From assembly GCA_963169215.1 (NCBI GenBank), contig CAUJEE010000024.1, forward strand, positions 1 through 43,537: 43,537 nt of DNA, given 5' to 3'. How positions within the stretch are numbered: the first letter of the stretch is position 1; each line of letters starts with the position of its first letter. Made by a program: the position numbers and the translations under genes. Shown here one piece after another: positions 1 through 43,537 of this stretch. The notes under the pieces are model-generated. The model saw only the letters and a list, made by a program, of their open reading frames with translations, ran no database searches and was not told the DNA's origin. The stretch comes from Actinomycetota bacterium (GTDB lineage: Bacteria > Actinomycetota > Acidimicrobiia > Acidimicrobiales > Ilumatobacteraceae).

Positions 1-1
1 C

Positions 2-466
2 GAACTGCGCCCGCACTTCTCGCAGGCGCAGTACGAGGAGATCGTCATCGGCTCGGGCGCGGCGCTGGCCCGTCAGGATTCGCAGCGCGAGATCGACGCA
101 CTCGACAACGCCGCGCGCAAGTCGCGTGCCGAGCGCGAGCAGGGCACAGGCAAGCGGCACCGGGTGAAGGAGTTGGCGGCCAAGATCGTCGACCCGGGCC
201 GCTTCGCCGCGTTCTTGGTGGGCGACTCGGAGATCACCGAGATGGACACGGCCACCGGCACGGCGGTGATGGAGGTGCCCAACTGCGCGTGGCACACCTG
301 CGCCGATCCTTCGACGTTGCCCAACCCGAACGCGCTGCCCGAACAGGGCTGCCTGCTCATCTGCAAGGGCGTGTTCGAGCGGGTGTTCAACTCGCCCGAC
401 GGCGTGCGCATGGAGTTCGACCCCCACCTGCCGGAGACGTCGTGCACGATCCGGCTCTCGATGTGA
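2..466 (+). CDS. ATC-hydrolase-like protein, C-terminal part (cut by window edge)
   Basis: The reading frame is open from the left edge to TGA 464-466, giving the last 154 residues. The C-terminal part has P-N-C-A-W-H, then C-L-L-I-C-K-x-x-F-E, then F-D-P-H-L-P-x-x-x-C-x-I-R. This spacing resembles the C-terminal region of the L-2-amino-thiazoline-4-carboxylate hydrolase-like family, but that is from memory of the family pattern and the function is not secure. The protein is clearly paralogous to the one at 28404-29183, which shares P-D-C-A-x-H, C-L-x-x-C-K-x-x-F-E and F-E-P-x-L-P with the same order, and the similarity seems to run over the whole visible part. It sits directly ahead of the SnoaL-like gene and is probably co-transcribed. 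The GTG at 164 is internal and not the true start. Confidence 0.6.
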   Translation, partial: ELRPHFSQAQYEEIVIGSGAALARQDSQREIDALDNAARKSRAEREQGTGKRHRVKELAAKIVDPGRFAAFLVGDSEITEMDTATGTAVMEVPNCAWHTCADPSTLPNPNALPEQGCLLICKGVFERVFNSPDGVRMEFDPHLPETSCTIRLSM

Positions 467-483
467 CCCAGGAGGAGCACAAC

Positions 484-1086
484 TTGAACGCGAACAAGAC
501 CGGCACGCCCGCCAAGGCCAGCGCCAAGGCCGCCACGAAAGCCGGCTCGAAGGCCCCCGCCAAGGCCGCCACCAAAGCAGGCGCCAAGGCCGCCACGAAA
601 GCAGGCTCCAAGGCAGGCGCCAAGGCCGGCGCAGCGAGCGAACCACGCAAGCCGTTCACCGCCGAGACCGCGCGCGAGATGTTCTCCGTGCGCGCCAAGT
701 CGCCCAACGGCGAGGGCGTCGACGTCACCCTGGTGCGCACCTACTACCACCCCGACGTGCACTTTCGCGACGCGATCCAAGACTGTCACGGCCGCGACGA
801 AGTGATCGAGATGCTCCTGCGCTTCGCCCAGAAGTGCAAGGAGCTGCGCGTCTTCGTGCACAACGTCGTGCAGGACGGTCCGGTGATCTTCGTCGAGTGG
901 CGGATGGAGATCGTCGTCAACCCGCGCCTGCCGATGCTGTGGAACGACGGCGTCACGCGCCTGCTCGTGGGCGAAGACGGGATGGTCGTCGACCATCGCG
1001 ACTACTTCGACCTGTGGGGCGACATGATCGACGCCTTCCCGAAGGCCTCGAAGATCTACCGCAAGCTCGTCGGGAAGATGGAGTAG
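484..1086 (+). CDS. SnoaL/NTF2-like protein with Lys/Ala-rich N-terminal tail
   Basis: 200 residues from a TTG start at 484, chosen because GGAGGAG at 471-477 sits six bases upstream. A GTG at 463 overlapping the previous stop is the alternative. Residues about 10-51 are an almost pure Ala/Lys/Gly/Ser/Thr repeat (KAATKAGSKA type), like histone H1 or HU tails. Residues about 58-195 look like a SnoaL/NTF2 alpha+beta fold: TYYHPDVHFRD near the start of the domain, an FVEWRMEIVV strand, and a C-terminal DHRDYFDLWG helix-strand typical of limonene-epoxide-hydrolase/ketosteroid-isomerase-like proteins. Function is unknown; in this context a small isomerase, cyclase or hydrolase acting on a hydrophobic intermediate is plausible. 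The next gene follows after four bases. Confidence 0.8.
   Translation: MNANKTGTPAKASAKAATKAGSKAPAKAATKAGAKAATKAGSKAGAKAGAASEPRKPFTAETAREMFSVRAKSPNGEGVDVTLVRTYYHPDVHFRDAIQDCHGRDEVIEMLLRFAQKCKELRVFVHNVVQDGPVIFVEWRMEIVVNPRLPMLWNDGVTRLLVGEDGMVVDHRDYFDLWGDMIDAFPKASKIYRKLVGKME
499..640 (+). repeat. Imperfect short repeats encoding the Ala/Lys tail
   Basis: Near-identical copies of GCCAAGGCCGCCACSAAAGC start at 523, 559 and 583 with shorter variants between and after them. They lie inside the 484-1086 gene and code for the basic tail. Slippage between copies would change tail length without shifting frame, since the spacings 36 and 24 are multiples of three. Confidence 0.8.
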
Positions 1087-1090
1087 CAAC

Positions 1091-2104
1091 ATGCCCACCG
1101 CATTCGTCACCGGCGCCTCCGGGTTCATCGGCTCGGAGGTCGCCCGCCAACTGATCGATGCCGGCTGGCAGGTCACCGCCTCCCGGCGCGCGTCGTCGAA
1201 GACCAAGATGATGGACGGCTATCCCGTCGAGTGGGTCGAGGCCGACCTGCACGATCCGCAATCGATCGCCGCCGCGATGCCGCCCAACGTCGACGGAGTG
1301 TTCCACGTCGCCGGCAACCTCACCTTCTGGTCGCGTGAGTACGACGCGCAGTACCGCGACAACGTGCTCGGCACGCGGGCGATGGTGGAAGCCGCGCTGG
1401 AAGTGGGCGCGGGCAGGTTCATCTTCACCTCCAGCGGTGCGGCCTACGGGCCGCAGCGCAAGATGCTGCGCGAGACGATGTCGTCGAAGGCGCTGCTGTC
1501 GAAGGTGAACTACGACCGCACCAAGTGGCTGGCCGAGCAAGAGGTGCTGTACGGCGTGCAGCGCGGTCTCGACGCGGTGATCCTCAACCCGGCCGCGGTG
1601 CTGGGTCCGCGCGACGAGAAGTTCACCGTGCTGTTCGAGCGGGTGGCAAAGGGTCAGCTGCCGGCGGCGATGCCCGCGAAGACCTCGTTCTGCCACATCC
1701 GCGAGGTCGGCCGTGCCCACTTGTCGGCCTACGAGAAGGGCCGCTGCGGCGAGAACTACCTGCTCGGCGGCCCCAACACCACGCAGCTCGAACTGCTGCA
1801 GGTGATCGCCGAAGTGGCCGGGGCGAAGAAGCCCAAGTACGAGATCCCCGCCCCGTTGTTCTTCGCCATCGGTGCCGCGGTCGAGGCCGTTGCCGCAATG
1901 CGCAAGAAGCGGCCGGCGATCACCCGCTCGTTCGTGCACGCGTTCACCCAGTGTTGGTACACCTGCTCGGACAAGGCGATCGAGGAGCTCGGCTACGACC
2001 CGCCGTCGCTGCACGAGATCGCCCAGGACACGCTCGACTGGCTGCGTGCCGAGGGGCGGCTGCCCGCCGCGCGCAACGCGGCTCCGGCCGCCGCTTCGGC
2101 TTGA
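1091..2104 (+). CDS. Extended SDR, NAD-dependent epimerase/dehydratase-like
   Basis: 337 residues, ATG start four bases after the previous stop. The Rossmann motif G-A-S-G-F-I-G is at residues 8-14, a Ser pair at 114-115 and the catalytic Y141-x3-K145. Length and motifs fit extended SDRs of the NAD-dependent epimerase/dehydratase and 3-beta-hydroxysteroid-dehydrogenase/dihydroflavonol-reductase group. This points to oxidation or reduction of a hydroxyl or keto group with NAD(P), in the cytosol. The neighbourhood (SnoaL-like protein before, operator and DUF7064/7065-like gene after) argues for a catabolic rather than sugar-nucleotide role. The substrate cannot be read from sequence. Confidence 0.9.
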   Translation: MPTAFVTGASGFIGSEVARQLIDAGWQVTASRRASSKTKMMDGYPVEWVEADLHDPQSIAAAMPPNVDGVFHVAGNLTFWSREYDAQYRDNVLGTRAMVEAALEVGAGRFIFTSSGAAYGPQRKMLRETMSSKALLSKVNYDRTKWLAEQEVLYGVQRGLDAVILNPAAVLGPRDEKFTVLFERVAKGQLPAAMPAKTSFCHIREVGRAHLSAYEKGRCGENYLLGGPNTTQLELLQVIAEVAGAKKPKYEIPAPLFFAIGAAVEAVAAMRKKRPAITRSFVHAFTQCWYTCSDKAIEELGYDPPSLHEIAQDTLDWLRAEGRLPAARNAAPAAASA

Positions 2105-2113
2105 ATTCCATTG

Positions 2114-2131
2114 CTTAGTAACACTAAGTTA
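2114..2131. promoter_or_regulatory. Operator site A (best copy of the shared pseudo-palindrome)
   Basis: CTTAGT-AAC-ACTAAG is a perfect 6-3-6 inverted repeat followed by TTA, in an AT-rich patch 41 bases before the GTG at 2173. Related sequences lie at 22220, 23032, 33526 and 33685, each ahead of an operon. The size and symmetry suit a TetR-family dimer; the regulator encoded at 38716-39414 is the obvious candidate (inference). Confidence 0.65.
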
Positions 2132-2172
2132 AGTGTGCCCGCGACAGGGCCAAGGCGAACCAGGAGACACGC

Positions 2173-3198
2173 GTGACCGATCGTTTCGAGATCCCCAAAG
2201 GCCTCACCGAGGCCGACGAGGCCCGCCACGCGCCCCCCGTGGGTGCCGAGGCCGGTTTGTTCGGCGACACCCTCTGGGTGAGCGTCGTCGACCCCGCAGC
2301 CAACGTCTTCGGCGTGCTGCACTGGCACCTCACCAACAAGGGTTTCGCCCGCCACGAGAGCTATTTCGTGCTCGACGGCGTGCAGCAGTCGTATGGCCTG
2401 CGCACCCCGCTCGACCCCGAGCCCGACAGCGGCCCGTGGGGTGACGGCGTGCTCAAGTACGAGGTGATCGACCCGTTCCACCACATCCGCATCACGATGG
2501 ACGGGCCGCGCTACGGCTTCGATCTCGACTTCACCGGTCGCTTCGCCCCGTTCGACTACCACGACTCGGTGCGTGGCGACCCCCTCGCTGTCGCCTTCCC
2601 CTTCCACGCCGGCCACTACGAGCAGGCGATGGACTGCAAGGGCACGTTCGAGTTCCGCGCCGGGCCGGCCAAGGGCGAGTCGCGCAAGATCGACTGCTGG
2701 TCGCACCGCGACCACACCTGGTCGGATCGCTTCGCGCAGGATCCCGAGTGGGACTTCGGTGGCGGTCATGTGCCCGGCCACTTCTGGCCCTCGATCCAAC
2801 TGCCCGACCGGCACATCAACGTGTTCGGCTTCTACTTCCAGGCGAAGATGGGCGACCCCAACGAGAAGGCGAGCATCGGCGGGTTCGAGTCGACCAAGGA
2901 CGGCAGCCGCCCGATCCTCAACGCCGCGGCCGAGATCCTCGACACCGAGGCCGATGGTGTGCGCGACTCGAAGACGTTCCGCTACGAGATCACCCTCCCC
3001 GACGGTGACGTGATCCACGTGCGCTCGACGAAGAAGCACGGCCAGATCAAGCTGTGGCTGCGCGGCGAGAACGAACTCGAGAACCGCATGGACTGCTACG
3101 AACCGTTCGTCGACTACCTGGTCGAGGAGACCGGCGAGGTCGGCACCGGCGTGTCGGAGTACAGCATCTTCCCGCCGCTCCCGCAATGGCTCGTGTGA
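2173..3198 (+). CDS. DUF7064/DUF7065-like (AttH/CrtC-like beta-barrel) protein
   Basis: 341 residues from GTG, with AGGAG at 2162-2166 as ribosome site. Rich in aromatic residues, Gly and Asp, with strand-like segments such as YGFDLDFTGRF, and conserved-looking DCWSHRDHTWSDR and GHFWPSIQLPDRHINVFGFYF stretches. No signal peptide or Rossmann motif. I associate this pattern with the DUF7064/DUF7065 pair, distantly lipocalin/AttH/hydroxyneurosporene-hydratase-like, which often sits in actinobacterial lipid or steroid catabolic clusters; that assignment is from memory. It leads an operon behind operator site A, and its stop overlaps the next start (TGATG), so the two are translationally coupled. 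A role in binding or hydrating an unsaturated hydrophobic substrate is speculation. Confidence 0.6.
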   Translation: MTDRFEIPKGLTEADEARHAPPVGAEAGLFGDTLWVSVVDPAANVFGVLHWHLTNKGFARHESYFVLDGVQQSYGLRTPLDPEPDSGPWGDGVLKYEVIDPFHHIRITMDGPRYGFDLDFTGRFAPFDYHDSVRGDPLAVAFPFHAGHYEQAMDCKGTFEFRAGPAKGESRKIDCWSHRDHTWSDRFAQDPEWDFGGGHVPGHFWPSIQLPDRHINVFGFYFQAKMGDPNEKASIGGFESTKDGSRPILNAAAEILDTEADGVRDSKTFRYEITLPDGDVIHVRSTKKHGQIKLWLRGENELENRMDCYEPFVDYLVEETGEVGTGVSEYSIFPPLPQWLV

Positions 3199-3950
3199 TG
3201 CGCTTCCAAGGGACAGTGGCGTGGGTCACGGGCGGGGCGTCGGGCATCGGCCTGGCCGCCGCGCAGCGATTCGCCGCCGAGGGGGCGCGGGTGGCGGTGA
3301 GCGACCTCAACGCCCCCGGCTGCGATGACGCTGTGGCTGCGATCACCGCCGCCGGTGGCTCGGCGATTGCCGTGCCGTGCGACGTGCGTTCGCTCGACGC
3401 GTGCGTAGCCGCGGTGGCCCGCATCGAGCAGGAGTGGGGTCGCCTCGATCACGTCTTCGCCAATGCGGGCGTGGTCGGCGCAGGTGGCATCGAGTTCACC
3501 AGCGAGGACGACTTCGCCGCGCTGATCGATGTCAACCTGGTCGGCGTGTTCCGCACCGCCAAGGCCGCGCTGCCGTTGATGCGCGGCTCCGACAGCGGCT
3601 CGATCGTCATCACCTCCAGCGTCGAGGGCCTCATCGGCAATGCGTTGCTGCCCGGATACAGCACGGCCAAGACCGCCCTTCTCGGCCTCACCCGCGCCCT
3701 CGCGGCCGAGGCGGCGCCGACGATCAGGGTCAACGCCGTCAACCCGGGTTACATCGAGTCGCCGATGACCGAGCCGGTGGCGCAGATGATGCCCGAGTTC
3801 AAGCAGGCCTGGGCGCAGAAGGCGCTGCTCGGGCGGGTGGGCACGGTCGACGACGTGGTCGGCGTGGTGCTCTTCTTGTGCAGCAGCGATGCAGCGTTCG
3901 TCACCGGCGAGAGCGTGGCGATCGACGGCGGAGCGGTGGCGGTTCGCTGA
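3198..3950 (+). CDS. SDR family oxidoreductase
   Basis: 250 residues; ATG at 3198 overlaps the previous TGA (an ATG at 3186 is possible but lies inside the upstream gene). Classical SDR: T-G-G-A-S-G-I-G at 11-18, N-A-G at 89-91, S140/S141, Y154-x3-K158, and the C-terminal GESVAIDGGA typical of FabG-like enzymes. NAD(P)-dependent oxidation of a hydroxy-acyl-CoA or alcohol is expected. It is a close paralogue of the SDR at 25355-26101: both share G-R-L-D, F-R-T-A-K-A-A-L-P, S-S-V-E-G-L and N-P-G-Y with M-T-E-P, suggesting duplicated enzymes for successive or parallel steps. Confidence 0.9.
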   Translation: MRFQGTVAWVTGGASGIGLAAAQRFAAEGARVAVSDLNAPGCDDAVAAITAAGGSAIAVPCDVRSLDACVAAVARIEQEWGRLDHVFANAGVVGAGGIEFTSEDDFAALIDVNLVGVFRTAKAALPLMRGSDSGSIVITSSVEGLIGNALLPGYSTAKTALLGLTRALAAEAAPTIRVNAVNPGYIESPMTEPVAQMMPEFKQAWAQKALLGRVGTVDDVVGVVLFLCSSDAAFVTGESVAIDGGAVAVR

Positions 3951-4351
3951 TGGGCGCGCTCGAAGAACTCCTCGACCGGATCGCGATCGCCGACGTGCTG
4001 GTGCGCTACGGCAGCAGCCTCGACGACAAGGACTGGGACCGCCTCGAATCGTGCTTCACCCCCGACGCGGTGGGCATCCTCGCCGGCGGGCCGCGGCTGG
4101 AGGGCTACCAGGCGATCCTCACCGCGGTACGCGACGCATTGGCGTACTACCCGGCGACACAGCACATGATCGCCAACCACGAGGTCGAACTCGACGGTGA
4201 CCGTGCTCGTCTGCGATCGAACCTGATCGCCACCCACGTGATCCCCGACGGAACCTTCACCGTGTTCGGTGTCTATCGCGAAGAGCTGGTGCGCACCCCC
4301 GAGGGGTGGCGCATCGTGCACCACCAGCTCGACGCCCAATGGCTCGGCTGA
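3950..4351 (+). CDS. SnoaL/NTF2-like protein
   Basis: 133 residues; ATG overlaps the SDR stop (TGATG). The opening LLDRIAIADVLVRYGSSLDDKDWDRLESCFTPDA is the standard SnoaL_4/NTF2 beginning (helix, then Y-x6-D-x2-D-W at the pocket), with a central Y-P-A-T-Q-H-M-I-A-N and a final WRIVHHQLDAQW. Such proteins are small single-domain isomerases, dehydratases or hydroxylase partners. Last gene of the first + operon, directly coupled to the SDR, so a shared substrate is likely. It differs from the SnoaL-like protein at 484 in lacking the basic tail. Confidence 0.85.
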   Translation: MGALEELLDRIAIADVLVRYGSSLDDKDWDRLESCFTPDAVGILAGGPRLEGYQAILTAVRDALAYYPATQHMIANHEVELDGDRARLRSNLIATHVIPDGTFTVFGVYREELVRTPEGWRIVHHQLDAQWLG

Positions 4352-4495
4352 GCTGCTTTCCGCTGCTCGACCGCAGAGTTCCTATCGGGGCTCGGGTGTC
4401 AGGTTCATTGCCTGAGGGATGTGGTGCGTTTCGACGGCTGATAACTGGAAGGGACGCGTTGCGTTGGCACCAACTTACGACTCATGCTCCCTTTC
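4352..4495. other. Intergenic left edge of the restriction-modification island
   Basis: 144 bases between the convergent SnoaL-like and restriction endonuclease genes. Base composition falls here relative to the flanking operon. TCAGG (4399-4403) and CCTGA (4411-4415) could pair over a seven-base loop; this is too weak to call a terminator. No insertion-sequence end or direct repeat matching the right edge (about 6931-7135) was found by eye. Confidence 0.4.
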
Positions 4496-4987
4496 TCACG
4501 TCAGTCGGTTTCCGATGTTCACGACGAACGTCAACGGAATCTTCGGATTGTTGATGTCCTTGCCGCCCTCGTTGTGCCACTTCGCCTCCCACTGTGAGAA
4601 CAGCGGTTCAAGCTGATCAGGCGTAAGCAGGTACACCTCTGCCAGCTCTATGTTGTCGTATATGGCGAAGATCCAGTCCACTGTCCGGTACTTGGCGATA
4701 ATCGTCGGGTTGAGGTGGTGGTGGGTCGAGAAGCCCTTCACTAGCTTGCGATTGAGGCTCTTGAGCTCGTACTCCCGGCCGAACTCATCACGTGCGTCGT
4801 TGCCTTCGCGTCCGGGCAGGTTCTCCAGCCCCAGCAGAATGAGTACCTGGAGGAGCTTCCCACCGTTGTCCTGGAAGATGTCGTTGATGCCTTCAGTCTC
4901 AGCGAGCTTCTGGTACTCCCGGATGAACGGCAGCAGCCGGCGCAGCTCGGCTGCGGTCGGCTTCTCCTTGAACTCGTGAGTGCTCAC
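4496..4987 (-). CDS. pvuIIR: PvuII-type type II restriction endonuclease
   Basis: 163 residues from a GTG at 4987-4985. The protein aligns along its whole length with R.PvuII (157 residues) as I remember it: [54 protein letters not shown] and KDINNPKIP are all present. The catalytic triad D64/E74/K76 corresponds to D58/E68/K70 of PvuII, and H89-H91 to the histidine cluster that reads the CAGCTG site. All active residues are intact, so an active homodimeric nuclease cutting CAGCTG is expected (family knowledge). It is divergent from the methyltransferase at 5182. No controller (C) gene overlaps its 5' end, unlike the classical PvuII system. The 60 bases at 4621-4680 contain only 31 G+C, consistent with horizontal acquisition. 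Confidence 0.93.
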
Positions 4988-5181
4988 CCGGCTTTCCGTC
5001 TCGTGGGTCGCGCAACTCCATCACAGCCATGTGGTAGGGCTACTGGGATGATCGAGCGCCCCGCCAACTCCCCCGAGCCGCGTGCGCTCCAGACGTCCCC
5101 GCTCATCGTGCCTGCCACGGCTGCTGAGGCTAGCCCTCGTGACACCAGGCACCCGGCATCTCCGCAGCTCAGGAGGCACTG
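4988..5181. promoter_or_regulatory. Divergent R/M intergenic region
   Basis: 194 bases separating the restriction and methyltransferase starts, which must hold both promoters. AGGAGG at 5171-5176 serves the methyltransferase ATG at 5182. I looked for the GACT-N-AGTC boxes used by PvuII-type controller proteins and for a small HTH gene, and saw neither. How expression is timed to avoid self-cutting is therefore not visible. Confidence 0.5.
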
Positions 5182-6930
5182 ATGTCACGCGCCAAGCTCC
5201 TCCCCCGGGATATCGAGGTCAAACGCAGCGACCCGATCTACATGGCGCACGCCTATCTCACCAAGGTGCCCGTCCCAGCGATCATTCCCTTCATCGAGAC
5301 CTTCACCGAACCCGGTGGTATCGTGGCCGACGTCTTTGCCGGCTCAGGTATGACCGGCGTTGCTGCCGTTGCCTGCGGCCGCAACGCCAAACTCAGCGAT
5401 GTGTCAGTTCTCGGCCAGCATATTGGTCGGGGCTACCTCAACCTAGTCGACTCAGGTCTGCTGCGGTCTACCGCCACGAAGGTGGTCGAGCAGACCTACG
5501 CCCGCCTTGGCGGCATCTACGGTGTTCGCTGCTCGGCGTGCACCCGCGAGGCCCTCCTCGCGAAGTCCGTGTGGAGCATGGTCTTCCGCTGCTCGAACTG
5601 CAAGGGAGCCGTCAACTTCTACGCCTCGCTCGAGGCCGCCGACTGGTACAAGTCGAAGATGCAGTGTCCACACTGCCAGGCGTCCTTTGGCAGCCGCTCG
5701 GAGCGGATAGGCGAGACGCCATGCGTCGACTTCATCGACTGCACCTGCTCCCGATCGCAGATCGAACAGCCAAGCTCCACGCCACTGGGCGAACCGTCTC
5801 TCGCAGGGCTGGAGGTTCCCGACCTCCCGATCGACGCCTCACGCCAGATGTACGTGGCATCTGCGCTCGGCCGAAATGGGTTCACCTCGACCGCGTCCTT
5901 CTTCTCTATGCGCAATCTGCAGGCGCTGACTGTTCTCCGCGATGAGATTCAGCAGGTGGACGATACGAATCTCTCTGCCAAGTTGTTCTTCGCCTTCACA
6001 GCGATCCTCTCTCGTGCCAGCAAGCGCTACCAGTGGTCGAAGGCCCGTCCTCTCAACGCCGCGAACGCCAACTACTACGTCGCTCCGGTCTTCTACGAGT
6101 GGAACGTTCTCGACCTGTTCGACCGCAAGGTCGACGCGATCATCAAGGCGAACGACTGGCTGCTCGACCAGCAGGGTGACGGCAGCCTCTTCGGAGCGAC
6201 TGTGACGTCTGCGGAGTACGTCCGCGCCTCAGCGGTGTCGCTGCCTTATCCGGACCATTCCATCGACTACGTCTTCACTGACCCGCCCTTCGGAAGCAAC
6301 ATCTTCTACGCCGACATGAACCTCTTCCATGAGGCATGGATCGGCGCGACCACCGCTCTTGAGGACGAGGCTGTCGTCGACCGCTCCAAGACCAGCGCCG
6401 ACTTCCGAGGCCCCGAGCGCTACGAGCGAATGCTCACCGACGCACTTCGTGAGTGCCGTAGAGTCCTCAAGCCTGGCGGCTACCTCAGCATGGTGTTCGG
6501 CAACAGCTCCGGCGCGGTCTGGTCGCTCATCCAGAGAGCCGTCGCTGCTGCTGACTTCGTTATTGAACCAGAGATGATCGCCACGCTCGACAAAGGTCAA
6601 CGCTCCGTCAAGGGCCTCGCCTCTGGCTTCGAGCACGTCGCCACTATCGATCTCATTCTGACCATGCGGGTCAGCGACAACACACCACGAGAACTGGTTC
6701 GCCCTGACCACGACGAAGTGCGGGCAGTCACTCGAGTGCTCGCACTCTCGGAGTCTCTCGACACGCCTAGCCATCTCTACGTCGCGCTCCTCCGAGCGGG
6801 CCTGCAGCGTGATTGGGATCTTGGATCGCTAGATCTGCGGGATGTCACCGCTGTGCTCTGCGACCTCGGCTACAGCGTCGATGAGAAGAGCGGGCGACTT
6901 ACTCGGACTGAAGATCGCCGTTCGTCGTAG
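5182..6930 (+). CDS. DNA methyltransferase with zinc-ribbon insert (COG1743-like)
   Basis: 582 residues, ATG with AGGAGG five bases upstream. Motif I (AdoMet binding) is D-V-F-A-G-S-G-M at 50-57 and the catalytic motif IV is T-D-P-P-F-G-S-N at 366-373, so the order is FxGxG then DPPF with about 310 residues between. That gap contains paired cysteines C117/C120, C137/C140, C162/C165 and C187/C189, suggesting one or two zinc ribbons. A late motif LKPGGYLSMVFGN near 430-440 is typical of amino-methyltransferases. This architecture matches the adenine-specific DNA methylase family with Zn ribbon (DUF1156/COG1743 type), not M.PvuII, which is a shorter N4-cytosine enzyme with an SPPY motif. Its position opposite the PvuII-type nuclease suggests it protects the same site, but this needs proof. 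Confidence 0.85.
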   Translation: MSRAKLLPRDIEVKRSDPIYMAHAYLTKVPVPAIIPFIETFTEPGGIVADVFAGSGMTGVAAVACGRNAKLSDVSVLGQHIGRGYLNLVDSGLLRSTATKVVEQTYARLGGIYGVRCSACTREALLAKSVWSMVFRCSNCKGAVNFYASLEAADWYKSKMQCPHCQASFGSRSERIGETPCVDFIDCTCSRSQIEQPSSTPLGEPSLAGLEVPDLPIDASRQMYVASALGRNGFTSTASFFSMRNLQALTVLRDEIQQVDDTNLSAKLFFAFTAILSRASKRYQWSKARPLNAANANYYVAPVFYEWNVLDLFDRKVDAIIKANDWLLDQQGDGSLFGATVTSAEYVRASAVSLPYPDHSIDYVFTDPPFGSNIFYADMNLFHEAWIGATTALEDEAVVDRSKTSADFRGPERYERMLTDALRECRRVLKPGGYLSMVFGNSSGAVWSLIQRAVAAADFVIEPEMIATLDKGQRSVKGLASGFEHVATIDLILTMRVSDNTPRELVRPDHDEVRAVTRVLALSESLDTPSHLYVALLRAGLQRDWDLGSLDLRDVTAVLCDLGYSVDEKSGRLTRTEDRRSS

Positions 6931-6956
6931 CACCTGCACCTAGTGCTCTGGTGGCT

Positions 6957-6981
6957 GCGGTCGCCTGGACGGAGCGACCGC
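6957..6981 (+). terminator. Possible terminator hairpin after the methyltransferase
   Basis: GCGGTCGC (6957-6964) and GCGACCGC (6974-6981) form a perfect 8-bp GC-rich stem with a 9-base loop, 26 bases after the methyltransferase stop. There is no T-tract after it, so factor-independent termination is uncertain. Confidence 0.45.
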
Positions 6982-7135
6982 GTTACGTCGGGAGTCTTCT
7001 GGTCGAGCCACGATGCACCGGTTGGCACTGAGGTGCGGGTGTTGCGGAGGGTGCGCCGCCAAGCTTGGGTGATGCGGTCGTGTTGCAGGGGTAGCTGTTC
7101 CAGCGCGGCCCGCCGGCAAGCACGTCCCGCGGGCG
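6982..7135. other. Intergenic right edge of the island, possible gene relic
   Basis: 154 bases between the hairpin and the end of the convergent SDR. On the minus strand about 50 codons are open without a stop (reading from about 7110 to 6955, including LEQLPLQHDRITQAWRRTL). There is no start, ribosome site or recognised domain, so this may be the remnant of a gene broken when the island inserted, or chance. Confidence 0.3.
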
Positions 7136-7927
7136 CTACTTGACGACTTGGTCCGACCAGCGCGGGCCGACGCTCTCGCCGCCGTCGACGGTGATCGCCT
7201 GGCCGTTGACCCATTCGCCGTCGTCGCTGGCCAGCCAGGTGGCCGCGGCGGCGATGTCTTCGGGGCTGCCGGGGCGCGGGTAGGGGCGCATCGAGGCGGT
7301 CGCCTCTTTCATCATGTCGGAGTGCTCTTCGCCGAGCCCGAGCGCGCCGAGCACCAGCGGGGTGACGATGCCGCCTGGGCAGATCGCGTTCACCCGGATG
7401 CGTTGCTCGCCGAGTTCGAGCGAAACCCGCTGGGTGAGGTGCACGACCGCAGCCTTGGCCGTGCCGTACACGTGCGGGCCGTTGCCGGGGGTGAAGGCGG
7501 CGATGCTGGCCATGCTGATGATCGACCCACCCTCGCCCTGGTCGACCATCACCCGGCCGGCCGAGCGGATGCCGAAGAAGACGCTGTTCAACAGCAGGCT
7601 CATCGTCGCGCCCCACTCGTCGGGGGTGATGTCGAGGATCGAGCCGCGGGCGCCCACCGCACCGGCGTTGTTCACCATGATGTCGAGGCGGCCCCACTCG
7701 GCGGGGGCGGTGCGCACCAACGCTTCGATATCGTCGGCGCGGGTGACGTCGCAGTGGCGGAAGCGAGCCGAGTCGCCGAGGCTGTCGGCCACCTCCTGGC
7801 CGGCCTCGTCGGCGATGTCGCCGATGACCACGCGCGCCCCTTCGGCGACGAAGCGACGTGCGATCGCCCGGCCGAGACCACTCGACCCACCGGTGACAAC
7901 CGCCACCTTGCCATCGAGCTTGCCCAT
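7136..7927 (-). CDS. SDR family oxidoreductase
   Basis: 263 residues, ATG preceded by a GAGGAT ribosome site in the 22-base gap to the upstream ligase gene. T-G-G-S-S-G-L-G at 12-19, N-N-A-G at 86-89, S141 and Y154-x3-K158 define a classical FabG-like SDR; GQAITVDGGES closes the fold. It ends the eleven-gene minus operon, so it probably oxidises a hydroxyacyl-CoA or alcohol intermediate with NAD(P)+. It belongs to a different subgroup from the SDR pair at 3198 and 25355 (NNAG, no FRTAKAALP motif). Confidence 0.9.
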   Translation of the reverse strand: MGKLDGKVAVVTGGSSGLGRAIARRFVAEGARVVIGDIADEAGQEVADSLGDSARFRHCDVTRADDIEALVRTAPAEWGRLDIMVNNAGAVGARGSILDITPDEWGATMSLLLNSVFFGIRSAGRVMVDQGEGGSIISMASIAAFTPGNGPHVYGTAKAAVVHLTQRVSLELGEQRIRVNAICPGGIVTPLVLGALGLGEEHSDMMKEATASMRPYPRPGSPEDIAAAATWLASDDGEWVNGQAITVDGGESVGPRWSDQVVK

Positions 7928-7949
7928 TGGATCCTCCTCAGTGTGTGGT

Positions 7950-9629
7950 TCAGTTCGTTGTCACCACCGGGCCGAGCCCGGCGTCGATCGCCTCGATCAA
8001 CCGCTCTCGCAGTTCTTGCTTGCGCACCTTGCCGCTGCCGGTCATCGGCACCGCCGCTTGCGCGAGCACCAGCACGGCCTGCGGGCGCTTGTAGCCCGCC
8101 AGCGCGTCGCGGCAGAAGTCGTCGAACGCGGTCGAGTCGAAGCTGTCGCCGGCGGCGGGGACGACGGCCGCGCCCACCACCTCGCCGCGGTCACCGCCGG
8201 GCAGGGCGAAGACGTAGGCCGAGGCGACGCCCGGGGCGCGGGCGAGGGTGGCCTCCACGTCGGCCGGGCTGACGTTGATGCCGCCGGTCTTGATCACGTC
8301 CTTGATGCGCTGCTCGTAGTGCACCCGCCCGTCGATGTCGACATGGCCGAGGTCGCCGGTGCGGAAGAAGCCGTCGACGGTGAAGGTGTCCGCCGGGTCG
8401 ACCTTGTAGTAGCCACGCATCAGTCGCGGGCCCTTCACCTGCAACTCGCCGCTGACGCCGGCATCGACCGGTTCGCCACTGATCGGGTCGACGACGCGCA
8501 ACTCGTTGCCGGGCAGCAGGAAGCCCTGGGTGTGCATGCGCACGTCGAGCGGGTCGGATGCGTGCGTGCACGAGAACGCAGTGGCGGTCTCGGTCATGCC
8601 GTACATGTTCACGCCGCCGAGGCCGTCGGCCGGTGGCTGCGCGCACAGCACGTCGTAGGGGGCGGTGCCCTTGTGCAGGCGGCTGTGGTCGCGCGTCGCC
8701 CAGTCGGCGTGGGTGAGCAGCTGTTGCAGTTGATGTGGCCAGATGTGCCAGGTGGTGGCCCCCTCGCGCTCGATCAGTTCGAGGGCCACGCCGGCATCGA
8801 GGTTCGGCTGCAGGATCAGCGCCGCGCCGTGCGACAGGGTGCCGAGCATCACGTTGATGCAACCGGCAGAGAAGAACAGGGGGAAGTAGAACCACACCAC
8901 GTCTTCTGGCAGCAGGCCCTGGTAGCGGCCGATCAGGTGGCCGTTACCGGCAACGGCGCGGTGGGGGAGCAGCACGCCCTTGGGGCGGGCGGTGGTGCCG
9001 GAAGTGGTGAGCAGGAAGCAGTCGTCGCCGGCAACGACAGCTTCGGTCAACGCGCGCGTCACGCTGCTGGGCACCGCCTCGCCGCGGGCGAGCCACTGCG
9101 CCCACGGCGTGCAGCACGCGGGCAGGTCGCCCTCGCCGCTGACGGTGACACTGCGCAGCGCCGGCATCTCGGCGAGGTACAGAGGGCCTGGCCACGCTTG
9201 CGCCACCCCGGGTACGGTCTTGGTGAGCAACTCGAGGTAGTCGCGCCCGAGGAACTGGCGCGACATGAACAGGTGCTCGATGTCGGCATGGCGCAGGTGG
9301 TACTCGAGGTCGTCACCGTGCACAAAGGTGCTGATCGGCGCGAGCAGGGCGCCGATGCTGGTGGCGCCGAGCGCGAACGCCACCCACTCCGGGCCGTTCT
9401 CCATCAGCAGGCCGACGCGGCTGCCCTTGCCCACGCCGGAGGCGACGAGCGCCCGTGCATGGCGATCGGCCTCGGCGGCCAGCTCGCGGTACGTCCAGCG
9501 CGCGTCGTGGGTGACCAGCGCGGTGCGGTCGGCGAACTGCGCGCAACTGCGGGCCATGAGTGCGGGCAGCGTCGCGGGTAGCGCCTCCTCGACTTCCGCC
9601 GGGCCACCCGGCGCGGGGCGATCAGACAA
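7950..9629 (-). CDS. AMP-forming acyl-CoA ligase (class I adenylate-forming)
   Basis: 559 residues from a TTG at 9629-9627 that overlaps the preceding stop; AGGAGGAGG six bases upstream decides this start over longer frames. The P-loop LLTTSGTTARPKG, YGMTETAT, FRTGDLG, KTGGINVSP and the C-terminal G-S-G-K-V-R-K (catalytic lysine) are all intact. It activates a carboxylic acid as acyl-AMP and then acyl-CoA in the cytosol. Directly coupled to the fused CoA-transferase, it is the second ligase of this operon (the other is at 20483). The two are divergent in sequence, so they probably act on different acids, for example the parent compound and a released side-chain or ring fragment (inference). 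Confidence 0.93.
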   Translation of the reverse strand: MSDRPAPGGPAEVEEALPATLPALMARSCAQFADRTALVTHDARWTYRELAAEADRHARALVASGVGKGSRVGLLMENGPEWVAFALGATSIGALLAPISTFVHGDDLEYHLRHADIEHLFMSRQFLGRDYLELLTKTVPGVAQAWPGPLYLAEMPALRSVTVSGEGDLPACCTPWAQWLARGEAVPSSVTRALTEAVVAGDDCFLLTTSGTTARPKGVLLPHRAVAGNGHLIGRYQGLLPEDVVWFYFPLFFSAGCINVMLGTLSHGAALILQPNLDAGVALELIEREGATTWHIWPHQLQQLLTHADWATRDHSRLHKGTAPYDVLCAQPPADGLGGVNMYGMTETATAFSCTHASDPLDVRMHTQGFLLPGNELRVVDPISGEPVDAGVSGELQVKGPRLMRGYYKVDPADTFTVDGFFRTGDLGHVDIDGRVHYEQRIKDVIKTGGINVSPADVEATLARAPGVASAYVFALPGGDRGEVVGAAVVPAAGDSFDSTAFDDFCRDALAGYKRPQAVLVLAQAAVPMTGSGKVRKQELRERLIEAIDAGLGPVVTTN

Positions 9630-11985
9630 GGACGCCCTCCTCCTGCAGCCGGGCGATGGTCGCCGCGTCGAGGCCGAGCAGATCGCGGTAGACGTAGTCG
9701 TTGTGCTCGCCGAGGGTCGGCGTGGGGCGCACCACCTGCGGCGGCGACGCGGTGAGGTGCCACGGGGTGGCGTAGATGGTGCACGGGTCGAAGCCCTCGT
9801 AGTCGTGGGGCACGGTGAGGCCGCGCGCCACCCAATGCGGGTGCTCGTTGCGCTCCTCCAGCTCGAGCAGCGGCGACGCAGGCACTCCGGCGGCCACCAA
9901 CCGCTCGGCCGCATCGTCGCGGTCGAGCCCGGCTGCCCACGCGGCCACGCACGCGTCGATCTCGGCGATCCGTGCCCGCCGCCCGGCGGCAGTGCGCAAC
10001 TCGGCGTCGTCGGCCCACTGCGGCTTGCCCACCAACGCGGCCAAGCTGCTCCACTCGTGTTCGTCACGCACCGCCAGCGCGAGCCAGCGATCTTCACCGG
10101 CGGTGGCGTACAGGCCGTGCGGGAAGTAGCTGGAGTGGGCGTTGCCCTGCGCGCCGGCGACGTGGCCGGTGAGCTGGTAGTCGAGCAGCGGCTCGCCCAT
10201 CGAGGCCGCCGAGCATTCGATCTGGCTGACGTCGACGAACTGCCCCTTGCCGGTGCGGTCGCGGTGTTCGAGCGCGGCGAGCGCACCGATCACGGCCTGC
10301 ACCGACATCGCGATGTCGCCCAAGCCGAACGGCAACAAGCCGGTGCTCACGCCTTCTTCCGGGTAGCCGACCATCAACTCCAGGCCGGAATAGCCGGTGG
10401 CGATCGAGGCGAAGCCGCGCATGCCGCGCAGCGGACCCTGCTGGCCGGCCATGCTCATCGACACCACCACCAGGCGCGGGTTGGCGGCCAACAGCGCATC
10501 GGCACCGATGCCGTTCTTGGCCATCTTGCCGGCGGCGTAGTTGTCCATCACGATGTCGACCGACTTGGCCAGTTCGCACACCAGGCGCGACCCCTCGGCG
10601 GTGGCGACGTTGATCGTCGTCGACATCTTCGAGCGGTTGTTGTGGCAGAAGAACGGCGAGGTGTAGTTCAAGAAGCGCATCAGGTCCTGACGCTTCGAGG
10701 TCTCGACGCGGATCACCTCCGCGCCCATGTCGGCCAGCAGTTGACCGGCCATCGGCCCGGCCCAGTTCCAGCCGAAGTCGAGCACGCGGATGCCGTCGAG
10801 GGCGCGCTGTGGGCGCTCGCCGCGGGGCAGCACCACCGGCTCGCGCGCCACGTCGGCAGCCGACGACGAGCCGAGCGCTGGCCCGGCCGCGGCCACTGCG
10901 GTGGGCGATTCGCCGAACAGGTAACCGGCCTTGGGGATCTTGCGCGCGGCACCGCCGATCTCCACCTCGGCCCACAGGCCGCGGTAGGCGAACTGCGGGC
11001 TGGCCAGCACCTCGTCGACGGTCTGGGCGACACCCATGACGATGCTCTCGGCCGCGGCCATCTCCAGCAGTTCGGCGCGGGTGTAGCCCATCAGCCACTC
11101 CTGGAAGTGGCGATGCGCGGGCTGCGCGTCGACCAGGCCGAGATAGATCGAGTTGCGCGCCTCGTCCTTGGCCCACTTGGGGTTGTCCATCAGGCCGAGG
11201 AACGCCTCCCACTGCGCCGGGGTGGTGGAGGCGATGCAGACGAAACCGTCGGCGCAGCTGAAGAACCCGGTGGGGTAGGGGGCCCCGCCGAGCAGCGTGC
11301 CGCGACGCACCCAGCGGTTGCCGTTCTTGACGCTGACGTTGTGCATGCCGCCCACCAGGTAGGCCATCACCTGCGCGGTGGAGATGTCGATACCCTGGCC
11401 GAGGCCCGACCGGCGCCGCTCGCGCAGCGCGCACAGCACCGCCGCGGCACCGTGGAACGCGGCCTGGTACTCGGCCTGGTCGAAGGGGATGCGCAGTGGC
11501 GAGTGGTCGGCCGAGCCGAGCCCAAGCGGCAGCGAACTGGCCGCCTGCGCGGTGAGGTCGCAGCCCGGACGATCGGCCCACGGCCCGCTGCGCCCATAGG
11601 ACGACAGCGACACCGCGAGCAGGTGGGGGTGGCGGGCAGCGAGCGTGTCGAAGTCGAGGCCCGCCCGATCGCGAGCCGCAGGGGCGATGTTGTCGACCAC
11701 GATGTCGGAGCCGGCGAGCAGTTCGTGCAGCCAGGCGACACCCTCCGCCGTCTCGAGGTCGGCGACCACGCTGCGCTTGCCCGCGTTGAGGTAGTGGAAC
11801 AGCCCGCTGCCTTCCGGGTCGGGCCGATCACCGGCGAACGGGCCGGCGTGGCGTGACGGGTCGCCGGTGGGCGACTCGACCTTCACCACGTCGGCCCCGA
11901 GGTCGGCCAGCAGCCGCGCGCAGAACGGCGCGGACACATGCGTGCCGACCTCTACCACCCGCAGTCCGGTGAGCGCGCCGCTCAC
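9622..11985 (-). CDS. Fused tandem CaiB/BaiF family (class III) CoA-transferase
   Basis: 787 residues from GTG at 11985, which overlaps the previous TGA and has GGAGG five bases upstream. Two CoA-transferase domains lie head to tail, about 1-390 (GLRVVEVGTHVSAPFCARLLADLGADVVKVE) and 405-787 (GIRVLDFGWNWAGPMAGQLLADMGAEVIRVE). The first keeps the catalytic aspartate in R-P-G-C-D143-L-T-A-Q-A. The matching place in the second reads M-R-G-F-A-S-I-A-T-G, without Asp. The fusion therefore looks like an active/inactive pseudo-dimer. Family members move CoA between carboxylic acids without ATP, or act as racemase-related enzymes. Placed between a ligase and a hydratase, it may recycle CoA between product and substrate acids. 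Confidence 0.93.
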   Translation of the reverse strand: MSGALTGLRVVEVGTHVSAPFCARLLADLGADVVKVESPTGDPSRHAGPFAGDRPDPEGSGLFHYLNAGKRSVVADLETAEGVAWLHELLAGSDIVVDNIAPAARDRAGLDFDTLAARHPHLLAVSLSSYGRSGPWADRPGCDLTAQAASSLPLGLGSADHSPLRIPFDQAEYQAAFHGAAAVLCALRERRRSGLGQGIDISTAQVMAYLVGGMHNVSVKNGNRWVRRGTLLGGAPYPTGFFSCADGFVCIASTTPAQWEAFLGLMDNPKWAKDEARNSIYLGLVDAQPAHRHFQEWLMGYTRAELLEMAAAESIVMGVAQTVDEVLASPQFAYRGLWAEVEIGGAARKIPKAGYLFGESPTAVAAAGPALGSSSAADVAREPVVLPRGERPQRALDGIRVLDFGWNWAGPMAGQLLADMGAEVIRVETSKRQDLMRFLNYTSPFFCHNNRSKMSTTINVATAEGSRLVCELAKSVDIVMDNYAAGKMAKNGIGADALLAANPRLVVVSMSMAGQQGPLRGMRGFASIATGYSGLELMVGYPEEGVSTGLLPFGLGDIAMSVQAVIGALAALEHRDRTGKGQFVDVSQIECSAASMGEPLLDYQLTGHVAGAQGNAHSSYFPHGLYATAGEDRWLALAVRDEHEWSSLAALVGKPQWADDAELRTAAGRRARIAEIDACVAAWAAGLDRDDAAERLVAAGVPASPLLELEERNEHPHWVARGLTVPHDYEGFDPCTIYATPWHLTASPPQVVRPTPTLGEHNDYVYRDLLGLDAATIARLQEEGVLV

Positions 11986-13229
11986 TTGGCCTCCTTCACC
12001 GGGGCGGTCCACACCACGTTGCCTGCCTCGCGCGACGGCAACTCGACCGTCGCCGTGCCCTCCGAGGTGCGCTCACCGCGGGGGTGCGACTCGGTGTGGA
12101 TGACGAGATCGACGAGGTGACGATCGCCCTCGACACGCTTGGCGGTGACGGTGGCGAACAGGCGCACTGCGTCGCCCTGCCAGTGGAACCCGCGGAAGGC
12201 CAGCCCCAGCTTGCGCAGCATGCCGTGGTCGCCGTACCACGACATGAGCAGTTGGGTGAACCAGTTGAGCCGCTCGAACCCGGCCTCGTAGGCACCGGGC
12301 ATGCCGAGATAGGTCTGGCACCGCTCGTTGGTCCAGTGGATCGCCACCGGCGGCTCGGGCACGTTCTCCTCGTTGCGGATCGGCAGCCGCGGCGCGGCCT
12401 CCCACAGCTGCATCGCCAGTTCGTGGCCGACGAACCAGCCGCCGGCACCGAACGCCATCTCGAACGCGATCTTGCTGGTGAGCGTGATCGGGCCCTTGAT
12501 GATGTGCGGCACCTCGAAGCCGACCTCGACATCTTCGTAGTAGAGCGGCTCGGCGCCACGGCGGTTGGCCAGGTTGTGCGTGCGGTACTCCTCCCACACT
12601 GCCGCCAGTTCGTCGTCGGTCCACTGGTGACGCTCGATGCCCGCGTACTTGCCCGACTTGCGCGCCTTGTTGCGCGAGAAGCGGTGCCACGAGGTGCGAT
12701 AGGCGCCGATGTAGTCGCCGTCGAGGTTGTAGGCCTCGGTCTCGTAGCGCTGGACCGCGGCGCTGCCACCGGCGAACTCGCTGTCGATGATCTGCGCGTC
12801 GGTGAGGTACGACCGCGAGGCGATCGGCTCGCCGGCGAACATCGGCCGCTCCCACTCGTACTCGACCCCGCGCCAGATGGTGTGACACCCGGGGAAGCCG
12901 TCGGTGGCGCCGTTCACCGTCTCGGTCCAGCACAGCGTGGCCGGGGGAGCCAGCAGGCGACCCCAGTTCGACCGTTTGGCGTAGCCCTCGTCGAGGTACA
13001 GCGGGTTGAGGTCGGCGATACCGCGGGCGATGCGGCCACCGGTCTCCTTGGTGATCTGGAAGTTGGCGTTCTTCGGCCGCCACGCATCGGCCCTGGCCAG
13101 CTCTTCCTCACTGAGGTTGATGCGGAACATGGTGCCGCGTTCCTCACGCGACACTCCCTTGCGTTCGAGCAGCCGATCGAGGCTCGCCTGGGTGATCTCT
13201 CCCCAGATCTCTCCTTCGTGCAGTGGCAT
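11982..13229 (-). CDS. Fused double-hotdog MaoC-like acyl dehydratase
   Basis: 415 residues, ATG 13229-13227. Two hotdog regions: the N-terminal one (about 25-185) has the FAS1-dehydratase-like opening and A-D-L-N-P-L-Y-L-D, a variant of the D-x-N-P-x-H hydratase-2 motif with Tyr in place of His. The C-terminal one (about 225-410) has LYYEDVEVGFEVP followed by IHWTNERCQTYLGMPGAYEAGFERLNWF and ends in a TATVELP strand. Such tandem MaoC proteins hydrate 2-enoyl-CoA thioesters with bulky acyl groups, as in steroid side-chain breakdown (family knowledge). It is coupled to the CoA-transferase by a GTGA overlap. The hydratase step fits after the two acyl-CoA dehydrogenases of this operon. Confidence 0.85.
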   Translation of the reverse strand: MPLHEGEIWGEITQASLDRLLERKGVSREERGTMFRINLSEEELARADAWRPKNANFQITKETGGRIARGIADLNPLYLDEGYAKRSNWGRLLAPPATLCWTETVNGATDGFPGCHTIWRGVEYEWERPMFAGEPIASRSYLTDAQIIDSEFAGGSAAVQRYETEAYNLDGDYIGAYRTSWHRFSRNKARKSGKYAGIERHQWTDDELAAVWEEYRTHNLANRRGAEPLYYEDVEVGFEVPHIIKGPITLTSKIAFEMAFGAGGWFVGHELAMQLWEAAPRLPIRNEENVPEPPVAIHWTNERCQTYLGMPGAYEAGFERLNWFTQLLMSWYGDHGMLRKLGLAFRGFHWQGDAVRLFATVTAKRVEGDRHLVDLVIHTESHPRGERTSEGTATVELPSREAGNVVWTAPVKEAK

Positions 13230-13270
13230 GGTGGGTGTACTCCTTGTGTTGGGGGTCAGCGGTCGAGGGG

Positions 13271-14215
13271 TCAGCGGTCGAGGGCGAAGAAGCGGACGGC
13301 GTTGTCGTACAGCACAGCGCGCTTGGTCTCCTCGCGGATGTCGAGTTCGAGGAACTCGGCCTTGCAGCGTTCGAGGCCCAGCCCGTTGGTGCCGAACAGC
13401 ACCTTGTCGCGGCCGCGCGACGAATCCATGAAGCGCACCAGCCGCTCGTCGAGGCTGTGCGGGTAGTAGGCGGAGATGTCGCCGTACACGTTGGGGTGGC
13501 GCCACAACATCGAGCACCACTCGTCGACCCACGGCCAGCCGGTGTGCGACAGGTTGATGCGCAGGTCGGGGAACTCGATCGCCACGTCGTCGGCCAGCAT
13601 CGGTCGGCCGCAGTCGGATGGCAGCACCTCGGCCGAGTGGCCCACCTGGAAGCCGACGGCGATGCCGAGCTCGACGCACTTCGCATAGAGCGGGTAGAAG
13701 CGGCGGTCGTTGGGGGGCAGGCCGTACGACAGTGGGTGGAACCACACGTAGCGGAACCCGAACTCCTTCACCGCCCGCTCCACCTCGGCCAGGCTGTCGG
13801 TGATGCGGAACGGGTCGTACGACGCGGTGCCGATGATCCGCCCGTCCGACTCGGCCACCGCCTCGGCGACCGCCTCGACCGGGTAGTTCATGATGAAGTC
13901 ACGGTGGTAGTAGTACGACCACATCTTCGTCGCGCACACCGAGACGTGCGTGTAACCGAGGGTGTCCATGTCGGCCAGGCACTCGGCCGTGGTGGCGTGC
14001 CCCGACAGCATCCCGGCGCCGCCCCTGCGCGCCGGACGGCCCTCGCGCTCTTGCTCGGCGGCCGGCGGACGCGGCTTGCTGATCGCCTTGAACGTGGTCT
14101 CGAGCATGATCTGGAACTCGCGGAACTCGAACGGGTTGCCGGCCAGTTGGCTGCGCACCTCGAGCAGGTGGTTCATCACGTCGATCGTGGGATAGGCGGT
14201 GAGGTCGGTGGTCAT
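13271..14215 (-). CDS. Amidohydrolase_2-family protein with degenerate metal site
   Basis: 314 residues, ATG 14215-14213. The fold is the ACMSD/amidohydrolase-2 TIM barrel: TIDVMNHLLEV at the start, FRYVWFHPLSYG, GFQVGHSAEV, INLSHTGWPWVDE and KVLFGTNGLG. Family members normally bind zinc through an N-terminal H-x-H, two later histidines and a final Asp. Here the first motif is M14-N-H16 and the final Asp is N277, while H193 and H224 remain. Two of the usual ligands are thus replaced. Either the reaction is metal-free (some decarboxylase or hydratase relatives) or the metal is held differently. Residues 48-70 are a charged, low-complexity insert. It lies inside the ligase/CoA-transferase/ACAD operon, 41 bases from the MaoC gene. 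Confidence 0.8.
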   Translation of the reverse strand: MTTDLTAYPTIDVMNHLLEVRSQLAGNPFEFREFQIMLETTFKAISKPRPPAAEQEREGRPARRGGAGMLSGHATTAECLADMDTLGYTHVSVCATKMWSYYYHRDFIMNYPVEAVAEAVAESDGRIIGTASYDPFRITDSLAEVERAVKEFGFRYVWFHPLSYGLPPNDRRFYPLYAKCVELGIAVGFQVGHSAEVLPSDCGRPMLADDVAIEFPDLRINLSHTGWPWVDEWCSMLWRHPNVYGDISAYYPHSLDERLVRFMDSSRGRDKVLFGTNGLGLERCKAEFLELDIREETKRAVLYDNAVRFFALDR

Positions 14216-14223
14216 GGGGCCTC

Positions 14224-16212
14224 CTAGATCTCCAGGCCGACAAGGGCGCCGTGGCGGGTGGCCTCGGCCAGTTGGCGGGGCACCCAGGCCGACCCGACGA
14301 GGAACAGTCGGGCGTCGGTCTGGGCGGCGGTGAGTTGGCGATAGCAGCGATCGTCGGGCACCGATCCGTACACCAGCACCACGCTGTCGAAGCCGTCGTA
14401 CCGATGGGTGGTGCCGTTGAATGCGTCGACGAAGGTCAGTTGCGGCCCGTCGACGGCCGTCAGGCGCTTACCGGTATGGATCGGCAGGCTGTGGTCGGCG
14501 ATGCGGCGCATCACCGGGCCGATCGAGTAGCGGTCGATGCGACTGCCGATCATCGTCCACTTGTGGAAGATTTCCACCTGGTGCCCGGCGCTGGCCAGGT
14601 GATCGGCGATGTTCGGGGTCTCGAAGTGGTCTTCTTGCGACACGACCGCCACGCGGGCACCCACCTTGGCCGTGCCGGCGAGCACCTCCCAGCCCTGCAC
14701 CACGTGCGGCTGGTCGATGCCCGCGATGGCCGGGCGGCGGGGCACCGAGCCCGTTGCGCAGGCGATGGCGTCGGGTTCGAGGGCGAGCACGTCGGCCACC
14801 GACGCTTCCACCCCGAGGCGCACGTCGACACCGAGGCGGCTCAGCTCGTTCTCCTCGAAGTAGACGAAGTCGGCGAACGAATCGCGCCCGGGAGCGCGGG
14901 CGGCGAGGTTCACCTGGCCGCCGAGGGCCTTGCCCCGCTCGAGCACGACCACCCGATGGCCGCGCCCGGCGGCGACGCGCGCCACCTCCAGCCCGGCCGC
15001 ACCGCCACCGACCACCACCACTCGCTTGCATTCGCTCGCTGGGCGATGGCGCGCGGCCCATTCGAGTTCGCGCCCCACCACCGGGTTGACCGAGCACACC
15101 GGCTTGCGGAACATCGCCGGCACCGACTGGTCGATCGACTCGCCGATGCAGCGGTTGCAGCCGATGCAGCGGCGGATCTCGCCCAGCCTGCCCTCGCGGG
15201 CCTTGCGCGCGAAGTCGGGGTCGGCGATGCCGGCGCGGGTCATCGCCACCAGATCGCAGATGCCCGACGCGAGCAACTCCTCGGCGACCACCGGGTCGTT
15301 GACCCGGCCGGCGAACAACACGGGCGTGGGGTGCACATCGGCGCGGATCGCGCGCGCGACCTCGCGGAACTGCGCGTGCTCGTAGTAGGAGGGCTGCACG
15401 TAGGGGGCGCCCCACGAGTGGCCGACGTCGACGTTGACGAAGTCGAGCATGCCGTCGGCGGCGATGATCGTGATCATCTCGCGCATGTCGAGCAAGGTGT
15501 AGCCGCCCTGGCGCTGCTCGCTGGCGCAGATGCGCACGCCGAGCGCAGCGGCTTGCCCGATGCGTGAGCGCACTCGCGCGAGGATCTCGCGCACGAACAG
15601 CGTGCGCCCCGCGGCATCACCACCCCAGCGATCGGTGCGGTGATTGAGCGCCGGCGACAGGAACGTCTGCGGCAGCGTCTCGTGGGCGCAGTGGATCTCG
15701 ATCCCGTCGGCCCCGGCGGCCACCAGTTGCGCGGCGCTGGCCGCGTAGGTCTCGAGCACGTGCTCGATGCCCGCCTCGTCGAGTTCGTGCGGGGTCCAGT
15801 CGTAGGCCTCGACGATCGGTGTCGCCGACGCGGCGAGTGTGTGGTTGAGGTGGGTGAGCTGGAAGACGGCCACCGCACCGGCGGCGTGCGTGGCCTCGAC
15901 GAAGCGGGCGTTGGCCTCGACGAACCCCGGGAAGGTGTAGAGCGGGATGCGCACCGCGGCCGCCCCGGGGTGGAACTCGTCGGCGGCCTCGGCCGGCAGC
16001 GGCGAGTCGAGCACGATCGTCTCGCCGCCGATCCAGCCGGTGCCGCCGCGCGCCTTGGCGACGTGGTGCTCGATGAACGCGTCGTCGGGGAAGCCGGGCA
16101 TCGCGCCGGCGCCGATCGAGTTGGTCGTCTCGCAGATGCGGTTGGGCACGCGCATCGGCCCGACGTCGAGCGGCGCGAACAGCAGCGGGAAGTTCTCGCC
16201 CGACGGGGTCAT
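14224..16212 (-). CDS. FMN/4Fe-4S/FAD oxidoreductase (dienoyl-CoA reductase/TMADH-like)
   Basis: 662 residues, ATG overlapping the upstream stop (ATGA). Residues about 5-345 form the old-yellow-enzyme barrel (FAPLDVGPMRVPNRI; DGIEIHCAHETL; LSPALNHRTDRWGG). C349-x2-C352-x2-C355 and C373 bind a 4Fe-4S cluster with the close spacing I associate with trimethylamine dehydrogenase rather than the C-x2-C-x3-C of FadH. R-V-V-V-V-G-G-G-A-A-G-L-E-V at 397-410 begins the second dinucleotide-binding domain. Family members reduce 2,4-dienoyl-CoAs or related conjugated systems, or oxidise amines. Next to two acyl-CoA dehydrogenases, removal of a conjugated double bond is the likely job, but the exact reaction is unproven. 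Confidence 0.9.
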   Translation of the reverse strand: MTPSGENFPLLFAPLDVGPMRVPNRICETTNSIGAGAMPGFPDDAFIEHHVAKARGGTGWIGGETIVLDSPLPAEAADEFHPGAAAVRIPLYTFPGFVEANARFVEATHAAGAVAVFQLTHLNHTLAASATPIVEAYDWTPHELDEAGIEHVLETYAASAAQLVAAGADGIEIHCAHETLPQTFLSPALNHRTDRWGGDAAGRTLFVREILARVRSRIGQAAALGVRICASEQRQGGYTLLDMREMITIIAADGMLDFVNVDVGHSWGAPYVQPSYYEHAQFREVARAIRADVHPTPVLFAGRVNDPVVAEELLASGICDLVAMTRAGIADPDFARKAREGRLGEIRRCIGCNRCIGESIDQSVPAMFRKPVCSVNPVVGRELEWAARHRPASECKRVVVVGGGAAGLEVARVAAGRGHRVVVLERGKALGGQVNLAARAPGRDSFADFVYFEENELSRLGVDVRLGVEASVADVLALEPDAIACATGSVPRRPAIAGIDQPHVVQGWEVLAGTAKVGARVAVVSQEDHFETPNIADHLASAGHQVEIFHKWTMIGSRIDRYSIGPVMRRIADHSLPIHTGKRLTAVDGPQLTFVDAFNGTTHRYDGFDSVVLVYGSVPDDRCYRQLTAAQTDARLFLVGSAWVPRQLAEATRHGALVGLEI

Positions 16213-17369
16213 GTCGCCGCTCGTGCCTGCGTGTGTTGGGCGAAGATGCGATCGAGGTGGTGCGCGCCGTCGCCGAACGTTGCCACCCCGGCGCGGGCGC
16301 GGCGCAGGTACAGATGCACGTCGAGTTCCCACGTGAACCCGATGCCGCCGTGCAGCTGCACCGCGGCCTCGGTGGCGCGCACCGCCGCTTCGTTGGCCGC
16401 CACCTTCACCGCCGACACCAGTTCGGCGGCATCGGGCCGGCCCTCGTCCATCGCCAGGCAGGCCGCGTAGAGCAGGCTGCGGGTGATCTCGACGTCGACG
16501 AGCACATCGGCGAGGCGGTGGCTCACCGCCTGGAAGCTGCCGATCGGGCGGCCGAACTGCACGCGATCGTTGGCGAAGGCGGTGGTGACGGCCAGCGCGG
16601 CCTCGGCCACGCCGAGCAGGTCGGCCGCGCCGAGCAAGGTGCCCAGGTCGTAGGTGGAGCGCGCGAGGGCATCGGCATCGGCGCCTGCATCGTCGCCTGC
16701 ATCGGCGGGCGCGTCGCTGCCGAGCAGCGCGTCGGCCGGCAGCTGCACGGCGTCGAGCACCACCTCGCCGATCTGGCCGCCGTCGATGCGGATCATCGGC
16801 GTGATCGTCACCCCAGGCGCATCGGCCGGCACCGCCACCAGCGCCACGCCGGTGGGAGTGCGCGCTGCCACCAGCAGCGTGTCGGTGCCCTCGACATCGG
16901 CCACCAGGATCTTGCTGCCGCTCACCACCAGCCGGTCGCCGTCGCGCACGGCGGTGGTGCGCACCGCGTCGGGGCCCCACGCGCCGCCCGGCTCCTCGAA
17001 CGCGCACACGGCTCGTCGCGTGCCCGCGCACACACCCTCCAACAGCGCACCACGCCAGCGATCGCCGGCGCGGTCGAGTGCCACCGCGGCGGTGAGCACC
17101 GAAGCAAGCGCCGAGGGGAACAGCGCCCGCCCGGCCTCCTCCGCGATCACCGCAGCCGTCGCCACGTCGCCACCGCTGCCGCCGGCCTCGACGGCCACGG
17201 CGATGCCCACCCAACCGAGCTCGGCCACCTCCTGCCACAGCTCGTCGGGCACCACCACCGGGGGCCGGTCGAGCGCGTCGCGCACGTGGTCGCGCGACCA
17301 GCGGTTGGCGAAGTAGTCGCGGGCCGCGTCGCGCAGCGCGACCTGTTCGTCGCTGAGCTCGAAGTCCAT
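16209..17369 (-). CDS. Acyl-CoA dehydrogenase, short partner subunit type
   Basis: 386 residues, ATG overlapping the preceding ACAD stop (TGATG). The acyl-CoA dehydrogenase fold is recognisable from MDFELSDEQVALRDAARDYFA, FGRPIGSFQAVSHRLADV and QLHGGIGFTWELDVHLYLRRA. The usual central signature S-E-P-x-A-G-S-D is replaced by F-E-E-P-G-G-A-W-G, and an Ala/Asp-rich stretch (about 244-262) is inserted. In actinobacterial steroid catabolism such divergent ACADs form alpha2beta2 heterotetramers with a canonical partner encoded next door (ChsE type). The overlap with 17369-18565 supports that arrangement here. FAD binding and catalysis are probably shared between the two chains. Confidence 0.9.
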   Translation of the reverse strand: MDFELSDEQVALRDAARDYFANRWSRDHVRDALDRPPVVVPDELWQEVAELGWVGIAVAVEAGGSGGDVATAAVIAEEAGRALFPSALASVLTAAVALDRAGDRWRGALLEGVCAGTRRAVCAFEEPGGAWGPDAVRTTAVRDGDRLVVSGSKILVADVEGTDTLLVAARTPTGVALVAVPADAPGVTITPMIRIDGGQIGEVVLDAVQLPADALLGSDAPADAGDDAGADADALARSTYDLGTLLGAADLLGVAEAALAVTTAFANDRVQFGRPIGSFQAVSHRLADVLVDVEITRSLLYAACLAMDEGRPDAAELVSAVKVAANEAAVRATEAAVQLHGGIGFTWELDVHLYLRRARAGVATFGDGAHHLDRIFAQHTQARAAT

Positions 17370-18565
17370 CAGTCGACCACCGATCGCGGCAGGCCGAGCA
17401 CTCGCTCGGCGATCGTGTTGCGCTGGATCTCGGCGGTTCCGCCACCGATGCTGTGCCCGAGGGCGTCGAAGTAGGCCGCTACCCAGCGACCGCGGTCGAC
17501 GACGTGGGGCGAGCGCTTGGCCAGTTGGGCCAACGGCCCCTCGGTGCGCAGCGCCAGGTCGGCCAGGCGCTGACGCAGCTGCGATGCGTGCAGCTTGCCC
17601 ACCGAGGCCCCGGCCCCCGGAGTGCGGCCGGCGATCTGCGCGCTGAGCGTGCGGAAGCCGAGATAGCGCAGGGCTTCGATGTCGACCCACGCGCGGGCGA
17701 ACTCGCGTCGCAGGCTGGGGTCGTCGAGGGCCACGCCGGTGCCCTGCTGCAACGACGAGGCCGTCGCCCACAGCCGCTTCAGTGTCTGCTCCAGCGACAA
17801 CACGTTCGACAGGCCGCTGCGCTCGTGCTCGAGCGTCGTGCGGGCGATCTGCCAGCCGCCGTGCAGCTCGCCGACGAGTTGGTCGCGCGGGATGCGCACC
17901 TCGTCGAAGAACACCTCGCTGAAGTGGATGCCACCGGCCGCGTTGCGCAGCGCGTTCACCTTGATACCCGGCGTGCGCATGTTGCACAGCAGGTAGCTGA
18001 TGCCCTCGCGCTTGGGGGCATTCGGGTCGGTGCGCGCGAGCAGGAAGCACCAGTCGGCGATCGGCGCCAGGCTGGTCCACACTTTCTGCCCGGTGACCAC
18101 GAATTCGTCGCCGTCGATCTCGGCCCGGGTGCGCAGCGAGGCGAGGTCGCTGCCCGCTTCCGGCTCGCTGAAGCCCTGGCACCACAGCTCTTCGGCGGAG
18201 AGGATCTTGGGCAGGAAGCGGCGGCGTTGGTCGTCGGTGCCGTTCACCACCAACGTCGGCCCGAGGATGGTGAGACCGATGGTGTTGATCAGCGGCGGCG
18301 TGCTGTAGCGGGCCAGCTCTTGGTTGACGATCACCTGCTGGGTGAGCGTGGCCTCCTGGCCGCCGTACTCCTTGGGCCACGCGAGGCCGACGTAGCCCGC
18401 CTCCCACAGCGTGCGCTGCCAGTCGCGGGCGCCCTGCAGCGCGCCCATGATGTCGCCGCCGCCGCCTGCTGCCAGCGGGTTCTTCGCGCGCCCCGTGTGC
18501 GCCTCCAGCCACTCGCGCAGCCGCAAGCGGTACTGCTCGTCCTCGGCGGAGAAGTGCAGGTCCAT
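17369..18565 (-). CDS. Acyl-CoA dehydrogenase, canonical partner subunit
   Basis: 398 residues, ATG start. The order of motifs is normal: GLAWPKEYGGQEAT, the signature G-F-S-E-P-E-A-G-S-D near 131-140, VTGQKVWTS, LEHERSGLSN, and the C-terminal GGGTAEIQRNTIAERVLGLPR. It dehydrogenates an acyl-CoA to the 2-enoyl-CoA and passes electrons to ETF (family knowledge). The substrate-side residues cannot be read by eye. It is coupled to the divergent ACAD downstream and lies four bases after the LLM oxidoreductase gene. Confidence 0.94.
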   Translation of the reverse strand: MDLHFSAEDEQYRLRLREWLEAHTGRAKNPLAAGGGGDIMGALQGARDWQRTLWEAGYVGLAWPKEYGGQEATLTQQVIVNQELARYSTPPLINTIGLTILGPTLVVNGTDDQRRRFLPKILSAEELWCQGFSEPEAGSDLASLRTRAEIDGDEFVVTGQKVWTSLAPIADWCFLLARTDPNAPKREGISYLLCNMRTPGIKVNALRNAAGGIHFSEVFFDEVRIPRDQLVGELHGGWQIARTTLEHERSGLSNVLSLEQTLKRLWATASSLQQGTGVALDDPSLRREFARAWVDIEALRYLGFRTLSAQIAGRTPGAGASVGKLHASQLRQRLADLALRTEGPLAQLAKRSPHVVDRGRWVAAYFDALGHSIGGGTAEIQRNTIAERVLGLPRSVVD

Positions 18566-18569
18566 CGGA

Positions 18570-19562
18570 CTACTTGAACTCCGGGATGATGCGGGTGGAG
18601 ATCAGTTCGCGCTGGATCGAGGGGAAGAACATCGCGTCGACGCCGAGCGCCTCGTAACGCTTCAGCTCGCGGATCGTCTCGTCGAGCGTGCCGCAGAACA
18701 GGCTGTCGAGGAACTGGCGATACATCGGATGGTTCTCGTCCGGGTTGTACACGTGGTTGCCCTCGTCGTCGACCAGGTAGCCGTAGCCAAGGATGTGCTC
18801 GGCGTAGAACGTGTCGATCATCATCTTGCGCAAGAACTCGGCCTCGCCCATCGTGTCGCCGATGAACACGTCCTTGAACGCCGCGACGCGCAGCTGCTCG
18901 TCGGGCCAACCGGCCTCGCGACCGGCCTCGCGGTAGGCCTTCACCATCACCTCGGCCCGCTCGTAGGGCGAGTTGGCCAGCCAGTAGGGCAACCCGGCCT
19001 TGCCCGCGCGGCGGGCGGCGGCCTCGGTGGTGCCCCCGCACAGCCACATCTCGATCGGTCGCTGCACCGGTGCGGGCCGCAGGGTGACGTTGTCGTAGTG
19101 ATAGTGCGCGCCGTGGTGGGTGAAGGTCTCCTGCGCGGTGGCTGCGCGGATCACTTCCATCGCCTCGCGCAGGCGCGCGCCGCGCGTGCGCTTCTCGGTG
19201 CCGATGCCGTCGAACTCGAGCGGGCGGTAGCCCATGCCGAGGCCGAGGATCACCCGCCCGCCGGAGAGCACGTCGAGCGTGGCCGCGTGTTCGGCCGCTT
19301 CCAGCGGGTCGTACAACGGCTGCAGCATCGCGCCCGTCACCAGGCGGATCTTGGTCGTGTTGGCCGCCGCCGCGGCCAGTGCGCCGAGCGGGAAGGGCAA
19401 GAACGCGTCGTAGGTGAAGTGGTGCTCGGGGGCACCGTAGGCGTCGAACCCCATCTCCTCCGCGGACGCCGCGTCCTGCGCGAACAGGTCGTAGCCGTTG
19501 GCCAGTGCGGATGGGATCATGCGCATCTTGGTGATGCCGATCGCGCCGGTCCAGAACTCCAT
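18570..19562 (-). CDS. LLM-class flavin-dependent oxidoreductase
   Basis: 330 residues, ATG 19562-19560. The bacterial-luciferase-like barrel is shown by AEEMGFDAYGAPEHHF, the TKIRLVTGAMLQPLYDPLEAAEHAATLDVLSGGRVILGLGMGY core (given here in pieces: T-G-A, D-P-L, L-S-G-G-R, G-L-G) and WLCGGTTEAAARRAGKAG. These enzymes use FMNH2 or F420 for monooxygenation or hydride transfer. It follows the second LLM gene by 15 bases. The two share only the fold, so they are unlikely to be simple duplicates. A monooxygenase or Baeyer-Villiger-type step on the substrate is possible. Confidence 0.9.
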   Translation of the reverse strand: MEFWTGAIGITKMRMIPSALANGYDLFAQDAASAEEMGFDAYGAPEHHFTYDAFLPFPLGALAAAAANTTKIRLVTGAMLQPLYDPLEAAEHAATLDVLSGGRVILGLGMGYRPLEFDGIGTEKRTRGARLREAMEVIRAATAQETFTHHGAHYHYDNVTLRPAPVQRPIEMWLCGGTTEAAARRAGKAGLPYWLANSPYERAEVMVKAYREAGREAGWPDEQLRVAAFKDVFIGDTMGEAEFLRKMMIDTFYAEHILGYGYLVDDEGNHVYNPDENHPMYRQFLDSLFCGTLDETIRELKRYEALGVDAMFFPSIQRELISTRIIPEFK

Positions 19563-19577
19563 CGGTCGGTCTCCTCT

Positions 19578-20486
19578 CTAGGTCTGGAGCAGCGGCTGAA
19601 CGTCGCTGGCGAAACGGAACAGGTCGCCGTTGCTGCCCTCGCCGCGTCGCCACACCAGGTGGGTGACGGCGGCCTGCGAGGTGGCCGCACGGATGGCCTC
19701 GGCCAACTCGTGTGGGCTGCCGCCCAGGGTGTGGGCGTCGGAAGGCCCGTCGAGCGCGAGCCGTCGTTCGAGCACCGGCTCGACCTCGGCCCGCGAGCGC
19801 CCGTGGGCGTCGGCCGTGGCGCGGTAGCGGGCCAGGCGCTCGACGGCCTCGGCGGTGGGCGTGGCGGCTGTGATCAGCGGCGAGACGCCGTGGACCGCGG
19901 CCCACTCGAGGATGTCGTCGTCGGTGATCTCGGCGTGCACCGGGGGGTGGGTGGCGTAGGGCTTGGGCGTGACGGTGAGGTAGTCGGGCGGTTCGGGACC
20001 CCACTCCCACTGCGGCACACAGGGCGCGGTGCGCTGCGGCGTGCTCGCCCCCGCGGGTGCGTCGTCGGGCGTGTGCGCGGGGAAGCGGATGTGCTCGCCC
20101 CGGTAGCGGAACTCGTCGAGCGCCCACGCATGGCTGACGAAGTCGATCGTCTCTTGCACCTGGCCGGGCGCGGCACCGGCCGCGGCGAAGGCGATGCCCG
20201 CCCGGCCGCGGCAGAAGCCGTCGAGCACGGCGAACTCCTCGGCGACGCGCACCGGGTTGGCGTGGGTGACGAGGCGGATCGCGCGCAGTTGCGCCGACTT
20301 GGTGCGCCGGGCGAGGTAGGTGAGCCACACCGCCGGCGACGGGCACGAGCACGTCCGGTCGCGCGACTCGCCGATCCACAGGCTGTCGTAGCCGAGGTTG
20401 TCGCCGGCCTCGGCCTCGAGGTTGACCACTGGCCACAACACGCTCGCGTCGTCGCCTGCCAGATCCCAGCTCAGTCCGACTTTCAT
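19578..20486 (-). CDS. LLM-class flavin-dependent oxidoreductase
   Basis: 302 residues; ATG at 20486 overlaps the ligase stop (ATGA). MKVGLSWDLAG, LGYDSLWIGESRDRT, SAQLRAIRLVTHANPVRVAEEFAVLDGFCRGRAGIAFAAAG (in pieces: P-x-x-V-A-E-E, L-D, G-R) and a C-terminal HELAEAIRAATSQAAVTHLVW mark the luciferase-like family. It is slightly shorter than typical members and has a Pro/Ala-rich loop around 142-160. Likely F420- or FMN-dependent. It is second in the operon, between the ligase and the other LLM enzyme. Confidence 0.88.
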   Translation of the reverse strand: MKVGLSWDLAGDDASVLWPVVNLEAEAGDNLGYDSLWIGESRDRTCSCPSPAVWLTYLARRTKSAQLRAIRLVTHANPVRVAEEFAVLDGFCRGRAGIAFAAAGAAPGQVQETIDFVSHAWALDEFRYRGEHIRFPAHTPDDAPAGASTPQRTAPCVPQWEWGPEPPDYLTVTPKPYATHPPVHAEITDDDILEWAAVHGVSPLITAATPTAEAVERLARYRATADAHGRSRAEVEPVLERRLALDGPSDAHTLGGSPHELAEAIRAATSQAAVTHLVWRRGEGSNGDLFRFASDVQPLLQT

Positions 20487-22165
20487 CGCATCAGCTCCCC
20501 ATTCTTGGCGCGCTCGGCGGCATCGGCCACCAGCGTCGCTTTGGCCACCTTTCCGGTGGGCGTCATCGGCAGCGCATCGACGGCGACGAGCGCTTCCGGG
20601 ACGAGACTCTTCATCGCCTCCAGCGCGGCGAAGTGTTCGCGCAGCGCCTCCAGCGTGAGCGTGGTGCCCTCGCGCAGCACCACGTAGGCGCACACCCTCT
20701 CGCCGAGCCGCTCGTCGGGCATCGCGACGACGGCCACGTCGATCACGGCGGGGTGGGCGGCGACGATCTCCTCGACGGCCTTGGGGTAGATCTTGGTGCC
20801 GCCGCGGTTGATGACCTCTTTCGCCCGACCGGAGTAGTAGAGGTAGCCGTCCTCGTCGACGTAGCCGCGGTCGCCGGTGGTGAACCAGCCCTCGGCGTCG
20901 CGGGTGGCGGCGGTGAGCGCCGGCTGGTTGTGGTAGCCGACGAACAGGGTGGGTCCGCGGAACATGATGTCGCCCACCTCCTGCGGCGCCAGCTCGACGC
21001 TGTGGTCGTCGGGATCGACGATCTTCAACTCGGTGCCGAACAGCGGCTTGCCCACCGACGACGCGGCCTTGTCCTCGGGGTCCCAGGGCATCGTGCGGGT
21101 GTGGATGATGTTCTCGCCCATGCCGTAGGTGTTGGCCGAGCTCACGTTCCACACCGCGCGCAGTTCGGCGATCAACTCCGGCGCGCTGCGCGCCCCGCCG
21201 AGGCCGGCAGAGCGCACGCTCGACGTGTCGAACGAGGCGAACTCGGGGTGGTGCAACACGCCGATGAGGTGCGCCGGGGTGCCCGAGACGGAGGTGACCC
21301 GCTCGCGTTCGATCAGCTCGAGCACGTCGCGCGGCCGGTACTTGTCGACCAGCACCATCGGGATGCCGGCCAGCGCGCATTGGTAGGTGGTGAAGTGGCC
21401 GAAGCTGTGGGTCATCGGCGAGCAGCACAGGTTGACGATGCCCGGGTCGAGGTTGGCGATCGCCTGCGCCATGTTCTTGAACACCGAGATCAGCGTGTTG
21501 TGCGTGTGCAGGAAGCCCTTCGGATCGCCCTCGGTGCCGGAGGTGAAGTTGAGGTAGAACACGTCGTCGGGGTCGATCACGACGCCGTCGAGCCGGTCGA
21601 GGTGGGCGTGGCCGTCGCCCACCAACGCGTCGAAGCCGGTCTCGCTGTCGCCCGCGGGCTCGCCGCGCGTCACGATCACGCCGCGCAGGCGGGGCAGGTC
21701 GGCGCGCAGGCCGCGCACGGTGGCGGCGTAGTCGTGGCCCTCGAAGGTGCCCGGCACCACCACGAAGTCGGTGTCGCAGAAGGTGAACAGGTTGCGCAGC
21801 TCGCGGGCGCGGTACACGCAGTGCGTGGGCTGGATCACCGCCCCCACTCGCGACAGGGCGATCTGCAGGAGGACGAACTCGACCCAGTTGGGCAGCTGCA
21901 CGGCGACGATGTCGCCGCGGCGCACGCCCCAGCCGATCAGCCCCGCGGCGAGCGCATCCGACTCGCGCTTCAGTTCGGCGAAGGTGTAGCGCCGGTCGAT
22001 GGTGGTCACCGCCACGGCATCGGGCCGGGCGGCGACGGTCTCGTCGAACAGGTCGTGCAGGGTGCGGTCGCCCCACAGGCCGGCTTCCACCCAGCGGCGG
22101 CGGTATTCGGGGTCGAAGCGCGCGAAGACGTGGCCCGCGTAGGAGGCTGTCGCCGGCTCGCTCAT
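20483..22165 (-). CDS. AMP-forming acyl-CoA ligase, first gene of the minus operon
   Basis: 560 residues, ATG 22165-22163 with an AGGGA ribosome site. All class I adenylating motifs are present: YLNFTSGTEGDPKG, YGMGENIIH (in place of the usual YGxTE), WFTTGDRGY, INRGGTKIYP and the C-terminal PTGKVAK. It makes an acyl-CoA from a free acid using ATP. Leading the operon behind operator site B, it probably performs the entry reaction of the pathway. The glycine in Y-G-M-G-E is an uncommon variant of the adenine-binding motif, while the catalytic lysine is intact. Confidence 0.94.
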   Translation of the reverse strand: MSEPATASYAGHVFARFDPEYRRRWVEAGLWGDRTLHDLFDETVAARPDAVAVTTIDRRYTFAELKRESDALAAGLIGWGVRRGDIVAVQLPNWVEFVLLQIALSRVGAVIQPTHCVYRARELRNLFTFCDTDFVVVPGTFEGHDYAATVRGLRADLPRLRGVIVTRGEPAGDSETGFDALVGDGHAHLDRLDGVVIDPDDVFYLNFTSGTEGDPKGFLHTHNTLISVFKNMAQAIANLDPGIVNLCCSPMTHSFGHFTTYQCALAGIPMVLVDKYRPRDVLELIERERVTSVSGTPAHLIGVLHHPEFASFDTSSVRSAGLGGARSAPELIAELRAVWNVSSANTYGMGENIIHTRTMPWDPEDKAASSVGKPLFGTELKIVDPDDHSVELAPQEVGDIMFRGPTLFVGYHNQPALTAATRDAEGWFTTGDRGYVDEDGYLYYSGRAKEVINRGGTKIYPKAVEEIVAAHPAVIDVAVVAMPDERLGERVCAYVVLREGTTLTLEALREHFAALEAMKSLVPEALVAVDALPMTPTGKVAKATLVADAAERAKNGELMR

Positions 22166-22219
22166 CAGTCCCTCCCTTTGGCGTCGTCCCCGTCCGTCGG
22201 GGTCCCCTCGAAAGGCTAA

Positions 22220-22237
22220 CTTAGTCCTATTCAGTTA
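22220..22237. promoter_or_regulatory. Operator site B
   Basis: CTTAGTCCTATTCAGTTA matches site A at 13 of 18 positions. It lies 54 bases before the ligase ATG (minus strand) and 51 bases before the small coiled-coil GTG (plus strand), so it could control both. With the preceding TAA the 21 bases at 22217-22237 read TAACTTA-N7-TCAGTTA, a near-perfect inverted repeat. Confidence 0.65.
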
Positions 22238-22288
22238 CGGGTGCCAATCCGGCGTTGCCGGGGAGTGCACCCCGCAAAGGAGGTCACC

Positions 22289-22462
22289 GTGGGACGGCTC
22301 AGCTCTCTTCTCGACCGCGAGCAGCAGCTCGCCGCGCAGCGGCGCGAACTGGCCGAGCTGCGCGCCGACAACGAAAAGCTGCGCCAGCAGATCGCCCGCC
22401 TGCGCAGCGCGATGCGGCACTGCACCACCTGCTCGTACCACCCGCGCAACCGCAGCGAGTGA
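22289..22462 (+). CDS. Small coiled-coil protein with C-terminal CxxC
   Basis: 57 residues from GTG with AAAGGAGG five to six bases upstream, which is a strong ribosome site for so small a frame. Residues 5-44 show regular heptads with Leu, Ala and charged residues (LLDREQQLAAQRRELAELRA, then LRQQIARLRSA), typical of a parallel dimeric coiled coil. The tail has C-T-T-C-S-Y-H, a possible metal or redox site. No DNA-binding basic region is obvious, so this is not a clear bZIP. It is divergent from the ligase operon with operator site B between them, suggesting it belongs to the regulon. Function unknown. Confidence 0.65.
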   Translation: MGRLSSLLDREQQLAAQRRELAELRADNEKLRQQIARLRSAMRHCTTCSYHPRNRSE

Positions 22463-22507
22463 GCGCCCGTGACCGGGCCGACCGCCACCGGGCCGCCCGG
22501 CGAAGTG

Positions 22508-22960
22508 TCAGCTGGTGGGTTCCAGGCCGGCGGCGCGCTCGATGCCGGGCATCAGGTCCCAGTAGAAGCGGGTCAGGTTCTCGACCGCCTCCTCCTCGGT
22601 CATGCCGATCGGAGTCGACCACACGCAGCTCCACTCCAGTTCGCAGCGCTCCGGGCCGCGGTCGTGCACGGTCATCGTCGCCACGTAATCGTTCACCGGC
22701 AGCGGGTTGTTCTCCGGGATCGAGTAGGTGATGATGCGCCGCTCGTTGTCGATCGCGTCCATGCGCTCGACGATGGCGTAGGTGTCGTCGAGGTACATGT
22801 AGCGCAGCATTCCCACGCCGGTGCCGACGAACTCGTGGCGGGGAACGGCCGGAACCCAGCTGAGGTCGGCGAAGTCGCCGAGGATCTTCCACAGCGCATC
22901 GGCCGAGGTGGCCATCTGGTGGGTGACTCTCACCTTGGCATTGGCGTGGGGGTCGGTCAT
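22508..22960 (-). CDS. SRPBCC (Bet v1/polyketide-cyclase-like) protein
   Basis: 150 residues, ATG. KVRVTHQMATSADALWKILGDFADLSWVP is the typical opening of polyketide_cyc2/SRPBCC proteins (first strand, then two short helices forming the pocket), followed by GMLRYMYL, RRIITYSI and a long final helix EEAVENLTRFYWDLMPGIER. These single-domain proteins bind hydrophobic ligands or catalyse cyclisation or hydrolysis. Transcribed away from the phosphotransferase gene, with operator site C in the shared upstream region, so it is likely co-regulated with the pathway. Confidence 0.88.
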   Translation of the reverse strand: MTDPHANAKVRVTHQMATSADALWKILGDFADLSWVPAVPRHEFVGTGVGMLRYMYLDDTYAIVERMDAIDNERRIITYSIPENNPLPVNDYVATMTVHDRGPERCELEWSCVWSTPIGMTEEEAVENLTRFYWDLMPGIERAAGLEPTS

Positions 22961-23031
22961 GGGGGTCTCCTGTCTCGGGAAGCCTTCTGCTGGGTCTTGG
23001 CGCGACCCCTCGCGGCTCGTTACTATCCAAA

Positions 23032-23048
23032 CTTAATCTATTCAGTTA
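23032..23048. promoter_or_regulatory. Operator site C
   Basis: CTTAATCTATTCAGTTA is site B with one base missing and G changed to A. It is 71 bases before the SRPBCC start (minus) and 40 bases before the phosphotransferase ATG (plus), the same spacing as sites A and E to their genes. Confidence 0.6.
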
Positions 23049-23088
23049 GCAAAGGGCCAGGCCACCGCCGCTCGAAAGGGGACACCGC

Positions 23089-24090
23089 ATGGGGGTCGAG
23101 GAGCTACTCGACGCCGAAGCGCTCGCCGGGTACTTCACCGCTCGCGCCCCCAGCCTCGGTGTGCGGTCCGTGAACGCCGTCGACCGCTTCTCCAGCGGGC
23201 TGTCGTCGCTCAGCTGCCGGGTGCAGGTGGTCACCGAGGGCGGCCCGGCCACCTGGGTGCTGCGCGCCGAGCCCGACCACGGTGTGATCCCGCCCTACGA
23301 CATCGGCCGTGAGGCCGCTCTGCTGCGCAACCTGCACGCCGCGGGCCTGCCGGTGGCCGAGGTGGTGCATGTCGAGACCGACAGCGCAGCGTTCGGCCGC
23401 CGCTTCGCGCTGATGTCGTTCATCGAGGGTGAGGCCTACCGCAGCCTCGACGAGCGGCTGAAGGACGAGAGCGAGGTGCGCGAGGGCATCCGCCGCCAGT
23501 TCGTCGAGACCCTCGCCCGCATCCACCAGGTGCAAGATCACGGGCTGCCCGGTTACGCCGACGGGCCCAGTTCGGCGCGGGCGTTCGTCGCCGTGTGCCG
23601 TCGCCGCCTGGCCGAGACCGAGCTGATGCCCCGCCCGCTGCTGCGCCATGCGCTCGACGTGCTCGATCGCGAGGCCCCCGAGTGCGAGCGGCTGGTGCTG
23701 CTGCACGGCGACTACCGCCTGCCCAACCTCAAGTGGCGCGACGGGCGCATCGTGGGCGTGCTCGATTGGGAGCTGGCCCGCGTCGGCGACCCGGCCGCCG
23801 ACCTGGCCTTCACCCAGACCGTCGGGGCCGGGCCTTGTGCGATCGAGAACGATCTCGCCGACTACTACACCGAACTCACCGGCAACCACGTCGACCAGCG
23901 CCGCATCGTCTACTACCAGATGTTCGAGTTGCTGAAGAGCTGCATCATCGGCCTCGCCGGGGCGCACGATGTGGCTGCCGGCGGCAGCGACCTGCGTCTG
24001 TTGTCGGTCGCCGGGCTGGGCGCCACCGCCGAGGGCATCGTCTCGCTGATGGAGACACTGCTCGCTCGCCTGGAAGCGGTCGAAACGTGA
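23089..24090 (+). CDS. Phosphotransferase (APH/choline-kinase fold)
   Basis: 333 residues, ATG. Residues 206-213 are H-G-D-Y-R-L-P-N (catalytic D208, Mg-binding N213), and L-D-W-E at 225-228 supplies the DFG-like Asp. DIGREAALLRNLHAAGLPVAEV contains the N-lobe Glu. The family includes aminoglycoside kinases, but in actinobacteria many copies sit in lipid and steroid degradation clusters, sometimes as ACAD10/11-type kinases acting on hydroxyacyl-CoA. That is the likelier role here (inference). First gene of a + operon behind operator site C; its stop overlaps the next GTG. Confidence 0.92.
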   Translation: MGVEELLDAEALAGYFTARAPSLGVRSVNAVDRFSSGLSSLSCRVQVVTEGGPATWVLRAEPDHGVIPPYDIGREAALLRNLHAAGLPVAEVVHVETDSAAFGRRFALMSFIEGEAYRSLDERLKDESEVREGIRRQFVETLARIHQVQDHGLPGYADGPSSARAFVAVCRRRLAETELMPRPLLRHALDVLDREAPECERLVLLHGDYRLPNLKWRDGRIVGVLDWELARVGDPAADLAFTQTVGAGPCAIENDLADYYTELTGNHVDQRRIVYYQMFELLKSCIIGLAGAHDVAAGGSDLRLLSVAGLGATAEGIVSLMETLLARLEAVET

Positions 24091-24536
24091 TCCTGCTCGA
24101 CTCCGACCAGATTCTCGCCGCGATCGGCAGGTCGCTGTCGACCCATGTGCTGCCCGCGCTGGCCGACGACTACGCCCGTCTGCAGGTCACTGCCGCGCTC
24201 ACCGCGCTGGACGAAGTGCGCCACCGGCTGGCCAATGGCGACCCCTACGAGACCGTCAACGCCGAACTGCGCGACCGCCTGGTGGTCTTTGCCGACGAGG
24301 TGCGGGCGGCGGCGCCGCAGGCCGCCGAGCGGGTCGACGCCGCGCGCGGCCAACACGACCACGACGGTGACGCCCGCGAGCGCTACCGGCTGCTGGCCGA
24401 GGCGCTCACCGAGTTGCTGGCCAGCGACGACCCGGCCCTGGCCGGTCTGCGCGGGGTGATCGAAGCACAGACGATGCACACCGCGTCGGAAGACGGCAAG
24501 TGGATCTCGTGGCCCGCAATCGAATCGCTCCAATAG
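24087..24536 (+). CDS. DUF6285-like partner of the phosphotransferase
   Basis: 149 residues from GTG, which overlaps the phosphotransferase stop (GTGA). Mostly helical: LDSDQILAAIGRSLSTHVLPALADDYARLQVTAALTALDEV in the first part (quoted in brief as LDSDQIL, HVLPAL, ARLQVTAAL), then YRLLAEALTELLASDD. I know this type as the short conserved protein that follows APH-like kinases in actinobacteria and proteobacteria (DUF6285). The translational coupling suggests a complex or a shared substrate. No catalytic motif is evident. Confidence 0.75.
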   Translation: MILLDSDQILAAIGRSLSTHVLPALADDYARLQVTAALTALDEVRHRLANGDPYETVNAELRDRLVVFADEVRAAAPQAAERVDAARGQHDHDGDARERYRLLAEALTELLASDDPALAGLRGVIEAQTMHTASEDGKWISWPAIESLQ

Positions 24537-24582
24537 CTCCCAGGTCCCCGTAGGACCAAGATCCCCATAGGAGGACACAAAC

Positions 24583-25350
24583 ATGGAACTTTCACTGGCT
24601 GGCAAGGTGGCCATCGTCACCGGCGGTGGCAGCGGCCTCGGGCGTGGTTTCGCCCGCGCCCTCAGCGAAGCGGGCGCGGCAGTGGCCGTCACCGGTCGTC
24701 GCGAGGGGCCGCTCGCCGAGACGGTCGCCGAACTCACCGGGCTCGGGGGCGAGGCGTTCGCAGTGCAGTGCGACCAGCGCTCGCGCGTTGATGTCGAGCG
24801 GTGCGTGCAGGCGGTGGTCGACTGCAAGGGCACCGTCGACATCCTGGTGAACAACGCCGCCATCTACCCGCCGGGGTCGTTCCTCGACACCGACGAGGCG
24901 CAGTGGCTCGACATCATGGACACCAACATCAACGGCCCGTTCCGCTTCGGTCAGATCTGCGGGCGGCTGATGGTGGCCAAGGGATGGGGCCGCATCATCA
25001 ACATCTTGTCGCCCTCGGCCGTGCTCGGCTTCGGCTTCGTCTCCGCCTACGGCACCTCGAAGGGCGCGCTGGCGTCGATGACCCGCAACGCCGCCGCCGA
25101 ACTGGGGCGCAACGGGGTGACGGTCAACTCGCTGATCCCCGGCCCCTCGGCCACCGAGACGTTCGTCAACTTCTTCACCGAGATCGGCGTCGAGTTGATG
25201 TCGAACCAACTGCCGGTGGGGCGGGCCTGCACCGACGAAGACACCGCCGCTGCGTTGGTGTTCCTCGCTTCGGAGGCCTCGGCCTACGTCACCGGCACCA
25301 CGATCACCGTCGACGGCGGAATGACCGCCACGTTCCCCCTGGGAGGCTGA
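24583..25350 (+). CDS. SDR family oxidoreductase
   Basis: 255 residues, ATG with AGGAGG upstream in the 46-base gap after the DUF6285-like gene. T-G-G-G-S-G-L-G at 13-20, N-N-A-A at 90-93, S143 and S145, Y156-x3-K160, and GTTITVDGGMT. Classical FabG-like dehydrogenase or reductase, cytosolic, NAD(P)-dependent. Catalytic Ser lies in I-L-S-P-S rather than the commoner I-S-S. It is followed after four bases by another SDR, a tandem pair with only distant mutual similarity. Confidence 0.9.
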   Translation: MELSLAGKVAIVTGGGSGLGRGFARALSEAGAAVAVTGRREGPLAETVAELTGLGGEAFAVQCDQRSRVDVERCVQAVVDCKGTVDILVNNAAIYPPGSFLDTDEAQWLDIMDTNINGPFRFGQICGRLMVAKGWGRIINILSPSAVLGFGFVSAYGTSKGALASMTRNAAAELGRNGVTVNSLIPGPSATETFVNFFTEIGVELMSNQLPVGRACTDEDTAAALVFLASEASAYVTGTTITVDGGMTATFPLGG

Positions 25351-25354
25351 CGCG

Positions 25355-26101
25355 ATGAACCGCTATGACGACAAGGTGGCCTGGGTGACCGGCGGCGGGT
25401 CGGGGCTCGGGCGGGCGATCTCGCTGCGCCTCGCATCGGAGGGCGCGCGGGTGGCCGTCACCGACATGTCGGTCGAGACCGCGCAGGAAACGGTGGCGAT
25501 GATCGAAGCGGCCGGCAGCGGCAGTGCGATCGCGCTGCGTTGCGATGTTTCGTCGTTGGCCGACTGCGAGGCTGCCGTCGCGGCCACCGAGAAGCAGTGG
25601 GGCCGCCTCGACTGTGCGGTCGCCAACGCGGGCATCGTCGGCTTCGGGCCGGTCGAGCACGTCACCGAGGAAGACTTCATGCGGGTCATCGACATCGACC
25701 TGCTCGGCGTGTTCCGCACGGCCAAGGCCGCGTTGCCGGCGCTGAAGCGGGCCGGCGGCGGGGCGATGGTGTTCATGTCGAGCGTGGAGGGCCTCGTCGG
25801 TAGCGGCTTCCTGCCCGCCTACTGCTCGGCCAAGACCGGCCTGCTCGGCCTGTGCCGCTCGCTGGCCGACGAGGGCGGCCCGGCCGGGGTGCGCGTCAAC
25901 TGCGTCAACCCTGGCTACACGCTCACCCCGATGACCGAGCCGCTCGGCGTCACCGACCATTTCGTCTCGCTCACCCCGATGGGGCGGGCGGGACGCCCCG
26001 ATGACATCGCCGCCGCGGTGGCCTTCTTGTGCAGTGACGACGCATCGTTCGTCACCGGCCAGTGGCTCGCCGTCGACGGTGGCATGACATCGGTGCGCTG
26101 A
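25355..26101 (+). CDS. SDR family oxidoreductase
   Basis: 248 residues, ATG with GGGAGG upstream. T-G-G-G-S-G-L-G at 12-19, N-A-G at 91-93, S142/S143, Y156-x3-K160, final GQWLAVDGGM. It is a close paralogue of the SDR at 3198-3950, with the same G-R-L-D, F-R-T-A-K-A-A-L-P, S-S-V-E-G-L and N-P-G-Y blocks at matching positions. Both lie in operons with the shared operator upstream, so they may catalyse the same kind of oxidation on related intermediates. Confidence 0.9.
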   Translation: MNRYDDKVAWVTGGGSGLGRAISLRLASEGARVAVTDMSVETAQETVAMIEAAGSGSAIALRCDVSSLADCEAAVAATEKQWGRLDCAVANAGIVGFGPVEHVTEEDFMRVIDIDLLGVFRTAKAALPALKRAGGGAMVFMSSVEGLVGSGFLPAYCSAKTGLLGLCRSLADEGGPAGVRVNCVNPGYTLTPMTEPLGVTDHFVSLTPMGRAGRPDDIAAAVAFLCSDDASFVTGQWLAVDGGMTSVR

Positions 26102-26118
26102 GCCAACAAGGAGGAACG

Positions 26119-26631
26119 ATGAAGATCAGCAACTACGACGAGGTGGGCATCTACCCGCTCGATCCGGAAGTGCAAGAAGAACTGCTCAACGTGCAGAACG
26201 AGTGCGCGTTCGTGTGGGGCACCAAAGATCACTGGCCGGTGGGGGTGATGATGAGCTATGTCTGGCGCAACGGCAGCTTCTGGCTCACTGCCACCAGCCA
26301 GCGCAAGCGCGTTGCCGCCATCCGCCGCGACCCGCGCTGCTCGGTGATCGTGTCCGGTGTGGGCACGCCGATCGGGCCGGCTCGCACGGCGACGGCCAAG
26401 GGTCGTTGCATCCTGCACGACGACGAAGAGACCAAGGCCTGGCTCTATCCGGCGATCGCGAAGGCGATCATGGGCGGCGAGGGAGAGCTCACCGACATGT
26501 TCGCCAAGATGCTCGACTCGGAACGTCGTCTGATCTTCGAGGTGGTGCCGGAGAAGTGGATCACCTACGACGCGACGAAGATGATGAAGGATTCGATCGA
26601 GAGTTGGACCGCGGCGCACGAGGAGGGCTGA
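26119..26631 (+). CDS. Pyridoxamine-5'-phosphate-oxidase-fold (PPOX/F420-type) protein
   Basis: 170 residues, ATG at 26119 with AAGGAGG seven bases upstream. FVWGTKDHWPVGVMMSYVW, GSFWLTATSQRKRVAAIRRDPRCSVIV and TATAKGRCIL are the split-barrel strands and the K-R-V-A-A-I-R-R-D-P block seen in F420- or flavin-binding PPOX proteins. A C-terminal extension (VPEKWITYDATKMM) is also family-like. Probably a small cofactor-dependent reductase or oxygenase. The stop overlaps the next ATG. Confidence 0.85.
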   Translation: MKISNYDEVGIYPLDPEVQEELLNVQNECAFVWGTKDHWPVGVMMSYVWRNGSFWLTATSQRKRVAAIRRDPRCSVIVSGVGTPIGPARTATAKGRCILHDDEETKAWLYPAIAKAIMGGEGELTDMFAKMLDSERRLIFEVVPEKWITYDATKMMKDSIESWTAAHEEG

Positions 26632-27170
26632 TGACCGCCGAAGAGCTGAGCGAGGAGCTGCTCGATCGCATCGAGGCCGGGCTCGAGCACCCACCCAAGC
26701 CCGACTTCCTCAGCGACTCGGAGTGGAACGACATCGTCGCCAGCAGGACGCCGGAGATCATCCGCATGGCCGGCAACATGCAGGTCGACATGTATCGCCA
26801 GGGCTTGCCCGGTGCCGACATGGCCCAGGGTGCGCCGGTGTTGGTGCTCACCACCATCGGACGCAAGAGCGGCAACCGCTTTGCGACTTGTGTCAACTTC
26901 ATGGTGCACGACGACGAGTTGTACGTGGTCGGTTCGTTCGCGGCTTTCGCCAACAGCCCGGCGTGGGTGAAGAACCTCGAGGCCGACGCGCACTGCAGCA
27001 TCGAGCACGACGGTCGCGAGTGGGCCACGGTGGCCCGCGCGGTGACCGGCGAGGAGCGGGCGCGGGTGTGGCCGTTGATGACCGAGTACTTCCCGTTGTG
27101 GGGGCACTTCCAGAAGTACTGCCGGCGCGAGTTCCCGGTGTTCGCCATACCGCTCGACGCGGCCGGCTGA
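26631..27170 (+). CDS. Deazaflavin-dependent nitroreductase-family protein (DUF385/Ddn-like)
   Basis: 179 residues, ATG overlapping the previous stop (TGATG). APVLVLTTIGRKSGNRFATCVNF is the hallmark of the DDN/F420H2-dependent family (L-x-T-x-G-R-K-S-G), followed by LYVVGSFAAFANSPAWVKNLEAD and a V-A-R-A-V-T-G-E-E-R-A-R-V-W block. The N-terminal 45 residues are an acidic helical extension (SDSEWNDIVASRTPEIIRM). It reduces double bonds or nitro groups with F420H2 (family knowledge), in line with the LLM and PPOX genes. F420 use is inferred, since no F420 synthesis gene is in the window. Confidence 0.9.
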   Translation: MTAEELSEELLDRIEAGLEHPPKPDFLSDSEWNDIVASRTPEIIRMAGNMQVDMYRQGLPGADMAQGAPVLVLTTIGRKSGNRFATCVNFMVHDDELYVVGSFAAFANSPAWVKNLEADAHCSIEHDGREWATVARAVTGEERARVWPLMTEYFPLWGHFQKYCRREFPVFAIPLDAAG

Positions 27171-27211
27171 CCGCGGCCGGCCCGGTAGCCGACAAGGAAG
27201 GGACGAGCAGC

Positions 27212-27607
27212 ATGTCGGACGAAGCAGTGGACCGTTTCAATCGTGGGTTGACGACGGCGATGCAGTTGTTCGCCGGCGCCCCCAGCCTGCCCAGCTTTCC
27301 CGTGCCCGACGAGATCGCCGCCGACTGGAACCAGCTGTCGATGTCGACGGTGATGGGCGACGTGTGGTCGCGCCCCGGGCTCGACCCGGCGCGGCGCAGC
27401 CTGGTCACCATCGCACTGCTGACTGCGCTCAACCGGCCCGAGCAGCTGCGTGCCTACATCGCCATCGGACTCAACCAGGGCCTTAGCCGGGGCGAGGTGT
27501 GCGAGGCGATCATGCAAACCGCGGTGTACGCGGGCTTCCCGGCCGCGATCGAGGGCTTCCGCATCGCCAGCGAGGTGTTCGCCGCCTACGACGCCGCCGG
27601 TACCTGA
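27212..27607 (+). CDS. Carboxymuconolactone-decarboxylase-like protein
   Basis: 131 residues, ATG with an AAGGAAGG-type ribosome site. GDVWSRPGLDPARRSLVTIALLTALN (in part), LRAYIAIGLNQGLSRGEVCEAIMQTAVYAGFPAAIEGF match the gamma-CMD fold, with G-x-S-R-x-E-x-x-E-x-I and Y-x-G-F-P. The AhpD redox C-x-x-C is missing, so a peroxidase role is unlikely, and the position often occupied by His in the central block is Tyr (L-R-A-Y-I). Function is probably a lactone or isomer step, or a divergent thiol-free role. Last gene of the 23089-27607 operon. Confidence 0.88.
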   Translation: MSDEAVDRFNRGLTTAMQLFAGAPSLPSFPVPDEIAADWNQLSMSTVMGDVWSRPGLDPARRSLVTIALLTALNRPEQLRAYIAIGLNQGLSRGEVCEAIMQTAVYAGFPAAIEGFRIASEVFAAYDAAGT

Positions 27608-27722
27608 GCCATGCTCAGCGCGGCGGGGTCGGGACGGGTGCCGAGGCACGTCGACCGTCGCTTCTACACCCTTACGGCCTTTCTTGCTGACGTTCCAGTC
27701 CACTCCTCAGGAGCTTGGTGAC

Positions 27723-28109
27723 ATGCCTCGCCCCGCATATGTGAGAGTCGGAGTAGCCCACTTGTCAGCGAGGCGAGTTGTCCGCGTGGCGGTTCTGGTG
27801 GTGGCAGTCTCAGTGATACCTGCTGGTTGCACCGATGGGACGAGATCGGGGTCCCAGTCAGCATGCGAGCAACTGAATGCACTGTTGATCGCTGCCTACG
27901 CGGGGACGCTGGACGGTGACGTGGCCACGCAGTTGGAGTCGGTCCTGCACGCTCAGGACGTGACGCCGGACTTGGCGATGGCGGTTGGGGCGATGCTCGA
28001 ACTGATCAGGCGCGACCCGGCGGGGGTCAGTCCTACCGAGTTCCAGACCTTCGATGATCTGGTCGCAGCCTATGAGGCCGACTGTGGCCAATCCGGCCCT
28101 TCGTCATGA
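27723..28109 (+). CDS. Putative small lipoprotein
   Basis: 128 residues, ATG with AGGAG nine to ten bases upstream. Residues about 18-36 are a hydrophobic signal segment (VVRVAVLVVAVSVIPAGC), with the lipobox-like I-P-A-G-C. After the Cys come a Ser/Thr-rich linker, C-E-Q-L, and a short helical acidic domain ending A-Y-E-A-D-C-G. The two later cysteines could form a disulfide. No family is recognised. It stands alone, with base usage somewhat less GC-rich than the preceding operon, which suggests it is not part of the pathway. Confidence 0.65.
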   Translation: MPRPAYVRVGVAHLSARRVVRVAVLVVAVSVIPAGCTDGTRSGSQSACEQLNALLIAAYAGTLDGDVATQLESVLHAQDVTPDLAMAVGAMLELIRRDPAGVSPTEFQTFDDLVAAYEADCGQSGPSS

Positions 28110-28403
28110 GGCGGTTTACCGTGGGACGGTCTGTGAACTTGATGACACAGCGCGCCGACTGATCACTCATCGGGTGGTCGCTGCAGCGACCGCACGCCTT
28201 TCGGGGACGCTGGACGGTGTCCAATGCGGGATGGCTGGGCTCGAACCTATCAGTGGGACGAATCCGACAGTTTGAGTGGGACGAATCCGACACTTCGGTG
28301 ATCGTGCCGCCGCTGGGGAGGGGGCTCCCCAGTCAACGCCCTGTGGCAATTGCGTCGCTGAGATCGCGACACACCGCCGCCGACCCCGCAGGCTGATCGC
28401 TTG
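28110..28403. other. Intergenic region with repeats, no gene seen
   Basis: 294 bases with no ORF that carries a credible ribosome site. It holds the 18-bp tandem repeat annotated separately. A GTGGGACG word at 28121-28128 recurs inside the repeat units. The region may be an insertion-sequence relic between the lipoprotein gene and the convergent minus operon. Confidence 0.5.
28252..28292. repeat. Tandem 18-bp direct repeat, possible IS terminus relic
   Basis: AGTGGGACGAATCCGACA occurs identically at 28252-28269 and 28275-28292, five bases apart (period 23). Two close copies of an 18-20 bp word are the usual arrangement at IS21-family ends, where the transposase binds repeated sites (family knowledge). 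No transposase gene is next to it, so this is only a suggestion. Confidence 0.6.
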
Positions 28404-29183
28404 TCAAGCTGTCGCGGCCGGGGTCGAGCGGCCGAGACGCACGCGCATGACGCAGTCGAACGCGGGGAGGTTGGGCTCGAACGTGATCGTCATCGGATCG
28501 TTGGGGCCCATGTAGGCCTCGAACGCCGCCTTGCAGCCGTAGAGGCAGGCATAGGTCTGCGGCTCGGTGTCGCTCACCACCTTGTGCATCGCGCAGTCGG
28601 GGATGTAGATCGCCAGCGCGCCGTCCTCCACGCCGCGCATCTCGACGTCGCCGACGATCGGCGAGGTGAGCGCCAACATGCGCGCGCTCGCCCGGCCGGC
28701 CTTGTTGCGAACCCTGTCGAGGCCGTTGGCCCGGCCGCGATCGCTCCGCGCCGTGTCCTTGGCCTTGCCCTTGCTGCGCTTCGACGCGCTGCGTTCGTTG
28801 AGCTCGACCAGGCGGCGCTTCATCCCGCCCACCCAGGCGTCGACCCGCTCGCACATCGTCGACACGACCAACTCTTCGAAGTCGGGCTGCGCCAAGCGGG
28901 CATGCAACTCGCCGTAGGCCCAATCGAGTTCGCGCACGAAGTTGCCGTACTTGACCCTCCAGCGCGTGTGCGGCGAGGAGAGGCGGCGAATGGGCCGGCG
29001 CGATGCCTTGACCGACTCCCACTCGCGCTGGATCGCGGCCGCGTCGTCGGCCACCAGACGCAGGATCGGCATGTAGGTCTGCTCGATCATGCCGCCGAGA
29101 TGCTTCATCTCGGTACGCATCACCAAAGCGCCCCACCACGCCTTGGCTCCGTAGTGCAGGCGCAGGCGGGCGAGCACGGTCAT
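28404..29183 (-). CDS. ATC-hydrolase-like protein
   Basis: 259 residues, ATG, start overlapping the end of the upstream gene (29180). The first 100 residues are helical and basic (MTVLARLRLHYGAKAWWGALVMRTEMKHLGGMIEQ in part), then a Lys/Arg-rich linker (SASKRSKGKAKD). The C-terminal 90 residues carry P-D-C-A-M-H, C-L-Y-G-C-K-A-A-F-E and F-E-P-N-L-P-A-F-D-C. The block order resembles L-2-amino-thiazoline-4-carboxylate hydrolase-like proteins. It is a paralogue of the gene at 2-466. Both sit at the edge of the same catabolic regulon, suggesting a thioester- or ring-opening hydrolase role. This is an inference with no catalytic residue proven. Confidence 0.6.
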   Translation of the reverse strand: MTVLARLRLHYGAKAWWGALVMRTEMKHLGGMIEQTYMPILRLVADDAAAIQREWESVKASRRPIRRLSSPHTRWRVKYGNFVRELDWAYGELHARLAQPDFEELVVSTMCERVDAWVGGMKRRLVELNERSASKRSKGKAKDTARSDRGRANGLDRVRNKAGRASARMLALTSPIVGDVEMRGVEDGALAIYIPDCAMHKVVSDTEPQTYACLYGCKAAFEAYMGPNDPMTITFEPNLPAFDCVMRVRLGRSTPAATA

Positions 29184-29713
29184 CCCTCCGCGACGTCGAG
29201 GGCGTCGAGCAACCCGCTGTCATCGAGCGCTCCGGGCGCGTCGTCGTCCGCGTCGTCCGTGTCATCCGTGTCGGCCACACCGGCCGTCGCCCGCCGACTC
29301 GCGCTGCGGGCCGCGAGGCGGCTGAGGGCATCGCCGGTGGCACCCGGCTCGCGCTGGCGGCGCTTGCTCGGCGGCGGCACCTCGATCGTCGGCTCCTCCG
29401 GCACTGCCCGCCGACGGCCCACCAGCGAGAAGGCGAACAGCCGCCACAAGAAGCGCACGCCGCCGACGAGCAGCGTGCGATACAGCCGCCAGCGGTGCGG
29501 TGAGCGGTAGAGATACTCGACGATGCGCGGCTCGCGCAGCAGGGTGAGGAACTCGGTGAAGTCCGAGCCGCGCAGCGGCATGATGTACTCCCACACCACC
29601 GGCTCCTCGGTGTGGCCGCGCACATAGAGCAGGTCGCCGCTCTTCACTGCCTCGCCGTTGGCCAGGCGCAGGCTCACCGTGCGGTTGCCGAGACCTTTCG
29701 ACCAGAATTGCAT
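29180..29713 (-). CDS. WSKGLG-family small protein, paralogue 2
   Basis: 177 residues, ATG overlapping the FAD-enzyme stop (TGATG). Residues 1-100 align with the whole of the 33047-33442 protein: W-S-K-G-L-G near the start, a Y-x-x-P-L-R/R-V-T-L strand, T-E-F-L-T-L-L-R-E-P, and a hydrophobic stretch LLVGGVRFLWRLFAFSLVG interrupted by Arg, followed by R-R-R. The remaining 70 residues are a low-complexity tail rich in Arg/Ser then Asp (DTDDTDDADDDA). No known domain is recognised. A membrane-associated accessory protein for the neighbouring FAD enzyme is the best guess. Confidence 0.7.
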   Translation of the reverse strand: MQFWSKGLGNRTVSLRLANGEAVKSGDLLYVRGHTEEPVVWEYIMPLRGSDFTEFLTLLREPRIVEYLYRSPHRWRLYRTLLVGGVRFLWRLFAFSLVGRRRAVPEEPTIEVPPPSKRRQREPGATGDALSRLAARSASRRATAGVADTDDTDDADDDAPGALDDSGLLDALDVAEG

Positions 29714-31341
29714 CAGCCCACCAGTCCTTTCGCTCGCGCCTCGACCACGAAGTCGGGCTCTTTCCACCAGCGCTCGAGGCCGAGGTCGTCGGCGATCACC
29801 CCGGCGGCGTTGTAGCCCCCGGCGAGCAGCACCATGCCGCCCGGCCACACACTCGCGCCCGCGACGTAGAGGTTCTCGATCGGCGTGCGGTGGCTCGAGC
29901 AATCGATGTTCGGCCGGTTCGACAACATCTGCGTGGTCACGTACGCGCCGTGCTTGATCGAGCCACGCTTCATGTTCGGCAGCTTGGCCTCGATGTACGC
30001 CGGATGGTTGACGTAGTCGCGGATCACGGTGGCGTCGGCCAAGTTGGGCGCGTACTGCGCCCACAGGTCGAGGAAGCTGCGGCTGTAGCCGGCGGCGAGA
30101 TCGTCCCACGAACCGTCGGAGTGCTTGTAGGGCGCGAGCGTCTCGAAGCAGGCAACGGCCGAGTTGGGCTCGAGGTCGATCGGGGCCTGCATCGGATCGA
30201 GGTCGGTCAGCGTCATGCCCGCGCCCACCATCCCCACCCCGCCGCCGCGCACGAGGTCGATGTGCTCGAGCAGTTCGTCGACGGTCTCGACGCCCATGAT
30301 CTTCACCAGCGCCCGGTCGCACACCGGGTCGAACGCGGCCGCGGTGTGCACCGGGCGGCGGTCGAGCGCGTAGTGCACGTCGATCAGGCTGGTCGACTCC
30401 CACTCCCACGCCTTGGTCTGGTCGACGAGCGAACTCGACGCCTTGTTGCACACGTCCTCGCCCACCATCTCGAGGAAGGTGGTCTGCGGGTCGGTGGTGG
30501 CGACCACCTTCTTGGCCATGATCTCCTGACCGCTGGTCAGGCGCACGCCGATCGCGCGGGTGCCGTCGCACAGGATCTTGGCCACCGGGGCGGCACGCTC
30601 GAAGGTGACACCGTTGCGGTTGGCGAAGCGGGCCAGCGAGCCGGCCAGCTGGTGCGAGCCGTTGGCGATGATGCTCGCGTTCAGCAGCCGGTGGTAGAAG
30701 AGCGGCAGCAGGAATCCCAAACCGCCGTCGGGGTCCATGCCGTACATCGTGCCCAGGTAGAGGATCGCGGTGCGCAGCAACTCGCTCTCGAACCCGGTGT
30801 TGTCGAGCGTCTCGAGGAATGTCTCCTCGGCCATCTCGTTCACCAGTTCGCCGATCTCGCTCTGCTGGTACGACACCACCATGTCGAGCATCGGCATCGG
30901 CAGGGTGAAGGTGGCCGGGATCAGCGCCTCTTCCACCACCGCGTACCACTCCTGCATCACGTCGACGTAGCGCAACGCGTCGGCGGGGGAGAAGCGGGCG
31001 ATCGAGGCCGCAGTGCGCTCGATGTCGGGATACAGCGTCAACGCGCGCCCGTCGCGGGTGAAGATCGCGGCCGGCGCGTCCGGGTAGCGATAGCTGCAGC
31101 CCCAGCTCTCCAGTTCGAGATCGGTGTAGGCCGGGGCGCGGTCCATCATCATCATCAGCTTGGCGTGGGTGTTGAACCGGAAGCCCGACCACTCCTCGGT
31201 GATCAGACCACCGCCGAGCTCGTGATGCCGTTCGAGCAGCAGCACCTTGGCCCCGGCCTTGCTCAGGTAGCACGCGGTGAGCAGGCCGTTGGGCCCGCCA
31301 CCGATGATGATCACGTCGTATTCGCGGTCGAGAGTTGCCAT
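29713..31341 (-). CDS. Phytoene-desaturase-like FAD oxidoreductase
   Basis: 542 residues, ATG. The N-terminal FAD site is Y-D-V-I-I-I-G-G-G-P-N-G-L (residues 8-20), then V-L-L-L-E-R-H-H-E-L-G-G-G, and the C-terminal second nucleotide motif is N-L-Y-V-A-G-A-S-V-W-P-G-G. This is the CrtI/carotenoid-desaturase or amine-oxidase-like superfamily of all-alpha/beta flavoproteins. It desaturates or isomerises long hydrophobic chains using FAD (family knowledge). It lies between the second CrtI-like gene and its WSKGLG partner. It shares the fold and N-terminal block with 31357-33060 but is divergent elsewhere. Confidence 0.9.
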   Translation of the reverse strand: MATLDREYDVIIIGGGPNGLLTACYLSKAGAKVLLLERHHELGGGLITEEWSGFRFNTHAKLMMMMDRAPAYTDLELESWGCSYRYPDAPAAIFTRDGRALTLYPDIERTAASIARFSPADALRYVDVMQEWYAVVEEALIPATFTLPMPMLDMVVSYQQSEIGELVNEMAEETFLETLDNTGFESELLRTAILYLGTMYGMDPDGGLGFLLPLFYHRLLNASIIANGSHQLAGSLARFANRNGVTFERAAPVAKILCDGTRAIGVRLTSGQEIMAKKVVATTDPQTTFLEMVGEDVCNKASSSLVDQTKAWEWESTSLIDVHYALDRRPVHTAAAFDPVCDRALVKIMGVETVDELLEHIDLVRGGGVGMVGAGMTLTDLDPMQAPIDLEPNSAVACFETLAPYKHSDGSWDDLAAGYSRSFLDLWAQYAPNLADATVIRDYVNHPAYIEAKLPNMKRGSIKHGAYVTTQMLSNRPNIDCSSHRTPIENLYVAGASVWPGGMVLLAGGYNAAGVIADDLGLERWWKEPDFVVEARAKGLVG

Positions 31342-31356
31342 GTGCGGGTGTCCTGC

Positions 31357-33060
31357 CTACGGGATCGAAAAGCCGGTCTGGATGCCGCGGTCGGCGAGCG
31401 TCTGGCGGCCCGCTTCCAGCGCTCGGTGCCGCCACCACGTCTGTCCCTCGCGCACGCCGAGATCCTCGGCCACCACCGACGCGGCCACGTAGCCGGCGCC
31501 GAGTGTGGTTGTGCCGAAGGGCCAGATCGAGTTCGACAGGTACAGGTTGCCGAAGGGGGTGCGCGGTGCACCGCAACCGGGGAACGGGCGCGCCGTGCCG
31601 TACCACTGCAGGCCGACGCCGCCGCTGGTGGTGCTGCCCATCACCTGGCTCGGGTTCTTGCGGTAGTAGTCGAGCGGCGAGTTGCAGTAGCGGGCCACCA
31701 CCGAGTCCATCAGCCCGGGGTTGTACTCGCGCAACAGGGCGTCGACCTTGTCGCCGTAGCTCTCGCGGATGTTGTCCCACGACTGGCCGTCGGCCAGCTT
31801 GTAGGGCACGTTGGCCCAGGCCATCATCGTGTACTGGCCTTCAGGCGCCTGCGTCGGATCGGCCAGCGCGAACCCCTGCACCGACAACCCGCACACGATC
31901 GGTGGGTCGGGGAGGATGTCGTTCTCCATGCAGTGCTGCAGGCGCCTTACATCGGCGACGCTGTCGATCCCGAAGTTGAAGCCGTACGCGGTGTCGATGC
32001 CCTCCGGGTAGCCCTCCCAGTGCGGCGGGCGGTCGAGCACCCAGTAGTTGGCGAACAGCACGGTCTCGTCGTTCTTGTAGGCGTGCACCCCGTCGCGCAC
32101 CCAGTCGGGCAGCTTCTCCTCGCCGATCAGGCCGAGGAAGGTGGGGTGGCACGACAGGTTGGAGATCACCGCACGCTTGGCGCGCACCTCTGCCTCGGGG
32201 TAGGCCGCGTGCGGCGACAGCACGATGCCCTGCACCTCGTCGCCGTTCATCACGAACTTGTCGACCGGGCAGCCGGTGAACAGCCGCCCGCCGGCGGCGG
32301 CGAACGCCGAGCACAGCGCGTGCACCAGCGCGTGGCTGCCGCCGCGGCAGGTCCAGGTGACGCTCTGGGTGCATTGCAGCACCGGGAACACGATCGGCAT
32401 CAGCGCAGCCATGCCGCGCTCCCACGGATGCGACCCCGACATGATGCTGTTGGCGAGCACCGCGGCCCTGATCCGCTCGTCCTGGTAGACGGCTTCGGCC
32501 ATCTCGATGCCGCTCAGTTCGTGGGCGTTCTCGGGGATCTCCGGCACCAGCATGCGCAGCAGCGAGGCCAACCCGCCGGGGGCGGTGACGTCGTCGGGGC
32601 CCTGCGTGGGCACGGTGAACTGCGACTCGTGCAGCGAGGCGTCCATCATCGGGCCGAGCACGTTGTAGATCGTCTTGAACACTTCCGCGTCGTGCTCGTT
32701 GATCGTCTGCCACTGGGCGTAGGTCTCGCGAGCGTCGAACGAATGGAACATCACCGCCGAGCGATCGCGGAACGGGTGGAACATGCCCCAACTGCCGGAG
32801 GTGAGCATCTCCAGCCCGAAGCGCTCGAGCTCGAGGTCGCCGTAGGCCGGCGACCACATCGTCACCATGTTGCTCGCGCACAGGTTGACCTTCACCCCCG
32901 GGTGCATGACCTCCTCGGTGCAAGCCCCCGCGCCGGCTTCCAGCTTGCGCTCGAAGCACGCCACCTTGAGGCCCGACCGTTGCAGGTAGATGGCTGCGGT
33001 GAGGCCGTTGATGCCTCCGCCCACCACGACCACGTCGTACTCGCGATCAGGCCCGGCCAC
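31357..33060 (-). CDS. Phytoene-desaturase-like FAD oxidoreductase
   Basis: 567 residues from GTG at 33060, with GGAGG six bases upstream, chosen over longer frames that run into the preceding gene. The FAD site is Y-D-V-V-V-V-G-G-G-I-N-G-L (8-20), with V-A-C-F-E-R-K-L-E-A-G-A-G and a C-terminal N-L-Y-L-S-N-S-I-W-P-F-G-T. An unusual number of Cys (for example V-N-L-C-A-S-N, W-T-C-R-G-G-S-H and C-G-A-P-R-T-P) marks it. CrtI-like in overall plan. It probably acts on a hydrophobic, polyene- or ring-containing substrate; its exact reaction is unknown. Confidence 0.88.
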   Translation of the reverse strand: MAGPDREYDVVVVGGGINGLTAAIYLQRSGLKVACFERKLEAGAGACTEEVMHPGVKVNLCASNMVTMWSPAYGDLELERFGLEMLTSGSWGMFHPFRDRSAVMFHSFDARETYAQWQTINEHDAEVFKTIYNVLGPMMDASLHESQFTVPTQGPDDVTAPGGLASLLRMLVPEIPENAHELSGIEMAEAVYQDERIRAAVLANSIMSGSHPWERGMAALMPIVFPVLQCTQSVTWTCRGGSHALVHALCSAFAAAGGRLFTGCPVDKFVMNGDEVQGIVLSPHAAYPEAEVRAKRAVISNLSCHPTFLGLIGEEKLPDWVRDGVHAYKNDETVLFANYWVLDRPPHWEGYPEGIDTAYGFNFGIDSVADVRRLQHCMENDILPDPPIVCGLSVQGFALADPTQAPEGQYTMMAWANVPYKLADGQSWDNIRESYGDKVDALLREYNPGLMDSVVARYCNSPLDYYRKNPSQVMGSTTSGGVGLQWYGTARPFPGCGAPRTPFGNLYLSNSIWPFGTTTLGAGYVAASVVAEDLGVREGQTWWRHRALEAGRQTLADRGIQTGFSIP

Positions 33061-33442
33061 CGGCCACCTCCTGCAGTTCGTCGGTCGCGGCGATCTCAGC
33101 GTTGTGGTCGGTCGTGTCGTCCTGCGGCTCGGCCGGGCGCGGGCGGCGCACCAGCAGGCCGAGCGTGCGCACGGCGAACACCGTCGCGCTGCTGAGCGCG
33201 GTGCGCAGAATCCTGCCCCGCTCGGGGTCGACGGCCACGAAGCGCACCGTGTCGGGGCGCTGCAGAAGGGCGAGGAAGTCGGTGACATCCTCGCGGTCGA
33301 GCGTCACCCGGTAGTCCCAGTAGGTGGGGGCATGCATCACCCCACTGATGAAGAACTCCTGGCTGTCGGTTTCGAGTGACTCGCGCTCGGAGAGTGAGAG
33401 GCTCAGCACCCTCCTGCCCAGTCCTTTGGACCAGAGATCCAT
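33047..33442 (-). CDS. WSKGLG-family small protein, paralogue 1
   Basis: 131 residues, ATG, with GGGAGG eight bases upstream; its end overlaps the next gene by 14 bases. M-D-L-W-S-K-G-L-G-R-R opens it. T-Y-W-D-Y-R-V-T-L, V-T-D-F-L-A-L-L-Q-R-P and a membrane-like ILRTALSSATVFAVRTLGLLV with an internal Arg follow. It parallels the protein at 29180-29713 without that protein's acidic tail. First gene of the minus operon behind operator site D and a strong leader hairpin. Not recognised as a named family; a lipid- or membrane-associated partner of the CrtI-like enzymes is inferred. Confidence 0.72.
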   Translation of the reverse strand: MDLWSKGLGRRVLSLSLSERESLETDSQEFFISGVMHAPTYWDYRVTLDREDVTDFLALLQRPDTVRFVAVDPERGRILRTALSSATVFAVRTLGLLVRRPRPAEPQDDTTDHNAEIAATDELQEVAGGRA

Positions 33443-33472
33443 CTGTCATGCCTCCCGACGTCGGCCACCCAC

Positions 33473-33504
33473 GGTCGGGCCGGAGGGGGGTCTCCGGCCC
33501 GACC
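33473..33504 (-). promoter_or_regulatory. Strong leader hairpin of the FAD-enzyme operon
   Basis: GGTCGGGCCGGAG (33473-33485) and its exact complement at 33492-33504 form a 13-bp, very GC-rich stem with a 6-base loop. On the minus strand it lies between operator site D and the ATG at 33442, so it would be in the 5' untranslated RNA, 31-62 bases before the start. It may be an attenuator, an mRNA-stability element, or the transcription terminator of some antisense RNA. Confidence 0.55.
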
Positions 33505-33525
33505 CGGGGGGCTGGTCACCGTTAA

Positions 33526-33543
33526 CTTACTCACCCTAACTCA
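33526..33543. promoter_or_regulatory. Operator site D
   Basis: CTTACTCACCCTAACTCA matches site A at 12 of 18 positions and is the weakest copy. It is 83 bases before the WSKGLG ATG. TAACTTA and TAACTCA also form a 14-base direct repeat here, so the symmetry differs from sites A and B. Confidence 0.45.
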
Positions 33544-33684
33544 TCGGCGCACGCGATCCGCAAGTGGAGTCGCTTTCGGCGTCGGCGGCGGTGCTCATCG
33601 CCGACGCAGGCATCGCGCCGGGGCCGGTGTCGTTGTGAGCGGATGCTCGGACTTGTGAGAAGGGTCTGGCTTTCAGCGCGCAGA

Positions 33685-33702
33685 CCTAGTAGCACTAACA
33701 TA
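33685..33702. promoter_or_regulatory. Operator site E
   Basis: CCTAGTAGCACTAACATA matches site A at 14 of 18 positions; TAGT-AGC-ACTA is a perfect inverted repeat. It is 43 bases before the ABC lipoprotein ATG, nearly the same distance as site A to its gene (41) and site C (40). Confidence 0.65.
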
Positions 33703-33745
33703 CGATCGGGGTTGCATCAACCCCACGACCGGGAGGTAGGCACCC

Positions 33746-35116
33746 ATGAGACGACACGCCACCTTGGCCCTGGTGGCCGTTATCGCCATCGCTGGCGCAG
33801 CGTGCAGCGAAGAGCGAGTGACGGACGACACCCAGGACACGCAGGCGACCGTGGTCGGATCGACGGCACCCGGCGACACGACCGACGCGACCGGCACCAC
33901 CGCACCCGTCGAGTGCGAGGGGGCGACGGTGGTCGAGTGCATCAGCCCTGACACGACGTTCTTCGACCTGTATCCCGAAGCGGCGACGGCGGCCAGTGGC
34001 GAGCCGATCAAGATCGGATTGATCAACAACGAGACCGGGCCGGCGGCGGCCTTCCCCGAACTCACTCTCGGCGTGCGCGCCGGGGTCGACTTCATCAACA
34101 CCGAACTCGGTGGTGTCGATGGTCGCCCGCTCGAGTTGGTCACCTGCGACGTCGCCTTCTCCGGCACCGGCTCGCAGGCTTGTGGCCAGCAGATGGTCGA
34201 CGAAGGTGTGGTGGCGGTGCTCGGCGGCATCGACTTGTTCGACGACGCGGTCAACGTGCTCGAGGAGAACGAGATCCCCTACGTGGGTGGCATCCCGGTG
34301 AGCTTCGCTTCCGCCACCAGCCCGATCTCGTTCCAGTTCAGCGGCGGTTCGTGGGGCCAGAACCTCGGCCTGGTGCATCACATGGCCAACACTCTGAAGG
34401 CGGAGAAGGTGTCGATCATCTACGGCGACTTCGGCTCGGTGGCCGACGGCGCGCTGTGGGCCCGCGAGGCGCTGATCGGTCTCGGCCTCGAGCCGGGCAA
34501 CATCAAGATGGTGCCGATGTCGATCATTGTCGAGGACGTGCTCACCCCGCTCACGGTGGCCAACGAGAACGACCCCGACGCGATCCTGGTGCTCGTCGCC
34601 GACACCGGCTGCGTGCCTGCCTACGAGGCCGTGCGTGAGATCGGCATCACCGCGCAGACCTACTGGTCGGCGGGCTGCCTGCTCGATGCCATCACCCAGC
34701 AGGCCGGCGCGGAGAACCTCGAGGGCTACATCTACGGCCTGGAGAACGTCATCCAGGTTCCCGATCCGCCCGACACCGCGATGTGGACCGATGTCGTCGA
34801 CAAGTACGGCGCCGAAGGACTCGAAGCGGGGAGTTCGGCCGTCGTCGAGTTCCGTGCGCTGATGCACCTGTGGGCCGAGATGCGCGCCATCGGCGCCGAT
34901 GCGGTGACGCCCGCGTCGATCATCGACCAGTTCCGCAGCGCGGTCGATCGCCCCGGGTTCATGGGGCACTCGTACACCTGCGACGGCCAGCAGATGGGTG
35001 GCGAGTTGCAGGCGATCTGCGCGCCGCACCAGATCCTCGGGCAGATGCGTGACGGCGATCTGGTGCAGATCACAGACTGGATCGACGTCGGCGCGATCGC
35101 CGTGGCGCCGAAGTAG
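33746..35116 (+). CDS. Branched-chain-amino-acid-type ABC importer, substrate-binding lipoprotein
   Basis: 456 residues, ATG with GGGAGG upstream. The signal segment RHATLALVAVIAIAGAAC has lipobox A-G-A-A-C, followed by a Thr/Asp-rich linker. The periplasmic-binding fold (type I, LivJ-like) is seen in I-K-I-G-L-I-N-N-E-T-G, G-V-R-A-G-V-D-F-I-N and later L-G-G-I. The protein is extracytoplasmic and lipid-anchored. It starts the importer operon behind operator site E. In actinobacteria LivJ-type binders handle many aromatic or fatty acids as well as amino acids, so the ligand is probably the pathway substrate or a fragment (inference). Confidence 0.92.
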   Translation: MRRHATLALVAVIAIAGAACSEERVTDDTQDTQATVVGSTAPGDTTDATGTTAPVECEGATVVECISPDTTFFDLYPEAATAASGEPIKIGLINNETGPAAAFPELTLGVRAGVDFINTELGGVDGRPLELVTCDVAFSGTGSQACGQQMVDEGVVAVLGGIDLFDDAVNVLEENEIPYVGGIPVSFASATSPISFQFSGGSWGQNLGLVHHMANTLKAEKVSIIYGDFGSVADGALWAREALIGLGLEPGNIKMVPMSIIVEDVLTPLTVANENDPDAILVLVADTGCVPAYEAVREIGITAQTYWSAGCLLDAITQQAGAENLEGYIYGLENVIQVPDPPDTAMWTDVVDKYGAEGLEAGSSAVVEFRALMHLWAEMRAIGADAVTPASIIDQFRSAVDRPGFMGHSYTCDGQQMGGELQAICAPHQILGQMRDGDLVQITDWIDVGAIAVAPK

Positions 35117-35146
35117 TCGAACGAGCGGTCAAGCGACCCGACGAAC

Positions 35147-35164
35147 AAGGAGCGACAACTCATT
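35147..35164 (+). promoter_or_regulatory. Ribosome site and ATT start of the fused permease
   Basis: AAGGAG at 35147-35152 is followed nine bases later by ATT at 35162. The frame from 35117 has no ATG, GTG or TTG until GTG at 35237, and using that would delete the first transmembrane helix. ATT is a rare bacterial start (known for infC). Confidence 0.5.
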
Positions 35165-37183
35165 CTCGACTACGTTGGCTACTTCCTCACCGGCCTAGGC
35201 GCGGGCAGCGTCATCGCGCTGCTCGCGCTCGGCCTCGTGCTCACCCACCGCGCGTCGGGCGTGATCAACTTCGCCCATGCCGCGCTCGGCATGTACGTGG
35301 CCTACGCCTACTACAAGCTGCGCCAGACCGGTGAGTTGGTGTTGCCGATCCTCGGTCTGCCCGACCGGGTGAAGATCGTCGATGCGCCGACGGTGTTCAC
35401 TGCCATGTCGGTGGCCGTGGCTCTGTCGGCGGTGCTCGGGTTGCTCGTCTACCTGCTCGTGTTCCGCTGGCTGCGCACCGCCCCGGCCCTCGCCCGTGTC
35501 GTTGCCTCGCTCGGCCTGCTGCTCTACTTCGTGGCCATCGTCAAGCTGCGTTTCGACCGCAGCGCCGGCCAGCTTCCACTGGGGGCGATCCTTCCCGCGG
35601 GCAGCGTCACCGTCTCCGGGGTTGCCGTGCCCTACAACCGTCTGATCCTCGCGGCGATCGCGCTCGCCGTGGCCACGGTGCTGGCAGTGGTGTTCAAGTT
35701 CACCCGCTTCGGGATGGCCACCCGAGCCGCGGCCGAGAACGAGAAGGGGGCGCTGATCGTCGGCCATTCGCCCGACAAGTTGGCGGTGGTCAACTGGACG
35801 GTTGCCTCCGTGCTCGCCGGTGTGTCGGTGATCTTCATCGCCTCGGTCACCAAGCAACTCGATCCGCTCTCCACCAGCCTGCTGGTGGTACCCGCCTTGG
35901 CCGCGGTGCTCGTCGGCGGGCTGCGCTCGTTCTTCGTCACCAGTTTCGCCGCGCTCACCATCGGCATGCTGCAGGCGGGCCTGCTCAACTACAGCACTCG
36001 TTCGACGTGGATTCCCAGCTGGCTGCCACGCAGCGGCCTCAACCATGCGCTGCCGTTCCTGGTGATCGTCATCGCCCTCACCGTGCGCGGTGCTTCGCTG
36101 CCGGGGCGCCACGAGATCCGCGAGTCGCGCCTGCCCTTCTCGCCGCGACCGCGCCACGTCGTGCCCGTGACGGTGGTGGGCGTGGGGCTCACCGCCGCCG
36201 GGCTGCTCACTCTCGACAGCCAGTGGCGGTTGGCGATCGTCGTGTCGCTGATCGCCTCCTTGATCGCCCTGTCGAGCGTGGTGCTCACCGGCTATGTGGG
36301 GCAGATCTCGCTGGCCCAGTACGCGTTTGCCGGGCTGGCCGGCTTCGTCACCGCCAAGCTCACCGAAGCCCGCGGCATCCCCTTCCCGTGGGCGCCATTG
36401 ATCGCGGTGGCACTCACCACCTTGTGCGGTGTGCTGGTTGGCCTACCCGCGGCGCGCGTGCGCGGCCTGGTGCTGGCGGTTGTCACCGTCGGCGCGGCCG
36501 TGGCGATCGAGAACCTCGCGTTCAAGTCGGAAGCACTCGGCGGCCTCGGCCGCGTGCAGATCGATCGCCCCGAGCTGTTCGGCCTCGACCTCGGCTTCTC
36601 GGCCAAGGGCGCCGACAACTTCCGCGCCGAGTTCGGCATCTTCGTGCTCATCGTGGTCGCCTGCTCGTTCATCGCGATTGCCAACTTGCGGCGCAGCCCC
36701 ACCGGCCTGCGCTGGCTGGCGGTGCGCGCCAACGAGCGCGCTGCTGCGGCGTGCGGCATCAATGTCACCTCGATGAAGCTGGAGGCGTTCGCCGTCTCGT
36801 CGATGCTCGCCGGCATGGGCGGTGTGTTGCTCGCCTACCGCGGTTCGCTGGCCCCCGAGTCGTTCGCGGTGTTCGGCGCGTTGGCGCTGTTGGCCGTCAC
36901 CTATCTCGGTGGTATCGCCAGCATCACCGGTGCGCTGCTGGCCGGCGTGCTGTTCAGCGGTGGCATCCTCACCCATGTGAGCGGCGGCACCACGGGCGGC
37001 ACCTCCGACACCGCGTTCGCGGTGAGCGGCCTGGCGTTGGTGATCGCCGCAGTGCGCACCCCCGATGGGGTGGTCGGCTTCTTCCGACGGCGTGGAGCGG
37101 GGGCCGGTATGCGGTTGCGGGCGCGGGCCGCGACCGGCGACGGCGACTCCTCGGCGATGGCCGGTTCGGTGGAGGCGCGATGA
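35162..37183 (+). CDS. Fused LivH-LivM type ABC permease
   Basis: 673 residues if translation begins at ATT 35162. The first half (about 1-295) is a LivH-like permease beginning LDYVGYFLTGLGAGSVIALLA and ASGVINFAHAALGMYVAY. The second (about 330-640) is LivM-like with LVLTGYVGQISLAQYAFAGLAGF (in part), then RWLAVRANERAAAACGI as the EAA-type coupling loop. Hydrophobic segments in both halves suggest 16-18 membrane helices, so both permease chains are in one polypeptide. A positively charged linker (PGRHEIRESRLPFSPRPRH) separates them. The stop overlaps the ATP-binding gene (ATGA). An internal GTG at 35237 is the alternative start. Confidence 0.85.
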   Translation: MLDYVGYFLTGLGAGSVIALLALGLVLTHRASGVINFAHAALGMYVAYAYYKLRQTGELVLPILGLPDRVKIVDAPTVFTAMSVAVALSAVLGLLVYLLVFRWLRTAPALARVVASLGLLLYFVAIVKLRFDRSAGQLPLGAILPAGSVTVSGVAVPYNRLILAAIALAVATVLAVVFKFTRFGMATRAAAENEKGALIVGHSPDKLAVVNWTVASVLAGVSVIFIASVTKQLDPLSTSLLVVPALAAVLVGGLRSFFVTSFAALTIGMLQAGLLNYSTRSTWIPSWLPRSGLNHALPFLVIVIALTVRGASLPGRHEIRESRLPFSPRPRHVVPVTVVGVGLTAAGLLTLDSQWRLAIVVSLIASLIALSSVVLTGYVGQISLAQYAFAGLAGFVTAKLTEARGIPFPWAPLIAVALTTLCGVLVGLPAARVRGLVLAVVTVGAAVAIENLAFKSEALGGLGRVQIDRPELFGLDLGFSAKGADNFRAEFGIFVLIVVACSFIAIANLRRSPTGLRWLAVRANERAAAACGINVTSMKLEAFAVSSMLAGMGGVLLAYRGSLAPESFAVFGALALLAVTYLGGIASITGALLAGVLFSGGILTHVSGGTTGGTSDTAFAVSGLALVIAAVRTPDGVVGFFRRRGAGAGMRLRARAATGDGDSSAMAGSVEAR

Positions 37184-37938
37184 GCAACGAGCCGCTGCTC
37201 GATGTGAGCTTGCTCAGCGTCACCTTCGGCGGGGTGCGTGCTGTCGACGATGTGTCGTTCGCCGTCGGCGAGAGCGAGCTGGTCGGTCTGATCGGACCCA
37301 ACGGCGCGGGCAAGACCACTTGCATCGATGCGCTCAGCGGGTTCGTGCCCAACGCCGCCGGACGGGTGACGTTCGAGGGACGCGACATCAGCAACTGGCC
37401 GGCTCACCGGCGGGCACGCGCCGGAATCGTGCGCACCTTCCAATCGGTCGAGCTGTTCGAGGATCTCACCCTCAACGAAAACCTGGTGGTGGCCGCCACC
37501 GATGCCAAGTGGTGGTCGCCGTTGGCCGACGCGGTGTGGCCGCGGCGCGGGTGGAGCGACGACATCGAGTGGGCGCTGGAAGCGGTCGGGCTGCAGGGCA
37601 AGGGCGAGTTGTTCCCCACCGAACTTGCACCCGGGTCGAGCCGCCTGGCCGCGCTGGCCCGCGCCCTGGTGCGCCGTCCGCGGCTGATCCTGCTCGACGA
37701 GCCGGCCGCCGGGCTGAACACCTACGAGACGGAGATGCTCGCCGATCGCCTGCGTGCGCTGCCGCCGCTGGGTGTGTCGGTGCTGCTCATCGACCACGAC
37801 ACCAGCCTGGTGTTCGGCACCTGTGGCACGGTGCACGTACTCGACTTCGGCCGGGTGATCTCCTCGGGTCCACCGGCGGTCGTGCGCGCCGACCCGGCGG
37901 TGATCGAGGCCTACCTCGGGACGGTGACCGAACCATGA
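37180..37938 (+). CDS. livG: ABC transporter ATP-binding protein, LivG type
   Basis: 252 residues, ATG overlapping the permease stop. Walker A G-P-N-G-A-G-K-T at 39-46, Q-loop Q88, Walker B L-I-L-L-D-E-P at 169-175 and switch H206 are intact. The signature that normally reads like L-S-Y-G-Q or L-S-G-G-Q is L-A-P-G-S-S (149-154), so this ATPase may rely on its partner's signature. In an asymmetric heterodimer with LivF this leaves one degenerate site. It powers the fused permease. The next gene starts inside its stop. Confidence 0.9.
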   Translation: MSNEPLLDVSLLSVTFGGVRAVDDVSFAVGESELVGLIGPNGAGKTTCIDALSGFVPNAAGRVTFEGRDISNWPAHRRARAGIVRTFQSVELFEDLTLNENLVVAATDAKWWSPLADAVWPRRGWSDDIEWALEAVGLQGKGELFPTELAPGSSRLAALARALVRRPRLILLDEPAAGLNTYETEMLADRLRALPPLGVSVLLIDHDTSLVFGTCGTVHVLDFGRVISSGPPAVVRADPAVIEAYLGTVTEP

Positions 37939-38660
37939 GCACGTTGCTGGAACTGCGCGGCGTCGAGACCGGGTACCACGGCGTGCCCGTGGTGCACGAC
38001 CTCGACCTCACCGTCGGCGAGGGTGAGGTCGTCGCCTTGCTCGGCGCCAACGGCGCGGGCAAGACCACCGTGCTCAACACCATCGCCGGTCTCGTGCCCC
38101 GCACGGGTGGCTCGCTCAGCGTGCTCGGCGCGCCGGTGTCGAGCCGTCAACGCGGTGCGCAGCGGCGCACCCTCGACGTGGTCCGCCGCGGCGTGGGGTA
38201 CGTGCCCGAAGACAGGGCGCTATTCTACGACCTCACTGCGATCGAGAACGTGCGGCTCGCTGCCGCCCGCCGCGATCGTGCCGCTGTGGCCGCGGCACTC
38301 GACCTGTTCCCCGCGCTCGCCCCGCTCACCGGGCGCGCCGCCGGGCTGCTGTCGGGCGGCGAGCAGCAGATGCTCGCGGTGGCGCGTGCCCTTGCGGCGC
38401 GTCCGCGGCTGTTGATGATCGACGAGATGAGCCTCGGGTTGGCGCCGATCATCGCCGAGCGGCTGCTCGCCTCGATCCGCAAGATCGCCGACGACACCGG
38501 CACCGGCATCCTGCTCGTCGAGCAACAGGTCGGTGCTGTGCTGCGCGTGGCCGATCGCGCTTACCTGTTGCGTCGCGGCCGAGTGGTGGTCGAAGGGCGC
38601 GCCGCCGACCTGCGCGCCCGGCCCGATCTGCTGGCATCGAGCTACCTGGGGAGTGGCTAG
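37935..38660 (+). CDS. livF: ABC transporter ATP-binding protein, LivF type
   Basis: 241 residues, ATG overlapping the LivG stop. Walker A G-A-N-G-A-G-K-T at 37-44, signature L-S-G-G-E at 139-143, Walker B ending M-I-D-E at 161-164, and a C-terminal V-E-Q-Q typical of LivF. Fully canonical, in contrast to the LivG partner. The two ATPases form the motor of the importer at the inner face of the membrane. Confidence 0.93.
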   Translation: MSTLLELRGVETGYHGVPVVHDLDLTVGEGEVVALLGANGAGKTTVLNTIAGLVPRTGGSLSVLGAPVSSRQRGAQRRTLDVVRRGVGYVPEDRALFYDLTAIENVRLAAARRDRAAVAAALDLFPALAPLTGRAAGLLSGGEQQMLAVARALAARPRLLMIDEMSLGLAPIIAERLLASIRKIADDTGTGILLVEQQVGAVLRVADRAYLLRRGRVVVEGRAADLRARPDLLASSYLGSG

Positions 38661-38715
38661 GGCGTGCGGCGATGAACTCGGTACGATTCACAGAGAGCGA
38701 ACGGCGGTAGGGACT

Positions 38716-39414
38716 ATGACTGTGCGAGAGACAGAACGCAGCAGCGAAACGAAGACCACCAAGGCCACCAAGACCACCAAGGTCACTCGCAAGCGCGCCA
38801 GCCGTGGCGAGGGCGACAAGCTGCGCTTCGAGATCCTCGAGGTCGCCGACAGGCTGCTGCTCGAAGCGGGCAGCGAGGACGCGGTGTCGATCCAGATGAT
38901 CGCCAACGGCGTGGGTTGCACCCCGCCCGCGATCTACATGCACTTCGCCGACAAGGACGCGCTGATGCGCGAAGTGTGCGTGCGTCACTTCATGAACTTC
39001 GTCTCTGCCCTGCAAGACGCGAGTACTGATGATGCTGATCCGTTCGACCAGCTGATGACCCGTGGCCGCGCCTACCTCGAGTTCGGCCTGCAGCACCCCG
39101 AGGTGTACCGCATCCTGTTCATGCAGCCGGCCGGCAAAGCGGTGCGCGACGTATCGGGCTCGCCAGCCGATTTCTTCGCGATGTTCGCGCCGGCTGTCGA
39201 GTCGTGCATCAAGTCGGGCCTGTTCGCCGACCGCGATCCGTTCGTGCTCGCGTGCAGCATGTGGGCCAGCATCCATGGGCTGACGTCGCTGATGATCGCC
39301 AACCCCGATTTCCCCTGGCCGCCGCTGGAGGAGATCTTCGTCCTCGATGTGATGGCGATGGTCACCGGTGCGGCACCTCGCTCGGGGAACACCGACGACT
39401 CACTCTCGGGATGA
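38716..39414 (+). CDS. TetR-family transcriptional regulator
   Basis: 232 residues, ATG. A Lys/Thr-rich N-terminal extension (ETKTTKATKTTKVTRKRASR, residues 11-30) precedes the DNA-binding domain. The HTH spans about residues 57-78 with S-I-Q-M-I-A-N-G-V-G-C-T-P-P-A-I-Y-M-H-F. The C-terminal ligand domain is helical and ends with a Met/Ala-rich helix. It lies 55 bases after LivF and shares its direction. It is the only specific regulator gene in the pathway region, so it is the best candidate to bind operator sites A-E with an acyl-CoA or substrate as ligand (inference). Confidence 0.92.
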   Translation: MTVRETERSSETKTTKATKTTKVTRKRASRGEGDKLRFEILEVADRLLLEAGSEDAVSIQMIANGVGCTPPAIYMHFADKDALMREVCVRHFMNFVSALQDASTDDADPFDQLMTRGRAYLEFGLQHPEVYRILFMQPAGKAVRDVSGSPADFFAMFAPAVESCIKSGLFADRDPFVLACSMWASIHGLTSLMIANPDFPWPPLEEIFVLDVMAMVTGAAPRSGNTDDSLSG

Positions 39415-39552
39415 TCTGCCGATCACGGCCACGGCGGGACCCAGGCCACCCGCTGTCGGCTGTCGCGGCGCGCCTCGGTGGCGTCCACGGGGTAGGTTAG
39501 GCGGGCTATAGGGCCTCGTTCATGCAGGCAAGCGAGTGGAGGTGCAGTAGAG

Positions 39553-40386
39553 ATGGCCGGTAGACCATCATGGGACGACCTGCCTCGTCTGATCGTCGAG
39601 AACCGCTGGACGGTCGAAGAGGCTGCGAAGCAGATGGCGTGTGGAACGAACCACGTGATCGCCAACCTCCAGACTGCCGCTCGCGCCGGGAGCGGGCAAG
39701 CCACTCAGGCCCTGCAGGCGATGCGGGCTGCAGCCGCCGAAGTCGGGGGCGCCGGGGCAGGGGTGCTGGCGACAGCGAGCGCAGTGGGGAAGATGACGCT
39801 GCCGGCGTGGGTGCTGCCAGCCGTGGGGATCGCGGTCTTGGCCGGAGTGATCTACGGCGCCACCCAGTGGGGCCAGCCGGACTCGGATCCGGTCGAGCGG
39901 CCTGGAGGTGTGGAGGCGATTCTCGAGGAGAGAGAGAACCTCCCGGAGGGCCAGGCGCAGGAACCGCAGGTCGTCGTCCCCGACGACCAGGGTTCGGGAC
40001 AGGCCGCCTACTACCTGGTAGTCGTGGGTAATACCAGCCCCAAGATCTACTCAGTGAGATCCCAGGAGTCGGTGGATTCCGGCGAGTTGCTCACCTGCCA
40101 TTTCCTCAATGGCGGCCTGTGTGCCGGAAGCATCGTCGACACGCCGAACGGGGCTGTAGAGGCGGGGGCAGACATCCCTGCGAGTTTCGAATCCAAGACC
40201 CTTCACACCGCCGAGGACGACTATGAGGCTCGCCTTTCCGCGTGGGAGCAGCTGTGCTCAGAGCTATCCGACATCCGCGTGGCCCCGCTGGCTGCCGGGT
40301 ACATCGGCTTCCGAGGCGACACGCACTACACGATCGACGGTGCCAATGGCGTCTCACCCAACCCGAATCCCTGTGGATTCGAGTAA
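39553..40386 (+). CDS. Putative membrane-anchored HTH protein, unknown function
   Basis: 277 residues, ATG. Residues 18-42 look like a helix-turn-helix (R-W-T-V-E-E-A-A-K-Q-M-A-C-G-T-N-H-V-I-A-N-L). An Ala/Gly-rich linker leads to one membrane helix (83-104, LPAWVLPAVGIAVLAGVIYG), then an acidic and Pro-rich stalk and an outer domain of about 130 residues with Cys (L-T-C-H-F, G-G-L-C-A-G-S, L-C-S-E-L, N-P-C-G-F-E). This topology recalls one-component membrane regulators or anti-sigma-type sensors, but no family is recognised. Unrelated to the preceding TetR gene, 138 bases away. Confidence 0.65.
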   Translation: MAGRPSWDDLPRLIVENRWTVEEAAKQMACGTNHVIANLQTAARAGSGQATQALQAMRAAAAEVGGAGAGVLATASAVGKMTLPAWVLPAVGIAVLAGVIYGATQWGQPDSDPVERPGGVEAILEERENLPEGQAQEPQVVVPDDQGSGQAAYYLVVVGNTSPKIYSVRSQESVDSGELLTCHFLNGGLCAGSIVDTPNGAVEAGADIPASFESKTLHTAEDDYEARLSAWEQLCSELSDIRVAPLAAGYIGFRGDTHYTIDGANGVSPNPNPCGFE

Positions 40387-40545
40387 CCCCACTCGCGCCG
40401 CCGACGCGTCTGCCCGATGCTCCGTGGATGGCCGAGGACGAGCAACGCTCGCAGCAGCGGCTGTTCGGCCCGGCGCTGGTTTCGCCGATCGTCGCTGAGC
40501 CGTAGGTTGCGTAGGCTGCGGTTCAGCACCAGTTGAGAGGGACAA

Positions 40546-40881
40546 GTGGAATCGTCATTTACCTTCATCGTCGAGCAGTCGGTGGATGTGGTCGCCAGTG
40601 ACGGGGCGACGGTCATCGGCAGCCTTCAGTCGGGGGTGCAGTACGAAGGGCGCTCGATCGACGAACACTGGGTCACGATGTCGCTGCCGGACGGCTCCTA
40701 CGGGTACGTGCCTGCCGGGCAAGTCCGCTGGGACATCGTGGATGTGCACATCGCGACGCCGTTTCCTCCTCCGTCTCCACCAGTTGCTGACGTGGTGCCT
40801 GCTCCGATGGCGAGTCCGGTGTGGGATGCTCCCTCGACGGTCGGCCTTGGCGGCTCGCCATCCGCAGGGTCGTCACACTGA
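40546..40881 (+). CDS. SH3-like domain protein, unknown
   Basis: 111 residues, GTG with GAGAGGGA upstream. Residues 5-65 resemble a bacterial SH3b domain (V-D-V-V-A-S-D-G, V-I-G-S-L-Q-S-G-V-Q-Y, W-V-T-M-S-L-P-D-G-S-Y-G-Y-V-P-A). A Pro-rich tail (PFPPPSPPVADVVPAPM) follows. No signal peptide, so probably cytosolic or coupled to a partner. Role unknown. It lies between the putative membrane HTH gene and the DinB-like gene. Confidence 0.6.
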   Translation: MESSFTFIVEQSVDVVASDGATVIGSLQSGVQYEGRSIDEHWVTMSLPDGSYGYVPAGQVRWDIVDVHIATPFPPPSPPVADVVPAPMASPVWDAPSTVGLGGSPSAGSSH

Positions 40882-40938
40882 TCAGTGGATGGTGAGCGCC
40901 GGTTGTCGGCGCCACTCGGGTGGAAGGGGTGGAAATCC

Positions 40939-41835
40939 ATGGACGAGCGGCTGAACCGCATCGGGCGCTTGCTGGCGGTGGCCGAGGGCCTCGAGCGCGA
41001 GGGCGCGTACAACGGGGCCAAGTTGGTGCGTGCCGCACTCGAACGCGAGATGGTGCGCTACGCGGCGGCCGAGGCGCCGTCGGGTGGAGCAGGAGCGGCG
41101 CAAGCAGTCGAGGCGCTGATCGCCGAGCTCGGCGAGGATCTACCTCCGCACGTGCGCGACCTGCTGCCGGGCGTCGCTGCGCATGTTCGCGAGGGGAGCA
41201 CGATTCCGCTCGTTGACGCGCCCCCAACACGGGTGTGTCGCGCCTGCGGGGAGGTGCTGCTCGGCGACGACGCGCGCCAAGCCTGTCCGACGTGTGGGTC
41301 GCCGCTGCTGGCACACAAGGAGATGTACCCGATCTGGTTCCTGGAGCCGGCGACGAGCGAGGAGTTGCTCGCCGCCTTGGAGGTGGGTCGCCGGCAGGTA
41401 GTGGCCGCGGTCGAGGGTCGCAGCGATGAGCATCTCGCCGTTGCACCGCAACCGGGTGAGTGGTCGGCGTGCCAGACGCTCGAACACCTGCTGTTCGCCG
41501 AGGGCCTGTTCGCCGAGCGCGTCGGACGCCTGCTCGCCGAAGACCTGCCCGACCTCGCCTCGCGTGCCGTATGGATCGAAACCCTGGCAACCGATGGGGC
41601 AGCGGCAGCGACCGCCGAGAGCGCGTCGACGCTGGCTGCGCGCTTTGCCGAATTGCGGGCGACGACCCTCGCCCGCCTGCAGGGCCTGGCCGCCGACGAC
41701 TGGCAGCGGGCCGGTAACCATCCCGAATGGGGACGGGTGACCGTGCTGACCCAGGCCGCCTACTTCTCGCGCCACCAGGCGTCGCACATGGCGCAACTCA
41801 CGGCCGCGGCCGACGGGCGGGTGCCCAGCCGCTGA
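40939..41835 (+). CDS. DinB-family protein with zinc ribbon
   Basis: 298 residues from ATG 40939; a longer frame from 40885 has no good ribosome site. Residues 100-119 hold C100-R-A-C103 and C116-P-T-C119, a rubredoxin-like zinc ribbon. The C-terminal half (about 140-295) is the DinB/YfiT four-helix bundle: E-W-S-A-C-Q-T-L-E-H183 and F-S-R-H-Q-A-S-H-M supply the usual three His for a metal. DinB proteins are metal-dependent thiol or transferase enzymes of uncertain substrate. The zinc ribbon ahead of it is unusual. Not part of the catabolic operon by position. Confidence 0.85.
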   Translation: MDERLNRIGRLLAVAEGLEREGAYNGAKLVRAALEREMVRYAAAEAPSGGAGAAQAVEALIAELGEDLPPHVRDLLPGVAAHVREGSTIPLVDAPPTRVCRACGEVLLGDDARQACPTCGSPLLAHKEMYPIWFLEPATSEELLAALEVGRRQVVAAVEGRSDEHLAVAPQPGEWSACQTLEHLLFAEGLFAERVGRLLAEDLPDLASRAVWIETLATDGAAAATAESASTLAARFAELRATTLARLQGLAADDWQRAGNHPEWGRVTVLTQAAYFSRHQASHMAQLTAAADGRVPSR

Positions 41836-41871
41836 TGCCGCCGTCGGTGACGGGCGTCACTCGCTGAAACA

Positions 41872-41899
41872 TTGACAAGTATCGATCTATAGGTAGGAT
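41872..41899 (+). promoter_or_regulatory. arsM promoter (-35 TTGACA, -10 TAGGAT)
   Basis: TTGACA at 41872-41877 and TAGGAT at 41894-41899 are 16 bases apart, 58 bases before the arsM ATG. The match to housekeeping sigma consensus is unusually good for this window. Confidence 0.6.
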
Positions 41900-41904
41900 G
41901 CCTA

Positions 41905-41922
41905 CATCGACAATTGTCGATG
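41905..41922. promoter_or_regulatory. Palindromic operator ahead of arsM
   Basis: CATCGACAATTGTCGATG is a perfect 18-bp palindrome just downstream of the -10 box, a typical repressor position. The sequence type fits ArsR/SmtB operators (family knowledge), but no arsR gene is in the window. Confidence 0.7.
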
Positions 41923-41957
41923 ATAGCTCGCTCAGTACTCGCGTGGAGGAACACACG

Positions 41958-42866
41958 ATGACCACTCAAGACATCCAGACGGCCGTGCCGCAAGGCGACT
42001 CGACGGCAACTCAGGGCGGCGGCTGCTGCGGTGCTCCCGCCACCGCGACCGTCGGCATGCCGACCGACATGCCGACGACTGCCGACGGAATCAAGCAGGT
42101 CGTGCAGCAGCGGTACGCGGCCGCGGCCAAGCAGGTGGGTAGTTGTTGTGGCTCGGTCGGTGGCAACGACCCGATCACCGCCGATCTCTACAACGGCGAC
42201 CAGCGCGACGTGCTGCCCGCGGAGGCGCTGCAGGCTTCGCTCGGCTGTGGCAACCCCACCGCCTTGGCGCAGTTGCGCGAGGGCGAAGTGGTGCTCGACC
42301 TCGGCTCGGGCGGCGGCATCGACGTGTTGCTGTCGGCGCGGCGGGTGGGCCCCACTGGCAAGGCCTACGGCCTCGACATGACCGACGAGATGCTCGCTCT
42401 CGCCGAGCAGAACAAGGCCCGTGCCGGCGCCACCAACGTCGAGTTCCTGCGCGGCGAGATCGAGAACATCCCGCTGCCCGACGCGTCGGTCGACGTGATC
42501 ATCTCCAACTGTGTGATCAATCTCTCCGCCGACAAGGACCAGGTGCTGCGCGAGGCATTCCGTGTGCTGCGCCCCGGTGGCCGCTTCGCGGTGTCCGACA
42601 TCGTGCTGCGCAGCGCGCTGCCCGCGGAGGTGGCTGCACTGGTGGCGGCGTGGACCGGATGCGTGGCCGGAGCCCTCGAGCAGACGGACTACGCCGCGAA
42701 GTTGGCCGCCGCCGGCTTCAGCGACGTCGAGATCCAGCCCACCCGCGAGTTCGACGCCGCTGACGTGCGTGGCTTCCTCGAAGGTCAGGGGCTCGATGCC
42801 GAGCGGCTCACTCCGCAGATCTCCGGCCAGGTGATGAGCGCCTTCGTGCGCGCGGCGAAGCGCTGA
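41958..42866 (+). CDS. arsM: Arsenite S-adenosylmethionine methyltransferase
   Basis: 302 residues, ATG with GGAGGA-type site upstream. AdoMet motif D-L-G-S-G-G-G at 114-120, and the C97 (L-G-C-G-N-P), C185 (S-N-C-V-I-N-L-S) and C235 (T-G-C-V-A-G-A-L) triad that binds As(III) in characterised ArsM enzymes. The 95-residue N-terminus carries extra Cys pairs (C23-C24, C63-C64), which may hold arsenic or an iron-sulfur-like site. It converts arsenite to methylated, volatile forms in the cytosol. A palindromic operator and a good promoter stand ahead of it, so arsenic-inducible expression is likely. Confidence 0.93.
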
Positions 42867-42875
42867 GCGACGCGT

Positions 42876-42896
42876 GCCCGCCTGCCCTCCGCGGGC
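42876..42896. terminator. Possible bidirectional hairpin between arsM and the hemerythrin gene
   Basis: GCCCGC (42876-42881) and GCGGGC (42891-42896) form a 6-bp GC stem with a 9-base loop, between two convergent genes. No T-run, so termination is uncertain. Confidence 0.4.
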
Positions 42897-42914
42897 GGGC
42901 CGCACCCGTCACCC

Positions 42915-43346
42915 TCAGCCGGCGAGCGTGGCGACAGCGCGGTCGACGGCGGCCCACTGTTCGGGGCCGAGCAGTTGCCTGGCCGCTGGGTGCATGTCGG
43001 TTTCCTCGTCACGGGTGTGTTCGTCGAGCAGATCGATCAACTCGTCGATGCGCCCGCGGTCGTGGGCCGACGCCGCGAGCAACTCGTCGAGCCGGCGATG
43101 ATCGTCGATGTAGCGTTCGAGATACTCCGGGGCGACGACAGAGCGCAGTTGCGCGAACAGCCCGACCTCCTCGCGGGTGGTGTGCGGCACCAGCAGGTCG
43201 GCCAGGTCATGCAGCAGCGCAGCGACCCGCTCGGCGGGCAACGAGTGGGCAGCGCGCAGTGCCTCGGCGACGGCCAGAATCTGCTCGTGCTGATCGGCCA
43301 ACAGCTTGATCTCGGGCTGCGAACGGCAGTCGCAGTAGTCGCACAC
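42915..43346 (-). CDS. Hemerythrin-domain protein
   Basis: 143 residues from GTG. H20, H55 with E59, H83, and H110 with E114 fit the HHE cation-binding pattern for a di-iron centre (D-Q-H-E-Q-I, V-P-H-T-T-R-E-E, D-D-H-R-R-L-D-E, E-H-T-R-D-E-E). The N-terminus has C-D-Y-C-D-C, an extra possible metal or thiol site. Such proteins sense or store oxygen, NO or iron. No clear ribosome site was seen. It follows a partial gene by four bases and is probably co-transcribed with it. Confidence 0.85.
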   Translation of the reverse strand: MCDYCDCRSQPEIKLLADQHEQILAVAEALRAAHSLPAERVAALLHDLADLLVPHTTREEVGLFAQLRSVVAPEYLERYIDDHRRLDELLAASAHDRGRIDELIDLLDEHTRDEETDMHPAARQLLGPEQWAAVDRAVATLAG

Positions 43347-43350
43347 GACG

Positions 43351-43537
43351 CTAGTGGGCCATCCCGCAGATGTGCCCGGGCACGGCGCGGGCCTGATCCT
43401 GCACCACTTCGCCGTTGTCGGCGACCATCACCCGATGGCCGATCTGGCTGATCACCGCCGAAAGCTGCGACTCGTCGGTGTCGTGGATGACGGCCACGCA
43501 GCCATCGGCCACGCTGCCGCGCACTTCGCTGACCGCG
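43351..43537 (-). CDS. C-terminal end of a gene cut by the window edge, possibly HMA-like
   Basis: The minus frame is open from the right edge to TAG at 43353-43351, giving about 62 residues. A-V-S-E-V-R-G-S-V-A-D, V-A-V-I-H-D-T-D-E-S-Q-L-S-A-V-I-S-Q-I-G-H-R-V resembles the second half of a heavy-metal-associated domain, and the end G-H-I-C-G-M-A-H carries Cys/His/Met. If so, the copper-binding C-x-x-C would lie beyond the edge. The call is tentative. Confidence 0.4.
   Translation of the reverse strand, partial: AVSEVRGSVADGCVAVIHDTDESQLSAVISQIGHRVMVADNGEVVQDQARAVPGHICGMAH

Follow-up and report, generated by a model that had tools for sequence, protein, structure and literature searches.

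The window, by which we mean the whole stretch of 43,537 nucleotides analysed here, contains two divergently oriented genes separated by 194 bp. The left gene (4496-4987, reverse strand, GTG start) encodes a 163 amino acid protein of the PvuII family of restriction endonucleases. It matches PF09225 with 214.1 bits (gathering score 25; E-value 1.3e-63) and shares 61% identity with R.PvuII of Proteus hauseri (locus L053), which is a textbook laboratory enzyme. The gene has no frameshift. All 13 residues that were checked (D34, E55, D58, E68, K70, S81, H83, H84, H85, Y94, N140, N141 and K143 in PvuII numbering) are conserved, including the catalytic residues D58, E68 and K70 and the recognition residues D34, S81, H83-85, N140, N141 and K143. 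The full set of PvuII residues reported in the initial annotation is therefore confirmed. Since the protein is this similar to R.PvuII and has kept all residues checked, CAGCTG is the expected target, and the predicted nuclease is almost certainly aimed at the same site as PvuII.

The right gene (5182-6930, forward strand) is preceded by an AGGAGG ribosome site and encodes a PglXI/BrxXI-like DNA amino-methyltransferase of 582 amino acids. PADLOC assigns it to MTase_II (PDLC03312, E 1e-93 over residues 7-564) and to PglXI (PDLC02541, E 1e-75), and the Pfam match is N6_N4_Mtase. The SAM-binding motif I, DVFAGSGMTG, starts with D50 (residues 50-59; 5329-5358, forward strand) and has the form DxFxGSGMTG in nearly all aligned relatives, including the BREX-3 enzymes. 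The catalytic motif IV, TDPPF (residues 366-370; 6277-6291, forward strand), is invariant among nine aligned PglX-like enzymes. Alignments of relatives reveal a cysteine ribbon between the two motifs (C117/C120, C137/C140, C162/C165 and C187/C189; 5530-5748, forward strand). The inner four cysteines, C137/C140/C162/C165, are invariant in the nine PglX-like enzymes, again including those of BREX-3, and the flanking pairs (117/120 and 187/189) are present in most of the ten-member clade described below, where the enzyme of genome G982 lacks C120. The succession of motif I, Cys-rich ribbon and DPPF had already been noted, and an alignment with three BREX-3 enzymes shows the same order there: DxFxGSGMTG, a VWS...CxxC...CPxC ribbon and DPPFGxN.

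An AlphaFold2 model of the methyltransferase built from 19 sequences (pLDDT 85.5, pTM 0.88) has a Rossmann methyltransferase core. Structural matches extend over approximately residues 14-499, of which some 170 are aligned (Z up to 16.8, rmsd 2.6), and such a spread indicates a split core, consistent with a large insert. This insert (residues ~110-340; 5509-6201, forward strand) is the presumptive target recognition domain (TRD), and the layout is that of the BrxXI insert-TRD (PMC12839542). It contains segments conserved across the methyltransferase clade (ASKRYQW..RPLNAAN..YYVAP). The closest solved structures are RNA and small-molecule methyltransferases, which have the Rossmann core in common and are uninformative on the DNA target. 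By homology, the protein is a stand-alone BREX-3 PglXI/BrxXI-like enzyme. It resembles M.PvuII around the motif I region only; the initial annotation was thus right that it is not of the M.PvuII type, but the SPPY motif which it ascribed to M.PvuII has to be corrected, as M.PvuII has TSPPF (L053).

The target of the nuclease is present in the host, as had been pointed out: CAGCTG was found 18 times in the window, which is chance level (16.9 expected), and approximately 948 times in the genome (G000). The density of 341 sites per Mb compares with 325 and 370 in two congeners. No avoidance of CAGCTG was seen in the window, in the genome or relative to the congeners, and active cutting would therefore require protection. 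An M.PvuII homologue elsewhere in the genome, regarded in the initial annotation as a counter-argument to its reading, was searched for, and none was found in the 94%-complete assembly, either at the locus or elsewhere. The best match is an SPPY methyltransferase of 467 amino acids with a C-terminal extension on contig C175 (L074), which scores 33.7 bits and is 43% identical to M.PvuII over 63 residues. This similarity and the completeness of the assembly (94%) would leave room for an active nuclease whose site is protected by another methyltransferase of the genome. However, the C175 enzyme is conserved in the lineage (30 of 41 relatives), whereas PF09225 occurs in only one of 395 genomes of the class, and genuine M.PvuII partners mostly share 58-77% identity with M.PvuII along the full length. 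The C175 enzyme was set aside as CAGCTG protector because of its conservation in the lineage, and we consider protection by any other enzyme of the genome very improbable. On contig C180 (L076) the genome also has a DNA methyltransferase ORF that is divergent from a helicase-like ORF, possibly another defence system.

In other genomes, one scan of the genome-contig collection yielded 69 loci of the PvuII type. Of these, 67 have an M.PvuII homologue, and at the other two the nuclease sits at a contig end; a C-protein homologue was found at 62. A methyltransferase of the window type was not found beside the nuclease at any of the 69 loci, so that the pairing with a canonical PvuII nuclease is seen in one genome only. 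Together with the lack of M.PvuII in the genome, this upholds the earlier proposal of a new R-M pairing; the enzyme itself is not of an unknown methyltransferase type but BREX-3 PglXI/BrxXI-like. Four viral contigs have the M/C/R arrangement of PvuII. Five phage records of ~146-150 kb (L141 = MN602268.1, Bacteriophage DSS3_MAL1, and four related ones) encode a PvuII-like nuclease with 44-47% identity to that of the window. In the one phage locus of the five that was examined, helicase and DNA polymerase genes are found close to the nuclease gene, and no methyltransferase is annotated within ~4 kb.

The methyltransferase has relatives beside nucleases of the same superfamily. In the class of genome G446 such relatives occur in three of 299 genomes (G446, G884 and G982), and all three adjoin a PF09225-type nuclease. 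The pair thus recurs in other genomes with a divergent nuclease, whereas with the canonical one it was not found again. The three methyltransferases are 51-52% identical to that of the window over aligned columns (53% by tblastn). The gene order is M, C, R in G884, as in PvuII, M then R in G446, and R then M in G982. Their nucleases share 27-34% identity with the PvuII type and retain D58, E68, K70 and NNPK, while HHH is changed to SRA or SRY and D34 to N. Owing to these replacements, the three nucleases may recognise a site other than CAGCTG, and more than one specificity might accordingly exist within the methyltransferase clade.

In the class of the window, eight other genomes encode the methyltransferase with 55-61% identity by tblastn; it is full-length in G215, G322, G387, G320, G383, G305 and G075 and decayed in G209. 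L107/L170 was set aside as a broken methyltransferase fragment. In each of the eight genomes the gene is divergent from one for a protein of ~500 amino acids with CxxC and HEAT motifs. A profile search for this protein returned those eight genomes and one contig-end fragment, and did not detect it in the window genome. There, the sole PF09225 nuclease of the 395 genomes lies 194 bp from the methyltransferase instead. The CxxC+HEAT protein (L112:4341-5855 and homologues in L108-L114 and L118) is uncharacterised and strictly linked to the methyltransferase clade in the sampled class. It has invariant PD...E residues near the CxxC pair, which hint at a nuclease, and it is a candidate for a new restriction endonuclease family. 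Both G215 and G209 have a C.PvuII-like gene between the methyltransferase and the HEAT gene. In these two genomes and in G387 the HEAT gene is broken, which might be due to assembly errors.

Three types of partner around one methyltransferase clade, one of them with altered recognition residues, could also mean that the site recognised by the methyltransferase is shorter or degenerate and lies within CAGCTG (e.g., AGCT). Protection of CAGCTG would then be a by-product, and the breadth of methylation would admit nucleases of differing specificity. The insert segments conserved throughout the clade fit one fixed hexamer equally well, though, and we regard a shorter site as unlikely.

Methyltransferases of this kind were also observed in other settings. 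A full-length orphan relative with 54% identity is encoded on a phage contig (L138:5001-6746, also L139; IMGVR_UViG_3300037133_000102 and 3300037134_000092), where it lies amid apparent structural genes and has no adjacent nuclease; it may serve the phage as protection against such R-M systems. Relatives of the HEAT protein or of the divergent PF09225 nuclease were not found on viral contigs. Three loci (L115, L116 and L117 in G241, G026 and G075) have tandem PglXI-like methyltransferases followed by a third ORF; this ORF was tested in two of them and encodes an MTaX1 (PF20296) protein in both. In L140, two PglXI-like methyltransferase domains and an HTH are fused in a single ORF of 1309 amino acids.

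The intergenic region of the window pair (4988-5181, no strand assigned) contains neither a controller gene nor a remnant of one, in agreement with the initial annotation: the 194 bp have no ORF for a C protein, and three C proteins used as tblastn queries had no match in 4301-5400. A simple C-box pattern did not match the gap either, a weak negative because the pattern also missed the DNA upstream of three known C genes. No sigma-70-like promoter was matched in 4988-5181. A nuclease can still be expressed when C is lost: in the Csp231I system, deletion of C left nuclease activity high, with a fitness cost (PMC4824078). The lack of a controller gene and of a recognisable promoter would suit a non-functional pair with a silent or inactive nuclease and a methyltransferase that modifies some unrelated sequence, either on its own or, in the past, together with a partner since lost (the CxxC+HEAT protein, for instance); the orphan copy in phage and the decayed appearance of the HEAT genes in G387, G215 and G209 would suit it too. 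The window nuclease, however, has all 13 checked residues intact and no frameshift, and PF09225 nucleases recur beside the clade in three further genomes. A non-functional pair therefore appears quite unlikely.

The GC content is 57.7% in the nuclease gene and 61.7% in the methyltransferase gene, against 67-70% in the flanks, and the methyltransferase is present in one of 15 genomes of the genus. Based on these two observations the cassette looks acquired. An empty-site comparison with congeners gave DNA matches of 26-27 bp only. The flanking genes, as far as the ORFs were inspected, apparently encode dehydrogenases and an NTF2-like protein.

In a midpoint-rooted methyltransferase tree that included tandem enzymes and those of BREX-3, support for the ten-member clade is 100/100. 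The window enzyme is sister to the HEAT-associated group (98/100 for the seven), and the three PF09225-associated enzymes lie outside the window enzyme and the HEAT group, their placement being without resolution. The nuclease of the window falls within the canonical group in the nuclease tree, not within the divergent PF09225 subtype; it sits on a long branch at the base of that group, where its placement is likewise without resolution. As the nuclease is canonical and the methyltransferase is placed in this way, at least one exchange of nucleases is the simplest account.

Our preferred reading, which we hold to be probable, is that the divergent pair is a working Type II R-M system at CAGCTG, in which the BrxXI-like enzyme protects, probably by m6A, and that a single methyltransferase lineage has changed its nuclease partners. 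The PvuII-type dimer would cut unmodified CAGCTG, and the ~948 sites of the host would be protected by the BrxXI-like methyltransferase and not by an N4-cytosine enzyme of the M.PvuII type. The Cys-ribbon insert in the Rossmann core presumably reads the site. The nuclease slot would be exchanged while the methyltransferase stays, the partner being a divergent PvuII-superfamily nuclease or the CxxC+HEAT protein. We infer that nuclease and methyltransferase act on the same site from their linkage, from the substitution of partners and from the lack of another protector. A cell can tolerate such an exchange only if the methylation already in place shields its DNA from the new nuclease, and this is the main argument that the methyltransferase would cover CAGCTG.

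The established product of M.PvuII at CAGCTG is m4C. M.SenA46IV of Salmonella is also listed as m4C at this site (PMC4490842). A DPP[YF] motif alone does not separate m6A from m4C, but BrxXI is described as an adenine methylase (PMC12839542), and motif IV DPPF together with this kinship favours m6A. The product would most likely be N6-methyladenine, formed on the one adenine that each strand of the site contains (C-m6A-GCTG). Where the initial annotation suggested a possible new methylation chemistry, this would be a known chemistry on an unusual base for CAGCTG. A more far-reaching version is tentative and rather doubtful: this would be a natural PvuII system protected by N6-adenine methylation through a stand-alone BREX-3-related methyltransferase, in whose clade the nuclease slot is filled by non-homologous or strongly diverged nucleases of the same specificity, with the CxxC+HEAT protein as an unrelated CAGCTG endonuclease.

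If the preferred reading is true, a recognition module of the BREX type can work in a Type II system with a simple palindromic site. It counts against this reading that BREX systems are described as reading non-palindromic sites of 6 bp (PMC11341690). The pair would also offer a handle on the specificity of the BREX-3 methyltransferase family, whose insert-TRD has been reported to have no homologue outside BREX (PMC12839542). Nuclease exchange around one methyltransferase would be documented, and the target of the CxxC+HEAT protein would become directly testable.

Compared with known systems, the pair shares with the PvuII R-M system of Proteus (R/C/M.PvuII) a canonical R.PvuII-type nuclease and the divergent order of R and M, but it has neither an N4-cytosine methyltransferase of the M.PvuII family nor a C gene. 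With BREX-3 PglXI/BrxXI the methyltransferase shares the order of motif I, large insert with four-Cys finger and DPPF, at 26-33% identity over ~470 residues; among the plasmid relatives examined in this range are members of BREX-3 operons that also encode PglZ and a DUF6079 protein, two of them with a helicase as well. BrxXI has an insert of ~250 residues between core strands with a four-cysteine finger, followed by a C-terminal HTH region (PMC12839542). In contrast, the window enzyme is 582 instead of ~920 amino acids long and ends ~85 residues past the Rossmann core, which leaves no room for the C-terminal segment of ~280-300 residues with three HTH domains. It also differs from BREX in lying beside a Type II nuclease with no BREX genes adjoining: inspection of 2500-9500 revealed no genes for PglZ, a BrxC-like ATPase or a helicase, and the long ORFs resemble dehydrogenase and CoA-ligase. 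The likeness to DUF1156 methyltransferases, an anti-phage, BREX-related family, is weak (residues 229-458; NF042963, E 1e-8), and the score of 33.9 bits is far below the curated cut-off of 1000. The Type II loci of G446, G884 and G982 have a homologous methyltransferase (51-53%) next to a PvuII-superfamily nuclease but differ in the nuclease itself, with its likely altered or other specificity, and in the C gene of G884. The CxxC+HEAT loci have a methyltransferase of the same clade (54-60% identity) and a divergent partner gene, but the partner is a putative nuclease of another kind, and two of them carry a C-like gene. We would classify the system as a Type II R-M variant whose pairing is uncommon and, at the level of the family, recurrent.

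Follow-up and report, generated by a model that had tools for sequence, protein, structure and literature searches.

Few bacterial genes are known to keep start codons other than ATG, GTG or TTG, and N-termini are misassigned because gene finders ignore such codons. Binns and Masters are said to have reported in 2002 that the AUU start of E. coli pcnB limits translation. In Streptomyces, infC starts with ATC and sigR with GTC; replacing that GTC by ATG, GTG or TTG leads to overproduction of SigR, and sigR is derepressed in infC mutants (PMC5472188). In S. aureus, cvfC1 (AUU) and ccpN (AUA) have conserved near-cognate starts behind long Shine–Dalgarno sequences, with a yield below that of AUG (PMC13009471). 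Among 61,358 ancestral AUG starts one became AUU, as did one of 5,080 GUG starts (PMC5622118).

We analysed a stretch of 43,537 nucleotides (hereafter, the window) containing a fused LivH–LivM permease gene that, on our best reading of the sequence, joins this small group of conserved non-canonical starts of the infC, pcnB and sigR kind: it has no canonical start, a rare codon conserved in position and a Shine–Dalgarno site at the proper spacing. The AUU of pcnB is also the start in the window, but pcnB encodes a poly(A) polymerase and not a transporter. Like infC (AUU, AUC or AUA), which occurs in the same genomes, the permease gene has a near-cognate start without a canonical alternative, conserved across species; however, the product of infC is IF3 itself, hence its self-regulation, whereas the permease is not known to take part in initiation. 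The likeness to sigR lies in an actinobacterial gene with a non-canonical start, a strong Shine–Dalgarno site and an operon in which product ratio matters; sigR differs in using GTC rather than ATC or ATT, in encoding a sigma factor, in being conserved within Streptomyces only and in having been proven by Edman sequencing and mutation (PMC5472188). The starts of cvfC1 and ccpN are conserved near-cognate codons as in the permease, but these genes do not encode transporters, and the permease Shine–Dalgarno sites are good without being uniformly extended (compared with PMC13009471). Our literature search, to which subscription papers were mostly inaccessible, found no report of a rare start in a transporter permease; such a start, with many natural switches, is unusual.

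The permease start in the window

By its domain content, the transporter operon of the window is of HAAT type (Liv) and consists of livK, the fused LivH–LivM gene, livG and livF. Two BPD_transp_2 regions lie in one protein, whose operon also encodes two ATPases and a binding protein. The two halves of the permease match LivH- and LivM-type models below cut-off. All NCBIfam models that match it likewise stay below their own cut-offs, leaving branched-chain amino acids, urea or other compounds as substrate candidates. The features are as follows.

33746–35116, forward strand: livK, periplasmic binding protein, ATG start (Pfam Peripla_BP_6, E = 3.3e-35)
35147–35152, forward strand: Shine–Dalgarno site AAGGAG, read directly, 9 nt 5′ of the start codon
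35162–35164, forward strand: very probable ATT start codon of the fused permease, homologous to ATG, GTG or TTG in 58/112 orthologues and to ATC in 32/112
35162–37183, forward strand: fused LivH–LivM permease, 673 amino acids (Pfam BPD_transp_2, PF02653, two stretches, E = 1.4e-50)
35237–35239, forward strand: first in-frame GTG, rejected as start because 25 residues with a conserved coding pattern would be lost
37180–37938, forward strand: livG, ATPase, ATG start (Pfam ABC_tran and BCA_ABC_TP_C), overlapping the permease stop by 4 nt
37935–38660, forward strand: livF, ATPase, ATG start (Pfam ABC_tran)

Direct reading gives AAGGAG at 35147–35152 on the forward strand, the 9-nt spacer CGACAACTC at 35153–35161 and then ATT at 35162–35164, the arrangement from which the initial annotation had proposed an ATT start. 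The best duplex of this site with the 16S tail reaches −7.5 kcal/mol, a value equalled at 0% of 60 positions within the same gene. From the TAG that ends livK (35114–35116), the permease frame runs uninterrupted to TGA at 37181–37183, the latter overlapping the livG start as ATGA. No ATG, GTG or TTG occurs in frame between the livK stop and ATT 35162, and the first canonical codon 3′ of the ATT is GTG 35237; the frame thus reads as first described. The residues after the ATT had been called a normal LivH N-terminus, in agreement with the Pfam match to BPD_transp_2, which begins at residue 8 of the ATT-started protein and at profile position 2. Since the domain begins there, a start at GTG 35237 (residue 26) would cut into it; the initial annotation had foreseen the loss of part of the first membrane helix. 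Taken with the orthologues below, this makes it very probable that translation of the fused permease truly begins at ATT 35162.

Conservation among orthologues

Relatives were searched in 61 genomes of relatives, 397 genomes of the order, three families, 395 genomes of the class and 396 of the phylum; an additional protein scan of named genome contigs yielded three loci only. At each locus we read the codon homologous to the window ATT (offset 0), and the codon itself played no part in choosing loci or position. Dropping L072 and L096, whose N-termini were unaligned, and the duplicates L058, L080, L110 and L118 reduced 118 loci to 112 distinct ones, nearly all from Acidimicrobiia. Ten further loci from the phylum search (37–45% identity) came later and stand outside the 112; they have no clear rare start, and the starts of two (L190 and L193) are not judgeable.

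A canonical codon stands exactly at the position of the ATT in 58 of the 112 loci (ATG 28, GTG 24, TTG 6) and nearby, between −45 and +12 nt, in another 19. The remaining 35 have none, and their codon at offset 0 is ATC in 32, CTG in 2 and ATT in the window. The comparison with orthologues that the initial annotation had named as a check therefore strongly supports the apparent ATT start. Near-cognate placement exceeds chance, because ATT, ATC, ATA or CTG occupies offset 0 in 35/35 of these loci and the codon offsets −12 to −1 in only 0–3/35; chance placement was rejected on this count. In 29/35, the previous stop is reached without any canonical codon before the rare one. Five loci with ATC or ATT at offset 0 were counted as canonical (L047, L079, L035, L060 and L061). 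The last three, close relatives, have a GTG directly 5′ of an ATT at the homologous start; possibly a GTG was added and took over from ATT, or the change ran the other way.

These data bear on two readings that would set the ATT aside. The draft genome comprises 249 contigs, a single one of which makes up the window, and a base could have been lost or miscalled in a gene whose real start is canonical, as the initial annotation had allowed. The frame is intact on both sides of the ATT, however, and ATC stands at the same codon in 32 other loci from separate assemblies, which refutes an error for the clade and makes it barely credible here; in the nearest relative (L057, JAOSJL010000001.1, 69–71% identical) the sequence is AAAGGAGCAGGTA-ATC, with AAAGGAG before the ATC. 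Translation could instead begin at GTG 35237, the first canonical codon, and yield a permease without its first 25 residues. Against this, ten disjoint pairs of rare-start relatives show, by codon position, 80/94/83 differences over the 45 nt upstream, with no codon pattern, and 33/15/96 in codons 2–25, a clear coding pattern; the rare codon thus marks the onset of coding conservation. The place of the next canonical codon is not conserved either, ranging from +21 to +123 in the 35 loci, so that starting there would cost the protein between 7 and 41 residues, according to species. With canonical starts exactly at offset 0 in more than half of the orthologues, we reject the downstream start as extremely improbable.

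Phylogeny and Shine–Dalgarno strength

A FastTree phylogeny of 110 rows was built with the start residue left out; L023 and L044, which have a stop at offset 0 and ATG next, were excluded. All 35 rare rows fall within one clade of 68 rows (support 100), and none of the 42 rows outside it is rare. The rare or canonical label changes 10 times on the tree (at least 7 times on well-supported branches), compared with 30 times when labels are shuffled. Some subclades are wholly ATC (10/10 rows in one) and others wholly canonical. With 33/68 rows counting as canonical, the near-cognate start is, as far as these sequences tell, not required within the clade. Because orthologues carry a near-cognate codon at the same position, the rare start reflects neither the loss of a base nor an isolated case; it appears as a maintained feature of an Acidimicrobiia permease clade over long divergence, nearly always as ATC and here as ATT.

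Within the clade, pairing with the 16S tail averages −6.5 kcal/mol at rare starts (n = 35) and −3.6 kcal/mol at canonical ones (n = 32), a difference with a Mann–Whitney p of 1.9e-5 when kinship is ignored. Paired by kinship, 7 supported independent pairs are available, of which on average 5.1 agree and 0.4 disagree, and the median p of 0.0625 (threshold −5) is not significant. The exchange between start codon and ribosome site is thus a trend that does not reach significance when kinship is taken into account. Sites at or below −5 kcal/mol are found in 30/35 rare members; four have weak sites (L031, L032, L092 and, by percentile, L082).

Neighbouring genes and infC

As controls we read the neighbouring genes at 41 wider loci, comprising the 35 rare-start members (window included) and a further six relatives whose starts are canonical or ambiguous. 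A canonical codon lies within 45 nt of the homologous livG start in 29/29 loci in which livG was located, and livF is canonical in 28/29, the one miss being a partial alignment. By the same ±45-nt criterion, 29/35 rare permeases still have no canonical codon. The data do not support ATC starts as a habit of whole genomes, as livG and livF of the same operons are canonical, and likewise all 42 homologues outside the clade. livK, canonical within 45 nt in 36/41, is a poor control: its exceptions are partial alignments (L142, L144) or have a misaligned signal peptide or ambiguous start (L131, L135, L138). The livK frame of L138 has no canonical codon from the preceding stop up to the aligned start; that of L135 has only one, far upstream. 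In one ATC subclade (family f19; L143 and L145–L153), the retrieved sequence surrounding the permease contains livK, but no relative of livG or livF was found in it.

infC, the positive control, was found in 39/40 of these genomes. We fetched 30 of the 39 matches (L158–L187), of which 26 were readable and L168, L172, L175 and L179 remained unread with the motif unmatched. All 26 readable loci have a near-cognate infC start (ATA 19, ATC 6, CTG 1), and in 19/26 the frame contains no canonical codon as far back as the preceding stop. The infC start is ATA both in the bin of the window (L163) and in the nearest relative (L162).

Possible role of the rare start

In the mechanism that we propose, the Shine–Dalgarno site would recruit the ribosome, whereas initiation at AUC or AUU would be inefficient, being discriminated against by initiation factor IF3. 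The permease would then be made in smaller amount than the binding protein, and LivG output would probably be lowered too, through the ATGA overlap. We think it probable that the start is real, conserved and lowers initiation. With the same degree of confidence, the rare codon may be seen as a translational throttle on the permease relative to livK, perhaps with LivG following, because established near-cognate starts lower initiation under IF3 discrimination. That IF3 discriminates the permease start would, by the same analogy, be an even bet. A low permease level through the rare start, already suggested by the initial annotation, is plausible and would fit the known cases; for the permease we infer the use of initiator Met-tRNA, the low yield, and the IF3 dependence and its reason.

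A rare codon that is real but has drifted, neutral or slightly harmful, in a weakly expressed gene would need no regulatory role, and the 33 canonical rows among 68 and the roughly ten label changes on the tree speak for such drift. We nevertheless regard it as rather unlikely: elsewhere, starts have switched to such codons only very rarely (PMC5622118), whole subclades hold ATC (all ten rows in the one noted above) even though a canonical codon is a single mutation away, and rare starts accompany stronger Shine–Dalgarno sites, as a trend after kinship pairing. Ribosomes finishing livK might also reinitiate on the permease, giving the identity of its start codon little weight, as the often short gap between the livK stop and the permease start would permit. 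The CTG-start permeases L129 and L156 (the same genes as L031 and L071) overlap the livK stop by 4 nt (CTGA), which suggests that these two may use reinitiation instead. For the clade, such coupling is quite improbable, since the gap varies, from 8 to 96 nt in the majority of ATC loci and measuring 45 nt in the window, and since a separate Shine–Dalgarno site serves the permease in most ATC members.

A broader but more doubtful possibility is that Acidimicrobiia have a class-wide IF3-responsive transporter. Through IF3 level and AUC or AUU initiation, the amount of LivHM, and by way of the overlap that of LivG, would follow the state of the translation apparatus, and lineages would alternate repeatedly between a rare codon with a strong site and a canonical codon with a weak site, at similar output. 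An IF3-responsive LivHM would then offer naturally replicated experiments, in series, on the throttling of translation by the start codon. With ATC in one permease clade of many species and canonical codons in relatives, the purpose of a weak start becomes testable by comparison and simple reporters.

Origin of the contig

Window genes 29713–31341 and 13271–14215 are 83% and 87% identical to genes of the MAG that holds the nearest permease relative (G560, JAOSJL010000001.1), which belongs to the same class as the bin of the window but lies outside its order; within the genus of the bin itself, their best matches reach 29% and 36% identity. The G560 counterparts lie within about 25 kb of its permease copy, and together 13271–14215, 29713–31341 and 35162–37183 are 70–87% identical to this neighbourhood. 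Because the genes are much closer to those of G560 than to the bin's own genus, the contig would be either a large horizontally acquired island or misbinned. The start-codon result is unaffected by this choice, because both possible hosts have an infC with an ATA start. Divergent to the transporter operon, on the reverse strand at 29713–33288, the window encodes two CrtO/CrtI-like FAD oxidoreductases, and two homologues of these sit a few kb from the permease in G560.
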